A stretch of DNA of 64,000 nucleotides. Source: Gautieria morchelliformis (Eukaryota > Basidiomycota > Agaricomycetes > Gomphales > Gomphaceae). This document shows, one piece after another, positions 1 through 64,000 of the stretch. The stretch's first letter is position 1. Each line of letters begins with the position of its first letter. Below the pieces are notes generated by a model. The model was not told the DNA's origin. It did not search any database and saw only the letters and a list, made by a program, of their open reading frames with translations. The position numbers and the translations under genes were made by a program. Where the stretch lies: assembly GCA_015179125.1 (NCBI GenBank), contig WHVA01000079.1, positions 186,001 through 250,000 on the forward strand, given 5' to 3'.

Positions 1-858
1 CCTACCCCTTCGCCGTCTTCTCCCCCTCGCTCCTCGCTGCTGCGCGCACCGGCAGATTTCGCATACGGCCCTCAATCATCGCTCTTTTGACTCTCCTCAC
101 CCTCGCTACCTTCTGCGCCCTCCACCAGCACCTCAACGATACCCCGTCCTTGTCCTTCACGACACACTCGCAACAGCCCCTCCCAAACGAACGCACACGC
201 CACCGCCCCGCCCAATCGCGGCCACCTCGTCCGCCAAAAATCACCCTGACGCCCGAGGAAGAGTTCGCCGCTGTGGTCGCGTTTATGGCCGCCCTTCCCT
301 CCAACGCCCTGCCTAACTCGATTGACCCCGCCGCCACCATCGATCCCGACCTCGTCCTCGACTTCGACACGCGAACGCCGAAAGCCGCTGACGAGGTGCG
401 GGACCTCGTTGGCGACACGTGGACCCGTCTACCTGTCGTCTTGCTCTCAAAGGTTCGTGATACACGTTTCGTCACATTGCTTCTGTTCATCTCGTCCCAT
501 CGTCACAGCGCTATTCCCCCGTGGCCCGAGAGATCAAGTCTTTCCTTACCGGGTATAACCTCAAACCTGCTCCCTTTGTATTTGAGATTGATGAGCGCGG
601 TTCGTCGCCTACCCTGTATGTGGTGCCATATTGATTGCCATTGCAACAGCCGATGAAACTGTGTTGACACCCTTAATATATCGGCTCACCGGCGCTGCTG
701 ATCTCCCTATTCTTCTCCTCGGCGGACATCCAGTTGGCTCCATCGAGACTATTCGAGAACTCCAAACATCTGGCCAGCTGCGCACAATGATCTCAGCCAC
801 TGGTGCTGTCGTCGATGGTAACAAGAAAAAGAAGAAGGGCAGGCGCGCCGCTCGGTGA
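1..858 (+). CDS. Membrane-anchored glutaredoxin-like protein, 5' end outside window
   Basis: The reading frame is open from base 3 with no ATG, so the start lies left of the window. The visible N-terminus has a hydrophobic stretch (around bases 75-120) followed by a Pro/Arg-rich linker, as in the signal-anchored Grx6/Grx7 type of glutaredoxins of the secretory pathway. Introns at 453-508 and 600-649 join LPVVLLSK to RYSPVAREIKSFL and then to ADETVLTPLIYRLTG, giving a thioredoxin-fold glutaredoxin domain. The conserved Val-Pro/Gly-Gly half appears as LPILLLGGHPVGS. At the active site, where CPYC or CPYS is usual, the sequence is S-P-V-A, so the nucleophilic cysteine is replaced by serine. A basic tail (KKKKKGRR) precedes the TGA at 856-858. 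The fold assignment is good. Redox activity is doubtful without the cysteine. Confidence 0.75.
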
Positions 859-1224
859 TTGATCGATTTATTGCTCTTAGCCCGTCACGAGGAATACGAG
901 CGTTCAGAGCAACTGTATGCAGCCTGATCAAACGGGTTGTCATGGATTATAGATTGTGTAGCACATACTTTGGGCCGGGAATCACTTGGGATGATTCTGC
1001 TCATAGTTCATTAGACCTTATTTACAACCTAGACGCACTCTGCCTTTCAAACCTAGCACTGACTGACATTTTCACTCGGAATGCGGCCTTCACTACTTAC
1101 TATACATGACATGCCTTGTCTTTCCTTATAATTTCATACATATTTCGTGGTGAAAATGGTCGCTCTCGGGAGGGCCGGGGAGCCGTTATACCGTGACATC
1201 TCCATACCGTTCAACTGGTTTAAT
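859..1224. other. Intergenic, convergent 3' ends
   Basis: This 366-base stretch separates two genes that converge on it. It is presumed to hold both 3' UTRs. Short open frames here have no recognisable domain, and no repeat or RNA gene is visible. Confidence 0.6.
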
Positions 1225-4024
1225 TCACAATTTGGCACGAGGCGTACGCTTTGTCTCCTTGACAATCTTCTCTAGCCCCACGTACTGGTAGTATTGATTA
1301 AACGCCTCTGGGTTCGCCACTGTGCCACTTGGCTTGACGGTTGACCCGGAAACAATCTGCTTCACTGCGATTTCAATCTTCTGGAAAACGGGAATCAGTC
1401 GCGCAAATCACCGTGAGGCTCTCCGAACAAACCTTGTTGTTCACCGTGTACTAGACATTGATGTTCAGGGAGAAGAACGAAGAGAAGCAGACTTGGCACG
1501 TACGGGTATCTCTGTAACCTCGAATACATAGCTCGGCTCATGTCGCTTGCTCAGCGCCGTCCTGATAGCCATCCTTATCTCTCCCTCGAGCGCACGCGTG
1601 AGCTGGTAGCCCGGTCGCATCTTGATAAACAACAGGACGCGCTCATCCATATCATGGGGACGCCGCTGCCCCACGCATAGGGCATCATCAATCTGACTAC
1701 TGAACCGTTCCAGCACCCCGTAGATCTCTGACGAGCCAAACCGAACACCACTGGGATTCAGCACCCCGTCGCTGCACGTCCCCGTATGTCAGAAACATCT
1801 ACCGCCGACACGAGGGACACACCTCCTCCCGAGTATCTTGAGCCCTTTGGTCACCGGATTCACGACCATAAAGTCGCCCTGGGCCCACACCCCAGGGTAC
1901 ACGGAGAAATACGCAGACTGGAATTTCTTCCCGTCCTTATCGTTCCAAAAATACAACGGTAATGACGGGTGCGCGCGGGTACACACGAGCTCGCCAGGCG
2001 TTCCGGTGTGCTCGATGTTCCGTCCCTCTGGGTCAAAAACTTCCACCTTCATCCCGAGGGCCTTGGCCTGCATCTCTATGGGAAACCTACCATTGACTGT
2101 CCGTGACATAGCTATTCATGAACGGCTTACCCCCGGCGTACACAGGCTTGACGGGAACCCCGGTCACGACTGACTTGCATATGAGGTCTCAGCTGCATTG
2201 CGAGGTACTTGACTCACATGCACAGCATACGTCAGTACCTCCCGAACCAACAAGGAGATAGATATATGGCGGGAAGACGTCGTAGATCCAACGATACATT
2301 GGGGCTGTCAAGACCGCGCCAGTCACGAAAATAGCTCTAAGTGAAGGGAACGGTGCGATATCCACTAACGTTTACGAAATATCAGGCATAGTATTGGCGT
2401 AATGTAGATAACGACATACAAGGTTTAATTCCTGCGCCCTGAAGTTCAGCACAGTAACGTGGCCCGATTCCCAGGACGGATACACTAAGTGAGGTATTAA
2501 CAATGGCCCAATGTGAAGGAAACGCTCCTACCCTTGGTCGCTTGCCAGTTTCAAAAATGTACCCACATCCGGATAGAAGGGGGATCCATCGTACAGAAAG
2601 GCACGAGATCCGTTCACAAGGGTGCCGACGACTTAATCATATCAGTTAATCGTAACCAACCAGCCCAGCGCGCGTGTGATCATTACCCGAAGCAAACATC
2701 ATCCATCCCGTCTAGTGCCCCCAGCTGGTGAGCGAAGGAGTATTGCGAAGCCAAAACATACCGTAGTATACTGCAAGATACTGTTCATCAGGTGAGTAAT
2801 AGGAAACTTCGCGCTGCAAGGGCAATTACCAGTCATCTTGACTAGTATTGAATCCATAGGACGCATTGTTTAATGCTTGTATCAACGTTCCCTATGCATC
2901 TGTTGAAAGGGAGATTTGTGAGTGTGTATATAAGACGCACCCCTGCGGAATGTACAATGCATTTGGGCGGGCCACTGGTCCCAGAGGAATACAGGATCCA
3001 AAACGGGTGATTAAATGGTAACTGCTCAAAGACAAGTTCTCCGTTCTTTCCAGGGGCGAGGAAATCATCCAGGGTCATGCTGAAAGGCATGCATAACTGG
3101 CGTACGATAGACCGACACATATGACATACCTGTGAGGGATGATGGCGTCTGGATATTTCCCGGTAACGGTACTCGGAATGAGGATCACATTCTCTAACCC
3201 ATGTCCAGAAGACAAGTCATTCCCCAATTCCTCAATTTTAGGGACTAGGCAGATTTTTTTCCCTGCATACATGACCTCCGTATCCACAAACAAGAGTTTG
3301 GGCGTCACTTGGCGATACCGGTCGAGAATGCCTGATGCCCCCATGTCGGGAGCTGTGCTCGAGAACATAGCACCCACGGTTGCAGCCGCTAGAGCTACGA
3401 CTAAGGCGTGAATCGAATTGGTGATGACCGCTGATTTATTGTGCGCCGACGCATGAGCATGACATCTGAGAGCCTGCGGAAAAACGTACCAGCAATTCTG
3501 TCATGAGGCTTCACGCCATGGGCTCGCATGGCATTGCTCATGTCACGAACGAGCCCTCGCAGCTCCCTCTGTGTGTAATGCTGGAGAGAACCTGTCTCGC
3601 GGGCTGCAGTGACTGCGATGCTGTCGCCATTGCGCTTGATGATGTTCTCTGCATAGTTGAGTCTAGCGCCAGGAAAAAATTCGGGGACTTCATTTTGAGG
3701 CCGATCTACAATAATCTAGGAACGCTATGGTGATGGACGACCAAAGACATGACAACATACCTTACTGGGCGGGACACTGTAGATGACACCACCAAATTCC
3801 CAGAGGTCCTTCCAAAAGTCCCAATTCTCCACCGAGTACTGGTGCAGGTCGTCATAGCCCTCTGTGTGCGAGTTGGGTTCGATCTCGTGATAACGACATA
3901 AACACGCACTTAGTTGCAGACCATGCTTTAGGTTCACATAGCGTCGAAAGTGTTCCACACGGGAGAAGCGTGCATCATCCCCAGGCTTCCATAACAGCTC
4001 AGGCTGTTCACCGTACGCAGTCAT
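1225..4024 (-). CDS. AACS: Acetoacetyl-CoA synthetase (ANL superfamily)
   Basis: This gene activates acetoacetate to acetoacetyl-CoA with ATP, feeding sterol and fatty-acid synthesis in the cytosol. The start ATG at 4024 gives [15 protein letters not shown], the usual family N-terminus. The AMP-binding P-loop reads [17 protein letters not shown] (near 2960-3000). Downstream are [11 protein letters not shown] (near 2590), [11 protein letters not shown] and VGSGGTDVC (near 2250-2340), and [14 protein letters not shown] (near 1740). The last exon has YTVNNK joined to [10 protein letters not shown], which supplies the C-terminal catalytic lysine region. I could join the coding blocks through GT-AG introns without a frameshift, so the gene looks intact. 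It ends TPRAKL then TGA at 1225-1227. It is divergent from the GRF zinc-finger gene across 385 bp. Confidence 0.93.
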
Positions 4025-4409
4025 GGTGCAACTCAAGTCGTCTCACCGGCTATAGTCCGTGTGAGAAGATCTCGAGTTATGAGAAAACCTAAGAACCATG
4101 CTGTAAACTAGCTTATATACCACAGAACGGGCATAGGCCCGCCATGCTCAGTCAGACCTGTCACCTGGACTGCTCAGAATCTGTATGTAGTAGCGCTCGC
4201 TGCTTGCTTCTTGACACTCGTCTGCAGCTGTAGGGCTCAAAGGCCTTAGAATTTTAGAGTCGCATCCAACTGAGAGTCAATTATCTGCAGCTGTAAGTCC
4301 AAAAGTCAAGGTGAAACTCTGAGACAAAGCGTTGCGCAACGTGGTCATTTGTCGCTCCTATAAGGTTAAGCGGAACCAAGCCCCCGCCACCATCTCTCTC
4401 GCCCATATC
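4025..4409. promoter_or_regulatory. Shared divergent promoter region
   Basis: These 385 bases lie between the start codons of the acetoacetyl-CoA synthetase gene and the GRF zinc-finger gene, so both promoters must lie here. No canonical TATA box stands out. The role is inferred from gene orientation only. Confidence 0.5.
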
Positions 4410-5444
4410 ATGACTGCTACTTACGTTGCCAAAACACAGTCGACACAGTCGGCGAATCCTGTAGGCCCTGGCGGGGATGTGATGTGCTACCATGGTGTTG
4501 CGGTCCCACTCCTGACCAGCACATCGGCCAATAACCCAGGAAGGAAGTTCTATACTTGCACAAAGAATCGAGGCGACCCGGACAAATGCAACTTCTTCAG
4601 TGAGTTCCAGCCTTGTGTCCCGCCGCTCTCTGACAAGTATACTCCGCAGAATGGGCTGATGAACTCCCCCAGGCTTCCCAAGACGCGGCGGTGTCTAGCC
4701 AACCTAAGACCCCGACAAAACGATTGCGTGCTGTGACGCCTACCACCATGGCTTTCTCTCCATCCAATGCTGGCCCAAGTGCCCACCGTTACCGTTACCG
4801 CCCTGATCCTATTGAGGATGACGAAGAAATTGTGAATTTGATATCGGATGAAGAGACGTCACGGTTCTTAAGTGCAGCGTCTGGTCAGCCGCCTGCAAAG
4901 AAGTATATGTTTAATAGTACCGATGAAACCCCAGGGCGTTATGGTGCGCCCAGGCATTCATCCGGAGGAGAATCTTACCCCTCGTCCATAATGAAAACAC
5001 CGACGCAGAAGCCCAGCCAATGGCAGGCCATCCGGGACGATCCAGTAAGTCACTCGCTCACATGTACCTATTGCCAGCCTTTGACACCCAGACCAATAGG
5101 AGAACCCGTTTCATGCCCACGCTGCATCTGTAGCCCAGGCTCGACCTTCGGAGGTTGAACCTCTTTCGTCCCAAGCCACTCCTGTGGCTACAGGTGATCC
5201 TCTCCAGGCGGCTGTAGACCTTTTGCAGTCTGTGCCTGAAACAGTGAGGAGACTTGAACGCAAACTCACGGCCACTGAAAAGGCAAGAGATGCCAGGGCG
5301 GCGAGGATTGTACAGTTGCAGGCGGAAGTCGAAGAGTATGTGTATCTTGCATTTCAGTGCGATCATCAATTGATGTTTGGCAGTCTTAAGGACCGTAACC
5401 GGTCGCTGGAGGAGGCGATGGAGACACTCAAGGCAAGGCGTTGA
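4410..5444 (+). CDS. GRF-type zinc-finger protein with C-terminal coiled coil
   Basis: The ATG at 4410 opens MTATYVAKTQ. A GRF zinc finger follows: CYHGVAVPLL, then NNPGRKFYTC, a Cys in DKCNFF, and KWADE, which is completed only after the 4600-4649 intron is removed. GRF fingers bind single-stranded nucleic acid and occur in NEIL3, topoisomerase III-alpha and APE2 proteins. Here the finger stands alone, followed by a low-complexity middle with an acidic patch (IEDDEEIVNLISDEE) and a heptad-rich C-terminus (VPETVRRLERKLTATEKARD) ending at TGA 5442-5444. There are about three introns. No catalytic domain is seen, so it is probably a DNA-binding accessory protein. The precise role is unknown. 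Confidence 0.82.
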
Positions 5445-5601
5445 AATAGGCCTCGTCGCGCAAATTTGTACAGTACTATTCCTAATGCTAGCATGATCCC
5501 CGTCGAATACGCGGCCCTGCAGTATACCTTATTATATAAGCCTTGAGTGGGACGCCAAGGACAAGCGGTGGCAACTCAGCGCTCAAGCGCCAACCGCCAA
5601 T

Positions 5602-7398
5602 ATGAAAGCATCTCGTGCGCGGCGACACTTTTCACCACACCGTATGACTACGTACACCTACGTCGACCCTGTAAACTCGAATCTTGTGAGTTTGTTTTCG
5701 TGTTATTCTCCAGAGTCGCCTCTCATTCTTTGCAACCATTGCTAGATTTGTTGCATCTGCCGGTATGCTGTCTGTGAATGACCTCGAGCATCCTACTAAT
5801 ATTCGAGCCCTTTAGTGTCCCCTTTACTGAGCCGACGTCGACCAAAAATTGCTCTCACACGTTTTGCAAGGATTGCATTACTCAAGCTGTGGCTGTTACC
5901 CCTCAATGTCCGGTAGACCGCTCACCCTTGAATGAAAACGACCTTTGTCCCGCAAATCCTATCATCAGACATGTGCGTTTATCCCTTTCATGCCTGCACC
6001 TCACCCCTGACTGGCTGTCTCATCCAGCTCGTAGATGAACTGCTTGTGGAGTGCTCTCAACATTCCTCCGGTTGTTCTCATAAGTGTCAGCGACAGTGGC
6101 TCGCTTCACATCTTAAGGATGAATGTCAGTTCGTCAAAGTTACATGCTGTCAGGAGTATTGCGAAGAAGTGGTGCTGAGGAAGGATGCCGGGAAGCACTC
6201 GGACACTTGTGAGCGTCGCCTGGTCCACTGTGACGCGTGTGGGACTCGGGTGCAGTTTTTTGGCTTGAAGGTGCGTCCTTAACAGTATTGTTCGTATTCT
6301 TAACTCATACCGTGAACCGGCAAGTCGCACTATGCTCAGTGTCCAGCGGAGGACGTGACATGTCCTCACTGTGATACAACTCTCGCTCGTGGCGACATGT
6401 CTAATCATATGTCTACTTGTCCCGAGCTCGTCGTTCCTTGTGATCAGGCTATATATGGGTGTCCTTGGACCGGCCCACGCCGCACGCTATCACCTTCACA
6501 TTTGCCTCGGTGTCCCTACGAAGCTATCAAGGGCTTCTTTGCGTTGAATGTCTCGCGTATTTCGGCACTCGAGACTGAAAACTCCTCCCTTCGATGGAGA
6601 GTGGAGGAGCTCGAGAACGATCTACGCAGCAGAACACGTGATCTTCAAACGGTCAAACAGGCCTTGGGTCCTTGGTTCCGACCCGATGGCTGCCACGTGC
6701 CTCTACGCCCGTCCCCGCCGTCAGGACCAGCCCCGAGATCATATCCTCGGCGACGTCTCTCGAATGCCCTGAACTCAGCCATGTTTGGTTTTTCGCAGGA
6801 GTCTGCCGCCTCAGCTGACCCAGCCATCCCCGATCCTGCTATGCGGCCGTCCTCGAATAGGACCTCCACCTCTGCCGATGCCTTTGCCCAGTTCTTCCCG
6901 CCTTCGGATGACCACCCTCTGCAGTCACTCCATCCATCCGAAAATTTCCTGCCAACAGGTCAAATAGCAGATGGGACCTATCCTCGTACGGCACCAAACT
7001 CCCAGGTGGCACCCCTAAACTTAGACACTACATTAGAGGGTTCTCTCATGAGTCTCCGCAGTTCCATTGTGACACTTGCGGCATCACTCGACTCGGAGAA
7101 CCGTCGACATGACATTGCTTTGACCACGGAGACGCTACGAGTCAACGAGGAAGTTATGGCTTTACGAGCAATAGTCCATGGACTCCGCATGCAAGTGCAC
7201 CAAATCATGATGGACCGTAACTCGCAGGTCACGGGCAGAGAGGATGACGAAGGCGTCGGTTACAACTATTCACATGTTCGACCAGCTATGGCTGTTGAAC
7301 CATGGACGTCGTCAGTTAGGTATTTGAATCACCATCCGCCTCTGCATCGTCCTATTAGCATCGGTACCACCACCCATATACAGACTACAAAGTTATAG
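5602..7398 (+). CDS. RING finger / TRAF-type zinc-finger protein
   Basis: Two in-frame ATGs (5602 and 5644) precede a RING domain assembled over three exons: NSNL, then ICCICR, then VPFTEPTSTKNCSHTFCKDC, then CPVD. The middle exon is only 17 nt (5746-5762). TRAF-type zinc fingers follow (CSQHSSGCSHKCQRQWLASH, CCQEYCEEVVLRKDAGKH, CDACGTRVQ, CPHCDTTLARGDMSNHMSTC, CDQAIYGCPWTG), then a coiled coil (ISALETENSSLRWRVEELEN) and a long Ser/Pro-rich tail to TAG/stop at 7396-7398. The combination points to an E3 ubiquitin ligase-like adaptor, as in many fungal TRAF-like proteins. The substrate is unknown. It converges on BRE1 with about 145 bp between the stops. Confidence 0.85.
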
Positions 7399-7542
7399 TC
7401 GCTTCAGTATGCATTGTTCCAAGACACTTGCTTCTACGTTCAGTTTGATGATGTATTGGCTATGGCATACAATGGGAGAACAAGGATGCAGGAAAGTAAA
7501 TATAAGAAAGATACAAAAAGGTAATAAACAAGGTGTGCATCA

Positions 7543-10500
7543 TCACTGGAAATAAAGCTGTTGGAATTCAGACTGTGAGAAGCCCATGTTGCAAGCCGGA
7601 CATTTGCGCTGTCGAGTGTCAATGCGAGCTTGTATGCAACTGCGGAACGGTTACTAGTGAGCTTCCTATGGTGATTCCAGAAACATCAAACTCACTCTTT
7701 GCAAAATGCTGCAGCGGACGGTATTTGCGGTTAGAAAGAGACGCAATGTGAGAGCAAGTCACGCACAATGCATGCATTTCGTCAATACATGTGACCTGAG
7801 ACCTTGTTTGCATGTGGAGCATCTGAGAAGTTTCTGCGGAGAGCTGAGTATTGTGTATAGAGAAGTCCTATCACTGGACTTACCATACACTTCTCATACT
7901 TCTGTTCAAGATCCATCTCCCGTGTAACGTTCCCAGTAGCTACGGTGTTCACCTTAGAGGACTGGCGATCAGCCTCCTTCCGAACACGAGTACACTCTTC
8001 TTCAAATCGACGTGCTTCCGCGCGGCATTGCCTTTCTGAAGAAAGAGCGTCTGAGAGTTGCCGTTTCATCTTTGGCAAGGTCAGTGAGACGAATGGCAAG
8101 AAAACCGGGCTATTTCTCACATCAATCAGCAGCCTCTGGTCTTGCTCCTGACGCCAATGATATTCTTGCCCTTGTCGTTCCAGCTGGGCCACCTGCCCGC
8201 CGATGGTATCGCCGCATGATTTATGCAGGGTGATCTCTTTCTCAAGATTTGCCTGTTGTGCAGTATTAATGTTTGCGAAATGATATCACGGTCTATACAC
8301 ACCATTTTAGAAGCATACCCCTTTTCTGCCTCGGTGAAGCGGTCGACTGTCTTTTGTAGCTTTTCAAGTGTCCGAGAGCATGCTTTGCGTTCTGCTTCAG
8401 CGGCTTCCTTTTGACGCATAGCGCCAAAGTACTTATTATCCGCTTTAGCTTTCTGTATAGGATGGTGTGTTAGAAGATCGACTTTGTAACCCAATTATCA
8501 AAATATACTTCTCCGGCCATTTTCTGTAACTTGACGTCCATCGCGTCCATGTCAAACACTTTAGCCTTATTCTGACGGTCAAGTGCTTCCCACGCTGCAG
8601 ACAGCCTCTCTATTTCCGAGAATAAGTCATTGGAGGTCTAGTGACAAGAAGAATGGATCAAGGCACATGCAGCGTCAGTGCTCAGATTACTCTCACCACT
8701 TGTTCCTGCTTCTGCTGAAGGTGTGTGACACGTAATAACTCGTCTTTTTCTCGGAGTTGCTTGGCCATTGCCTCTTGATCTGGAGGTAGACCCGACCCCG
8801 GACCAAACATAGAATCAAACCGCTCCAAGCGGCCTAGTGCAACAGCTAGGGCTTCTCTGGCCTCGCTCTCCGAGCGAATATGTTGCGCGACATCGGGATG
8901 GTCGTGGTCCAAAGTTGAAAGCGATGAGTGTAAAGCTTCGAGTTTCCTTTCACAGGCTCTAATAAAGCCACATCAGTGTTTGAGGGCTTATTCAGCTCAG
9001 AAACTTGGTCATACTGTAGTCGCTCCGGTAAATCTTTCAGTTTCTCGCCAAGAATAAGTTCCAAAAGATAATCTTCCCCGGCATTGGCAGCTAACTGTGA
9101 CTTGAGGCGTTTGCTTTCAAGCTCCAGCGCCGCTATACGATCCTGTACGCGCACGTTATTAAACAAACACAGTGCAAGCTCTACACATGCACTTATAACC
9201 TACCGCACGCGACTGCAGAAGTATTTGAAACTGTGCAGTCGATTTCTTCTCCGCTCCTCGAGTTTTAATCTCGTTTACTTCGGCTTGAAGAGCATCACGC
9301 TGTTCGCGGAGTCGAACATTCTCATGATCTCGTTTAATTATAAGACTCTTCTGCTCGTCATATCTGACGTTATAATCAGCCTGAAAAAGCGAGTATAAGC
9401 TAACCAGAAAGGAAGATATGAATGAGCAGTACAATCAGCTTCTCTTTGAAATCTTCTTGCCGTTCGCGTAGCTGATCCACCTGAGGCGTAAGCTCGGCAC
9501 ATTTCTGTTTGTGTGACTCCGCGTCATTCTTCCAGATTTGCAACCGCTGGATTAAGGATTCGTACAGAGGCGACTTCTGCAGTGTTTCCACACTGGGAAC
9601 TGCCAGCTGACGTAAGAAGGACATGAGTTGTGCAGCCCATAATCCATTGCGTGCAGTCTACGCACCTCTGAAGCTAATTCACTACACCGAGATTTAAGTC
9701 TCATCAACTCCTCGGCCATTTCCCGATTTCTCTTGTCGCAAATCTCATATATATCTTTCCAATGCTGGCCATCCTCAGCGGTGAAGGGGGCCGCATCACC
9801 GTTTACGAGAGTTGGTTCATTGCCTTCTAGCGAAGCCAAAGTTGGCAGTTGCGCTTCGGATTCCTCCTCTTTGACTTCCTCCTTGGCTGGTGACTTTTTC
9901 TCTCCCATCTCGGGAGCCGCAGACAGTGCACGTATCACTGTCGTCGAGCTTTGTACTCGATCCACACGTGCTTCAGCCACGACGAGTGCAGCATGATACC
10001 GATCCTTGTCACTTTCTACTTTAGCGAGGCGCGCATTGGATAACGACAGCTCTGCTTGCAGGACAGTCACCTGGGTTTATGATATGTCAAAGATATAAAG
10101 TGACAAAGAGTGGCATACAGACGTACCTGTTTTTGAAGGCGCGAGCATTGCCGTCGCAGGATATCACAATCAGGGGATGCTTTCGGTGCTAATGATACAA
10201 AAGCCGCGATAATTTGCTGAGTTGCACGACCACGATCGCCTAAGGACTCCGCGAGGAATGGAGTGGATGCGCTTGGAAACTGGTTAGTAACGAGATCGGA
10301 AAAGTTTTCCTCTTCTATTATGCCCAATTAAGTCCATTCTGCAAGTACTATGTACCACATGGGTTGATAACTTACCTTGCTTAGCGTTGTCGGGTCCAGA
10401 GAGGGTTTCGGGTTTTACTAGTAAGCTGACCTCTTGAATAAGCTAGGGCGTCCTTAGTAACAACGATTGGACGTTCTGCAGAGAGAGACGTACATGATCC

Positions 10501-10841
10501 CAACATGCACTTATAGCGGTCACATTAGCCTCTAGGACATTACGACATTTCTCGAGTTCGGCTATTTGATCTTGTGCCCGCTCGTTCTCTCGAGAATAAT
10601 GTCTCATTCTTCTGTAAATAGCTTCCTTGCGAAACGTCTGTAGCCCACAAAGATTTCAGACAGCGATTATGAGGGTGAAGCACTGCCTAACCTCGAGGTT
10701 GTCTGCATTGAGTTCCTCACGCCCAGTCTCTATTTTACCATTTACAGGAACAGGGGTGTCCGCTATAGAGGACACCGCCCTTTTCTTCGCTATTCCCATT
10801 TCCTGATCATCTGCTAGCGGCCGCTTCTTGGTATCTGCCAT
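7543..10841 (-). CDS. BRE1: BRE1-type E3 ubiquitin ligase for histone H2B
   Basis: The N-terminus MADTKKRPLADDQEMGIAKK with a nuclear-localisation-like KKR and the DNLEV segment matches basidiomycete BRE1. Many exons encode almost continuous coiled coil (for example ERQCRAEARRFEEECTRVRK and LREKDELLRVTHLQQKQEQV). The C-terminus is a RING: HFCKD is joined over an intron to CIQARIDTRQRKCPACN, and the protein ends MGFSQSEFQQLYFQ with TGA at 7543-7545, the family's characteristic end. BRE1 monoubiquitinates histone H2B with Rad6, a mark needed for H3K4 and H3K79 methylation and elongation. The start at 10841 is the only ATG giving the conserved N-terminus. I did not verify every one of its roughly ten introns. 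Confidence 0.92.
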
Positions 10842-11045
10842 GCTGAATCGAATTGCGAGCAGGAGGTTGTGATGATATATGTATACGCCTATGGACGCGT
10901 GTGTAGATTAGAACCCCGACGCAATACCAAGAAGGTGGCCCTGCCAGCTTCAAGATCCTCTCATTGAAAATAATTGTAGTCACGACTAGTATGAAGTCGA
11001 CGTTCCCGCAAACGTAAAATTGATTCGCCTGAATTGCGGGACGAC

Positions 11046-13342
11046 TTACATATTGGGCACAGATACTACAGGGAACTCGGCAAGGGTCACCACCTCGCAG
11101 TCTAAGCTGTCCCCGTTTCCAACCTGCGTTTCGACACATGTGAAGTCTATGGCCTGGAACCAACAATTTAGTAATGTATGGTTCTGATAACCGCATATCA
11201 TACCTCCAGTGTAATCATGGGGTGGTCTTAGACAACCGTCGTGAGCGACTTTGTGCAAGCAATCACAAGATGTGCTGTACTTACGCCACACCCCTGTATT
11301 GTAAACAATTCCTTGAGATGCAGTTGCTACAAAGGCTCGAAGTGTCTGCAGATCTGGCCTGTCATCCTGTCCGTTCAAGGCCACCACAACTAGATATGCT
11401 CGCCCGGCGCTAGGGAGCTCATCCTCTCGCATGCCGGAATAACCCATTGGGATGAAAGCTTGATTGGTACATGGATGTCTTTCTAGGATTTTGACTTCCC
11501 ACTCGTCCCCGGGCTTGGCCCCCGCTGGTGTTGAACGATACACGGAGAACCCTGTACGAGCATTCTTTGTCGGTGGATAGGACCTCTCGATTTGCGATAG
11601 ATTGTGATATTTGTGGGCTGTGTTTTGGTTTGCCGATGTGACAACAACACCTTTAGGTGCTGCATTTGGGTCAGTCCAGGCCATTAGGACTTGTCCAAAT
11701 GGAGCGAAAGCTTCAGCCGTCAGTGGGAGAGCTGTAATCGGTGATCTTGCATACGTCTTCGCCAATTCGTGGGGCGCTAGTATACTCGGCTGCACGCCAG
11801 GGGCAGTATTCGATGATATAAACGTTGTATTCCCCGACGGGGTGCGTCCTTGTTGGAAGGTCTCTCGTATGGTTTGATTGACGCCGTCGTCGGTGGTGAT
11901 CTGCACAGGTTCACGCCGCCCCATCACTCTCACACGCTTGATACCCCCATCGGGGTAGATTGTGACTCGCACATGGGTAAAATACTTGTCGACAATGTTC
12001 TCTAGTTGAAAGAAATGCCTCCGATGCGGGCCAAGTTTGTGGCGTGGCAATATCGCTGTCCACTCGATTTCGTCGTTGACAGGATTAATCTGTTGAGCAC
12101 GTTCCCCCTTTTAGCAAGTTCTATGTTTAGCATACAGGGCTGACCTCTTCAGTGTAACACGCATGCAATTCGCAGCTTTCAGGATAATTGCCTTTAAAAT
12201 GATTGGTATCGATTTCGACATGGTCCAATTGACCTGAGTGTCCCCTAAGACGGTGACGTATTATAAGTGCCGTTATTTCCATCCGAAACGACAAACTCAC
12301 AGGCGTATAATCACATAATCATTATGCCCCCTTTCCCTACTTCGCTTCGTCTCCCAACCATCCCCCATGTCTTTGCCTCTTCCCGGAAGTAGGAGGTTGG
12401 ACCCGACACCAAAGTGTTGGTCTGACGTGTATACGGCCCGGCCGCCGGAAAACACATGTGCTAGATCCATTAGCATTGAAGAATCTGTCGGGAAAACAGT
12501 CGCCACTAGCCCATACACGCGGAATCTTGCCTGGTAACTCTTTAGTTGGCAAATTGACAAGTTAGAAATTTACTGACTATACCGCCATCGGGATACATAT
12601 TCAACTTAACATAATTATACCTCTCATTGATAGAGGATAATCTGAAGAGATGTCGGGAGTTGGGACCAAGAGATACTTTGGCGAGAGTCTGACACCACTA
12701 TCTGGGCGATCAATAGCTGCATAGGCATATCAAAGTATACCAATTTACTCGGTCATCTGAAGATGTCGGAGGGGTGTCCGCATCTGAAAAGAGAGCTTGG
12801 ACAGATGCCTCGGGTGCTTCGTTTCCTGGTACAAACTATGTAGTATCGCCATCTCACACACTCACGATTATCGTACCATCGAAGTGACTGGTATCGATAT
12901 CGACGCCGTACAAAAAACCTGGTGCGCCAAGCCGTATGATACACCTACATAAACCGTGAAAGGTGAACAACAACAAGGAGGCTCATTTGTGAGACTTTAC
13001 CAGTCAAAGGTTGGGTTGTGTCTCCTGGATTCCCACCCGGAATACAAGGCACCGTTGGGTCCAAACAACCCCTCCATGCTTGGTGCCGGCTGAGCACAGA
13101 TGCCAATTGAGAAAACAACTATGTAAGACCCCAAATTGTTTGCCCACCTCGACCTTGAGAAGATTAAAAGCTTCGGCAAAGAATTCGTCAGACACTGAAC
13201 TTATGGTCGCGCCGAGAGCGACAGACGATAGCTCTGGAAAACGCAATTCAATTAGCTGATAGGCATTTCATCAGTCAAATAAGAGACCTGTATACAAAGA
13301 TAGTTCGTCTTTGAAGTTGTCGAGGGGGATCGTTTCTGCCAT
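11046..13342 (-). CDS. Fused allantoicase / ureidoglycolate lyase
   Basis: The start at 13342 gives [15 protein letters not shown]. The N-terminal part has the two allantoicase jelly-roll repeats: the first with [31 protein letters not shown] and YPDGGIARFRVYG; the second with [30 protein letters not shown] and [14 protein letters not shown]. The same uninterrupted exon then continues into a ureidoglycolate lyase domain ([52 protein letters not shown] joined to HHPMITLEAIDF). The stop is TAA at 11046-11048. Allantoicase makes ureidoglycolate plus urea, and the lyase makes glyoxylate plus urea, so the fusion channels two consecutive purine-catabolic steps (yeast DAL2 and DAL3 activities). Confidence 0.92.
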
Positions 13343-14069
13343 GTTGGTTGTACTCGACCGGCTCGGCAACTGTCTACACTCGCAGTGACCAGTCGATTGT
13401 TACGACTCGCCTAGATACCGATAGGGATCTCCCGCGCTATTCACACGGTCAACATTACGTAAACAAAATGGTTGGTTGGCTAGGTTAGGTTAGTCATGGA
13501 TGGTTTTAATCCCACCTGGTTCTCTTCCTATATAGAATGCACGAATGAGGCTTTAGAGTGCCGACCTGAACAACCCGGCTCGGGAGACCCCCGGGCGCAG
13601 CGAGGGAGGGTAGGGTCGTGAATGGTCGGTCCTCTTCGTGCGTCAGACGAAACAAGTAAAAGAAATGTTTACAAAAAAATTCCATAAACAAAATCCAAAT
13701 ATAGGAGTTACAGGTCGTTTTACACAATTTATGCTCGCCACCGTCGATGACGGTGAGCACATATCATATCCCGGCGTTGTTGGATGTACAGCTGCGTGGG
13801 ACTGCGCGGACGCGACAGCGCGGTCTGTCTGGTCGGCCGTGCCGAGTCGTAACGACTAAGTATCTCCTACCGTGTGGCGCCGGGACGGCGACCCGGTGCC
13901 TTCTTGCTCCACCCGTATCCCGGAATCTGGCGTTGATAAACAGGGATTCACAACGGTATATGGGCACTTATATAACGACTAGGTTCTAATTAGCTAGTTG
14001 CGATGCATAGCATGCATGCGTGTCAGCAACTGTATTGCGTCCGCGCCACCGTTATCTTACAGCCCCGTT

Positions 14070-14812
14070 GCTTGGTACACCAGTGCACCGATGTAATGGT
14101 ATACGGGAGAGCTAGCATGCGGTGTCCCGACTCATTCCATAGCGACGCATGCGGGGCACTGCAGCGGCATCATCATATCAGAGAAAAAGGGTCATCACAT
14201 AGCGCCCTATAGCCCTTCATAGTGTCGCAGAGCAAGGGATAGCCTACAGGCCATCTGCTGCAAGGGGGCACGTAGACTTATCTACCATTACTACCGTGCT
14301 GTTGTCGCACTGCAGGAGGAATTACAGAGGTTTACAAATGTAAGCCACGGACTGAAAGCAGTCGGGTATTACACAAGGTAGTTGAATTGCGTGTTTTCCC
14401 ATGATTGACGCCAGCTACAAGGCTTCGCAATATCCACAGATTTGAGAGCACAAGATACATGACAATGCTAGATAAGTATTTCCAGTACGTGTTTATACTC
14501 CATGATATATGCATCCCTCTCGGTTCTGAAAATATCTCAACACTTTATAATAGCCTCAGATCATAGAAAAAACATCTATTTCAAGTTACAGTTATAATTA
14601 CCTTGCTTCAGTTTCTATATATATATATACACCGTAGCGATGATCAACTGTCGATATATATACAGTACTGTAGTAATAATAGATAGAGTCGACGTCCCGT
14701 CAGTTCCGTTTGATGCTGGTTGATGCGCCGTTAGCTATGGAATGAGTCGGGACACCTCATGCTCCCGTATACCATTACACCGGTGCCGCAAAAGTCCACT
14801 GGTGTACCAAGC
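14070..14812. repeat. Imperfect inverted repeat, possible MITE remnant
   Basis: The left arm (about 14070-14142) contains GCTTGGTACACCAGTG, TGTAATGGTATACGGGAG and GGTGTCCCGACTCATTCCAT. The right arm (about 14739-14812) carries the same three blocks in reverse complement and in mirrored order. The arms differ by small indels (about 12 nt and 6 nt) and enclose about 600 bp of AT-rich, non-coding DNA. Size and layout suit a decayed miniature inverted-repeat element. I see no convincing target-site duplication, so the family is unknown. Confidence 0.6.
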
Positions 14813-15113
14813 TAGGGGTAGGCGGGCCAACGTGAAAAACAGTCAAAAATAGAAACAGAGGCGATGTGTGCTGTGTGGCTCAGGTTATCAATAGGCAGCT
14901 TGTGTGGCTCTACCTCTGCGTCGGGGGAGCACTGGTCGACCGGTTTATTTCCCTTTCCCTTGAGAGCTAGTAAAAACGTTCTTAAGCGATTGGAAGCCGC
15001 TCAGTTGGGACCATCTGTAAATCATCACATTGACACACCATCCGGTCAGATTGGTGTCTGCATTGCCCAGGATACCACGGCTGTGAAAGCAGGTGCTGTA
15101 TGCTTACTCTGTT

Positions 15114-15200
15114 ATTGGTTACCTGGACTGTCCCTCGTATCGTTGGCGATAGGGAGAGCAAGACGACCGTAACCTGTGCAAAGAAAAAAAAACATATAAA
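15114..15200 (+). promoter_or_regulatory. Manganese peroxidase core promoter
   Basis: A TATAAA box lies at 15195-15200, 76 bases before the ATG at 15276, and an inverted CCAAT (ATTGG) lies at 15114-15118. Both positions are usual for strongly expressed basidiomycete secretory genes. I could not identify metal-response elements with confidence. Confidence 0.65.
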
Positions 15201-15275
15201 TACGGAGCAGTAGAACACACAGTCCCTCACCTCACTCAGGTAGCACAACAGCTAGCAAGGCCTTCAGCAGTCAAC

Positions 15276-16754
15276 ATGAGCTTCAAATCTCTCCTCGCTT
15301 TCATCGGTCTCTCCGTGGCAGCTGTCCAGGCCGCAAGCGTCAAGCGCAACGGCGCCGTTACCTGCCCTGATGGGACTAAAGCCACGAACGCTGCGTGCTG
15401 CGCGTTCTTCCCCCTCGTCAAGGACCTGCAGGAGAACGTGTGAGCAGCACCATAGTGTGAATACGCTTGTGATCGCTCGCTGACCATATCGAAGATTTGG
15501 CAACGTGTGCGGTGAGGATGTCCACGAGTCCCTGCGCCTCACCTTCCGTAAGCCCCAATACCGACTCTCAATCTGCCTTCTGACTGATCAATTTCAAAGA
15601 CGACGCCATTGCGTTCTCGAAGTCCCTCCAGGCCCAGGGACTGCCATCCGGAGGAGGCGCTGATGGGTCTATGCTCATCTTCCCCGACGTCGAGCCCAAC
15701 TTCCACGCGAATCTGGGCATCAGTGACAGTGTCGAATTCCTCACCCCGGTCCTACAAAGGCACCCCACCATCACCGCTGGTGATCTCATCCAGTTTGCCG
15801 GTGCCGTCGCCATCACCAACTGCCCTGGTGCGCCCCGCCTTGAGTTCTTGGCCGGACGTCCAAACGCTACTGCCCCCGCCCCCGATGGTCTCATTCCGGA
15901 ACCTCAAGACCCTCTTGACAGTATCTTCGCCCGAATGGCTGATGGCGGAGGATTCTCCCCAGAGGATGTCGTTGCCTTGTTGGCATCCCACACCATTGCG
16001 CGTGCGGACCACGTCGACGCCACTCTGGACGCGGCTCCCTTTGACTCGACGCCCTTCACATTCGACACTCAGATCTTCCTCGAGGTGTTGCTTAAGGGTA
16101 TCGGTGTCCCCGGAACTCCGAACAACACCGGTATGATTCCCTTCTCTAGTACATGGCATGTCTTGACGCTGATGTATTCTCCTCTAGGTGAGGCTTTATC
16201 CCCTCTCCCACTGACGCAAGGCGTCGATGTCGGCGAGATACGTTTGCAGTCAGACTTCGCCCTTGCTCGTGGTAAGTGGTACTTCTGTCCGGCTGATATT
16301 TGAGCTCGACAAACCTGTTTTGTAGATGCCAGGACGGCATGCACGTGGCAGGGCTTTGTCAACGAGCAGGAGAAGATGTCAAGCGCCTTCAAAGCTGTTA
16401 TGGCTAGACTCGCTATCATTGGCAATGAAAGATCCAAGCTCATCGACTGCTCCGAGGCCGTTCCTGAACCCGTCCCTGCGTCCGGCAAACCTGCCACGTG
16501 AGTACTCACTCTCTTGTAGAGGATCAAGCTGATCATGTCGGCTGTGGTTAGATTCCCTGCCACCAAAACACAAGCTGACATTGAACAAGCATGTGCCTCT
16601 CCGTTCCCGAGTCTTTCCAGTGACGCCGGTGCAACTGAGACCCTCATCCCGTAAGTGCCACAACGCATCATCAAGTACACAAACTGACCATGGGAATGGC
16701 AGTCACTGCCCGGACGGAGAAACGACCTGTGTCCCCCTAACTGGCAGCAGCTGA
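15276..16754 (+). CDS. Secreted class II manganese peroxidase, short type
   Basis: A 19-residue signal peptide ([19 protein letters not shown]) and a short propeptide ending in KR precede the mature enzyme. The distal haem side is RLTFHDA (Arg, Phe, His). The proximal histidine is in [11 protein letters not shown]. The Mn(II)-binding triad is complete: Glu in CGED, Glu in VHESL, and Asp in ARADHVD. The exposed catalytic tryptophan of lignin and versatile peroxidases is Ala here (VVALLASH), so this is a manganese peroxidase only. The C-terminal tail is short, ending LTGSS. There are at least five introns, including one that splits the distal FH-DA motif (TTC C / AC GAC). It oxidises Mn2+ to Mn3+ with H2O2 outside the cell in lignin decay. 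Confidence 0.94.
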
Positions 16755-17104
16755 ACACAGACAGAACGACCGGTAGCTAGATATTTAACTCCAGGGCGAT
16801 CGCAAGCCTGGCCTTTCGTTTTGTCTTTATTGCCTTCGTTTTGCTTCTGTGATCTGTGTCGAGTATGCTTAATATATGAAACTATCTCAAAGTGGTGACC
16901 ATGCAGTGATGGACGAGTGCGAGGATGCTGCAGATCAACAAAATGATCCGATGGTGACCCACAGACATAGATAGCAACACCTAAGGATAGGATGAGTCAC
17001 AAAGCGCATCGCAGTTGCTGCCAGCGCATAAACAACTTGATGTCTTCGTTTCTGTTGCTCCCCATACGAAGAGATGCAGATGAATTCATGAAACAATTAC
17101 CTCC

Positions 17105-17182
17105 ATTGCATTCTGATCTGCTTTATTTGAGGCACACACAATGATTGCATTCTGATCGACTTTATCCGAGGCATACACAATG
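17105..17182. repeat. Two-copy 39-bp tandem repeat
   Basis: Two adjacent 39-base units both begin ATTGCATTCTGATC and end CACAATG, with a few substitutions between them. This is a local slippage-type duplication with no known function. Confidence 0.8.
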
Positions 17183-17551
17183 ACCCCTAAACGCTTTCAA
17201 CGAAGGCATTTGCACTTGTCTTCCTCCTTGACGTCCTTCATAACCTAGCGACGCAAGCAACACAATCAGCGTTTACCCCATGATGATTTCACTGAGATTT
17301 GCTGCTCCCAGAGAATACTGCACCAGCATCAACACTCACAGACTCAACATGGTTGCCACATCCCTGTCATGCATAATATAGTCAGCACTGGTGCAGAAGG
17401 TTGCGACAATGGCTGCACCTTCCATGTGGTCTTGCCGCAAGTGCCACATTTTACGGCATAACAAGAGTTGACAGGCGATGGTTTGACGTAAATCATGGTG
17501 GTGTGGTTTAACGTTACTTATCCATCAGTGACCATCAATCGTGGGAACGTG

Positions 17552-17573
17552 TGACTCGATGACTCAATGACTC
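17552..17573 (+). promoter_or_regulatory. Triple TGACTC cluster upstream of the GFA gene
   Basis: TGACTC occurs at 17552, 17560 and 17568, exactly 8 bases apart. The middle one is the full TGACTCA bound by Gcn4/Cpc1 or AP-1-like bZIP factors. The cluster ends about 80 bases before the ATG of the downstream GFA gene. Regulation by a bZIP factor is inferred. Confidence 0.5.
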
Positions 17574-17654
17574 GGCTCCGCTGGGAGCGCTAGCAGAGTC
17601 ATAATACATCCTTAAAATGCAATGTCTTAGCGTCTTTGCATTTTCTCTAGTACC

Positions 17655-18156
17655 ATGTCCTCAACTACCAAAGAGACAAGCTCCTCCCACAATCCCTTTT
17701 CGCCGCCGCCGCCAGGCACACCGACTAAGGTGTACAAGGGAGGCTGTCACTGTGGCAAGTTTGAATTTGAGTGTCGCCATCCTGTCCTGGAGGATGGCTA
17801 TGACGTCGTGAGCTGCAATTGCAGTATTTGCACTCAGCGCGGGTATCTCCTTATGTATGTACGGTTCTGTTGTCCTTGCGTCGACCATATTCAAATGCGC
17901 CCTTCCCTTCAGATATATCCTCGACCCTAAAGACTTCACGCTAATCAAGGGCTCAGAAGCTGAGCTTACGCGCTACCAGTTCAACACAAAGTTCAACACC
18001 CATCTGTTTTGCCCAGTGTGTGGGTCAGGAATGTTCACCATTGGGGAAGACACAAGTAAAGGAATCAGGATCATCATCGTCAACGCACGCACCATATCTG
18101 ATTTGGACATCGAGAAATTAACACTCAAGAAGGTGGACGGGCGTACGTTGCTGTGA
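17655..18156 (+). CDS. GFA/CENP-V domain protein, copy 1
   Basis: This is a small zinc-binding protein of the glutathione-dependent formaldehyde-activating (GFA) family. Zinc ligands are seen as GGCHCGKFEFEC, SCNCSICTQRG and CPVCGSG. One intron (17855-17912) joins GYLLI to YILDPKDF. The protein ends KKVDGRTLL with TGA at 18154-18156. Family members include S-hydroxymethylglutathione synthases and many fungal proteins of unknown substrate. Formaldehyde activity should not be assumed. A closely related copy follows about 690 bp downstream on the same strand. Confidence 0.88.
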
Positions 18157-18840
18157 CTGGACGTATGTTTGTGACGGCACCGGTACGAATATATGGAGAG
18201 TTTCTGCTCTAATATTGAAGAAGCTTTTCAAGGGAGCATGTGGTAACCGTACTTCTGGCTGATAATGTCAGCTTAGGATGCATCGATGGTTGCGTAGACG
18301 CATTATTTTTCATCGCGCATAGGAACCGTAAACGCAAATTGAGAAATCTCTGGAGGACCTTTTAAAGTAATTGAAATCGAATGCAAGCTCATAGATGTCT
18401 TAGTGAAATACTAAAGAATGTCATTGAATTTACAGCAAATTTGGTAATTCCACGAGGACAATTGATCTACGGCTGCTCCATGGCAAGGTATCCACAAGTA
18501 CTTATGCCGCGCTACCTAGCTAATATCAGTAGCACCGCACGGTCTTTCAACATATACTTAGTATTAGGTTGATGTCATACATCTGGCCAACTGACAAAGA
18601 TATATCAAACAATTATTTTTTGCTGTTGAATCCGCTAAGTACTAGCTGTGATGCCGATGGCTTAGTGAAAAATAATGGAGGGCACTCAGCTGTCGACCAT
18701 ATATTGGCAGCGCTCGCCGTTTAGACGCACTTTTGAGCCATCGCCAAGGCTTATCCCCCGGTGGGAATCCATTTGATCTCATCAGGGGAGCCAGTGTCCA
18801 GCGATAGTATCACTCACCACCTACTAAATACGTGTTGATA
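18157..18840. other. Spacer between tandem GFA genes
   Basis: This 684-base AT-rich spacer has no supported gene. It should contain the 3' UTR of copy 1 and the promoter of copy 2. Confidence 0.5.
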
Positions 18841-19339
18841 ATGTCCTCCACACCGCTCACCAAAGAGTCAAACACGAATCCCATTCCGCCGCGCACGGCA
18901 GACACGCCGACTAAGGTATACAAGGGAGGCTGTCACTGTGGGAAATTTGAATTTCAGTGCCGCCATCCTGTGCTGGAGGATGGCTTCGAAGTCGTGAGCT
19001 GCAATTGCAGTATTTGCACTCAGCGAGGGTATCTCGGTATGTACGTACCATTTTGTTGTCGACCCAGCCCTGCGTCGACCATACTCAATGTTCTTGTTTC
19101 TTCTTTTCAGATATATTCCTGACCCTAAAGACTTCACACTCCTCAAGGGCTCAGAAACCGAGCTCACGAGGTACCAGTTCAATAAGAAGTTCTTAACGCA
19201 TGTGTTTTGTACTGTATGCGGATCAGGACTCTTCGCCATGGTTGGAGATAACAAAGTCTTCGGCGTCAACGTGCGCACATTGTCTGGCATAGACCTGGAG
19301 AAATTGACATTAAAGAAGAACAACGGGCGCGCATTATAG
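18841..19339 (+). CDS. GFA/CENP-V domain protein, copy 2
   Basis: The ATG at 18841 opens MSSTPLTKESN. It has the same zinc-ligand layout as copy 1 (GGCHCGKFEFQC, SCNCSICTQRG, CTVCGSG) and the same intron position, joining GYLGI to YIPDPKDF. The sequence between the motifs is highly similar (TPTKVYKGGCHCGKFEF is identical in both), while the N-terminal 20 residues and the tail (KKNNGRAL) differ. This is a tandem gene duplicate. The substrate is unknown. Confidence 0.88.
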
Positions 19340-19651
19340 GGTAGAGGTGTAGACGAGGCTAGCATATATATAAAATGGATGGGTCCGTCCTAATGGTTGG
19401 TGGATACTCACGGAGTACCTGTATAAATATTAAATAAAACCAACCGTCTCTTATTTTCTGTTTCCTCAATATTGACAAAACATAAAGTTTCCAGGTTGCT
19501 GTGCTACTCCCTGGTGTCGAGTGTTTTTAAAAATGGCAAAGCAACGAGCAGCATGAGATCTATCAGCACAAATGGAGCTCTGCAGGAACGTTAAACCAAA
19601 CTAATTCAATGAGTGAGACTACTGGTATTTACGATAACAATATTCCACTTA
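19340..19651. other. Intergenic, convergent 3' ends
   Basis: The 312 bases lie between the convergent stops of GFA copy 2 and PMS1. They are AT-rich, and nothing beyond 3' UTR is recognisable. Confidence 0.5.
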
Positions 19652-22600
19652 TTATATAGCAAACTTAGCCCAGTCGATCTCCTGGCTCGTCTTGTTGCCT
19701 CGATGCCACGCTGTCAAGCTCACTAGATGTCGCATGGTGGGTCTTCCGTGAGGACAATTCCACGGCTGCTCCATGGTACCCATATGTCGCACTACCTGGT
19801 ATAAGCAACATCATTAGCACCACATATTTCAAGATAGTCAGGTCCAGTTTACCGATGTCATTTGGCCAATCGTCAGAGGCTTACCAACCATGACGCTTTT
19901 CCGACATGCACGCATGGCAAACATAGCTCGTGCCTTCGAACATCGCACCATCTGACCGCTTGGCTGATCTTGCAATAAGTGCAGGAGTTCCTCCAAGTCT
20001 TAGGTTATGTCAATATGACTTCTCGACAAGGAAGAATAAAGTTCGTCACACCTTTCACCGTGAATGTCGTGCTCTTGCTCACAGGCTGCGCCACGAGCTT
20101 CACCCGTTCCCCGTGGCCGGCGGGAGCAATGTCGTCAATTATAACCTCAAACCCATTGCTTCGTAAGACATTTAGGTTTTCTATCGCTACCAATTCGTCA
20201 GCAGCAGTGAGCTCGAGGGGTCGGGGCTGAACCAGCTTTTGTGATTCGATTTTGGTGGTTTGCTGCAGAGTTTCGAAGTTATATTTCTCGTCCGCCGCGT
20301 GCTGATCCACAATGAACAGATCGTCCGCACCAAGGTTTCTCTCAACTTCGTTCAGCGCGACCCGACGCGCGATGATGAACCCGAGATTGAATTGTCCAAG
20401 AACGTGCATTGATGCAAAGTCTTTCTTGTGGATAACTCGAGCAAGCTCCCGTTCAGCGCCTTCCGCGTCATCAGTATTTAGGACATTCGCAGTAGCATGG
20501 AGACCTTGGGATTCAGACGACGGTGCAGGAAGGGTCGACGATGAGGTGGAAGCAGAACGGAGACCTGACCAGGTTGAGAAGAGTCTGTCGAGATCTAATC
20601 GTAGTGTAACATTGGACGCAGCAGTACGGATAATCTCAGGGTCAGCTATTTCTTCCATCGACGGATCGGAACTTTTTTGCAAAAGATGTCCAGAAACCTC
20701 GCCATCGTCCACGTGACTGTCCGTCAAGTCCATCATCGAGAGCTCTGATGCGGGGGTAGATAAATTGTCCCGACCCGGAAACTCATCGACACGCTGGGGT
20801 GCCTTACCCAATGTGTCCGGAATGGGGAGAGCCACGTCTTCAATTGATCCTTCCACTTCGTCGTTCTGTTTGTCGTCCATAGGAACGCCCTGCCCATGAG
20901 AATCAGTGGATCCGCTGACCTCATCATCGTCCAGTTGGATTGGCTTAAGCTGGCTACCCGGCATTGCAAAGCCGGTCAATTTCGTTCTGATCGAGTTCCT
21001 TGAACTCCCAGTATTTTTCCCCCTTGACATGTGTTGGCCACGGGTAGCCAATTCAGTGCTTCCTTCGTGCTGAATTTGAAGGTTCCAAGCCGCTCCCTTT
21101 GTTCCCAACACCATCTGCACTGGACGAGATTGCCTCGTCGCTGACAGAGGTGAGCTTGTGCGCAGGCGCTTCCGAGGATGCTCTTGTGGATCATCTGGCT
21201 CAGAAGATCGTGGAGACAAGTGAGACCGAAACTCTGTGTTGCCTTGATGATTGGACGGGTAGATAGAGGTATCGCCCGAATCTGGCATTGGGGAGGGCGG
21301 TGGTGACGCAGCGAACAAGGGTGTGCGAGGGCGCGCCGGGGTTGAGCGCATATCATGTTCACGTTCGCTGTCTGCATCATGGTCGTACTGCAATGCAATG
21401 TCCTCATCTACGTCAATAGACGTTGCATTTGGTGTGGGAAGTCCGTCAGCGAGTGTCAAGGCGTCATTTACTTCGTTTTGAGAATGGATACCCTCAGGGT
21501 CACTGCTCGCATCCATCTGCATCTCGTCACCAACTGGCTCAGCGACATCACTTGATCGTGAACGCGACATTGAACTCTGCGATCCACGGAAAACTTCTTG
21601 TAGAGATCCTGCGTTTGTCTGTGTAGCGATCTTCCCCTGCTCTTCAGCTCTCCTTCCACGACCCGTGTCATTAGCCTCGACCTGTTGTGGGTCCTTACTC
21701 ACAGTCACATGGTCGTCAGCTTCCCTGTGTTCCTGACCAGGAGATGGGGGAGCATGAGTAACGGGACTGCTTTCGCGTTCTCGTCTTGTAGCAGAACTGT
21801 TGGACTTTGATATCCCCTGGCTGGCTGAAGCTACACTGTTGACGACAAAGGTGGAGCGAGAAGGGGAAAAGGCCTCTTCAAGTTGCGCCTTGAATTCAAT
21901 CAGACGAAACAGGGCGTTAGCAATGTTTCATCAGGAGACGAGCTGCCACACCTTCAATTGTAAGATTAAGTTATTCTCGCTATGGATGAAAACTGTCCGT
22001 TTGTCCGGAGAGACATTAATATCGCATGTATCTTAAGGCACAAAAAAGTTGATAGTCATGAGACATAGAACAGGTGTTTTGTGGCGTCTGCTAAATGCTC
22101 ACCTGTGGGTAGTTGGAAATCGGCGACGATAAAAGGCATCTGATTGGTATTGAACGTGCGGTATACCTCGTTAAAAGCCTTCTGCACCTGGGTCACTTTG
22201 TTATCTTTGCTGCCTTCCATATTTCTGATGAAACCAAAAACATACTTTGGCTGGGGTGCATGGTCGTCCGTTGACGTAGAAAAACTGTCTATCTGTGCTT
22301 GTGCGGCCGCACCCTGGTGAGAATTTGGATATCAGACCTTTTACCTCCACCGATGTGGTCCTGAACACCACCGGAGTCAGACATGCACGATTGGGGAATG
22401 TATCATACCCACCCATCTTGTAACACCCCTCGTTTCCTGAGCACCGATGATCGCTCTACCTCGACTTCGAGATGAAGATGCAGCGGGACGACGTTTTCGA
22501 AGGATTTTGGTCCCCATAACGTTGAAACGGAGGCTTTCAGTGAAGGTGACCCATCGGTACGAATTTGAACGGACCGAGTGCTAGTTGTATGTTACTCGTG

Positions 22601-23410
22601 AGGGTACCACAAACCTCCAGATGCAAGACTACCTACCCTTTGTCAAGATGGTTTGAAACCGTCAGACGAACACCTTTGTTCGCCTTTGTGCAGGGGACAA
22701 GGGCATACGCATGTAGTATGGTAAGCGCCTTCCCGTACTCACGCTTTGCGTTTCGTTCAAATTCTTTTCGTCTCACTGGGAGGGGCGTGAACAGTCCTGT
22801 AACCATGACGGTTGTGCCCCTCTTCGAGACCTTGCTATCATGCGCCGCCCTTGAACAGGAACTAATGGTAGGACACACCTTCCTTGCGATTTTTCCGCTC
22901 CTGCTTTTTACCTTCCCACTCCGTTCAAACTCCAGAATAGTGCCCATGGGTGCCTGAGCTGTCGTGGCCGTGGTGACGGCGACAGAAGAACTGAGGGCGC
23001 AAAGAGACGAAAGAGCTTCCCCTCGAAATCCAAACGTCAGGACGGTGCCTAGGTCTTCAAATGACGCGAGTTTGGAGGTATGATGCTTCAATGCTGCACT
23101 GATAATATATTGACTCGGCGGAGGTCATCAGACACGACATTTCTCACCGATGTTATCGTAGTCATCTTCGGCAATTCCGTGACCATTGTCGATAACTTCA
23201 ATGGATTTTAGGCCGTAGTCTTTGAATCTGACCTCTGAGATAACATGAGTGGGGTGAGAGAGATGAAAATTTCAATTCACCAATGATGGTAGCGCCAGCG
23301 TCGAGGCTATTTTCAACCAACTCTTTGACTGCTGTCTGGAGATCAATCACGACCTGACCAGATGTTATGCGGTGTATTGACGTAGGGTCTATCGCCTTGA
23401 TGGGCACCAT
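19652..23410 (-). CDS. PMS1: DNA mismatch repair protein, MutL homologue PMS1
   Basis: The start at 23410 gives [24 protein letters not shown] ATPase motifs are present: [18 protein letters not shown] (near 23180) and GFRGEAL. A long acidic, Ser-rich linker (about 20,500-21,700) follows. The C-terminal endonuclease domain carries [12 protein letters not shown] (near 20,300), the nicking metal site, then ACRKSVMVG and CPHGRP, the last zinc-ligand motifs. The end is DWAKFAI with TAA at 19652-19654. PMS1 pairs with MLH1 to form MutL-alpha, which nicks the strand to be repaired. It is divergent from the lipase gene, with about 0.9 kb between starts. Confidence 0.93.
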
Positions 23411-24316
23411 GACATTGATTCTACTTAGATCTCCTCAAAGCGGTGGCTATAGGATCTTCAGGGCTCAGATCAAGAATAGGGAACGATGGTGCAATGATTG
23501 GACACCTTTTGGCTGTGTATGATGGAGTCTGCGCCTTCTTATCTTCTAGACTGTAACTATAACAGTGCTGTGCGACGCGTGCGGTGCACGGCACGTGACC
23601 TGAAACGTCACGGTGACGCCGCTCACGCGTGCCTGATGACCAATCACTTTGTATCTGTTAGACGTACGCAATATCACATGCCAATATGTCCAATTACTCG
23701 CCTTGTCCCTCCAACTTATAGTCAATTCCGTATCTATCAAGTCTGATATTTTCGCAGCTATTATTCATGATTGACCATATTCTGGGTCGCCCAAGCTTGT
23801 CATGGAAACGAACTCAGGTATGCCGAGCACAATGAGTTCCAACTCTTCACCAAGTCTTGACATGTCCACACACTATCGCAGGTGTTCCTCGTCATATTTT
23901 TCTGGCTCTGGAGAGTACGAAGGGGTGGCGCTGAAGGCCCCAAACTATTCTGGATACGTCGCCTCAACCGTAGAATGAGTATGCGTAGCGCACTGCCTAA
24001 AGTTTGACATTTTCATCATAATACCTCTAGAACGTTTCACGCCTTGGCAGATCATCGTCAGTTTCCTGACATTGATGTATGCGGGGACAAACCTTGATAG
24101 CATCCTTGGACTTGGCTGTGAGTCGGATGCTGTGCCATATATGCGCAATAGAATTGAACCCATCATGTGCACAGCTCCCGAACCTCTCGCGCGCTTGGTA
24201 GTACTCACCAATAGAGCCTCTACTCTCCGCTGATGCGTCTGTCTCCATAGTATTCTCGCTCGTACTACAGAGCGACATGGATTATAACAGGACTTGACGC
24301 CGGCTTCGCGACGGCT
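23411..24316. other. Divergent promoter region, PMS1 / lipase
   Basis: About 0.9 kb without a supported gene separates the two divergent starts. Short open frames are not domain-bearing. Part may be 5' UTR of the lipase gene, whose exact start is uncertain. Confidence 0.5.
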
Positions 24317-26750
24317 ATGACAATTCAGCCAAAGTGGCTCAGAGATTTCTGTTCTGTGTTGTTCTCGGCGTATTACATTCTGTATGCCAACAAGGCGGAC
24401 GAAAAGGTGGTGCAGATTAATACGTCACACTTCAACTGACCGCTCACCGCCTGCACAGCTTCGTAAGTATAGAGCAGTCGCTACGGTAGAGATGCTTCGT
24501 ATAACGTGGGAGAAGACGACAAACCCCTACGTGAGTTAGATTTTGAGAGAGCAAAACAAATGACTGGGAACATGGATTTACAGATTCGATTTTTCAATGC
24601 CTGGGATCGACCGCGAGTTTCCATCCTGAAGAAAATTCTTCTTCCCCGTCCTTCAGACTCGTCGAATAGAAGGCCCGTAGTCGGCTGGTTATTCTTTGAT
24701 GGCACAGAGGAGGAATTATCGCAAGCAACTGACCTTATTCTCGACCTACCGGGCGGGGGATTTATATGCATGACCCCCCTTCACCACGAAGAACGCTTGC
24801 GTAGATGGGCTATTCGGTGCAAACGTCCCGTTCTCTCAATTGATTACGGCAAGGCTCCAGAGTGTGAGTCGCCTAGTAAGATTTAGACATTTCCCGCTCA
24901 TGGGTGCGGAACATCAGATCCGTTTCCATATGCCATCGAAGAGTGCTTCGACGTTTATAGAACCCTTGTATACACCAGGGGTGGATGCATTAAAATGTCA
25001 GGTTCCAAGCTTAACATCATCATGAGCGGGGATTCAGCGTCAGAGTCACCTTTTGATTCATCAACTACACGCACTGATCCTTTCTTCTTGAGTAGTGGCG
25101 GGAACCTGGTCGTCACCGTCATGTATAGGATCCTAGAGTCTCTTGAACCTCTTCCGCGACCGGTCGCTCTTGTGTTCAACTACGCTGCCCTAGATTTCAA
25201 CTTTAATTCGTGGATGTCTCCCGCACATCTGCGGGTGCTCAGGTCCGAACAATCAACGGCCAACCTTGCGGGCCTGGCAGAACAGAAAGACCATTTCAGC
25301 CACAAAAGCCCGTTAGCAGTGGTCAACGACGTGAAAGCCCCACATATGCGACGAGGAAAGAGCTGGACAATGGCTTTGACATTGGGCAACAAGAGTTCGG
25401 TCGGACGTAAGCCGGGCCCGCCTACGCTTGCCCGAACACGGTCTATGTTCAAACCGAAGTCGAATCCCTTCTCGACTGCCATGGGCGAAGATGCGGAGGA
25501 AGAAGGGAATGTGGCTGATGAGGAAGACGGTGAAGACGAAGAGTTACCTGTCGAAGAGCGAGACAAACCAATCGCGCAACGAGTCGTATTTACAGAGGAG
25601 GCGCAGCGAGAGCAGCAGCAGGCTGAGCTTTCAGAAGCCGTCGCCGAAGCACTCAACAGAGAGAGAAATGCAACCAAAGCACCCATTGGAACGCGCCTCA
25701 CAATGACCAGTCGCACAGGGTACTTCCAGGACAGAATTATATCTCCTAGTATGGTAAGCGATAAAAATTCTGTCCGACAAGTAGCTGTGTGCTAACAGGA
25801 TTCAGATGCGCGCCATGGCTATTTTGTATATTGGTCCCAAGCGAAATCCCAATTTCCAGAAGGATTATTACATATCGCCCATTTTGGGTCCGAGCGCGCT
25901 GCTGGCGCAATTCCCACCCATGCTCATGTCATGCGGCGAAAAGGACCCATTTGTAGACGACACAGTAATATTTGCGGGACGGGTAAGAGAGGCAAAGAGA
26001 ATGCGCAAGCAGGAGCTGGAGGCCTCGTGCCGCCGTAATGGCAGAGTGAGCCAGAATTTACGTATGACAGGTAATTTCAGCGAGGAAACGGAACGCATCT
26101 CAGATGAGACGGACGAGGACTGGGTGCGGATGGCCATTATTGAAGGATGGAGCCACGGATACATGCAGATGACCACGCTGATGCCTGAAGCACGGGAGGC
26201 GATTTACCGCATTGGCGACTGGATCAACGATGCGTTTGCCTCACACGAGTCGCGAGGGCGTGCGACGGCTGCTGCAAGGCAACAGAACGGAGAAGACGTG
26301 GATACGAGAGTAATAGCATCATCTGAGACGGAAACGGACGAGGGACTCATGTTTGTTCCAAAGAAGAAGCGCACGCCGCCCTCATCAGTAGGGAGAGGAC
26401 GCGATCCAGACCGGTCGTCAGATGAGACGATAATCGGGGGACGTACGACGACGACGACGACGAGGACACCAGGAACTGAGCGCGAAGGATTGGAGAACCC
26501 CGGGAACCGCGTCGGGTCACCGGCATCTGGAAAGCCGTCGCTGACGGATGTGCTTGTGGGAACGCCAGTCATCGCGGCGAGGATTAGGACGTCCTCGCAC
26601 CGTGGTGCCTCCTCCTCGTCGGCCGGCAAGGTCGCAGCCCTTGTACCCGAAGCGGATCTGCTGAAGCGCCGGCGAGAAGAAGCAGTGTTCGGGATTGGGG
26701 ATGTTCGGGCCGTTGAGTACCCGTCGAGGCGGGATGATGCGCACAGATGA
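24317..26750 (+). CDS. Hormone-sensitive-lipase-like alpha/beta hydrolase
   Basis: Exon 1 (24317-24406) encodes MTIQPKWLRDFCSVLFSAYY. Later exons give YRAVATVEMLRITWEKTTNP, the oxyanion motif LPGGGFICMTP, the nucleophile GDSAGGNL (after removing an intron at 25039-25095), the acid SCGEKDPF, and the histidine EGWSHGYMQM. The order HGGG-like, GDSAGG, D, H is the hormone-sensitive-lipase (alpha/beta-hydrolase 3) family. A hydrophilic acidic insertion (GEDAEEEGNVADEEDGEDEE) sits between the nucleophile and the acid. The C-terminal 150 residues are low-complexity. It probably hydrolyses acylglycerols or steryl esters at membranes or lipid droplets. The start codon choice is the weakest part. Confidence 0.85.
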
Positions 26751-27004
26751 ATGGAAGAGAAATGCTGTGGCGGGGCGTGGGTCTGATGCGCCAGCTGATT
26801 AGGAAGCGTGGCTGGGTAAACTAGGATACAACGTAGCCGTAATCCACGTGAACCTGAGAAGTTATCGGGATCGGCACAAACACTGCCACGGTTGTATACG
26901 CACACAGCCTTGAGATTGCAGTTTAGCTTTCTTGAGCTCCATGAGCACTCTAAAAGCCGCAAGGTTTGCTGCCACTGGTGTTGCTCAGTACTCCCCATTC
27001 GTCG

Positions 27005-28175
27005 ATGGATCACCCTAACAACAGCCAGGACCAGGACGCGTACTATTATCAGCAGAACATCTCACTTCCGCTCTACACACAAGATGTATATCTACCCGAT
27101 CCTTCTACTTCTCAAATACACGAACAAGCCTTTCCCCAGCTCTACCATCAGCAGCAGCCGCCGCAGCAGCTCTCCTACCAGCGCCCAGGCTTTCCACGCC
27201 CGCCACAGATGCATCCACAGCAGCCTCTCCAGCAGCGTCCGCACTCTCATCCACAGCACGCGCAGAACTACCACCACTTCCAGCCACCTGCCTTCCCACA
27301 GCAGCACCACGAGCAGCTCCAGCTCCGCCACGCCCATTCCCAGCCCATTTTGCCACGCGTTTCCCCGCCTCTCCACCACTTTGACACACACTCGCCACCG
27401 CACACAGCCCGCTCATCCCCCTCCGGCACCTCCGCATACTCGGACCCCCTATCCTCGCTGCGGGACGACCTGCAGGTGCACGCAGCAGCAGCAGCGCTAG
27501 CACAGGCGGCGGGTCCGTCGGACCTCTACAGCGCGTCCGCAGTGCCACGTTTACCTCCTATTCTCCAAGTCGAGAAACAGCAGGTTACCACAACGGCAAC
27601 ACAGGCTGCCAGTGCAATCCGGCGTCGGAATGAAGCTACGTTCCGCTGCCCTGTGCCAGGATGCGGCAGCACCTTCACGAGGCGTTTCAATTTGAAAGGT
27701 CAGTCCCTCGAGCGCTTTGCGTGTCCACATCGGAACTCACGGATGCACGCACAGGTCATTTGCGCTCACACACGTCTGAACGGCCGTATGCCTGCGAGTG
27801 GCCCGGCTGCGACAAGGCATTTGCGCGGCAGCACGATTGCAAGCGGCACTATCAGCTTCACTCGGCCAAGGCGGGCACGCACATGTGCCAGGGCTGTGGC
27901 AAGTCGTTTTCTCGCACAGACGCACTTAATAGACATCGTGAGGCGCACGTTTTCCCCTTTCATGGGGCAATGCTGAATATATTCTCCACATAGTGCGTTC
28001 AGAAGGCGGGGTTGACTGTAGAACCCACATTCAGGCAGTAGGGGGCTCGCTATCGAGCCTGTCAGTGTCCCCACGCGGCGAAGACTCTGGAAGTCCAGGA
28101 GATACCACGGACGGGAGTCACGGGACGACCGGTGCCAGTGGAACGTCAGGTCGTTCACGACCACCCTCTGTCTAG
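27005..28175 (+). CDS. C2H2 zinc-finger transcription factor, CRZ1-like
   Basis: A Gln/Pro/His-rich N-terminus (MDHPNNSQDQDAYYYQQN onwards) is followed by three fingers: CPVPGCGSTFTRRFNLKGH plus LRSH, CEWPGCDKAFARQHDCKRH plus YQLH, and CQGCGKSFSRTDALNRH. Introns split finger 1 after LKG and finger 3 after NRH. The third finger reads NRHLRSEGGVDC, lacking a normal fourth His. The same RH-x3-E-x-G layout ends the finger block of calcineurin-responsive CRZ1 factors. No clear PxIxIT calcineurin-docking motif is visible. The protein ends SGRSRPPSV. A calcium/stress-response regulator is inferred from finger similarity only. Confidence 0.78.
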
Positions 28176-29674
28176 AGATCCGTGACCATTTTCTTGCATT
28201 CGCGCCAGTCTGCAGGCGCGGCCCTACCCGGATGTGTACGCTAATTATCTTGTTGTCCTCTTGTTATCTGTAGACCTCGTCATGCGATAAACACTGTAGA
28301 CAAAAAGAAAGCTAGTTATTACTTATCGCTGCCAGACCAGCCTATTTTTATTCTTTTTGTGCCGAGATGTTGTTTCCTACTTGATACTCACAGGCAACGT
28401 ATCCCGCCTTGAATGAAACCGCTCGGTGCTTAAGCGTACCCGGATCTGCAGTGGCGTTGCCTTGCCAGATCCGAAACAGGCTGTTGAAGCGGTTTAGCCG
28501 CCGCCTGAATTTGGATCAGCACGGTTTTCACACCGCCAAGGCCCAACGCAGCGCTGCCAAATATAACGAAGGAGGTACCAAGGGCGGGGCGGCTGCGCAG
28601 CATGTCCATCCTGCAATGGGAATATTTGGCAGAGTTTGAGACCTAACACTAACCAGGATATGCGGCGCCGTTTCAAAGTATGCGACTCCGATAGCGCGTA
28701 GTGATGTAGTGATGGGCTCTCACAGCAGGAGCTTACTAAGCTTCGTACGAAGGTTCCATAGCCGATGTCATTCGTACGGAGTCCCCGCGAGTACAGTGAT
28801 TACAGCTGTTAGTAGGCTATTTGTATCTGGATTTCGAGACAGGTAGGGTCTAACGAACCACTGTCAACGGTTAACATGGACAGAGAGGAGCTACATGAGC
28901 TCTGTTTGGCCGGCCCCGTCAGGGAGCCCTTGAGGCCTCTGACTCTAATAGCATCTTTATGGTCTCACGACGTCCAGCGATATTTTGGACGAAGAACCCT
29001 GGCGGTATGCGAACTCTTTTTGTCGCGGTCTTCAGTTTGGAGGTCTATGAAGCAACTTGGGGTGCTCAGGATTTTTTTAGCCTGAGTTTGTGTTTAGCTG
29101 TCCTCAGGTGATCATGAAACATCAGAGTCACCGGTGTTGCAGTAGCCTATGCAGATGAGCCTAATTCCTCAGTCCTGCCAGCATTGTCAATATTGACCGT
29201 TGGAGCTACCATATACAGTAACGTCATCAAGGAGCCATGGGAAAAGAACCTTGGATCAATGAAGCAGACTCGGACATGTGGCTGAAGAACATAAGCGATA
29301 TGCCTCCGGACCACTGCGTCGTAATGAGGTCGACACTCTCATCGATGTGCAGATTTAGCCATAGCAGTTGTCACATTGCAGTTTGGAACCATCACTGGAA
29401 CAGAGTCTGAATACTCACAAAGATGACTGAGATTAAGTATAGTGAGACCAAGTGTAGGCACCTGACACCGCTTCCAATATCTACCAAGTACTTTCAATGC
29501 TCATGGACAAATTAACATTGTCTCCAAGAGAGTGTCCCACCTTGTTCCTCAAGCATTATTGAACCTGAATGTTGAATTATAGGACCGTAGCGGGCGCAGC
29601 AAGTGACGCCCTGTCTTACATAAGCCGAAAGCCCGTGACGGCAATTCGCCGGCCTAAGGTAGTTCCCGATACCA
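28176..29674. other. 1.5-kb gene-free region
   Basis: No gene, RNA or repeat can be supported here. Open frames of 60-76 codons on both strands lack domains and good splice context. The last few hundred bases presumably include the PEX5 promoter. Confidence 0.5.
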
Positions 29675-32286
29675 ATGGCATTACCTGCGCTCGTCGGTGG
29701 TGCCGACTGTGGCCCCCTCAATCCCTTGCAGTCTCTTTCCAAGCAGTTTGACCGAGACCGTGGTGTTCAACAAGTAATTTTATTCAATTTATACACCGTG
29801 TCTACAAATGCTAAGTCTACTACAGGACCATTTCGGACCTGGACGCGCCAGTACTTCACGAGAGGTATGTTGTAGCTCCTCATAATTGATGTCGATAGCG
29901 CTGAGTTTCTTGCAGAATTTCCGTACCCGATCTGCCCCTGCGCCCGGTTTAGACGACGCCGCCCGATTTTTCTCCGGAGAGGCTTCAGGTCCTCCGTTCG
30001 CACAACATGTCTTGCCAGATTCATTCGATTTGTCCTCTTTGCGTGGCGGCCTACCGCAACAGAAACATCCAGTACTGCCGCTGCCCTCTCCGTGGGCGGG
30101 TGATTTTCTCAATCAGTCAACCCTGCAACTTACGAGCCATCAGTCCCACTCGGAGCCAAACATCAATCCTTATCAATCCCTGGGGGTCGATTCTGCGGGA
30201 TCACAATATAGGCAGTATACGCCTTCCATGAATAGTGCATTCGCGAATGGTATATTTAATCTTTTAATGTCAGGATGTAGTTGAAAAACTGTCTTGAAGG
30301 AGTCTTTAGACCACCCATGCAGATGCTTCCAAATGTTCAAGGCGTGACTCAAGGCTTTGCTCTTACTGGTGAGTTCGATGCGCACTATTGAGAATATTGG
30401 ACCCATACGACACCCAGACCTGCCCCGATTTCGTCCCGAGGCAGAACCTGTCATAACTCAAGCAGATTTCCCTCAAGAGGAGATACATCAACATGAGTCG
30501 TACTCAGAGCCCATTGATGCTGATGAGCTTTCCAGAACCGCTGGACTTCTCGTTGACGCCGTCAAAGAGGAGACCAATCCCAAATTTCAAAATTCTGCGT
30601 TTCTGGGATTGATGCGACAGCTTAGAGACAAGGAACTAGTCGTCGAGGGTGCCGAGGTGGTGAAAGCGCAAGTATCATCGACGAATGATACTCTTCCTTC
30701 GACGTGGGCTCAGGACTTTACTGCTGCGCCAGACGTAAAAGGAAAGGGGAAGGCCAGAGCTGATATCATCCCCGAGCTCATGGACGGAACATATGCAGCA
30801 CCAGGCTCAAGCTCCCGCAAGTCTGTCCATTTCAGTCCCCCGGAAGTCTTTGTGGATGGCCCAGAAAAAATCGAAGACTCAGATGACAGATACTGGAGGC
30901 AAGAAAATCAAGAATACCAGAACTACTGGAGCAGCCTTGACCATGGCGAGACGCAACTGGCCGCCCCTGCCCCTGATTGGGACAGGCTCCAGGACGACTG
31001 GGACAGGTTCGAGGCGACAGCCACTGGCATCAAACCTGTGTCTGTTTATCAATTCCAGCCAAGCAACCCTTATCTTGTCGGAGATTCATCCACAACACGC
31101 AACCACACAATGCATGCACAGCGAATTATCTCAGATCAGGTTAGTCTAGTCGCGGTTTATTACGCTGTCTGGTCATAAAACAGAACCCTAGAGCGTTCTC
31201 GAGAAGGAGGCTTTCGTGCAGAATAACCCGCGAAATGCAATAGCATGGTATGAACTGGGCGTCAAGCAGCAGGAGAATGAAAGAGAAACCCATGCTGTTC
31301 AAGCACTCCAACGTGCCGTAGAGCTGGACCCGTCGTATCTCGAAGCTTGGCTGGCGCTGGCAATCTCTTACACCAATGAGAACGACAAAGCTGGAGCATA
31401 CGATGCGATTGAACAATGGGTTCGGAACAATGAGCGGTATGGAGATAGTCGACCCTTGGAGTCGTTGAACCGGGAAAGTGAAACGTCTCCCGGTGGGAGA
31501 CAGGAGCAGCTAATACAATGTCTCATGGCCCTGGCGAGGACGGCTCCAGACGGTGAGGTCGACGCAGATATACAGACGGCACTGGGTGTTCTGTTGAACA
31601 CCAGCGAGGTACCAATTTTATTTAGTCCTCTGGGCCTCGTGATTGACAGGTCCTGTCAGGAGTACGGAAAGGCTCAGGATTGTTTCCGGGCTGCACTTGC
31701 CGTGCGGCCGAATGTGCGTGTGCGCGTCCCTCTGGTGTGTCTTATCGTAATCTGTTGCCTTGTCAGGATTGGCTTTTGTATAATCGGGTTGGGGCCACTT
31801 TGGCGAACAGCGGACAGTCAAGCGATGCATTGCAGTATTACTACCGTGCCCTTGAGCTTAATCCGTCCTATATACGAGCTCGGTACGTGTTCCTCGGACA
31901 CCCTCCATCGCATACCTAACACCATCTTCAGGTTCAACCTCGGAATATCGTGTATTAACTTGAAGGTAATTGGACGCCGTGGTGTCTTCATTATTATTAT
32001 TCACTGTATTCACTGACGACCCATGCTACAGTCGTATGATGAGGCGGCCGTACACATCCTTGACGCTTTAGTTTTGCAAGAGAATGACGCATCCGATGGC
32101 GGTGATACGCGAGGCATCACATCGTCAGCCTTATGGGATTGCCTTCGAACGACTTGTCTGCAGCTGCAAAGAGCGGAATTGGCGTCCCTCTGCGACTCAC
32201 ATGATTTAGATGGTACGCGTGTTTGCCTAATGAACCCCGACCGCCTGAATAATGATGTCATTACAGGGTTTCGCAAAGCATTTTAG
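29675..32286 (+). CDS. PEX5: Peroxisomal targeting signal receptor PEX5
   Basis: [20 protein letters not shown] carries the conserved N-terminal cysteine (residue 12) used for monoubiquitin-dependent recycling. After introns come [10 protein letters not shown] and a long disordered part with WxxxF/Y-like Pex14/Pex13-binding elements ([29 protein letters not shown]). The C-terminal half is the TPR domain that binds PTS1 tripeptides ([78 protein letters not shown]). It ends GFRKAF with TAG at 32284-32286. It shuttles matrix proteins from cytosol to peroxisome. One small exon between 30,284 and 30,357 remains uncertain. Confidence 0.93.
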
Positions 32287-32440
32287 GCGTGACAGCTCGA
32301 GTCGTGCAGTAATACAGCTGGTTGTCAAAAACATACATATGAGGCGCGCGTTCATACACACTGTGTACAGGCCTATTCAGCTCAGAACCAAGCGCGTCTT
32401 AAGGACCAGCTCACATCAATTGACGCGTCGTGACGCGTGG

Positions 32441-32656
32441 CTATCGCATTCCAAGCCGATCCTCCCTCGTCATCGCCTCACGTTTCCGTTTGGCATCGTC
32501 AGGCGCGACCAACGGGCCTTTCTTTTCGTCTTTCTTCTTCCCAGCTTCTCGCGCTGCTTTATCTGCTGCGGCCAATTTCCGTCTCGCCATGAACTCTTTA
32601 ACATCTGAGATGTCTGCATCCCCCAGCGGAATGAGAGTCGGATTTCTGCGAATCAT
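32441..32656 (-). CDS. CDC26: Anaphase-promoting complex subunit CDC26
   Basis: This is a 71-residue, single-exon gene. It begins MIRRNPTLIPLGDADISDV, the N-terminal signature of CDC26 (M-[LI]-R-R-x-P-T-x-[IL]-x-L), which caps the TPR superhelix of APC6/CDC16. The rest is a charged helix (EFMARRKLAAADKAAREAGK) and a basic tail ending at TAG 32441-32443. The length fits the family. An upstream in-frame extension exists but lacks conservation, so I chose the ATG at 32656. It is divergent from the PRA1 gene, with 113 bp between starts. Confidence 0.82.
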   Translation of the reverse strand: MIRRNPTLIPLGDADISDVKEFMARRKLAAADKAAREAGKKKDEKKGPLVAPDDAKRKREAMTREDRLGMR

Positions 32657-32769
32657 TGTGTTGGTTGGTTGTGGCTGTGGCTGAGACTTTGAACTTCGGA
32701 GTTGGAAGTTTACATAAGCCACGCGGCAAACAACTTCTGCTCCTCCAACCACAACTCAGCTCGGAAATT

Positions 32770-33567
32770 ATGGATTTGCTCACCAGCGCACCAGAACGTT
32801 TAAAGTCTTTCAGGGTAGGTTTTTGGCTATCAGAGAGTGAAACACCGTACGCAGTGATGCTTTAGGAAACGCGCCTCAGTGCGTTACGCCCATTCACCGA
32901 GTTCTTCGATCACCATCGCATTTCAAGACCTGCGGACATGAACCAGGCCACATCTGTGAGATGGTTTCCTATATATTGGTCTTTTATCCTTAAGCACTGT
33001 GGCTGGGCAGCGGATAAGCTATAACACACGATACTTTTCTGGTCAGTACATCGTCTTGCCATAGGTACTGCGCCGCAGTTTCGAACATTGAACATATTGT
33101 TTTCACCAGGAAATTACGGTCTTGTCGTAGCTATCCTCGCCGTATACGCCTTGTTCGTGTTTTTTACCAGTACCGCTTACGCCGTCGTCGCTGACTTTGC
33201 TTTAATGCTAGAATCACCAACCCACTTCTCTTGATCGCACTTGGTCTCCTCACCGGTGGATTTATCGTCATCAACAGATGGGGTGCGTTTTTCGATCATT
33301 CTGAAAATGAAGGGAAGTCACGAAGCTCATTCTCGTGTACCTTCGTACCCAGCGCCAGAGCCAATGCAAGTTGGAGACCATGTAGTAACGCAAAAGTCAC
33401 TCTATATCGGACTATTTGTGATTGGACTTCCACTGCTGTGGTGGGCCTCCCCGGTCTCGACGTTCTTCTGGCTTGTCGGGTCGTCGGTATTCCTGATTCT
33501 GTTCCACGCAGCGCTGCTCGAGCCGGGGGTCGAGAGCGAATACACCAGTGTACAGGATAGTGTATGA
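32770..33567 (+). CDS. PRA1 family (prenylated Rab acceptor) membrane protein
   Basis: MDLLTSAPERLKSFR is joined over introns to ETRLSALRPFTEFFDHHRIS, matching the PRA1 N-terminal signature (R-x-[FW]-x-E-F-F-D). Two long hydrophobic hairpins follow: NYGLVVAILAVYAL with ITNPLLLIALGLLTG, and SLYIGLFVIGLPLLWWAS with TFFWLVGSSVFLILFHA. The tail EPGVESEYTSVQDSV is hydrophilic. Family members (yeast YIP3) sit in ER/Golgi membranes and handle prenylated Rab GTPases. At least three introns are needed. The end is TGA at 33565-33567. Confidence 0.87.
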
Positions 33568-33812
33568 GCACTTCGTGTGCATTAGACTGTATAGACTCCT
33601 GGATAGACACACGGTTTGCCTGGATGGGTTTATCTTGTTTTTGTATGCAGCTTTTACTCTTAGGACTCGTTTATTGTCTCTATAATTGCTCGATTATGTC
33701 TGCCTCGTACAAGCCACCCCAACCCCCTGGTTGCCGGAATTTATGTTCAGCATCACTGGTCTTTGCCAAGAAAAAACCTTACGCAGCTCCCGCACCAACT
33801 CGTGTGCGAGCT

Positions 33813-35614
33813 TCATACAATGGTGCTAGCGCCAAGATCGTAGACCCTTTGACCGTCCTTCTTGACAGCGACCCCCTTCTCAGTTACAATGGCGGAAATC
33901 AGCTCGGCCGGAGTGACATCGAAGCTGGGGTTGTAGATCCCCTCTAGCCCCGGAGGTGTGAATTGTACCACAGCTTGCTGGGAGCTGTCATCCGGTGAAG
34001 GGTACAATATTCCTCTGACTAAAGTAGCTTCAATGGGGGGCGATGCTCTATAGGTATACTGAAGTGGAGTAGACACGAGAATTTGAATTTAATCAAGAAA
34101 TGTGGAGACTAGGGAATACGCACTGAGATCCGTCGGGTATCTCGAGATCGACGGTGCTTATGGGCGCGACAACGACGAAAGGAATGTTGTGTCGTGCTGC
34201 GAGGACTGCGGCGTTGTATGTTCCGACCTGGAGCAAAATTAGGACGCGGATGACGATTACAGAAAAAACACCATGCTTTGTTCGCGGTGTCTCCATTCTG
34301 CGCAATTCGGTCTGCACCTACGACTTTTTCCATAATAAACAATACGATGAGCACGAAATAAGGAATTAGGCAGTTCGGTCAGACGACATTTATCTTCAGA
34401 GGGAAAAAAAAAAGGTCTCTCACCCACGGCATGAATATCGTGATGTTGAAACAATGAGCCAACCATCGTATCACAAATCATGGTAGATGGGATATTCAAC
34501 GATTGTAACTCTAGTGCAGTAAGCCGGGAACCTTGGTGGTATGGTGCACTTTGAGTGTAGTATGCCTTTTCAAGTTTGTCAGTCTGGTGCAGGTATGTGA
34601 TGAGACCCAGGGCTGTTCCATATCCCTATGACAAGAAGAATAACAGGGAAACGAGTAAGATAAGTACCATGCCATTAAAAATCAAATACTAACGGAGGTA
34701 GCCAGACTACCTGTGTTGCACACAGTCAACACATTCACTTTGGCGCCGTCGTGCAGCTTTGATTGCTCGAACACCCACTCTGCACCGTGCTTGGACATTT
34801 CGAGATTTCGGCCAACATCTTCATCAGCAATCACACGTCCCTCCCGGATAAGTGACGTTGCCAGCTCTCTCGCATATGTTTCATTTTCGTTTGAAGCAGG
34901 GCGATCTAGAATACGAGTGAGACGACGAATCGCAGCTCCAAGATTCACAGCAGTGGGACGGGAGCTATAGAGGTGATCAAGGATCGGTTTAACGTGTGCT
35001 CTGAGTGCTGCTGGGGAGGCAAGGAACAGCGGGGAAGGGGTGGCGCTAAGGCAGTGCGAAAGGTGCGAGGCGAGAGAGAGGGATGCGAGAGAGGCGATTG
35101 CAGGTGCCCCCCGAATCTTCAATCACAATATAAGACGTAGATCAAACCAAAGTTTGCGAGCATAACATGAGTACCTTCATGGACTTTATGGCTTCATAGG
35201 CCTCGTCAGTGGAGTTTATTGGGATGTACTCCTTCACGTGAGGCAACAATAATTGATTGACGATCTCGATGTTGTCTCCATCTGTTCTCAGACCGACTAA
35301 CGCGTTAGCTGGGATGGACATGGAAGAAAAGAAAATGAAGGAGATTGGTCCATTGTGTTACTTATGTAACGAAAACTTGCAGATTCCATTTGTGGCAATA
35401 TGCAGTCCTACTTGGCTTCCAGGCGCCCATGATGGGCGACTGTCTGCTATACTGTACGGTAACATTATTAACGTAGCCTACATGGCTATGAAATATTGTA
35501 ACCAAATAGCGACTAACACCTTTTTGCATCCTAATCAGATATACTGACCTTCTTTTCCTTGAATCGAATCGAGTGTGTGTTCCAGTCACCCAAGAGCTGG
35601 GGGTAGATAGGCAT
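33813..35614 (-). CDS. MRI1: Methylthioribose-1-phosphate isomerase
   Basis: The product converts methylthioribose-1-phosphate to methylthioribulose-1-phosphate in methionine salvage. Signature blocks are [39 protein letters not shown] (catalytic Cys region), [47 protein letters not shown] (catalytic Asp) and [19 protein letters not shown]. The C-terminus [10 protein letters not shown] ends at TGA 33813-33815. Upstream exons give [18 protein letters not shown] and [14 protein letters not shown]. The first exon is less sure: the ATG at 35614 opens [20 protein letters not shown] in frame, but a later start cannot be excluded. Confidence 0.9.
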
Positions 35615-35954
35615 TGACGCTCTCTTCACCAGTACCTCAATACCGGCTCGGAGCTTCTTCACCACTTAGCATCGACATTTACTCTCACCTATTCTGTTAG
35701 GAAGTAGGGGCACATGGTCATCTCCATGCGGAGCTTCTGAGGAGTAGACTTGCCGTACCTCATATAGGAAGTGGCAACGAGCCGTGATCTCAGCTGCAGC
35801 TCCCACGAGATTTTCTTACCAGAGCACTTCGCGAAACCGGAAGACAGTCCTAGGATACTTGGCGAGCAGATACAGCTGAGCTTGAGTTGGGTCACCGATC
35901 AGATGCACTTCTAAGTACCTAACGCGGTTGCCGCAGGTCAATGAGAGCCAGAGA
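35615..35954. other. Intergenic with unsupported open frames
   Basis: These 340 bases lie between the stop of MTQ1 and the putative start of MRI1 on the same strand. Two overlapping minus-strand frames are open (ending REVLW and EMTMCPYFLTE), but neither shows a domain. They are left unannotated. Confidence 0.4.
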
Positions 35955-36927
35955 TCATTTCTTGCCAAATATAAACACTGCCCTCTCCTTTCCCCACCAG
36001 TCCTTCCATACCTCCGCCCGGCCAAACCCACGATCGAATATCTTTACCACGTCTTCGGCTTGTTCGTGGCCGACTTCCAAAGCCAGAACACTTTGAGGAG
36101 ACAGGACGCCAGGACAGGAAAGGAGGTCTCGAATCCGTTTGTAAAAAGTTAGCCCCTTGTTCCTCACATGTGTGCATTCGTCTGCGCTGTGTGGTAAAGG
36201 GTCTCCTAAGAGAGCGGCGGGGTCTTCCCAGTCTTTCACTTCTGCAGGAAGTTGGAGCCATTGATCTCTGGGAATATATGGAGGATTGGCAGTGACGACA
36301 TCTAACTGTAAGCTGTCTTGTTCGGCAACAATACGATGTAGCTTTGGCCCTCGAAAAGCCTTGGCGACAGATTTCCAGAAGTCGTCATCGAAAATGTCCT
36401 TTCGTTGAATCTCGAATGAACTCAGGGAAAAGGTAGTTGCTGCAATATTGTCTCGTGCGAGGTCACAGGCTGATTGGGAAACATCAACACCTAGGGCGGC
36501 GGTCTCTATCCCCTGAATATTTAGGAGATGGCACAAAAGCAGAGGTATGCAGCCTGATCCCGTACAGAGGTCGAGTACCTTCATACAGCGTTCATTGCGA
36601 GACACGGTCCGGCGCTGAAGTTTGTCCGCGAGATCCGTGGTCCATTGCTCCGTCTCGGGACGGGGTATGAGGGTCGGCGGACGGGTGAAAATGTTGAGCG
36701 GTCCAAATGGCTGAGTTCCTGTGCGAAAAATAAGGTAACAGAGCTGAGGAACGAGAGAGAGATAAGAAGTCACCTAGAATAAACTGGATTGGTTCACCGT
36801 GTGCTCTACGATTAACCATTAATTGAAGATCATGTGGGACGCGGGCAGCTTGACGCATCCATCTGATTTCGATAGCAGCTTGACAAGGCCCCAAGGATAT
36901 GGAGAGTTTTTCCAGTAAGGAAGGCAT
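35955..36927 (-). CDS. MTQ1: N5-glutamine methyltransferase of HemK/PrmC type (MTQ1-like)
   Basis: MPSLLEKLSISLGPCQAAIE starts the N-terminal helical domain. An intron joins QFILG to TQPFGPLNIFTRPPTLIPRP. The SAM-binding loop is VLDLCTGSGCIPLLL, the acidic residue follows in LGVDVSQSACDLARDN, and the catalytic motif is NPPYIPRDQW. It ends VFIFGKK with TGA at 35955-35957. HemK-type enzymes methylate the GGQ glutamine of class I release factors. Without a second subunit signature, the mitochondrial form (MTQ1) fits best. It shares a 236-bp divergent promoter with the ERT1-like gene. Confidence 0.88.
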
Positions 36928-37163
36928 GGCGGCTAACCTCTAAATTCCAGTCGAGGCCGAACTCAGGTCGCAAATTGGTCCCGCCTAAGAGTCTCGTAAG
37001 CGCCTCCTGGAATTACTGGAAATAGCCGACCACTAAAGTTTCCCTGTTCTCTTCCTCCCTCAAGTACCCTCTCCAACGGCTCCCACCCGTAGTTCTCTCG
37101 CTGTCTTGTACAGCGAGCTGCGGCCGTCTTCTCGATTGCTGGCCCACCTGTAACGTTACAGGA

Positions 37164-39716
37164 ATGTTGCCGCAGCACTTCAACGCTGATTTTTATTCGG
37201 GCACATCTCAATACGTTACCCCCAGCTATTCTGGGCAGTACTCCCAAAATCCTGACCGAGGCCCTTCAGCTTCGACTTCACATTCGCCACCACCTCAGCT
37301 TCCTCAGAGCGGCGACCTCGATCCTCCACGAAAGAGGCAGCGAAGCGCTGTGCGACCAAAGCGCAAACGTGGAAACTCTGTCGGAGACGACAACGCCGAC
37401 AACTCCCCGGGATCTGGCTCTGGCTCAGCACATGGCTCACAGCGGACGGTGCCTAAGAAGAAAAAGGCTAATCGAGCCTGTTTTCATTGTCAAAAGGCTC
37501 ATCTTACCTGCGACGACTGTGCGTCTCTCTGTCCATTTGAGCGATACGTTCTCGGTTCTGACCCCTGCCAACCCGCTTTCCCAGCGCGCCCCTGCCAACG
37601 CTGCGTCAAGCGAGGCCTCGCAGACAAATGTACAGAGGGGCTCAGAAAGAAGGCCAAATATCTACTTGATGAAGAGGAGCTGGGTATGTCACGTGCATGT
37701 ACTACCCGCGCTGGCGCAAATAGCTCACCATGCGACCTATTTATTTCTCCTTCGCGGCACATGTTTCGTCTTACATCTTCTGGTCGCATAGCGGCTCTGA
37801 AACAGCAGCAGCAGCAGCAGAAGGCCCGAGAGAAGGAAGATCCGGGCAATGAGCGTCCCGGTCTCCGTACGTTGCTCATTCTTTTAGTCATTAATTCCGA
37901 CGTATTTCCCGCCAGATGGTGCACTCATGTTTTGCTTCCAGCTCCACCATTACCCCCACCTCGTCAAGAGCTCGATCCACCTCAACATCCGCCACAGATG
38001 TCGGATTCAGATCCGCTATATAATCTCGCTTTCGATCCCACATATCCTTTTGGTTCTGAGGCGGCTAACCTCGAGTATTCCATCCTCTCTGCCATCCTTG
38101 GCAACCCAAGCCCACCAGACGATAGTTCTCGGCTGAATAGGCACTCAAACCCTGACCCTCAGAGTTCCTCCAGCAACCCTAATGGCTCGTATCCACAGTT
38201 TGCGACTCCGTCCTGGCCAGCCCAACCCCCGCAAGCGCCTCAACAGGTTTCTCCATCGATACAGCCATCCTTCCTTCATCAGCCGCCCATAGCACAGCAA
38301 AACTCTTTTTCTGGTACTCCCCCATATCGACCACACATCCAGCATGCGCAATCTTACAACGCTACCCCCACGTTCCAGGGTTCTCCGCCCTTAACGCATC
38401 GTATTCCAGGCGTGAATACGACTATTCATCAGCCTCAAGCGCAAGTGCACTACGCTCAACCTTCCTGGACGGAGTCCAACTCAGGACAGCCATCAGTAGC
38501 AGATGTCTCGGGCGCTTCTGGACATGATACTTCCTATCTTCGTACGAACGTGCCGGGTCAACAACAGAACCTGCAATACCAGGCTGAGAGTCAATTACAA
38601 GACCCACCAACAAATCGGTCCGGAAATCAAGCTCTAGCACCGCTCTCTCCGCCGCCATCCAATTCTTCCCCTGGAACACCTCTAGCTGCTGAGCCCAACT
38701 TCCCATTTCAAGTCCCAGGACAGGGTCCGCCTGCGCGGATGCAGCAGCAGCAGTTGGAGGAGCAAGAGCAGCAGCAACGTATCGCACGTGCTCGCGCATC
38801 ACAGTTGCATCAGACAGCGCAGTGGGGCATTTCAGGTGGACCAGCTGCCAGTACCTCAGCGATTGCGAAGAATTATTCTGCAGCAGCAGCAGTGCTGGGC
38901 AAGAGTGCCGTGCAGAATGACCGCCCATGCTCTAGCGTGTATGAGGCTATTACAAGGCGATATGATTATACGCAAGGGTATCATGACTTGATGCGGCATT
39001 TGCACGCTCGGTGCGTGCTTAACCGAACAGCAACTAGTATTTGCTTAAACTGATAGAAACATTGTGCATTCAACAGATTCGACAAAAATGATATTCTCCG
39101 CATCGTCCGTGCACTAGCCATTGTTCGCCCGTCACTTATTGCGCTTCAAATGCCGTTGACAGAGGAGGACGAAGTCTTCGTGGAAAAGTGCTTCCAGCGG
39201 TCGCTTCTCGTATGTTATGCCCTGAATGATCCTTGGTTATCGCTGATGAGGATTCACAGGAGTTGGATAAACTAATATCATTCGGCGGCACACCGACGGT
39301 TGTCTGGCGCCGCACAGGCGAGATTTGTCTCGTCGGATTCGAGTTTACAATGCTCACGGGTTGGACACGCGAAGAGCTTATCGGAAAATCAAAGTACATC
39401 TACGAGGTTCGTCACTACCCCCTGCCACAAACGTGTCTTAGATACATGATTGCACAGCTTTTCGAGAACCAGTCAACGGTGGAATATTACGAAAAGTTTG
39501 CGGCGCACGCATTCGAGAACACCACACAGTCAGTGATCTCTCACTGTGTACTCATGAAGCCGTCTGGCGCGCCCGTGCCATGCGCGTTCTGTTTCTCGAT
39601 CAGGAGGGATATATTTGATCTGCCGAATATTATTATAGGTGAGTTCTGCGGCCCTAAATTATGATTCGGGGATCTAACATGATTTGTAAATAGGTCAATG
39701 GCTGCCATTGTTATAA
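37164..39716 (+). CDS. Zn2Cys6 and PAS transcription factor, ERT1/AcuK-like
   Basis: A basic region ([16 protein letters not shown]) precedes the Zn2Cys6 cluster [15 protein letters not shown], joined by an intron to [16 protein letters not shown]. All six cysteines are present. A long Gln/Pro-rich middle (about 37,950-38,930) follows, then [19 protein letters not shown] and a PAS domain ([63 protein letters not shown]). The last exon adds QWLPLL and TAA at 39714-39716. ERT1/AcuK proteins activate gluconeogenesis on non-fermentable carbon. The domain order and the exact finger sequence support this assignment. Confidence 0.9.
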
Positions 39717-40617
39717 CATGTAGGGGTTGTTCGGTCCACTTCGGATTTCATGGTCTCATTGCTCTGCCTACGTTATTTGCTCCATTGTGAATTCCTCGCA
39801 TTTTCAACTGCTGCCACATCCCTCTTTGTATCCAGCATCACACGGATTGTAATCGAAGCCTAACTGAATCGGACTGGTCGGATATGCCAACGTTCCCCGC
39901 GTCAACTCCGGAAGATTCGCAACCCACGCGAGATGTATATGTAAGCGAATACGTAAGATTTCCATGGCACCCGCACTCTGGTGACTACCGACTCATGAGC
40001 TAACCTGTTCAACACTTCATAAGCTCTCATAATCTCATTAGGCCGCTTCAATGGAGCACTCGAAGTATCATACTGAGTCATGGTGGGAGCGCGAACTATG
40101 ATCATCAATCCATCCGGCCGAATATACTGCGAGCTGTCGCGGACATCTGCTCTACAGAAATATGCGGATCTTTGTTGTCTGTTGCTGGTAGGTCCCTCGG
40201 TAGTAAGTGCCAGCACGACTAAAGAAGTTAAGCATGTGCAAGTAACGACAATACTCAATACTCATCGTGATGTGGCGCACGCTCACTGGGCAAGATCCAA
40301 CATATGAGAGGATCTATCCAACACAAGCGTCATCATTCAAACTGTCCGCTTGGAGTCTATCCTCTTCACACGGCGAACGGACAACGCTTCGAGGCAGCGC
40401 ACGGTTCTTCACACGGCGAGCTCAAGCGGCGGCCGACTGGCGCTTGGAGGCCCTCAGGCCCCTCAGGCACGGGGGCATGGTTAATGGGCCCGATTCGGAT
40501 GATGTCATAGGACCTTATTTTTGGCGAGCCAAGCTCGGCGAGATCTACAGCGACGATTGCGCATTCAACTCCAATCAAGATCCCTGTGAGTACATCGGCG
40601 AAACCAGAAAAAACTTA
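39717..40617. other. Unassigned region between ERT1-like gene and first transposon
   Basis: No gene is supported. A plus-strand frame from about 40,267 runs on into the adjacent element, and a minus-strand frame covers 40,366-40,578. Neither shows a known domain. It could hold the tail of a gene broken by the insertion at 40,618, but nothing proves it. Confidence 0.4.
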
Positions 40618-41492
40618 GAGCTCGTTCGGCGGCGGAATTGTAATTCGCAATTAGAAAACGCAATGTCAATTCGGGTGGTGTGGTATTGTGATCTCGTTTG
40701 CTCAGTTTCAGCCCGCCGAACGCGACACTCAAAATGCGTGATTTTGCTCAATTTCACCGAAGGCAGCCAAACACTCCAAACTGAAATTCTGTCACATGAC
40801 ACAGAATTTTTCCTCTGCACCGCTGCCACCGCACCACTTCAAAGAAAGCATGGCGCCAGTACATTCCCAATTGAGACGGGGCACGTCGGAGAGGCTCCAG
40901 AAACACCGAAAGGCCGCTTTGTTGGTGCTTACTGGTGCCCTTGCCAATACGGCAACATTCTATCTTGTAATGTGTCTTGAGCTAACTAGTAGATTAGAAA
41001 CCAGTAGTATAGAATTGAAAAGGTACTTATGCGCTGCCAGCACGTCTTACAGGGCCCTATTTTCTTGGCTACTGCAGGACTGAACTTCATTGCCAATGCC
41101 GTGACAACGAGACTCCAAGTGGTGGCCTTCCAGCCTGATTCCGCTTGAGTACCACCCTCGCGTGCTTGGAGGAGTACAGCGACGAGCTCGACCTCCTCTT
41201 CAGCTGTCCAGTCAATGCATTCCTTTTTTGGCTTGTCCGATCTGGGAACCGCCATGACGTAGTGCGTAGAGCGACCTGGTGTAATGATGGAAGGCGATTT
41301 GGTTTTCAAAATAACGAGGAATTCTGGTCAGAACCAGAATTCCAACTTACCTATGAAAATTGCAGTCGCAGAAGCCGAAATTGTGTCAGCCGAACGGTCA
41401 CACAATCTCACACAATTTTCGGAATCATCTGGAATCAACGTGATCTCATTTTGGGTGTGTGATTCCATACGATTCCATAGTCGAACGGGCTC
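40618..41492 (-). mobile_element. Non-autonomous PIF/Harbinger element (875 bp, internally deleted)
   Basis: Ends are GAGCTCGTTCGGC at the left and, read inward from the right, GAGCCCGTTCGAC. Direct TTA duplications flank it (40615-40617 and 41493-41495), the 3-bp target type of PIF/Harbinger elements. About 518 bp of its right side is near-identical, inverted, to the left end of the 3.7-kb element at 49,713. About 357 bp of its left side matches the right end of that element, also inverted. It retains the first exon of the Myb/SANT-like gene but no transposase. It is therefore a deletion derivative moved in trans. Confidence 0.92.
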
Positions 41493-41961
41493 TTATAAGC
41501 ACCCTATAACCCTATAACACTTTATAAGCTATGTTACCTTGCTCGGCAAGGTCTTCTCCCAGGTGCAAAATGCCGCCAGGATTCGTGACATGTTCATGTT
41601 CATGTTTGTATACCTAATATCCGTCTTCAGCGCTTCTGTCTGGTATATCCCGGCGAGCAATCCGCGGCGATGTCCCATATCAACCCACAACCGAGAGCGT
41701 CCGAGCTACCGGGAGAAGTCTATGGACCTGGACTGCTACGGGCGCTGTCGCCGAGGCGGCAAGATAACTTTATGGCACATGTCCATACTGAGGGCTGTAG
41801 GTGCATATGGTGCGGGTCTATCCAAAAGGTCTATAGACCTTTTCCCAGTACCATGACCTTCATTCCAAAGTGTTCTGGATACAGGTGAACAGGGAAAAAC
41901 TTTTGGACAAGAAACTGCTCCCTCCATTCAGTTGCAGTCAGGGATACAGGTTCAACACTTC
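41493..41961. other. Spacer between two elements
   Basis: These 469 bases carry no recognisable coding sequence. Open frames here have no domain, and no repeat ends are visible. Confidence 0.4.
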
Positions 41962-43129
41962 TGGTGATGCTCTGGGCTTGGGCTCCAGCCTGAGCTGGGC
42001 CCAGCCAAGCCTGGTTTGAGCCTGAGCCTAGCCCGACCCAGCCCAGTTTGAGCCACCATATGGGCTGGGCTTCTAAGTTGTGGAAGCCCAGGCCCTGGGA
42101 TTGAGCCTGGGCTTTGCGACACTTATGGTACATCTTTGCCTTGATTCGGACGGCAACTGTATATACACCAAACAAAGTTATTTCCCTCAATCTCCCTCCT
42201 GCCCATTGTAGATCATAAGAATCACCGAGGAAGTGAAGTGGCGCCGTGGTACATATAGGCAACACCAGCAGGACAGGTGTTATGGGAAGGGCTGGGGCGG
42301 TTGTGAGTGCCTGAGGACCCTACTGAATATTTGATTGTTGAGATATTTGGGATCCAGTTAGTTCGTGCATGGGTATCTCCTCAACAACTAGATGATACCC
42401 CATTCTAATAGTGCCCCAACTATTCATTCAGGCTACTTGCTACATTATCTCTGTTTCTCATCAACCTCATCTCCACAACAGCTTGATCCTTTCATGCTCT
42501 GTGCTCATCCAGGACCATGGCTGGGTGGTTGCTGATCGAAACACACACATCCCCAAAGAACCATGTAGAAAACACAGATGAGGCCACTACATGCACCATA
42601 TCTTATTCTGGCACAGCCACAACGAAATCCACCTGCGGTGTGGTAAAGACGCAGGTTCTTTATGCTCTGCCTATCCCTTAGTGGGGACAAAGCTCCTGTT
42701 AAAAGTTTATGAACATATTCGGTGACTGAATAGACTCACTGAAAATTCATTTTCATCTGCAGGGATTATCATCAGCCTCATGCACCAAAGTCACCTTAAG
42801 TGTGATATCATTGAAGCTCTTCAATGCCTCAAATGTATGTTGCGACATGAACTAATTTTCCGCAAACCCGAGCCATGCACCAGAACCGAGATGGCTTTGG
42901 AGGATGAAGTGGTAGAGTCTTATGGAAGCAATGAAGGTGACATAACATACTATGGCTTAACCATAAAGTTTTTTTTGCATTTGTTTGTTTATAGGTGAAG
43001 CCTGGACCAAGCCTGACCTAGCCCAAGCCTGACCTACTGGGCTGGACTCAAGGCTTCATTGAGCCTGAGCCTGCTAAAGCCCAACCCAAGCCTGGGCTTT
43101 CTGAGCCCAGCCCAGCCCGAGCATCACTA
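41962..43129 (+). mobile_element. Degenerate hAT-superfamily element
   Basis: The left end TGGTGATGCTC and the inward-read right end TAGTGATGCTC form terminal inverted repeats. The flanking 8-mers AACACTTC (41954-41961) and AACGCTTC (43130-43137) are an 8-bp target duplication with one substitution, the hAT length. Both subterminal regions are dense in AGCCCAGGCTTGGGC-like words on both strands. Internally, 42,745-42,850 encodes ENSFSSAGIIISLMHQSH followed by IIEALQCLKC, a recognisable remnant of the hAT C-terminal dimerisation domain. No complete transposase frame remains. Confidence 0.78.
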
Positions 43130-43969
43130 AACGCTTCTCATTCTGTATCCTAACCCCTCCAATCTACTCTCACTTCTGCAGATACAAAGGATTGGCCGCA
43201 TATGTGTTCTTGGTGATCCTCTAAACAAGGTGACCAGATGCATGTATGAGACTGCAGCAGTTCAATTACAGAATAGGGATTATGGGCAGAGGGCATTGAC
43301 CTGAATCCTTCTTTGGCATGGGCCATGGTGACTTCACGGGGCATGGCCAATATGCCCCCTTTGGAGGCAGTATCTGGTTTGTGGTATGTTATGAGAATAT
43401 AACTTCGGCAGCATCTAGAAACATGGACAGGCTAATTGAGGTGTCACAGCTCCCATAAGTGCTATGAAGCTTGCAGTATTAATGATACTACTGCCCTTAT
43501 TGAGGCCCTTCTTGGGTTCTACAGGATTGTTGTGCATAGCGATTATACTATGCTTACATCCCCACCAGACACTTGTCAGGTTGATCAACATGGTGAGATC
43601 CCAGATGCCTTCTTTGGTGTTGAGAGCTGTAGAATCATGATTCCTTGGAAAATGTGTCTTCTGAATGGGGCAGTGATAAGAAAGCTCAACTTACCTGCAT
43701 TGTTAAACTACAAGGAAGTTAGATGGCCATCTAGCCACATGTATTATTCAGCGATACTTACCATGGCCATCTCTTCTCTGACATCAGTCATTAAGGTCTT
43801 CTCATCACCATTTCCGATCACCCTAGTATTCCAGTTTTTTTTTCCCTCTAATCACGCATCATTACACAATGCTTTGATAATAAATGACAATTCCAGCCAG
43901 AATTGAGCAAGGTTGCTGCGAGCAATGCTCAGCGCTTCTAGTAATATATGTCAGGTATATAATTATTAT
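43130..43969. other. Unassigned stretch within the transposon region
   Basis: A plus-strand frame from about 43,436 to 43,906 is open for about 156 codons but has no domain I recognise. It is probably decayed mobile DNA. Confidence 0.35.
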
Positions 43970-44039
43970 ATATGACCTTACGAGGCCTCGTAGACCACTC
44001 TTGTTTCACACAAGGTTATGTAATCTCTCAGGGAGCGCC

Positions 44040-44235
44040 GATAAGGCTTACAGGGCGTTGTACTGCGCTTGCAACCATTTCCCGTACGGTAAGCCTTATC
44101 ACCAAGTCCCAATTTGTTGATAAGCCTTACAGGACCGTGTAGGCACTCGGAACCCTTTGGACGTATGGTAACGCTGGTCACCGCGTAAATGGGGTTGGAA
44201 GGCCATGTATGCGTTACCGTACCTCCAAAGGGTTC
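44040..44235. repeat. Two stem-loop inverted repeats
   Basis: GATAAGGCTTAC (44040-44051) pairs perfectly with GTAAGCCTTATC (44089-44100). A second pair, GAACCCTTTGG plus GGTAACGC (about 44150-44174), matches GCGTTACC plus CCAAAGGGTTC (about 44211-44235) in reverse complement. They lie in the presumed subterminal zone of the Plavaka-type element. Confidence 0.75.
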
Positions 44236-44336
44236 TGGGCCAAGATAGGTATGGTTCTTTGTTCCAGACATGGAATGTGGAATATTAAAATATATATCCG
44301 CTCATAGGTATTGTACAGCAATCAACTACTCGTCAT

Positions 44337-45861
44337 TCAATCAAGCTCTTCTAACGGCACTGTCGGGTGGTTTGTAGCATTCTGGAGAGCTGCCCGTTTG
44401 GCCGCTTTCTGGGCTTTCAGCAACGCTAGTGAGTCCATCATTTCGTTCTTGTCACCTGACTGCTCTTCACCCGGGAATAGGTGACTGCGCATGTTGACGG
44501 TCAGCCAGTATAACACGGTGGCATATTTCATACCTATTCCACCAGAGCAGTAAGTCTTGCACCTCTTCCTCAAAGTCAGGGTCTTCTAAAAATTGCACAA
44601 GGTGCCAGAAAAACTGGGTTGTGTCGAATGTACCACCAACTTTCTGATTCGTCTCCCCCGATGACAACGCGAACTGTGTCTGATGGAAACATGGTGAATA
44701 CCTAATATGTACAATGTGAGTTCACTAATCACATACCTGAGTCGCGACATATGCCAGAGATTGGCGCGTGACTTCTTGCATCTCGGCCAGCCGCGCGTTG
44801 CAGTAGTGTGTGTGCCGTGACACGCCCTGAGCTTTGTCCCAACTACTGGGACCGGTATATATCAATTTGTAAGCCTATGAAGAGGTCAATCTATTAGCCC
44901 CATAACCTTGAAACTGTTATGAACTCACATAAAGTAGCAGTTCTCCTCGGAGTAGACCCTTGGCCAAGTCCGCAGGGTCATACTCGCTCTTTGGGTAGAA
45001 GAATCGTGGCCAGGCGGAGGCTGAGTCCAGATTAGGGGTTGCTCGCAGTTTCTCTTTGACGCTGCAGGTGCGTGGTATCACTTACTGGCTGTCGATTATA
45101 GCAACTCACCTGTCATCTGTCCAATCCAGGGTGGTAGGACATAGGAGCTCTCCAGTGAGTTCATTGCGAAAACCTCGCAGGGTCTTGGTCTTGCAATCCA
45201 GCGTGGGGAGAGCAAGGGAATCAGGATAGTATAAGCGCAGCATGTCCACAACCGCCTATTTCAGACTGTTAGTGTCAGCTTGGCGTGCGGAGTTCTGGCC
45301 TTCCTTGAGCTGAAAGGGTCATGCAGTTTACTTTGTGTGGTGTGTACTCCTGATGTGCACGTACCTCTCTAAATAACTCCTTGAAATCAGCTACAGGCGT
45401 GTCGGTAATATACTCTCCGAGGGCCAGGTTATGTTTGACTAGAAGCTCATAGGATGTGAGGATGTGTTTTTGGCTGTCATTGCAAGCGGGTGAGTCAGTC
45501 TGCGGCATAATGGAACACTAACCTTTCTGAAAATGCGTCACAGGCCCCTGGTACAATGGACCTGAGGTACGTGTTGATGATAGACTTGGGGTCTGTGTAT
45601 GTGTCAACCACACGCGTACAAGTCCTCCCCCACTCGCGCCATGGTGTAGTAGGGTTTGTCCGGCACCATGATTGTTAGAGGTGGTTATAAGGTGAGCGGC
45701 ATGTACCTTCTCTTGCGACCGGTCGGGCTGACATCCTCATCGTCAATAGGGGATCCGACGCATTTGTTGGCACGGGTGTCAGCCCTGGGGGACGAAGACC
45801 GGGAGGGTGGTGAGGATGAAGGCGGCAGCGAGGATGAAGCAGAGACAAATGGTGCAGGCAT
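44337..45861 (-). CDS. DUF6698 domain protein, transposon-associated
   Basis: The ATG at 45861 opens MPAPFVSASSSLPPSSSPPS, a Ser/Pro-rich head. Spliced exons give PWREWGRTCTRVVDTYTDPK, QKHILTSYELLVKHNLALGE, CKTKTLRGFRNELTGELLCP, DPADLAKGLLRGELLLYAYK, VSRHTHYCNARLAEMQEVTR, QFALSSGETNQKVGGTFD and LEDPDFEEEVQDLLLWWN. This is the DUF6698 layout, a domain common in repetitive DNA of Agaricomycetes. After an intron it ends SHLFPGEEQSG and a basic helix, with stop at 44337-44339. I found GT-AG junctions preserving frame throughout, so it appears intact. Its function is unknown. It lies divergent from a broken Plavaka transposase, so it may be an accessory transposon gene. Confidence 0.75.
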
Positions 45862-47732
45862 GGGAATAAGTCCGGGTTAGATACTGGCAGGTATGTTCCA
45901 AGCCATCAACAGTCATTTTATAACTGGACTCACGTGACTGTCAAACATGACCGTCGACTAGTTCAACTAGATCGGGGGTGCAAAAATAGATGCTGGTGAG
46001 ACAATTCTCCTACCTGCCGCTCGTGACCTTGCTGAATAGTGAGCTGACCTCAACTAGGTTTGCCTGGTATTCAGTGCATGTATCATGTTGAGAGTGGGAG
46101 AATATAAGAGCAAGCCATTGATCTCATGTTGGCTCAAGAAGTTCGAGATGGCGTATGCCCGAAGCTGACTACGCCCGGCTCTGTGACAGCAGAGTTGGGC
46201 TGGGCGTGTTGTCACACTAATTAGGCCTAATTACGAAGTGGGCCTGCGCTGGCATTCAAGGTGACTGCGATCCTGTGTGCTCCTGTGCTGATACCTGCGC
46301 ATGCAGTTGGTTTGCATGTGGACTAGGAGGCTCACATTCTGTGTGATACTCCTGATTATGGGAGGTTCAGGGTGGCAATGCGACTGTGGCCACAGGGTTG
46401 CAACAGAGAAGGGGCTGTCTCTCCACCAGAATGGGTGCGCAACATATGCGGGTCACCTAAGTGACACAATTGCCACAGCGCAGCATGTCCTGCGCCAACA
46501 GGATAGGCCCTTGAAAAGGCGTCGCATATGAAGCCCGCCATGTTCCATTCAAGAGGGCCATGCTAGCTCTGAAGTAGTGGGGGGGTCCACTGACATGTGG
46601 CCAGCGAGCATCTCACAGGTGAGCTGGTCAGGATCCTTACCTGGCATGGTAAAGATGGTAGTGCTAATGGCATTGTAGGACATTTCAAGCAATGAAGGAC
46701 ACTGCACTCAAACCCATGACTTGGGTTTTAGCACGATGGACTCTGTGGGCCATGATTCTCAGGTACAGATTGACACTGAGGGCACACGTCCCAGACAGAC
46801 GACTAGACTGCCTCACAGGTATTGTGATCTCCTTCCAGTCCCACCAGCCCCGCCGCCCCCAGCCCCTGTCACAGATCACCGCCTCCCTCGTGTGATCTTG
46901 TGGGTTTGGGAAAGGGTTTTTACAGCCCTGAATGTGGTTGGCCTGTGGAGGGAGTACATTGGTCGACCCTCGTACGATCCAGACTCTGCGTTGCCTATGG
47001 ATGAATGGGTGCCGCAAGTGAATACTTCATCAGGTGCCACCGAGTCAAGCCATCCCACTGCTCGCACGGCTTTCTGGCCATTCCCAAACATCTCCCAATT
47101 TCTACTTGGTGACTGGTATATTAACTCTCTTCAAGGGAACGTTCCGGAAGGGATTTTGACAATCTCATCCATGTCCTTCAGGACAAACGGTTTGACCCAG
47201 GAGAACTAGAGCATTTCTCACAGGAGCACAAACGGCTTCCGCAGGAGCCAGGATGCAAACTGGAACAAGTCATTGCTCCACTGATGTTTTGGTCTGACTC
47301 GACACATCTGACTAGTTTTGGCACCGCCAAACTATGGCCGATTTACATGTTCTTTGGCTCTCAAACCAAATACTCACGGAGCAAACCAAGTGCACACCTC
47401 TCTCACCATGTGGCATACATTCCATCGGTATGTCCCTATCTGTATGCATCTTCACTGACTAACAGCTTTTTAGCTTCCCGACTCAATCCAGGACTTCATT
47501 CAAAACCTGACGGGAGGGCATGCGGCCCGCCCCCCATTGCTGACCCACTGCCGGCGTGAACTCATGCATGCTATCTGGCGACTGCTACTGGACAACAAAT
47601 TTGTGGATGCATACAAACATGGCATTGTGATCAAGTGTGCAGATGGCATCACTCGGCGGGTCTACCCCAGGATGTTTACTTATTCGGCAGATTATCCTGA
47701 AAAGCAAGTACTGTGCATGCACAGGATGATCC

Positions 47733-48461
47733 TAGTGTTGTTTATAGTTCAGTTCAGTTCAATTCAGTTCACAAACCGGTTCATGGTTTTGGGTCATGAC
47801 CCAGCTCCAGCTCAGCTCATGTACCAGTTCAGCTCATGAACCGGTCCTGAGCCAGTTCTGAACCAGTTCAATACCGGTTTAACTCTAAATGATTTATTTT
47901 TTAATTCTACTAATATTTGGCTACTTTAAGGTCATATTCATTTATTTTTGACGTCTAACTAACTAAATTAAAAGGGGAATGACTCCTGCAAGGGCAGGAG
48001 TCATTGTGTGGAGTGAGAAAACAGCGCGGCCTTATGTAGACTGCGCTGTTTGTTGATATTTGCAAGTCATGTGACCTGCAATGGTCAACGAAACAGCGAC
48101 ATTCGCTGGTCACGTGACTTGAAAACAGCGCGGTCTTTATAAGGCTGCACTGTTTGCTCACTTCACACAACGACTCCTGCCCTTGCAGGAGTCATTCCCC
48201 TTTTTATTTAGTTAGTTAGATGTCAAAAATAAATAAATATGACCTTAAAGTAGCCAAATATTAGTAGAATTAAAAAATAAATCATTTAGATATATAATAG
48301 TATTGAACCGGTTCAGAACCGGTTCATGATTGATTCAGACCGATCTAAGGAATGGAGAGGATGCCAGTTCCAGGTTCGGTTCAAATACCAGTTCAGCTCA
48401 ATGAACTGAACTGGAACTGAACTGGTATGGATCAATTCAAGCTGAACTGTAAACAACACTA
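47733..48461. mobile_element. Non-autonomous hAT-type element (729 bp)
   Basis: The ends are perfect 12-bp inverted repeats TAGTGTTGTTTA and TAAACAACACTA, flanked by a perfect 8-bp duplication GATGATCC (47725-47732 and 48462-48469), diagnostic of hAT-type insertion. Subterminal zones are dense with CAGTTCAG, GAACCGGTTC and related words on both strands. There is no transposase. It interrupts the Plavaka transposase remnant and itself contains a palindromic element. Confidence 0.92.
47885..48289. mobile_element. Palindromic foldback element nested in the hAT element
   Basis: Arms of about 130 bp (47885 to about 48015, and about 48160 to 48289) start CTAAATGATTTATTTTTTAA and are inverted copies with only about five mismatches. 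Each arm ends in a smaller palindrome, GACTCCTGCAAGGGCAGGAG. The 145-bp centre carries AAACAGCGCGG on both sides. The structure is a foldback or MITE. No clear target duplication is visible. Confidence 0.82.
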
Positions 48462-49956
48462 GATGATCCGAGCAGCTCTCAGTATCATCCATATTGGTAT
48501 GCTCGCATCATCGGGGTGTACCACACGCATGTCATCTATGAACAAGCCAATGGCATGCTTGCTCCCCCTCAGGTCATGCATTTCCTTTGGGTCCGATGGT
48601 TTGGGAAGGATACGACATATCGTTCTGGTCCCCAAGCCCGTCGACTGGACCGAATCGGATTCGTCACTGAAACTGATGACACGGAACCCTTTGGATTCCT
48701 AGATCCTGCCAACATCATCCGAGCAGTCCATCTCATACCTGCTTTTGCACACGGGAAGACTGATGAACTGCTGTCAGCACCTTCAATTGCGCATGAAGGT
48801 GACAATATGCGCCATGAGGAATGGCAGTATTACTATGTAAACAGGTAAATATTCCATTTACATGCTATTCAACTGTCGTTCTCTAATGAAGGTATACAGA
48901 TGGGCTGACCACAACATGCTCATGCGATTCCTTGGCGGAGGGATTGGCCATTCTATTCACTATGCTACGGAGACCAGCGCGAGTCGTCCTGAGGAGAGCG
49001 CCGATCTGGATGAACCGATGGATCCCACATACAACAGCCCTAGGAACCACACTCTTGGTGACGCAGAAGACATGGTGATGGCTGAGTTGGACGAAGAATT
49101 GGAGGGTGGTGACTTGGAGTCCGATGCTCTGTCAGACAGCGAGGATGAAGAGGTTCAAGATGATGAGGATGACGATGAGGCCGGAGATGAGGGGGAAGAC
49201 GGTGGAGATGAGTATGATTCCGCTTGAGCTCCTGAGCTGCTGCCACAGACCCTCCGAGCCCGAGTTGCAGGCATTGAACGACCGGCGAGGGTTACTTCCA
49301 CCATGTAAGTTGGATTGAGGCTGACTGACCACTTACGAGGCCTTATAATCCTTACTCCCCACTTACAATGGTGTACAATGTTTATATTGTGTTGTAATCA
49401 CCTTAAACCCTGCCTGTACATTATGGGGCATTGTAAGGCTTACATCGGCCTCGTACGGCTATTACAAGTGAGTATGAGGTGCTCGCAGGCTTACCAAAGC
49501 GGCAAGCGCTTATACAGTGGTATTAGGGAATTCTGGTTTCGCCTATGTAACACAGCTGCACTATGGTACCTTTGAAGGTCATCCCTCGTCCTGATACTCC
49601 ATGAAGCCAGTCTGGACACCAAGGTTCATATCATTTCTGGCCTCTGGAGTCGAGTGGATGTTACCCAGTACACTAGACATCCAAGTGCTGCATTTATAGT
49701 TGAAGGTACTAAGAGCCCGTTCAACTACAGAATCGTATGGAATCACACACCCAAAATGAGATAATGTTGATTCCAGATGATTCCAAAAATTGTGTGAGAT
49801 TGTGTGACTGTTTGGCTGACACAATTTCGGAAATTGCCAACTTCTGCCATTGCAATTTTCATAGGTAAGTTGGAATTCTGGTTCTGACCAGAATTCCTCG
49901 TTATTTTGAAAACCGAATCGCCTTCTGTCATTACACCAGCTCGCTCTACGCACATC

Positions 49957-51062
49957 ATGGCGGTTCCCAGATCGGACAAGCCAAAAAAGGAAAGCGTTGA
50001 CTGGACAGCTGAAGAGGAGGCCAAGCTCGCTGTACTCCTCCAAGCACACGAGGGTGGTACTCAAGCGGAATCGGGCTGGAAGGCCACCACTTGGAGTCTT
50101 GTTGTCACTGCATTGGCAACGAAGTTCAGTCCTGCAGTAGCCAAGAAAATAGGGCCCTGTAAGACGTGCTCGCAGCGCGTAAGTGCCTTTTCAATTCTAT
50201 ACTACTGGTTTCTAATCTAGTAGTTAGCTCAAGAAACATTACAAGATAGTCAAAACATTGCGTGAGCAATCTGGGTTTGGATGGAACGAGGGCAAGAAGC
50301 TTGTCACAGCGTCGAAAGAGGTGTGGGATGCGTATATCCTGGTGAGTACATGTGCCGCGTATCTATTCTAATTGCTTATTCTATCACAGGCCCACCCAAA
50401 GGCAAAGCCCTTCTGCAGAAGGAGCTTCCCCCTGTTTGCACAGATGGCGCACCTGGTTGATGGTGTTATTGCCACTGGTACAGGTGTTTTCAGGAGTAGT
50501 TCTCCTATTGTAGGTGATATAGATGAGGGAGATGATGACAATGAAGAATTAGTGGACTCGGGGCATGATGCGCCGGCAGATGAAGATGGGAATAAAAGTA
50601 GCGACGATGAAAGTGATGATAAGGTGTGAACCGTTCTTTTATTTCACTCGTACGCAGTCCTTCTTACACTATGAAGGTTACACCACGCCACAAATCCAAA
50701 AAACGCAAGGCTGCCACTGCGATGAAGCTGGCATGCAAATGGGTTGGCAAAAGTGGTACTGATGCGATACTTTCCATGAGTACTGCTGTCACCAACATGG
50801 CAGCAGCCTTGAGTAATCAAGGTAATAGTTCTACTACCTTTGTGCATCCCCGGTATGTAAGACAAAAGCCATGCAAACGGTAGAGGATGAAGAGGAAGGG
50901 CTCACAGACATTGAGGCAGTCACCGTGGCCCAGATTTTCATGTGCAATACAGCTGCTGCAGACATGTATCTGGCAATGCACAATAAGCCCAGGTGGCAGT
51001 TGTGGTTGGAGGCTCAGATACATGAAGAAATAGGAACACGGGCAGCTTTATTTGGTATATAG
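49957..51062 (+). CDS. Myb/SANT-like DNA-binding protein of the Harbinger element
   Basis: The ATG at 49957 opens MAVPRSDKPKKESVDWTAEE. A Myb/SANT-like domain follows (WTAEEEAKLAVLLQA, GWKATTWSLVVTAL, CSQR joined by an intron to LKKHYKIVKTLREQSGFGW, EVWDAYILAHPKAKPFCRR), the Myb_DNA-bind_3 type. Then come an acidic middle (GDIDEGDDDNEELVDSGHD), a basic patch (HKSKKRKAATAMKLACKWVG) and a C-terminal helix ending ALFGI with TAG at 51060-51062. Splicing can be completed in frame. In PIF/Harbinger elements this protein binds the transposase and DNA near the ends and imports the complex into the nucleus. Confidence 0.85.
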
Positions 51063-51078
51063 TCATATCTGAGTATCC

Positions 51079-52204
51079 CTATGCACGTCGATGGTCCCCT
51101 GTCTCATAGTTCAACCACATGGCTTCAGCAATAGCATCACATATATGTGCTGCCCTTGTGGATTCTGCTCGTGTGATGCCTACATGAGGACCTTCCCCCC
51201 AATCCCATTCCATATCATCATCAATGTCATGGGTGCGGATAAAGTTATGCAAGATGCAAAGAGCAGAGATGATATGACCCTGCACTGCAATTGGGAACTC
51301 ATTTGCAAATCGTAGCATGGCAAATCGTTTGTGAGATACCCCAAAAATCCTTTCAACCACATTTCGTGCCTGTGCGTGTCGCAGATTGAACAGTTCCTTG
51401 GGATTTCCAGATCTATGAACTGTGATAAATATTGGAGATAATAAGCCTATGGTTCTACAACTCACTTGTGCTGACTAGCCTCCCGTAGCGAACACCTCAA
51501 TATGGGACAGGCAATGCATCACATGAGGCAAACCCAGCATCAGCAAGGTAGTACTTCCCAGCTGGTATCTTCAGGTCATGGCACCGTGCATCCTCAAAGA
51601 TTGCACCATCATATGCACTACCCTCCCAGCCAGCAAGGACATAGCAAAAATGCATGTCAAATGTACATGCTGCAAGCACATTTTGGGTAACCCCCCTTTC
51701 CTGTTCTGGTAACGTGCCTTGTCCTCACTGGGTGGATGAACATCCAGATGTGTCCCATCAATTGCACCTAGTGTGTCCTGAAAGTATGGAAAGAGCTTTG
51801 GGTTGCTCTCAATCTCTTCAGCAAGTGGTGTGTTCTCATCAGAGAGTTGGACATAGGTATTATAGAATGGGGTCGTGGTGAGAGCTTCAAGTACTCTGTG
51901 AAAGCATCTAGGGACATGATCAAAACAGGTAATCACATAAAAATAGTAAACTCAATAACTTTGATATGGTGTCTCCACTTCGCTGAAAGTGTTTGGCAAG
52001 TTTCCTATTAGACAGGTTGGTTACGGCTGTGTACAAGAAAATAGCAACTTGTTCCTCCAAGCAAATGTGGCAGGTATGGCCCAGTAGACTTTTGCTGGCA
52101 AGCTCCAAGCACAACGCTTGAAATACATGTTTATGCATGCCAAGTTGGTCCTTCATGCATTGTGGATTGCCATCCAGAAGTTCCTTCACCCAGCCCCATC
52201 CTGA
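51079..52204 (-). pseudogene. PIF/Harbinger DDE transposase, disabled
   Basis: The N-terminal block is WGWVKELLDGNPQCMKDQLG and LSNRKLAKHFQRSGDTIS. The DDE domain shows LGAIDGTHLDVHPP (first Asp), WEGSAYDGAIFEDARCHDL (second Asp) and LRHAQARNVVERIFGVSHKR (Glu). Lesions: a run of six G (51691-51696) shifts the frame between YQNRKGG and VTQNVLAACTFD; a TGA (51497-51499) stands where relatives have Arg in VPYRGVRY, consistent with CGA to TGA; and the 5' end is cut by the element at 52205. It is therefore not functional as it stands. The stop is at 51079-51081. Confidence 0.88.
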
Positions 52205-53031
52205 CAGTAAGATAGAAGTCGTTTAAATGCGGCACCTTTACATAAGCACAGGACCGTCCGACGGTGAGCTCAATAAAACTGGAAGGCAGAATTTTTTTGC
52301 CAAACTGCTTCCTAGAGTCTCTTTGGGTTATGCATAGCTACAACTTCTAGGAGAGACTTGGGAAATATCTATATTATTGGACAAGATATATGATGTTCTA
52401 AGTGTGACACAAGAAAAATTCCAAATTATTTTTTCGATGTCCTAGAGTGATTCTACACAATGTCAGTATTTGGACCACCAGAATTTGGTGGTCACGTGAT
52501 GGATGACGTGATGTATTTGTCAGCTGTGGCTCGAAGGAAAGACATTGCGCTGCCACTCCAAGGCCTACCCATCATAATAGTATATTTGAACAGTCTGAGC
52601 CATGGACATGGGACAAAAATCTAAAAATAAGGCTTCTTGACTCCACACTCTCAAATCTGCATACCGAAGGGTGAAGGCCGCCATCACGATTGCAGATGAT
52701 TCAGAGGATTCAGATAATGAGTACATACTTTACATTAAGGAGCACACTTCACTTCCAGCTGAAGAAGGGGATACTGCTTCTGGACAACTTTCAGTGCTTA
52801 GAGATTATATTATTGCATGGCATTCCACAGCTATCGTATTTCACTTCCAAAAATTATATCCTAGTTTGGCAAGGCACTATAAAAAGAGAGTCTATTTAGT
52901 CTGGTTCACTGAAATGCTGTCTCAACTAAGGCTTTTTTTTTTTTTTCACCAAATCGAAGATTTGGCGCATCACGTGACATAGGTGCCCGCTTACATAAAG
53001 GTGTCACATTTAAGTGACTTCTATCTTACTG
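52205..53031. mobile_element. Inverted-repeat element nested in the Harbinger element (827 bp)
   Basis: The left end reads CAGTAAGATAGAAGTC, then TTAAATGCGGCACCTTTA. The right end read inward is the same with few changes (CAGTAAGATAGAAGTC, then TTAAATGTGACACCTTTA), giving terminal repeats of about 43 bp. The interior has a short acidic open frame (DDSEDSDNEYILYIKE, near 52,695) and CACGTG motifs. The insertion falls just upstream of the first recognisable transposase codons. No clean target duplication is seen. Confidence 0.82.
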
Positions 53032-53414
53032 AATTATGGAGCGGTTTTTATCTAAGTACCTTTTTTGATAGAATGTTGCCATATTGGCAAGGGCACCGGT
53101 AAGCACCAACAAAGCGGCCTTTCGGTGTTTCTGGAGCCTTTCCGACGTGCCCCGTCTCAATTGGGAATGTACTGGCGCCATTGCTTTCTTCGAAGTGGTG
53201 CAGTGGCAGCGGTGCAGAGGAAAAATTCTGTGTCACATGACAGAATTTCAGTTTGGAGTGTTTGGCTGCCTTCGGTGAAATTGAGCAAAATCACGCATTT
53301 TGAGTGTCGCGTTCGGCAGGCTGAAACTGAGCAAACGAGATCACAATACCGCACCACCCGAATTGACATTGCGTTTTCTAATTGCAAATTACAATTCCAC
53401 CGCCGAACAAGCTC

Positions 53415-53867
53415 TAAAAGACAGCTGTCCATTCATGTAGCTTACAGTAACAAACTTTTGGGCAATGTTATTTTTGACATACGATAGCTATAGCAGCTGT
53501 GTTTAAATATGGGATGCCCGGCTGGTTCTGGACAGAAGTTTATACTCCAAGGAACGGCTCACAGAGCGGCCATACATATATGTATTGACAACACTCCAAT
53601 ATAACTATTAGGGTTATTCAGGTCCGGTTTTAGCAGCCAGTCCATTATGGGGATGGAAGCCAGCTGAGAACATCCAAGTAAGAAGTGCAGGGGTTGGCAA
53701 GGAATTAATTGGCGACAGAGCGGTGGGCCCAGCCTTGGGAACGGTTATGGAAGCGACAATGTAGAGAAACGATGCCGCGTTAAGTAGGATAGCTGACGGA
53801 GCATTGATAGGGTTTAAAGGTTTAAGTCTATTAGTAGGATTGCGATGGTTAATTACAATGATAAGAC
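53415..53867. other. Spacer between Harbinger element and next repeat element
   Basis: About 450 bases without supported coding potential. A minus-strand frame overlapping 53,614-53,889 has no domain. Confidence 0.4.
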
Positions 53868-54466
53868 AGGGGACACCAGGAACCAGCACCCCTCACGTAA
53901 GCAAGCAGGCCAGTAGCAGCCGCCTTCTGACATCCTCAATTCCACCCACATCCATTAAGTTCTGACCTATTTGAGTCCTAAGAGTCTCTCTCAATATGTC
54001 TAGTTTGAATTTGTAGGAAAGGGTTTAGCTAAATAATGCAGGGTAGCTGAGTTATATACTCTTGAAGTGCAGACTAAGAAATTTTTTCCAAATACTTTAT
54101 TTTGTGTTTTGGAACCATTTGGGACACATTTTGTATTTTCCAACCGCAACATTTGGCGCGTCACATGACATGATTTGTCAGCTTTCTCAGTGCTTGGACG
54201 TTGGCGCTCAGTGACGGATGACCATTCTGGGAGGTCACGTGCCACGTGACACAGCGAATTGGTCAAACATGGGCAGAGTCCCTTGCCCAGTAACATATTA
54301 GCAAGTCAATCAAAAGTATAGTAATTAGATATAAAATTTACACTTCTCTATATCAAAATTGAATTATCTGGCACACTTTTTGAAAAATTGAGATCCAAGT
54401 CTTTCGATTTGGCGCGTCACGTGATCTAAGCGCGCGCTTACGGGTGGTTGGTTCCTGGTGTCCCCT
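53868..54466. mobile_element. Inverted-repeat element A (about 600 bp)
   Basis: The left end AGGGGACACCAGGAACCA is mirrored exactly by the right end at 54449-54466, followed by a more diverged GTAAGC-containing stretch on both sides. There is no coding capacity. The right end abuts the next element, separated only by TA. CACGTG-type motifs occur near the right end. Confidence 0.75.
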
Positions 54467-54467
54467 A

Positions 54468-55359
54468 AGGTAGAGGACACCCAAAACCGACACCCCATTA
54501 CATAAGCATTTGGGCACCGTCGACAATGGCTTACATGACGCAAGCCTGATCATATAATATAAATCTTTTTGCTAGAATCTTTTCGCATTCCATTGGGCTA
54601 TCACTTGTTGCAGAGAATTTGTTGAAATTCTGCAAACTGACAGTAGAGTAAGCTTGACAATGTGCAGGTGATAGAAAAATTAAATTAAAATTTCTATATT
54701 GGTTTTGAGTGTTTTGCAGCACTTGACATTTTCTGAGAGGACGCAATTTTGCACGTCACGTGATGACACGTGACCTCGGCTAATCCCGCTGAAATTTTTT
54801 TCCTGAGCCACACAACGCTATTCCTGCTCACTGCCAGTCTCAAAATCGATCCTATAATGACTCGCAGGTCGGCCGCGGTGAAAAAAAGAATCCAGAACCT
54901 GCAAAAACTGCCGAAGTCAACAAAGACCACCATTGAGGAGGTGCCAGATGAAGACTCAAGCTCAGACTTTATTACAGACCTGGAAGAAGACTCTGATGAT
55001 GGGTGGGAGGAAGGTGACAATGAGATAATTGGGAGGTTTCAGATCCTTGAGAATGAAGGGCTTGCAGAGTGGGATGAAGACAACCTGGAGGATGACGATG
55101 AGGAAGCCGCCAGAGATCAAAAACGACGCAGCGCTCTCACCGGCGATACCATGGTCATCGGATTCTTCCAAATTCTATACTACAGGAGCTGAAAGAGGCA
55201 GGAAAAGAGTGAATAAGTTAACTGGCTTGCCCTCTAATCCCCACCACTGCTGGGTCTGCACCAAATAAAAATAAAAATTTCCGACCTGCCGGATTTTGCG
55301 CTCACGTGACGTAGACGCCCGTATTACATAAGGGTGTCGGTTTTGGGTGTCCTCTACCT
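54468..55359. mobile_element. Inverted-repeat element B with TA duplication (892 bp)
   Basis: The left end AGGTAGAGGACACCCAAAAC and continuing CGACACCC are mirrored at the right end (55332-55359). Flanking TA dinucleotides lie at 54466-54467 and 55360-55361, as for Tc1/mariner-like insertion. It contains an acidic open frame at 54857-55192 but no transposase. Confidence 0.8.
54857..55192 (+). CDS. Acidic transposon-associated open frame, function unknown
   Basis: The ATG at 54857 opens MTRRSAAVKKRIQNLQKLPK, a basic head, followed by a strongly acidic stretch (EEVPDEDSSSDFITDLEEDS and WDEDNLEDDDEEAARDQKRR), and ends at TGA 55190-55192. The basic-then-acidic pattern resembles leading ORFs of fungal DDE elements, but no catalytic domain follows. 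It is probably a truncated accessory gene of a related full-length element. It may not be expressed. Confidence 0.4.
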   Translation: MTRRSAAVKKRIQNLQKLPKSTKTTIEEVPDEDSSSDFITDLEEDSDDGWEEGDNEIIGRFQILENEGLAEWDEDNLEDDDEEAARDQKRRSALTGDTMVIGFFQILYYRS

Positions 55360-55539
55360 TATCTAAGTGCGATTTTTTGAGGTGTTTTCGGTCAAAAATT
55401 TTGTCATCTTCCTCCGTGATCTGAAAGGTCATTACATTTCTACAAGACTCCTTGTAGAGCGTATAGATGCAAGATTCTTCGTGGGAAATTGCCATGATAT
55501 GCAAAGGGAGAATAAAATACGAATATCCAGCTATATGAT

Positions 55540-57149
55540 TACTAAATTTAATAAATCAGTTAGTTTCCTGATCAAACAGTCCATGAGTAGGAAATAAACG
55601 TACCTGCAACAAAGGATCCCGGAAATGCTTCTGATGATTGTGCACAAACGCAACTCTTGTCTTATAATCTTCCTTCCGTCTCTGATCGCGGAACTCCCTA
55701 ATGTGTCTCCCCGCCTCCTTGGCTTCACCACGATTCCGTGCTTTGATCACCTGCGTACCTGTGCCGAAAGCGCCGTACCCGCCTTTCACAGGAACAAGGT
55801 CCGACCGTTTGTCCGCTAGCAGTCGTCGAACGATGGCGGCGCCGGACTTGGGGTCTTCCGAGGCGCGGGATGTGGGGAAGGACTGTGCATAATAGCGTCG
55901 CATGGAGCGATGGCCGATGCGCGCGCCAGAGGCGAGAACGAGCTCGTAGTCCGTGTCACCGAACGCGATCTGGGGTTCTGGCAAGCCATCTTCATCCTCT
56001 GACGAACCCTCATCTATAATCTCATCGGCTTCTCCATCATCATTTACATCTTCCCATTCCTGCTCCTCTTCCTCCACATCCGAGCTATGCATACGCTTTG
56101 ATTTAGCAGCCTTCTTTCCCTTGCTAGTAGCATCCGGGTAACTTGAAGAAAAGTCATAGAAATCCGACATCTCCAGTCGGTCCTTTTCCTCATCATACGC
56201 AATTTTGCAATGCCCCTTATCGCTCATGTGTTTCCACACAGCCTCTATAGTCCTAAACTCCCGTCCTTTACCGTTGCAGAACAAACACACGTTGCCCACA
56301 GCCACTTTCTCTCCCAGATATGTCAAGAGCCCATTCAAATCTTGGAGATATTCCATGTCGGGTATGAAGAATGAATGGGTCACCGACATATGTGCCAATA
56401 GGTCTTCCATAGTGGAGGAGTGGTGGGGACAGAAGAGACATGAGGTGGGGCTGAGACGAGATCGTGCTGCGGCGATTTTGGCGTCGATGGTTTGGGTGAT
56501 GGCGTCATCGTCTGCGTCGTCGTCGACTCTTAATCCCGAAGGCCCTGGGTGGGAACCTTGGGATGGAGAGGGAGACCTAGGGTTGGACGTCACAGCCTCA
56601 TTCGGTAGTTCTGATTTGGTGACCGAAGCAGATGAGGTCAAAACCTTCTGTTGTGGACTCGTTTTTAGCTCGTTCTCCTTATGTTTCTTAGAGTTCATGT
56701 GCGAACGATACGCATTCTCGGTCGTGTACACTTTACTGAAAAAGGATGTCAGATATGAGACGACAGCATAAAAGAAACAGTCCTCACTTGCACACTTCAC
56801 ATGTCGCTCCTTTGGGTGACGTCGTGACTGCCGTCTCGGCTCGCCTTTGGAGTACTTTTTGGTTGAACATGGCAGCAGTAATAGGGGGCAAAGATGCCAC
56901 CCTTCGCTGTAGAGAACACATGTGAGATAAAGCTAACGCCACGAAACTGGGCACACCTTCATATTGTAGCGGTGATGGTCCGAACGATAATGAACGCCTG
57001 TAAACGCACCTTTTCTCAGTGGCGGGGACGAATTGGTGTGCTGGAGACTTACGTTGGTCTTCTGCTGTTGGAAAGCCGATAGAACACGACATACAGGTAA
57101 ACAGAGGTTGCTGAGCCAAATTTGTGGTCATTTCCACAGTGACAGACAT
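55540..57149 (-). CDS. REI1: REI1-type cytoplasmic 60S biogenesis factor (ZNF622 family)
   Basis: The start at 57149 gives MSVTVEMTTNLAQQPLFTCM. C2H2 fingers: CMSCSIGF; the KVYTTENAYRSHMNSKKHKE region; CLFCPHHSSTMEDLLAHM with HSFFIPDMEYL; and CLFCNGKGREFRTIEAVWKH. An acidic linker (SSDVEEEEQEWEDVNDDGEA) precedes YELVLASGARIGHRSMRRYY and the conserved end FVHNHQKHFRDPLLQ. A terminal intron places TAA (55540-55542) directly after LLQ, matching where family members end. Without it the frame runs to 55556 and adds 15 residues. REI1 removes Arx1/Alb1 and helps recycle Tif6-bound 60S subunits in the cytosol. Confidence 0.9.
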
Positions 57150-58008
57150 GGTAGTTGGTGCTAAGGTAAAATTCTGAATTTGTCATTCAGCTTTCCCACG
57201 CATACACACTTCTACTAAGTAGTAGCTTCGAGTCGTGCTGGAGATTTACAGCAAGAAACACTAGGCGTATAGTTCCCATTCCTCATGTCATGTCAAGCCA
57301 GCCAACCCCGGATCATGCTGGCCGCTCTATGCTCACCATCACCCGCCTGGCTTCCCTGTACCCCGTGCCGACATTTGGGTCCTAGGATAACCCCACCCTC
57401 GTTACATAGCAGGGGTATGACTGCCCAGAGTTAACAAAGGGTATAGAAGTTAAGACTGTTCCCGGTCCTGTGTCGCCGAGTTTTCCACCTCCGGAGTTAT
57501 GGATGCTATGTAGGACGAGGGTGAGCTCGACCGGGATCCATATCCTTGATCACCGGACAGATTCGTGCCGTTGTTTACTCGCAAAAATCACGAACATGGG
57601 CCGTCCGTCATGCATTAATATGAAAGCACTTCCGCCACTTGTTACATATACTGTGGCCTCACGGCCCAGGCTGGAAATTGCCTTGTCTGTACAAAGATCT
57701 CTCGTGGGTCGTGGCGTCCTGCTTGGATATACTTATGTGTAAGACGAGAGCATTATAAAATTAGGCGCGTACTGTAATACGATACTGGTAACTTTCAAAG
57801 CCGGTGACTCATGCGTGACTCAATGTTGTGCTCATACTGTCTTTTCTCCGCTGGTCATGATTGCCGTCGGTACGCGTCATAACCAATCATGTCGTCAGCC
57901 TGCGTGAATACCTGTTGCGATCGTAGCATATAAAACCGCCCTGTTTCTGTCCTAGAGGCCCAGTATTGACCTCATACTGCCCTACCAAAACCAAACTTTG
58001 AATTCAAC
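57150..58008. other. Intergenic region with HSP12 promoter
   Basis: About 860 bases lie between divergent starts (REI1 on minus, HSP12 on plus). A frame of 90 codons at 57,470-57,742 lacks support. The last 200 bases carry the HSP12 promoter motifs. Confidence 0.55.
57805..57935 (+). promoter_or_regulatory. HSP12 promoter: paired TGACTCA sites and TATA box
   Basis: Two perfect TGACTCA sites (57805-57811 and 57816-57822) fit Gcn4/AP-1/Yap-type bZIP binding. A TATAAAA box at 57929-57935 lies 74 bases before the ATG. Stress-linked bZIP control is inferred. Confidence 0.6.
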
Positions 58009-58391
58009 ATGTCCGAACAAACGCGTCAATCTTTCACCGACAAGGCTGCTTCTGACGTCAAGGTTTGCTACATCATCTCTAGCAAGCAAGTATGAATGTT
58101 GACACCCCTTCAGCCTGATCAGCAGAAGACAACCACGGAGCAGGCAAAGGACACCATGAAAGGCAAAGCAGACTCGGCTGCCTCTACCCTCCAGCCTGAC
58201 GTGCGTTTGCTAAATTTGCGCTTGAGCTACTCAATCTCATACCCAAACAGTCCCAGAAGTCGACTAGCCAGAAGGCTGGTGACACCCTCGCCGAGAGCAC
58301 GGACAAGGTCAAAGAGAGTACGTGTGCCGAAACTGGACTTTGATTGCATCTCACTTCGTCATGTGAAGCTGTAGGCCTAGGGAATAAGTAA
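58009..58391 (+). CDS. HSP12: Small heat-shock/stress protein HSP12 (HSP9/12 family)
   Basis: Four short exons: MSEQTRQSFTDKAASDVK; PDQQKTTTEQAKDTMKGKAD with SAASTLQPD; SQKSTSQKAGDTLAESTDKV with KE; and SLGNK followed by TAA at 58389-58391. The repeated Q/SKST-x-x-x-x-GD units and the SFTDKA start are the HSP12 signature. Yeast Hsp12 is an intrinsically disordered plasma-membrane-associated protein that stabilises membranes in heat, osmotic and stationary-phase stress. A strong TATA box and bZIP sites lie upstream. It converges on RPS18, with 173 bp between stops. Confidence 0.9.
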
Positions 58392-58564
58392 TCACCTCAA
58401 GTCTTCTGTGGATATTGGACTCGGTGATGTTAGCTTACACGTGAACGTCATTGGCAAGACTTGTCTGTAATCTTAGACCATCATGGCGGAATATCGCAAC
58501 ATCGTTTTTGCAATTGCGACCTTATGTGCACACTCAAAGTACTAGTAGTGGACGCAAAGACATT

Positions 58565-59250
58565 CTATCCCCTTTTCTTCGACACCCCAACCGTCTTCCC
58601 GCGGCGACCTGAAAGGTGTCAGGGTGGGGTAAAAGATTGATGCCATGACAGGAAACATACCTGTGGTTTTCGTGTGCTGCCCTCTGACACGGATACCCCA
58701 AAAGTGTCTCAAGCCTCTGTGGGCTCGGATCTTCTTTAAACGCTCCAGGTCATCGCGGAGCTTAGAATCCAGACTGTTAGATAATATCTGTCCATCCTTG
58801 CCATCGACTATATCCTTCTGACGATTAAGGAACCACCGCGGGATCTTGAACTGCAGTGGGTTCTGCATGATCTGAACAATTCGTTCCAGTTCATCGGAGT
58901 TGAGGTCTCCGGCGCTATATCAAGTTCAGTCAATGATAATACGGAGAAAAACTTAGCACGCACCGTTTCTTAAGGTCGACGTCTGCCTTCTTGCAGACGA
59001 GGTTAGCGTACCGTCGACCGACGCCTTTGATCTCCGTTAGCGCATACCTGAAGGTGCAAGATGAAAGGTCAGGTCCATAAACAGTTGTGGTCGAAAGATG
59101 ACACACATGATTTTGCGCTTGCCATCGACGTTGGTGTTCAGCAAACGCAAAATGTGCTGAGTATTAACACGTCAGAAACAACATTTGCACGAAACAAAAA
59201 CGTGAGCGTACCTGGAATTGTTGGTGGGCTTCCGGGAGGACAAGCGACAT
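58565..59250 (-). CDS. RPS18: Ribosomal protein uS13 (RPS18)
   Basis: [13 protein letters not shown] starts at 59250. Later exons give [95 protein letters not shown] and VRGQHTKTT. An intron follows, then [14 protein letters not shown] and TAG at 58565-58567. This is a nearly invariant small-subunit protein at the subunit interface (head, contacts the P site). Four introns in a short gene are usual for basidiomycete ribosomal genes. Confidence 0.96.
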
Positions 59251-59820
59251 GTTGTCAAAAAGGTGTGTATACCTGAAAGAGACGAAGTGAGCACAGCGAC
59301 GTAAAGGTCATCTAAGCAGCAAGTGATCCATCCATTGCTATTTCTGCAAGAACTCATATTGGTTTGGACAACATGTACGGATACGCCCTCATGCAACACA
59401 ACTCAGACAACGACTCTCACCTTTGTTGAGCAAGTACGTAGAGAGACAGTCGAGGACACCACCGAATGAGAGTGTGTTCGGGTTTTGCCGATTTGCTTTC
59501 GTACACGGTTTTCCCCCCTGTTTCGGCACCAAATTGAAATCCATCGACGCACACCCCACAGGGTCCCCAGTCTCACTCGTAAATTTTTCGTCTTAAGACC
59601 CACAAATGCACAGTCAACCAGGCACACTAATTACTGCGTAGTGCTCTCTCCCTAACCTCTGTAGTAATAGAAGCTACTCGAACTGCTAGCCTACGCTCAC
59701 AGTGTGAAAGTGGCAATGGATAATTGATTTAGTATGACCTTTGCACTAAATAACTCATCCGATGCATGAAAGCCTGGGTCTTATTCAAGCGCTCTCTCAT
59801 AATTTTATCTATAATTCATG
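59251..59820. other. Region upstream of RPS18
   Basis: These 570 bases should hold the RPS18 promoter and possibly a 5' UTR intron, plus the 3' UTR of the F-box gene. No gene is supported. Confidence 0.45.
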
Positions 59821-61413
59821 TCAATTCAAGTTGGACAGGTCGTTTCCGGGAAGGGCAAGAGACAATTGTTGGCTCATAAGGGCCTTTTCCCGCTCAGCGA
59901 GATCCTTTTCTTTCAGCTCCAGATCACGTTCCCTTGCAGATAATATTTTTTCGAGCTCTTTCAAAGTTATCCACCCAAGCAGCGAATTCCGCACCCTGAA
60001 AGTACGCATTATTCTCGGAGCATGTATACATGGACATTAGGACAAACCAAATAGAATCCGGAAATGAGACTATCTCGAGCGAGGGGCATGATTTATGCCA
60101 AATCTCCGCTAGAGGGCTTGTCATCTCTTCATCATGGAGACAGTCTGAACTGTTCTTTGAAAGAAACATAACCGATCGCAGGGTCCTGAATGACGAGAAG
60201 ACGGATTCGAGCCCGTCCAAAATATCCTGATAGAGAAGATACATTAGACTGTGTTCACGATGATAGAAAAGGGAAGCAGACCTTAGTGACTGACCCTCTG
60301 ACGATGTGTATCGCGAGCGAGACAAGTTCGGGCAGATGTTCGGGCACAGCCCTCAAAGCTCCTAGTGTGGTCTCAGGGGAATCCGTAAGGTGAGTAATGA
60401 ATTGTAAGGTGTGAACGACGGATGAAGAGTATGCTAAAATCCGTAATGTGGTGGAGATGATATCCGAGTTTAGAAGCCAAGGATGGGTGAGGCATAATTC
60501 AGCCTCTTGTACTGGTCGGTTGGGCACAACGGCAGCCAGAATGAGCGGCGACGCAGAAACACGCTGCAAATTTGGCAAAGAACGACCCGATATACGGGCG
60601 TCGTGGTGGAACCTGCCACAGAAAAGCGCAGAAGTGATGTCATCTTGGGTTTCAAGCCACCTCACCAAAGGTTTATCCCAGTGGCAGGCTGTGGTGAATG
60701 ATTTGAGACGGAAAGTACAACCTGTAAGGACAAAGGAGCGAGGGCCTCCCATCAGGAGGGATAGAGAGACCAGGTTGATCATCTGGCGAAGGGCTTTATG
60801 AAGGAGGTTGTAGTATGATGGCAGGACCTCTAAACCACTATTGAAATTGTCGCTGACGTGAAACCGTCGCACGTGTAGGGCAATATCAGGCCGTCTGGAG
60901 ACAGTAGTGTTTAATCGAACGATCTTGACGGGGTTCATGAGTTCAACGTCTCGGTAGAGAATCCGGGTAGCGACCGTATGACACAAACGATTCGATTGGG
61001 CCACCTCGCATAAGTCTTGGTTGCTTGAGTAAAGCAGAATTGCATTCAGCAGCTCGATGGGTAGTGATGGCACTGTAAGGAAGAAGTTAGTGAAATCTTG
61101 ATTAAAATATATGCGGACGGGTATGTTGCACAGAAGCTGTTCTGCCGCTCATCATGATCTAGCCTGGAGGAACGCCGAGAGCAGCTTTGGGTGTCAATGT
61201 CCAAGTTACAGCTTGTCTAGACGAAAATATACAATAGATAGATGTAGTATAAAACACGTAGTATATAACAAACTTATTCACCTTCACAGATGGGGTGTGT
61301 GCCGTTATCACTGTGACTGGTGCAGAGTCATCCAACACATGTAGGTCGTCGTGAAACTTTGTACCCAGACAAGGAAAGCTCCAACGACCCTTCTTGAACT
61401 TGAAGCTAGGCAT
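59821..61413 (-). CDS. F-box protein with C-terminal coiled coil
   Basis: The first exon, MPSFKFKKGRWSFPCLGTKF onwards, starts at 61413. Two introns later the F-box reads PSLPIELLNAILLYSSNQDL and CEVAQSNRLCHTVATRILYR. A leucine-rich middle resembles the degenerate repeats of basidiomycete F-box proteins. At the 3' end, a 52-nt intron (GTTTGT to TTTCAG, about 59998-60049) joins PDSIW to VRNSLLGWITLKELEKILSA, followed by a heptad segment (RERDLELKEKDLAEREKALM) and stop at 59821-59823. F-box proteins recruit substrates to SCF ubiquitin ligases. The substrate is unknown. The 5' exon joins are tentative. Confidence 0.72.
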
Positions 61414-61794
61414 CTAAGTAGTAAAGGTAGAGACGCTGCATACATACGTCGGCTGGACGTCGGAGTTCTCGCCACTATACGGGACAAACGTCATCCTATG
61501 AACATCTACTGTCCGCAACCTATGTAACGAGCCGATTCTTATATTTGACAATACTCATAACATTTAAACATAGTTATAACCATGGCACCATCTGAGTAAT
61601 CGATGACGAACGGAAAATTCTCATGCGCATGGGTACGCACGCACTGATCTTCAGTAGTTGTGCAACGAGCGAAACGTAGACACCACCAAGCATGAATATA
61701 TCTAGTGCAATCTGCACACGAAATAAACTATCCCAGCAACAGTTAATTAGATATCCATCTAAACAGAATAGCCTTGATATACCTGTGCACACCA
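61414..61794. other. Intergenic
   Basis: These 381 AT-rich bases hold the promoter of the F-box gene and the 3' end of the PRKRIP1-like gene. No feature is recognised. Confidence 0.45.
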
Positions 61795-62585
61795 TCAAGT
61801 ATCCGAGTCATATATCGTGATCTTAGGTTGCACAGCCGGAACCACCGAAATTTCCTGTTGCTGAACGTCCTCCGGAATCTGCTGCTCGGCGCGTACATCA
61901 TCCTCTGAACCTCCTTCCCTCTCGTCCTCATCACTTTCATCCCCTGGTAACCTGAACACCATCTCGCTCCCATTAACCAGCCTTCTTTTCTTGATTGGAC
62001 CTCCTCCCACAGCACCGCCTGCAGAGGGTGCTGCGCCACCCTGGGGTATCTCAGAGTCTTTACCCTTCCCCTTTGCACGCTCCTTTTTCTTCATCCGTTT
62101 AGCCCGATTTTTGGACGTCTTCGCATCCGCCTGCCCTTCCCGCTCCTTCCGCTTCCTCTCGAACTCCTCAGCATCTGCTTCCTGTACACAACAAATAATC
62201 TCAAGTCTATATCATGCATCAAAAGACCAAACAATAGACTCACCTTCTTCGACATCTCCTCCATCAACTTCAACCGCTCATACTCTCTCCGTCTATTCGC
62301 CTTATACACGTGGAACTCGCCACTCCCGGCACCAGCACTGCTCCCTTGCACGTTCTTCATCATTTCCCGCGGAGGGCGGACCGTCTTTTCCTTGGGCGGC
62401 GGAGGGATATTGACGGGCTTAGAAGGATCCTTGAGTAATTTAGAGAGCTGGGATCGTTGTCGTTCGAGCGGCGTGGGAGCATGTCTGTTGGCTGGGGGAG
62501 GTATACCACCATTGGACGTAGAGGCTGAGGCAGAAGGTGCGGGTGAAGCCATGGGGATATCGAGACTGTGGGCGGTTCTGCCCAT
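61795..62585 (-). CDS. PRKRIP1-like (DUF1168) spliceosome-associated protein
   Basis: The ATG at 62585 gives MGRTAHSLDIPMASPAPSAS. A second ATG lies 11 codons on. The DUF1168 core is EFHVYKANRRREYERLKLME and EMSKK, joined over one intron to a charged helix EEFERKRKEREGQADAKTSK and NRAKRMKKKERAKGK. An acidic C-terminus (FRLPGDESDEDEREGGSEDD) ends ITIYDSDT at TGA 61795-61797. PRKRIP1 is a long-helix component of the catalytic-stage spliceosome in animals. The same role in fungi is inferred from the shared core. Confidence 0.85.
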
Positions 62586-62810
62586 AGGCGCCCACGTTCG
62601 ATCACAAACTGTTATTTAAATTTTACTTAAGTCCTCTGACGAGACTCAATTTTCAGTTAACTGAAGTAAATATTACTTTGTTAGAAACATCTACTTCATG
62701 CTATAAATAATCACAACATTAACGTCGCATCGCATAAGCAGCTTGTACATGTAGCAGCACCCCAAATCCTTGTTGCCAACTTGAAGGCCAGGTAAACGGT
62801 ATAACAGCTC

Positions 62811-64000
62811 TCATGAAAACGCACCCAATACTCCCGCCAGGAGTGTTACCCACCAACCTCTGTACAAAGCTTTCCAGCCCTCCTCATCTACCATTCGCTT
62901 AGCAGCATCAGTGAAGCCCAGGTACGGGTCCAATTCGTTGCGTAATCCAATCACATCCTCTGACCCTGCGTATTGAAGCTCTGGCTCTGCTCCCTCGTCC
63001 TGTGGCACGGTCTCGAACGTGGCAGACGTTGGATGGTTCCGCTGGAGAGATAGGCGTGTTGCTATGACCTCGAGCGGGCACAGCACAACCGTGCTGAGTC
63101 CGGCGATGAATATGTACGTGCCGATACGTAGCGCGGTGAAGTCTGGGTGAGTACCGGACCCCTTGATGGTTCCGGAAGAAATCGTGTCGACGGAAGGGAG
63201 GAGCCATGTTCGCAGGGTTCGCAGAACAAGGATGACATAGCCGAGGTGCAGGACTTTAGCTCCGAGGAGTCCAGGTGTCGTGTATAGCACCCAGGGCTTG
63301 CGAAGTTCCGTGGGTGTGAAGAGACGTCGGAGGGCATACCTAGGGTCCATCCATGGGAGAAGGTACGGCGTGGTTATGGCACTGTAGAGATTACATGAAC
63401 AAGGTAAAAAGGTAGACCACGCAATGCGACGGACCGGTTAATGAGGATGGTTACTGGGAGACCAATAAATGTAAGGAAAAGGCTGTACACCAGCAATTGC
63501 AACGGAGATGCCAAGGGTGCGCTATATCGACTCGAACCACGCGGCATGGATGCCCCAATATATGCCCACATGAATGCCGTCACCACGAGCGTCGAAATGA
63601 AGTTGGGCACTAGCGCAGGAACAACATCAGCACGTGCATACTAGACCAGCATGAGGACTCACTAAATCCTTTGTACAAGCCTTGCCAGCCCTACGAGAGA
63701 TTGAATATGCCTCGTCGGTTGATGTTTCGCCACTTACCTCTAAATTCCGAACCCGTTTGATCATCGCGAAGTATGAATTGACCACTGGACCTGCATGAGG
63801 TTGCACGCCACTTTCCGCATCGAGTTGAAGGCCCTACAAGCATAATAGATAGATAACAAGAATTCTAACGCATCACTAGACCAGAAGCACCTTCGGGGAA
63901 TAATTCGCTCGAAAACGCACAAGTGCACCAACTTCATCATTGATATATCAGTACATGATCAACGCATCGAGGCCTATTGGTACTCACTTAATGGTACTGT
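62811..64000 (-). CDS. Mitochondrial-carrier-family membrane protein, 5' end outside window
   Basis: Spliced exons from the right edge give VGALVRFRANYSPK, GLQLDAESGVQPHAGPVV, SYFAMIKRVRNLE, PNFISTLVVTAFMWAYIGAS, SPLQLLVYSLFLTFIGLPVT, PWVLYTTPGLLGAKVLHLGY, FIAGLSTVVLCPLEVIATRL and GWKALYRGWWVTLLAGVLGA, ending at TGA 62811-62813. CPLEVIATRLSLQR fits the P-x-[DE]-x-x-[KR]-x-[KR] carrier signature, and EGWKALYRGW the end-of-repeat motif. Other repeats are degenerate, as in atypical outer-membrane carriers. Substrate and membrane cannot be assigned. The start is not in the window. Confidence 0.75.

Follow-up and report, generated by a model that had tools for sequence, protein, structure and literature searches.

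The two related transposable elements in the window (a 64,000-nucleotide stretch of Gautieria morchelliformis DNA, contig WHVA01000079.1, positions 186,001 to 250,000) belong to one family of cut-and-paste transposons that duplicates 3 bp of its target. With a probability of roughly 0.8, we propose that the short form is a deletion joined at the word GATAG, which most likely happened a single time, in an earlier full-length member, probably one other than the long copy in the window; the interior between two GATAG words would have been lost during break repair, for which abortive repair of the gap left by excision is the most likely route, and transposase from intact relatives would then have moved the short form to at least two places. 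The features of the window, counted from its first letter, are as follows.

40618..41492, minus strand: short element, class A, 875 bp; both family ends kept, interior lost and with it the DDE part of the transposase gene
40615..40617, no strand: TTA target duplication of the short element, low-coordinate side
41493..41495, no strand: TTA target duplication of the short element, high-coordinate side
40960..40964, minus strand: GATAG deletion junction of the short element (CTATC on the plus strand)
49713..53414, plus strand: long copy, a PIF/Harbinger-type element of about 2.9 kb with a nested 817-bp insertion
49710..49712, no strand: TAA target duplication, left of the long copy
53415..53417, no strand: TAA target duplication, right of the long copy
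50245..50249, plus strand: GATAG, left breakpoint word of the long copy
53067..53071, plus strand: GATAG, right breakpoint word of the long copy
52210..53026, no strand: nested element of 817 bp from a different family; its terminal inverted repeats are imperfect and its duplication is TA
49957..51062, plus strand: first gene, of Myb/SANT-like type; it contains introns, and its start and splicing are predicted from the sequence
51082..53181, minus strand: transposase gene, DDE_Tnp_4; extent taken from matches to the copy C336

The coordinates, 3-bp duplications, opposite orientation and shared ends of the two elements are as the sequence-only reading had given them, and both target duplications are TAA when read in element direction. 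With the short element turned to element orientation, BLASTN aligns its bases 1-533 with bases 1-537 of the long copy at 92% identity, and its bases 529-875 with bases 3355-3702 at 96%; GATAG (short bases 529-533) is common to both pieces. Base-level alignment thereby agrees with the earlier placing of the GATAG junction in the short element and of both breakpoint words in the long one.

The long copy had been described as a single element of 3,702 bp. Its span and its TAA duplication stand, but 817 bp of it (bases 2498-3314) are a separately repeated element flanked by TA at 52208-52209 and 53027-53028, and the remainder amounts to about 2,885 bp. The terminal inverted repeats of the nested element match at 32 of the first 38 bases, its family is highly repeated (the copy count is a lower bound, 40 having been scored of 185 candidates), and the uninterrupted site is found in all 11 other extracted full copies. 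It fits the Tc1/mariner type, judged by its TA duplication only. The Myb/SANT and DDE_Tnp_4 genes of the long copy lie on opposite strands and converge. The first gene contains a match to Pfam Myb_DNA-bind_3 (PF12776) at 50228-50341 (E 7.1e-9), and DDE_Tnp_4 (PF13359) is matched in two exon pieces above the Pfam cut-off (E 2.1e-8 and 1e-6). Frameshifts and the nested insertion disrupt the transposase gene, whose matches are split over shifted frames. This copy also lacks a 36-bp stretch that a 13-base probe detects in 10 of the 11 other full copies, the one without an exact match to the probe being C840. A shortened G run, which shifts the transposase frame, was considered as a trait of every copy and rejected, as 10 of the 11 other extracted full copies have the longer run (C80 is not readable there owing to an inversion); nor is it private to the window copy, because a partial copy on C237 also has the shorter run. 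Elsewhere in the window, at 47733-48461, we read a hAT-like foldback element with ends TAGTGTTGTTTA inside a gene-like stretch; its 8-bp GATGATCC duplication lies at 47725-47732 and 48462-48469.

Comparison with the 122-Mb assembly (1,113 contigs) placed the left-end pattern at 44 places and the right-end pattern at 44 places, both with at most three mismatches, a setting that misses older copies. The 26 extracted copies are those with both ends among the loci taken; partial or interrupted copies (C655, C237, three on C1, C915, C203, the second on C528, C485, C449, C482, C337, C226, C450 and others) are omitted from the duplication counts and trees, and C300 and C390, fetched later, are absent from the trees. 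The full copies other than that in the window measure 2,880-2,941 bp. A matching 3-bp duplication flanks 25 of the 26 extracted copies, and all 23 that remain after removal of three with shared flanks (C405, C528a and C1107, likewise removed from the target counts and split-end trees). The 23 targets with distinct flanks are TAA (10), TTA (8), TGA (3) and TCA (2).

Several members have a history of their own. A full-length copy at C80:56278-59203 carries a 677-bp internal inversion over the middle of the transposase gene, with its ends and TAA duplication intact. The full copies C1107 and C168 have 600 bp of identical left flank and right flanks without a match, and C1107 is the sole exception to the matching duplication among the 26; this pattern reflects either exchange between copies or an assembly join. 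Three full copies, C396, C405 and C528, have common flanks on both sides of one TAA duplication, and a fourth, truncated copy matches the first 12 bases shown of their right flank; these were copied as part of longer duplicated segments or are alleles, and did not spread by transposition. Older relatives on C260 and C471 have 76-83% identity to the ends, the one on C260 spanning about 790 bp.

On its predicted proteins and its ends, the family belongs to the PIF/Harbinger superfamily (PHIS) in the wide sense: a DDE_Tnp_4 transposase, a second gene of Myb/SANT type, 3-bp duplications and terminal inverted repeats (which in C336 agree at 20 of the first 25 bases) are all present, and the earlier PIF/Harbinger label holds at that breadth. 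The TWA duplication, listed as a trait of the narrow-sense PIF/Harbinger group in the part of the NuwaII report available to us (PMC4482050), describes 18 of the 23 targets (TAA or TTA), the other five being TGA or TCA, and the family does not fit the narrow group on this trait. The rice element mPing has also been tested with TCA and TGA duplications, according to the portion of that study consulted (PMC4561436), and the target may thus be insufficient by itself to assign the group. The same part of the NuwaII report (PHIS; Han et al. 2015, PMC4482050) describes that group, reported there in two basidiomycetes, as having a TNA target preceded by C and followed by G, a Myb/SANT gene and a DDE transposase gene, all of which resemble our family: T-N-A is found at 23 of 23 targets, the preceding C at 16, the following G at 14 and both at 8 (p 5e-9 for the preceding-C and following-G counts combined). 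It differs in that most NuwaII ends start with GG, whereas ours start with GA (GAGC in most copies), and in that the autonomous candidates have a mean consensus of about 4.7 kb, against about 2.9 kb here. As the GG start holds in most NuwaII families rather than all, GA ends do not exclude membership.

The family has given rise to three deletion forms, each with its own junction. The class A (GATAG) junction, searched as a 23-base pattern with at most three mismatches, occurs at two places, the window and C304:20759-21643. The class B junction, with a 3-bp overlap, occurs at 20 places, of which ten are whole extracted copies of 943-954 bp; C300 is shortened to 834 bp by a further internal loss, C449, C482, C541, C217 and C671 were read as partial, C226 was read at the left end only, and C201, C284 and C937 were counted by junction only. 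At C201, C226, C482 and C937 a distance of about 4.4 to 6.2 kb separates the class B end patterns; if the ends are paired as assumed, other elements are probably inserted there. The class C junction, with a 2-bp overlap, occurs at four places: two copies of 798 bp and the 489-bp copy C390 were read, and C337:205868 was counted by junction only. C390 has kept an unbroken 187 bp of the left end, 103 bp from the interior and 197 bp of the right end, with TAA on both sides.

That the short element arose by internal deletion at a 5-bp microhomology, as first proposed, is well supported. Random deletion of a full copy would leave an overlap of at least 5 bp with P about 0.004-0.005 (0.0049), and the three junctions overlap by 5, 3 and 2 bp, where a combined overlap of at least 10 bp would arise by chance with P about 0.0009; overlap sizes are thus larger than chance would give. 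The junction sequence cannot reveal the repair pathway, and replication slippage or template switching without excision, which differs from gap repair in pathway only, would probably leave much the same trace, since both routes can produce short overlaps and junctions alone do not separate them. What weighs against slippage is indirect: in the part of the MtPH study at hand, a deletion series from the same kind of element in Medicago truncatula is interpreted as abortive gap repair (Grzebelus et al. 2007, PMC2213677), and we consider slippage rather unlikely here.

Later transposition of the shortened form, also claimed from the window, is well supported too: class A lies at two places with unrelated flanks, each with its own 3-bp duplication. 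The C304 copy measures 885 bp, and its site is empty in all 40 scored copies of its high-copy host repeat, at 97-99% identity end to end (40 scored of 1,222 candidates). An empty site of the window short copy was not found in a search with its low-coordinate flank, whose 600 bp occur once in the genome. Other members show the same kind of site: that of the full copy C336 is empty at 40 of 40 scored places with 100% identity (40 scored of 441 candidates), and for the class B copy on C659 the left flank of C561 contains a related site that lacks the element and has one TAA only. C336 adjoins a reading frame that we read as resembling a Helitron helicase. As the short form keeps both ends, transposase from intact relatives could move it. 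Transposase exon blocks are open in 3 of the 12 full copies (C336, which served as the guide, C501 and C315), and these intact-looking copies could be active. We infer that the short form was mobilised in trans, and that deletion came first and movement later.

The common origin of the two class A copies rests on their junction, and it is conceivable that one pair of GATAG words was used in two independent deletions. The copies are 3.3% apart, and the window copy has a 10-bp loss that the C304 copy does not. They have no private base in common and are left unpaired in the best tree; the tree that pairs them is nevertheless accepted (p-AU 0.298 with both ends, 0.448 left, 0.588 right), and the same exact pair of breakpoints would seldom be used twice without a hot spot. 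We hold two separate deletions to be improbable and retain a single deletion as the likely origin of class A.

The sequence-only reading had taken the long copy in the window for the traceable parent of the short one. The long copy has both ends and both GATAG words, and its nested insertion, lying inside the deleted stretch, would not show in the short copy. Both words are, however, in place in 10 of the 11 other extracted full copies (the right word of C522 has no exact match), and they therefore single out no parent. The left end of the short copy is 92% identical to that of the long copy and 95% to those of several others, with lower values for some older copies (C522 91%, C840 89%); the long copy has 11 private sites, against a single site shared by the long and short copies of the window and by no other. 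In trees of both ends (26 copies, 737 columns), grouping these two copies is rejected by the AU test (p-AU 0.0034) and the KH test (0.027), while the SH test leaves the grouping standing (p 0.0815); for the long copy grouped with the two class A copies, the values are AU 0.0004 and SH 0.054. The split-end trees (23 copies) give, for the long copy as partner, AU 0.0068 and 0.0030 and SH 0.0881 and 0.066 at the left end, and no grouping is rejected from the right end by itself (p-AU 0.504 and 0.592). Any tree would be blurred if copies had exchanged sequence. The claim of parentage is thus unsupported, rejected by the AU test and disfavoured by left-end identity, with the SH test and the right end undecided. 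From the tree tests, the left-end identity and the widespread GATAG words, the long copy is most likely a cousin of the short one and probably not its parent; direct descent, hidden by later mutations and exchange, appears very improbable.

The short element had further been seen as the birth of a MITE-like family. Class A is present at two places, at 875 and 885 bp, with the transposase domain absent and both ends kept. These two known copies compare with 20 and 4 places for the other two junctions, and the birth of a family from the GATAG form is not supported. MITEs are usually a few hundred base pairs long, and classes A, B and C are larger.

Class B, the most numerous form, has one junction common to all ten whole copies, which differs by a single base in C842 and C371. 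The left ends of five young copies (C447, C486, C113, C177 and C231) resemble those of young full-length copies, and the left ends of the five older copies do not. The arrangement of class B as one clade was tried and rejected with both ends together (p-AU 0.0004, SH 0.022) and with the left end (p-AU 0.0002, SH 0.015); the right end alone does not reject it (p-AU 0.208). One junction with later exchange of ends and the same deletion occurring twice would both explain this pattern. Tentatively, class B may be a MITE renewed by exchange, its younger copies having the old junction and a left end from a recently active full-length lineage, a reading that we find possible though somewhat doubtful.

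That MITEs arise by internal deletion is already known from series in Medicago and rice, as the parts of those reports consulted describe (PMC2213677, PMC10288884). A close parallel is MtPH, with PIF/Harbinger-like full elements and a series of internal-deletion derivatives, ten elements of 776-905 bp regarded as a possibly emerging MITE family, and, as here, a mosaic derivative, an internal inversion, a nested insertion and empty sites taken as proof of mobility; its host is a plant, and the portion of the report considered here makes no mention of microhomology at the junctions (PMC2213677). mPing, derived from Ping in rice, is likewise short and non-autonomous, comes from a PIF/Harbinger element with two genes and is moved by proteins supplied from elsewhere, but in the sections available it is described as 430 bp long and present in hundreds of copies, compared with 875-885 bp and two found copies for class A (PMC10288884). 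Among the matches listed for element and fungal deletions, microhomology, MITEs and NuwaII, we recognised no paper that seemed to treat this element family.

The family offers a compact fungal example of one cut-and-paste transposon giving rise to several shortened forms by separate short-overlap deletions, and it cautions that adjacent copies should not be assumed to be parent and offspring before the whole genome has been compared. If the renewal of class B is true, a non-autonomous family would keep pace with the source of its transposase via conversion during gap repair.
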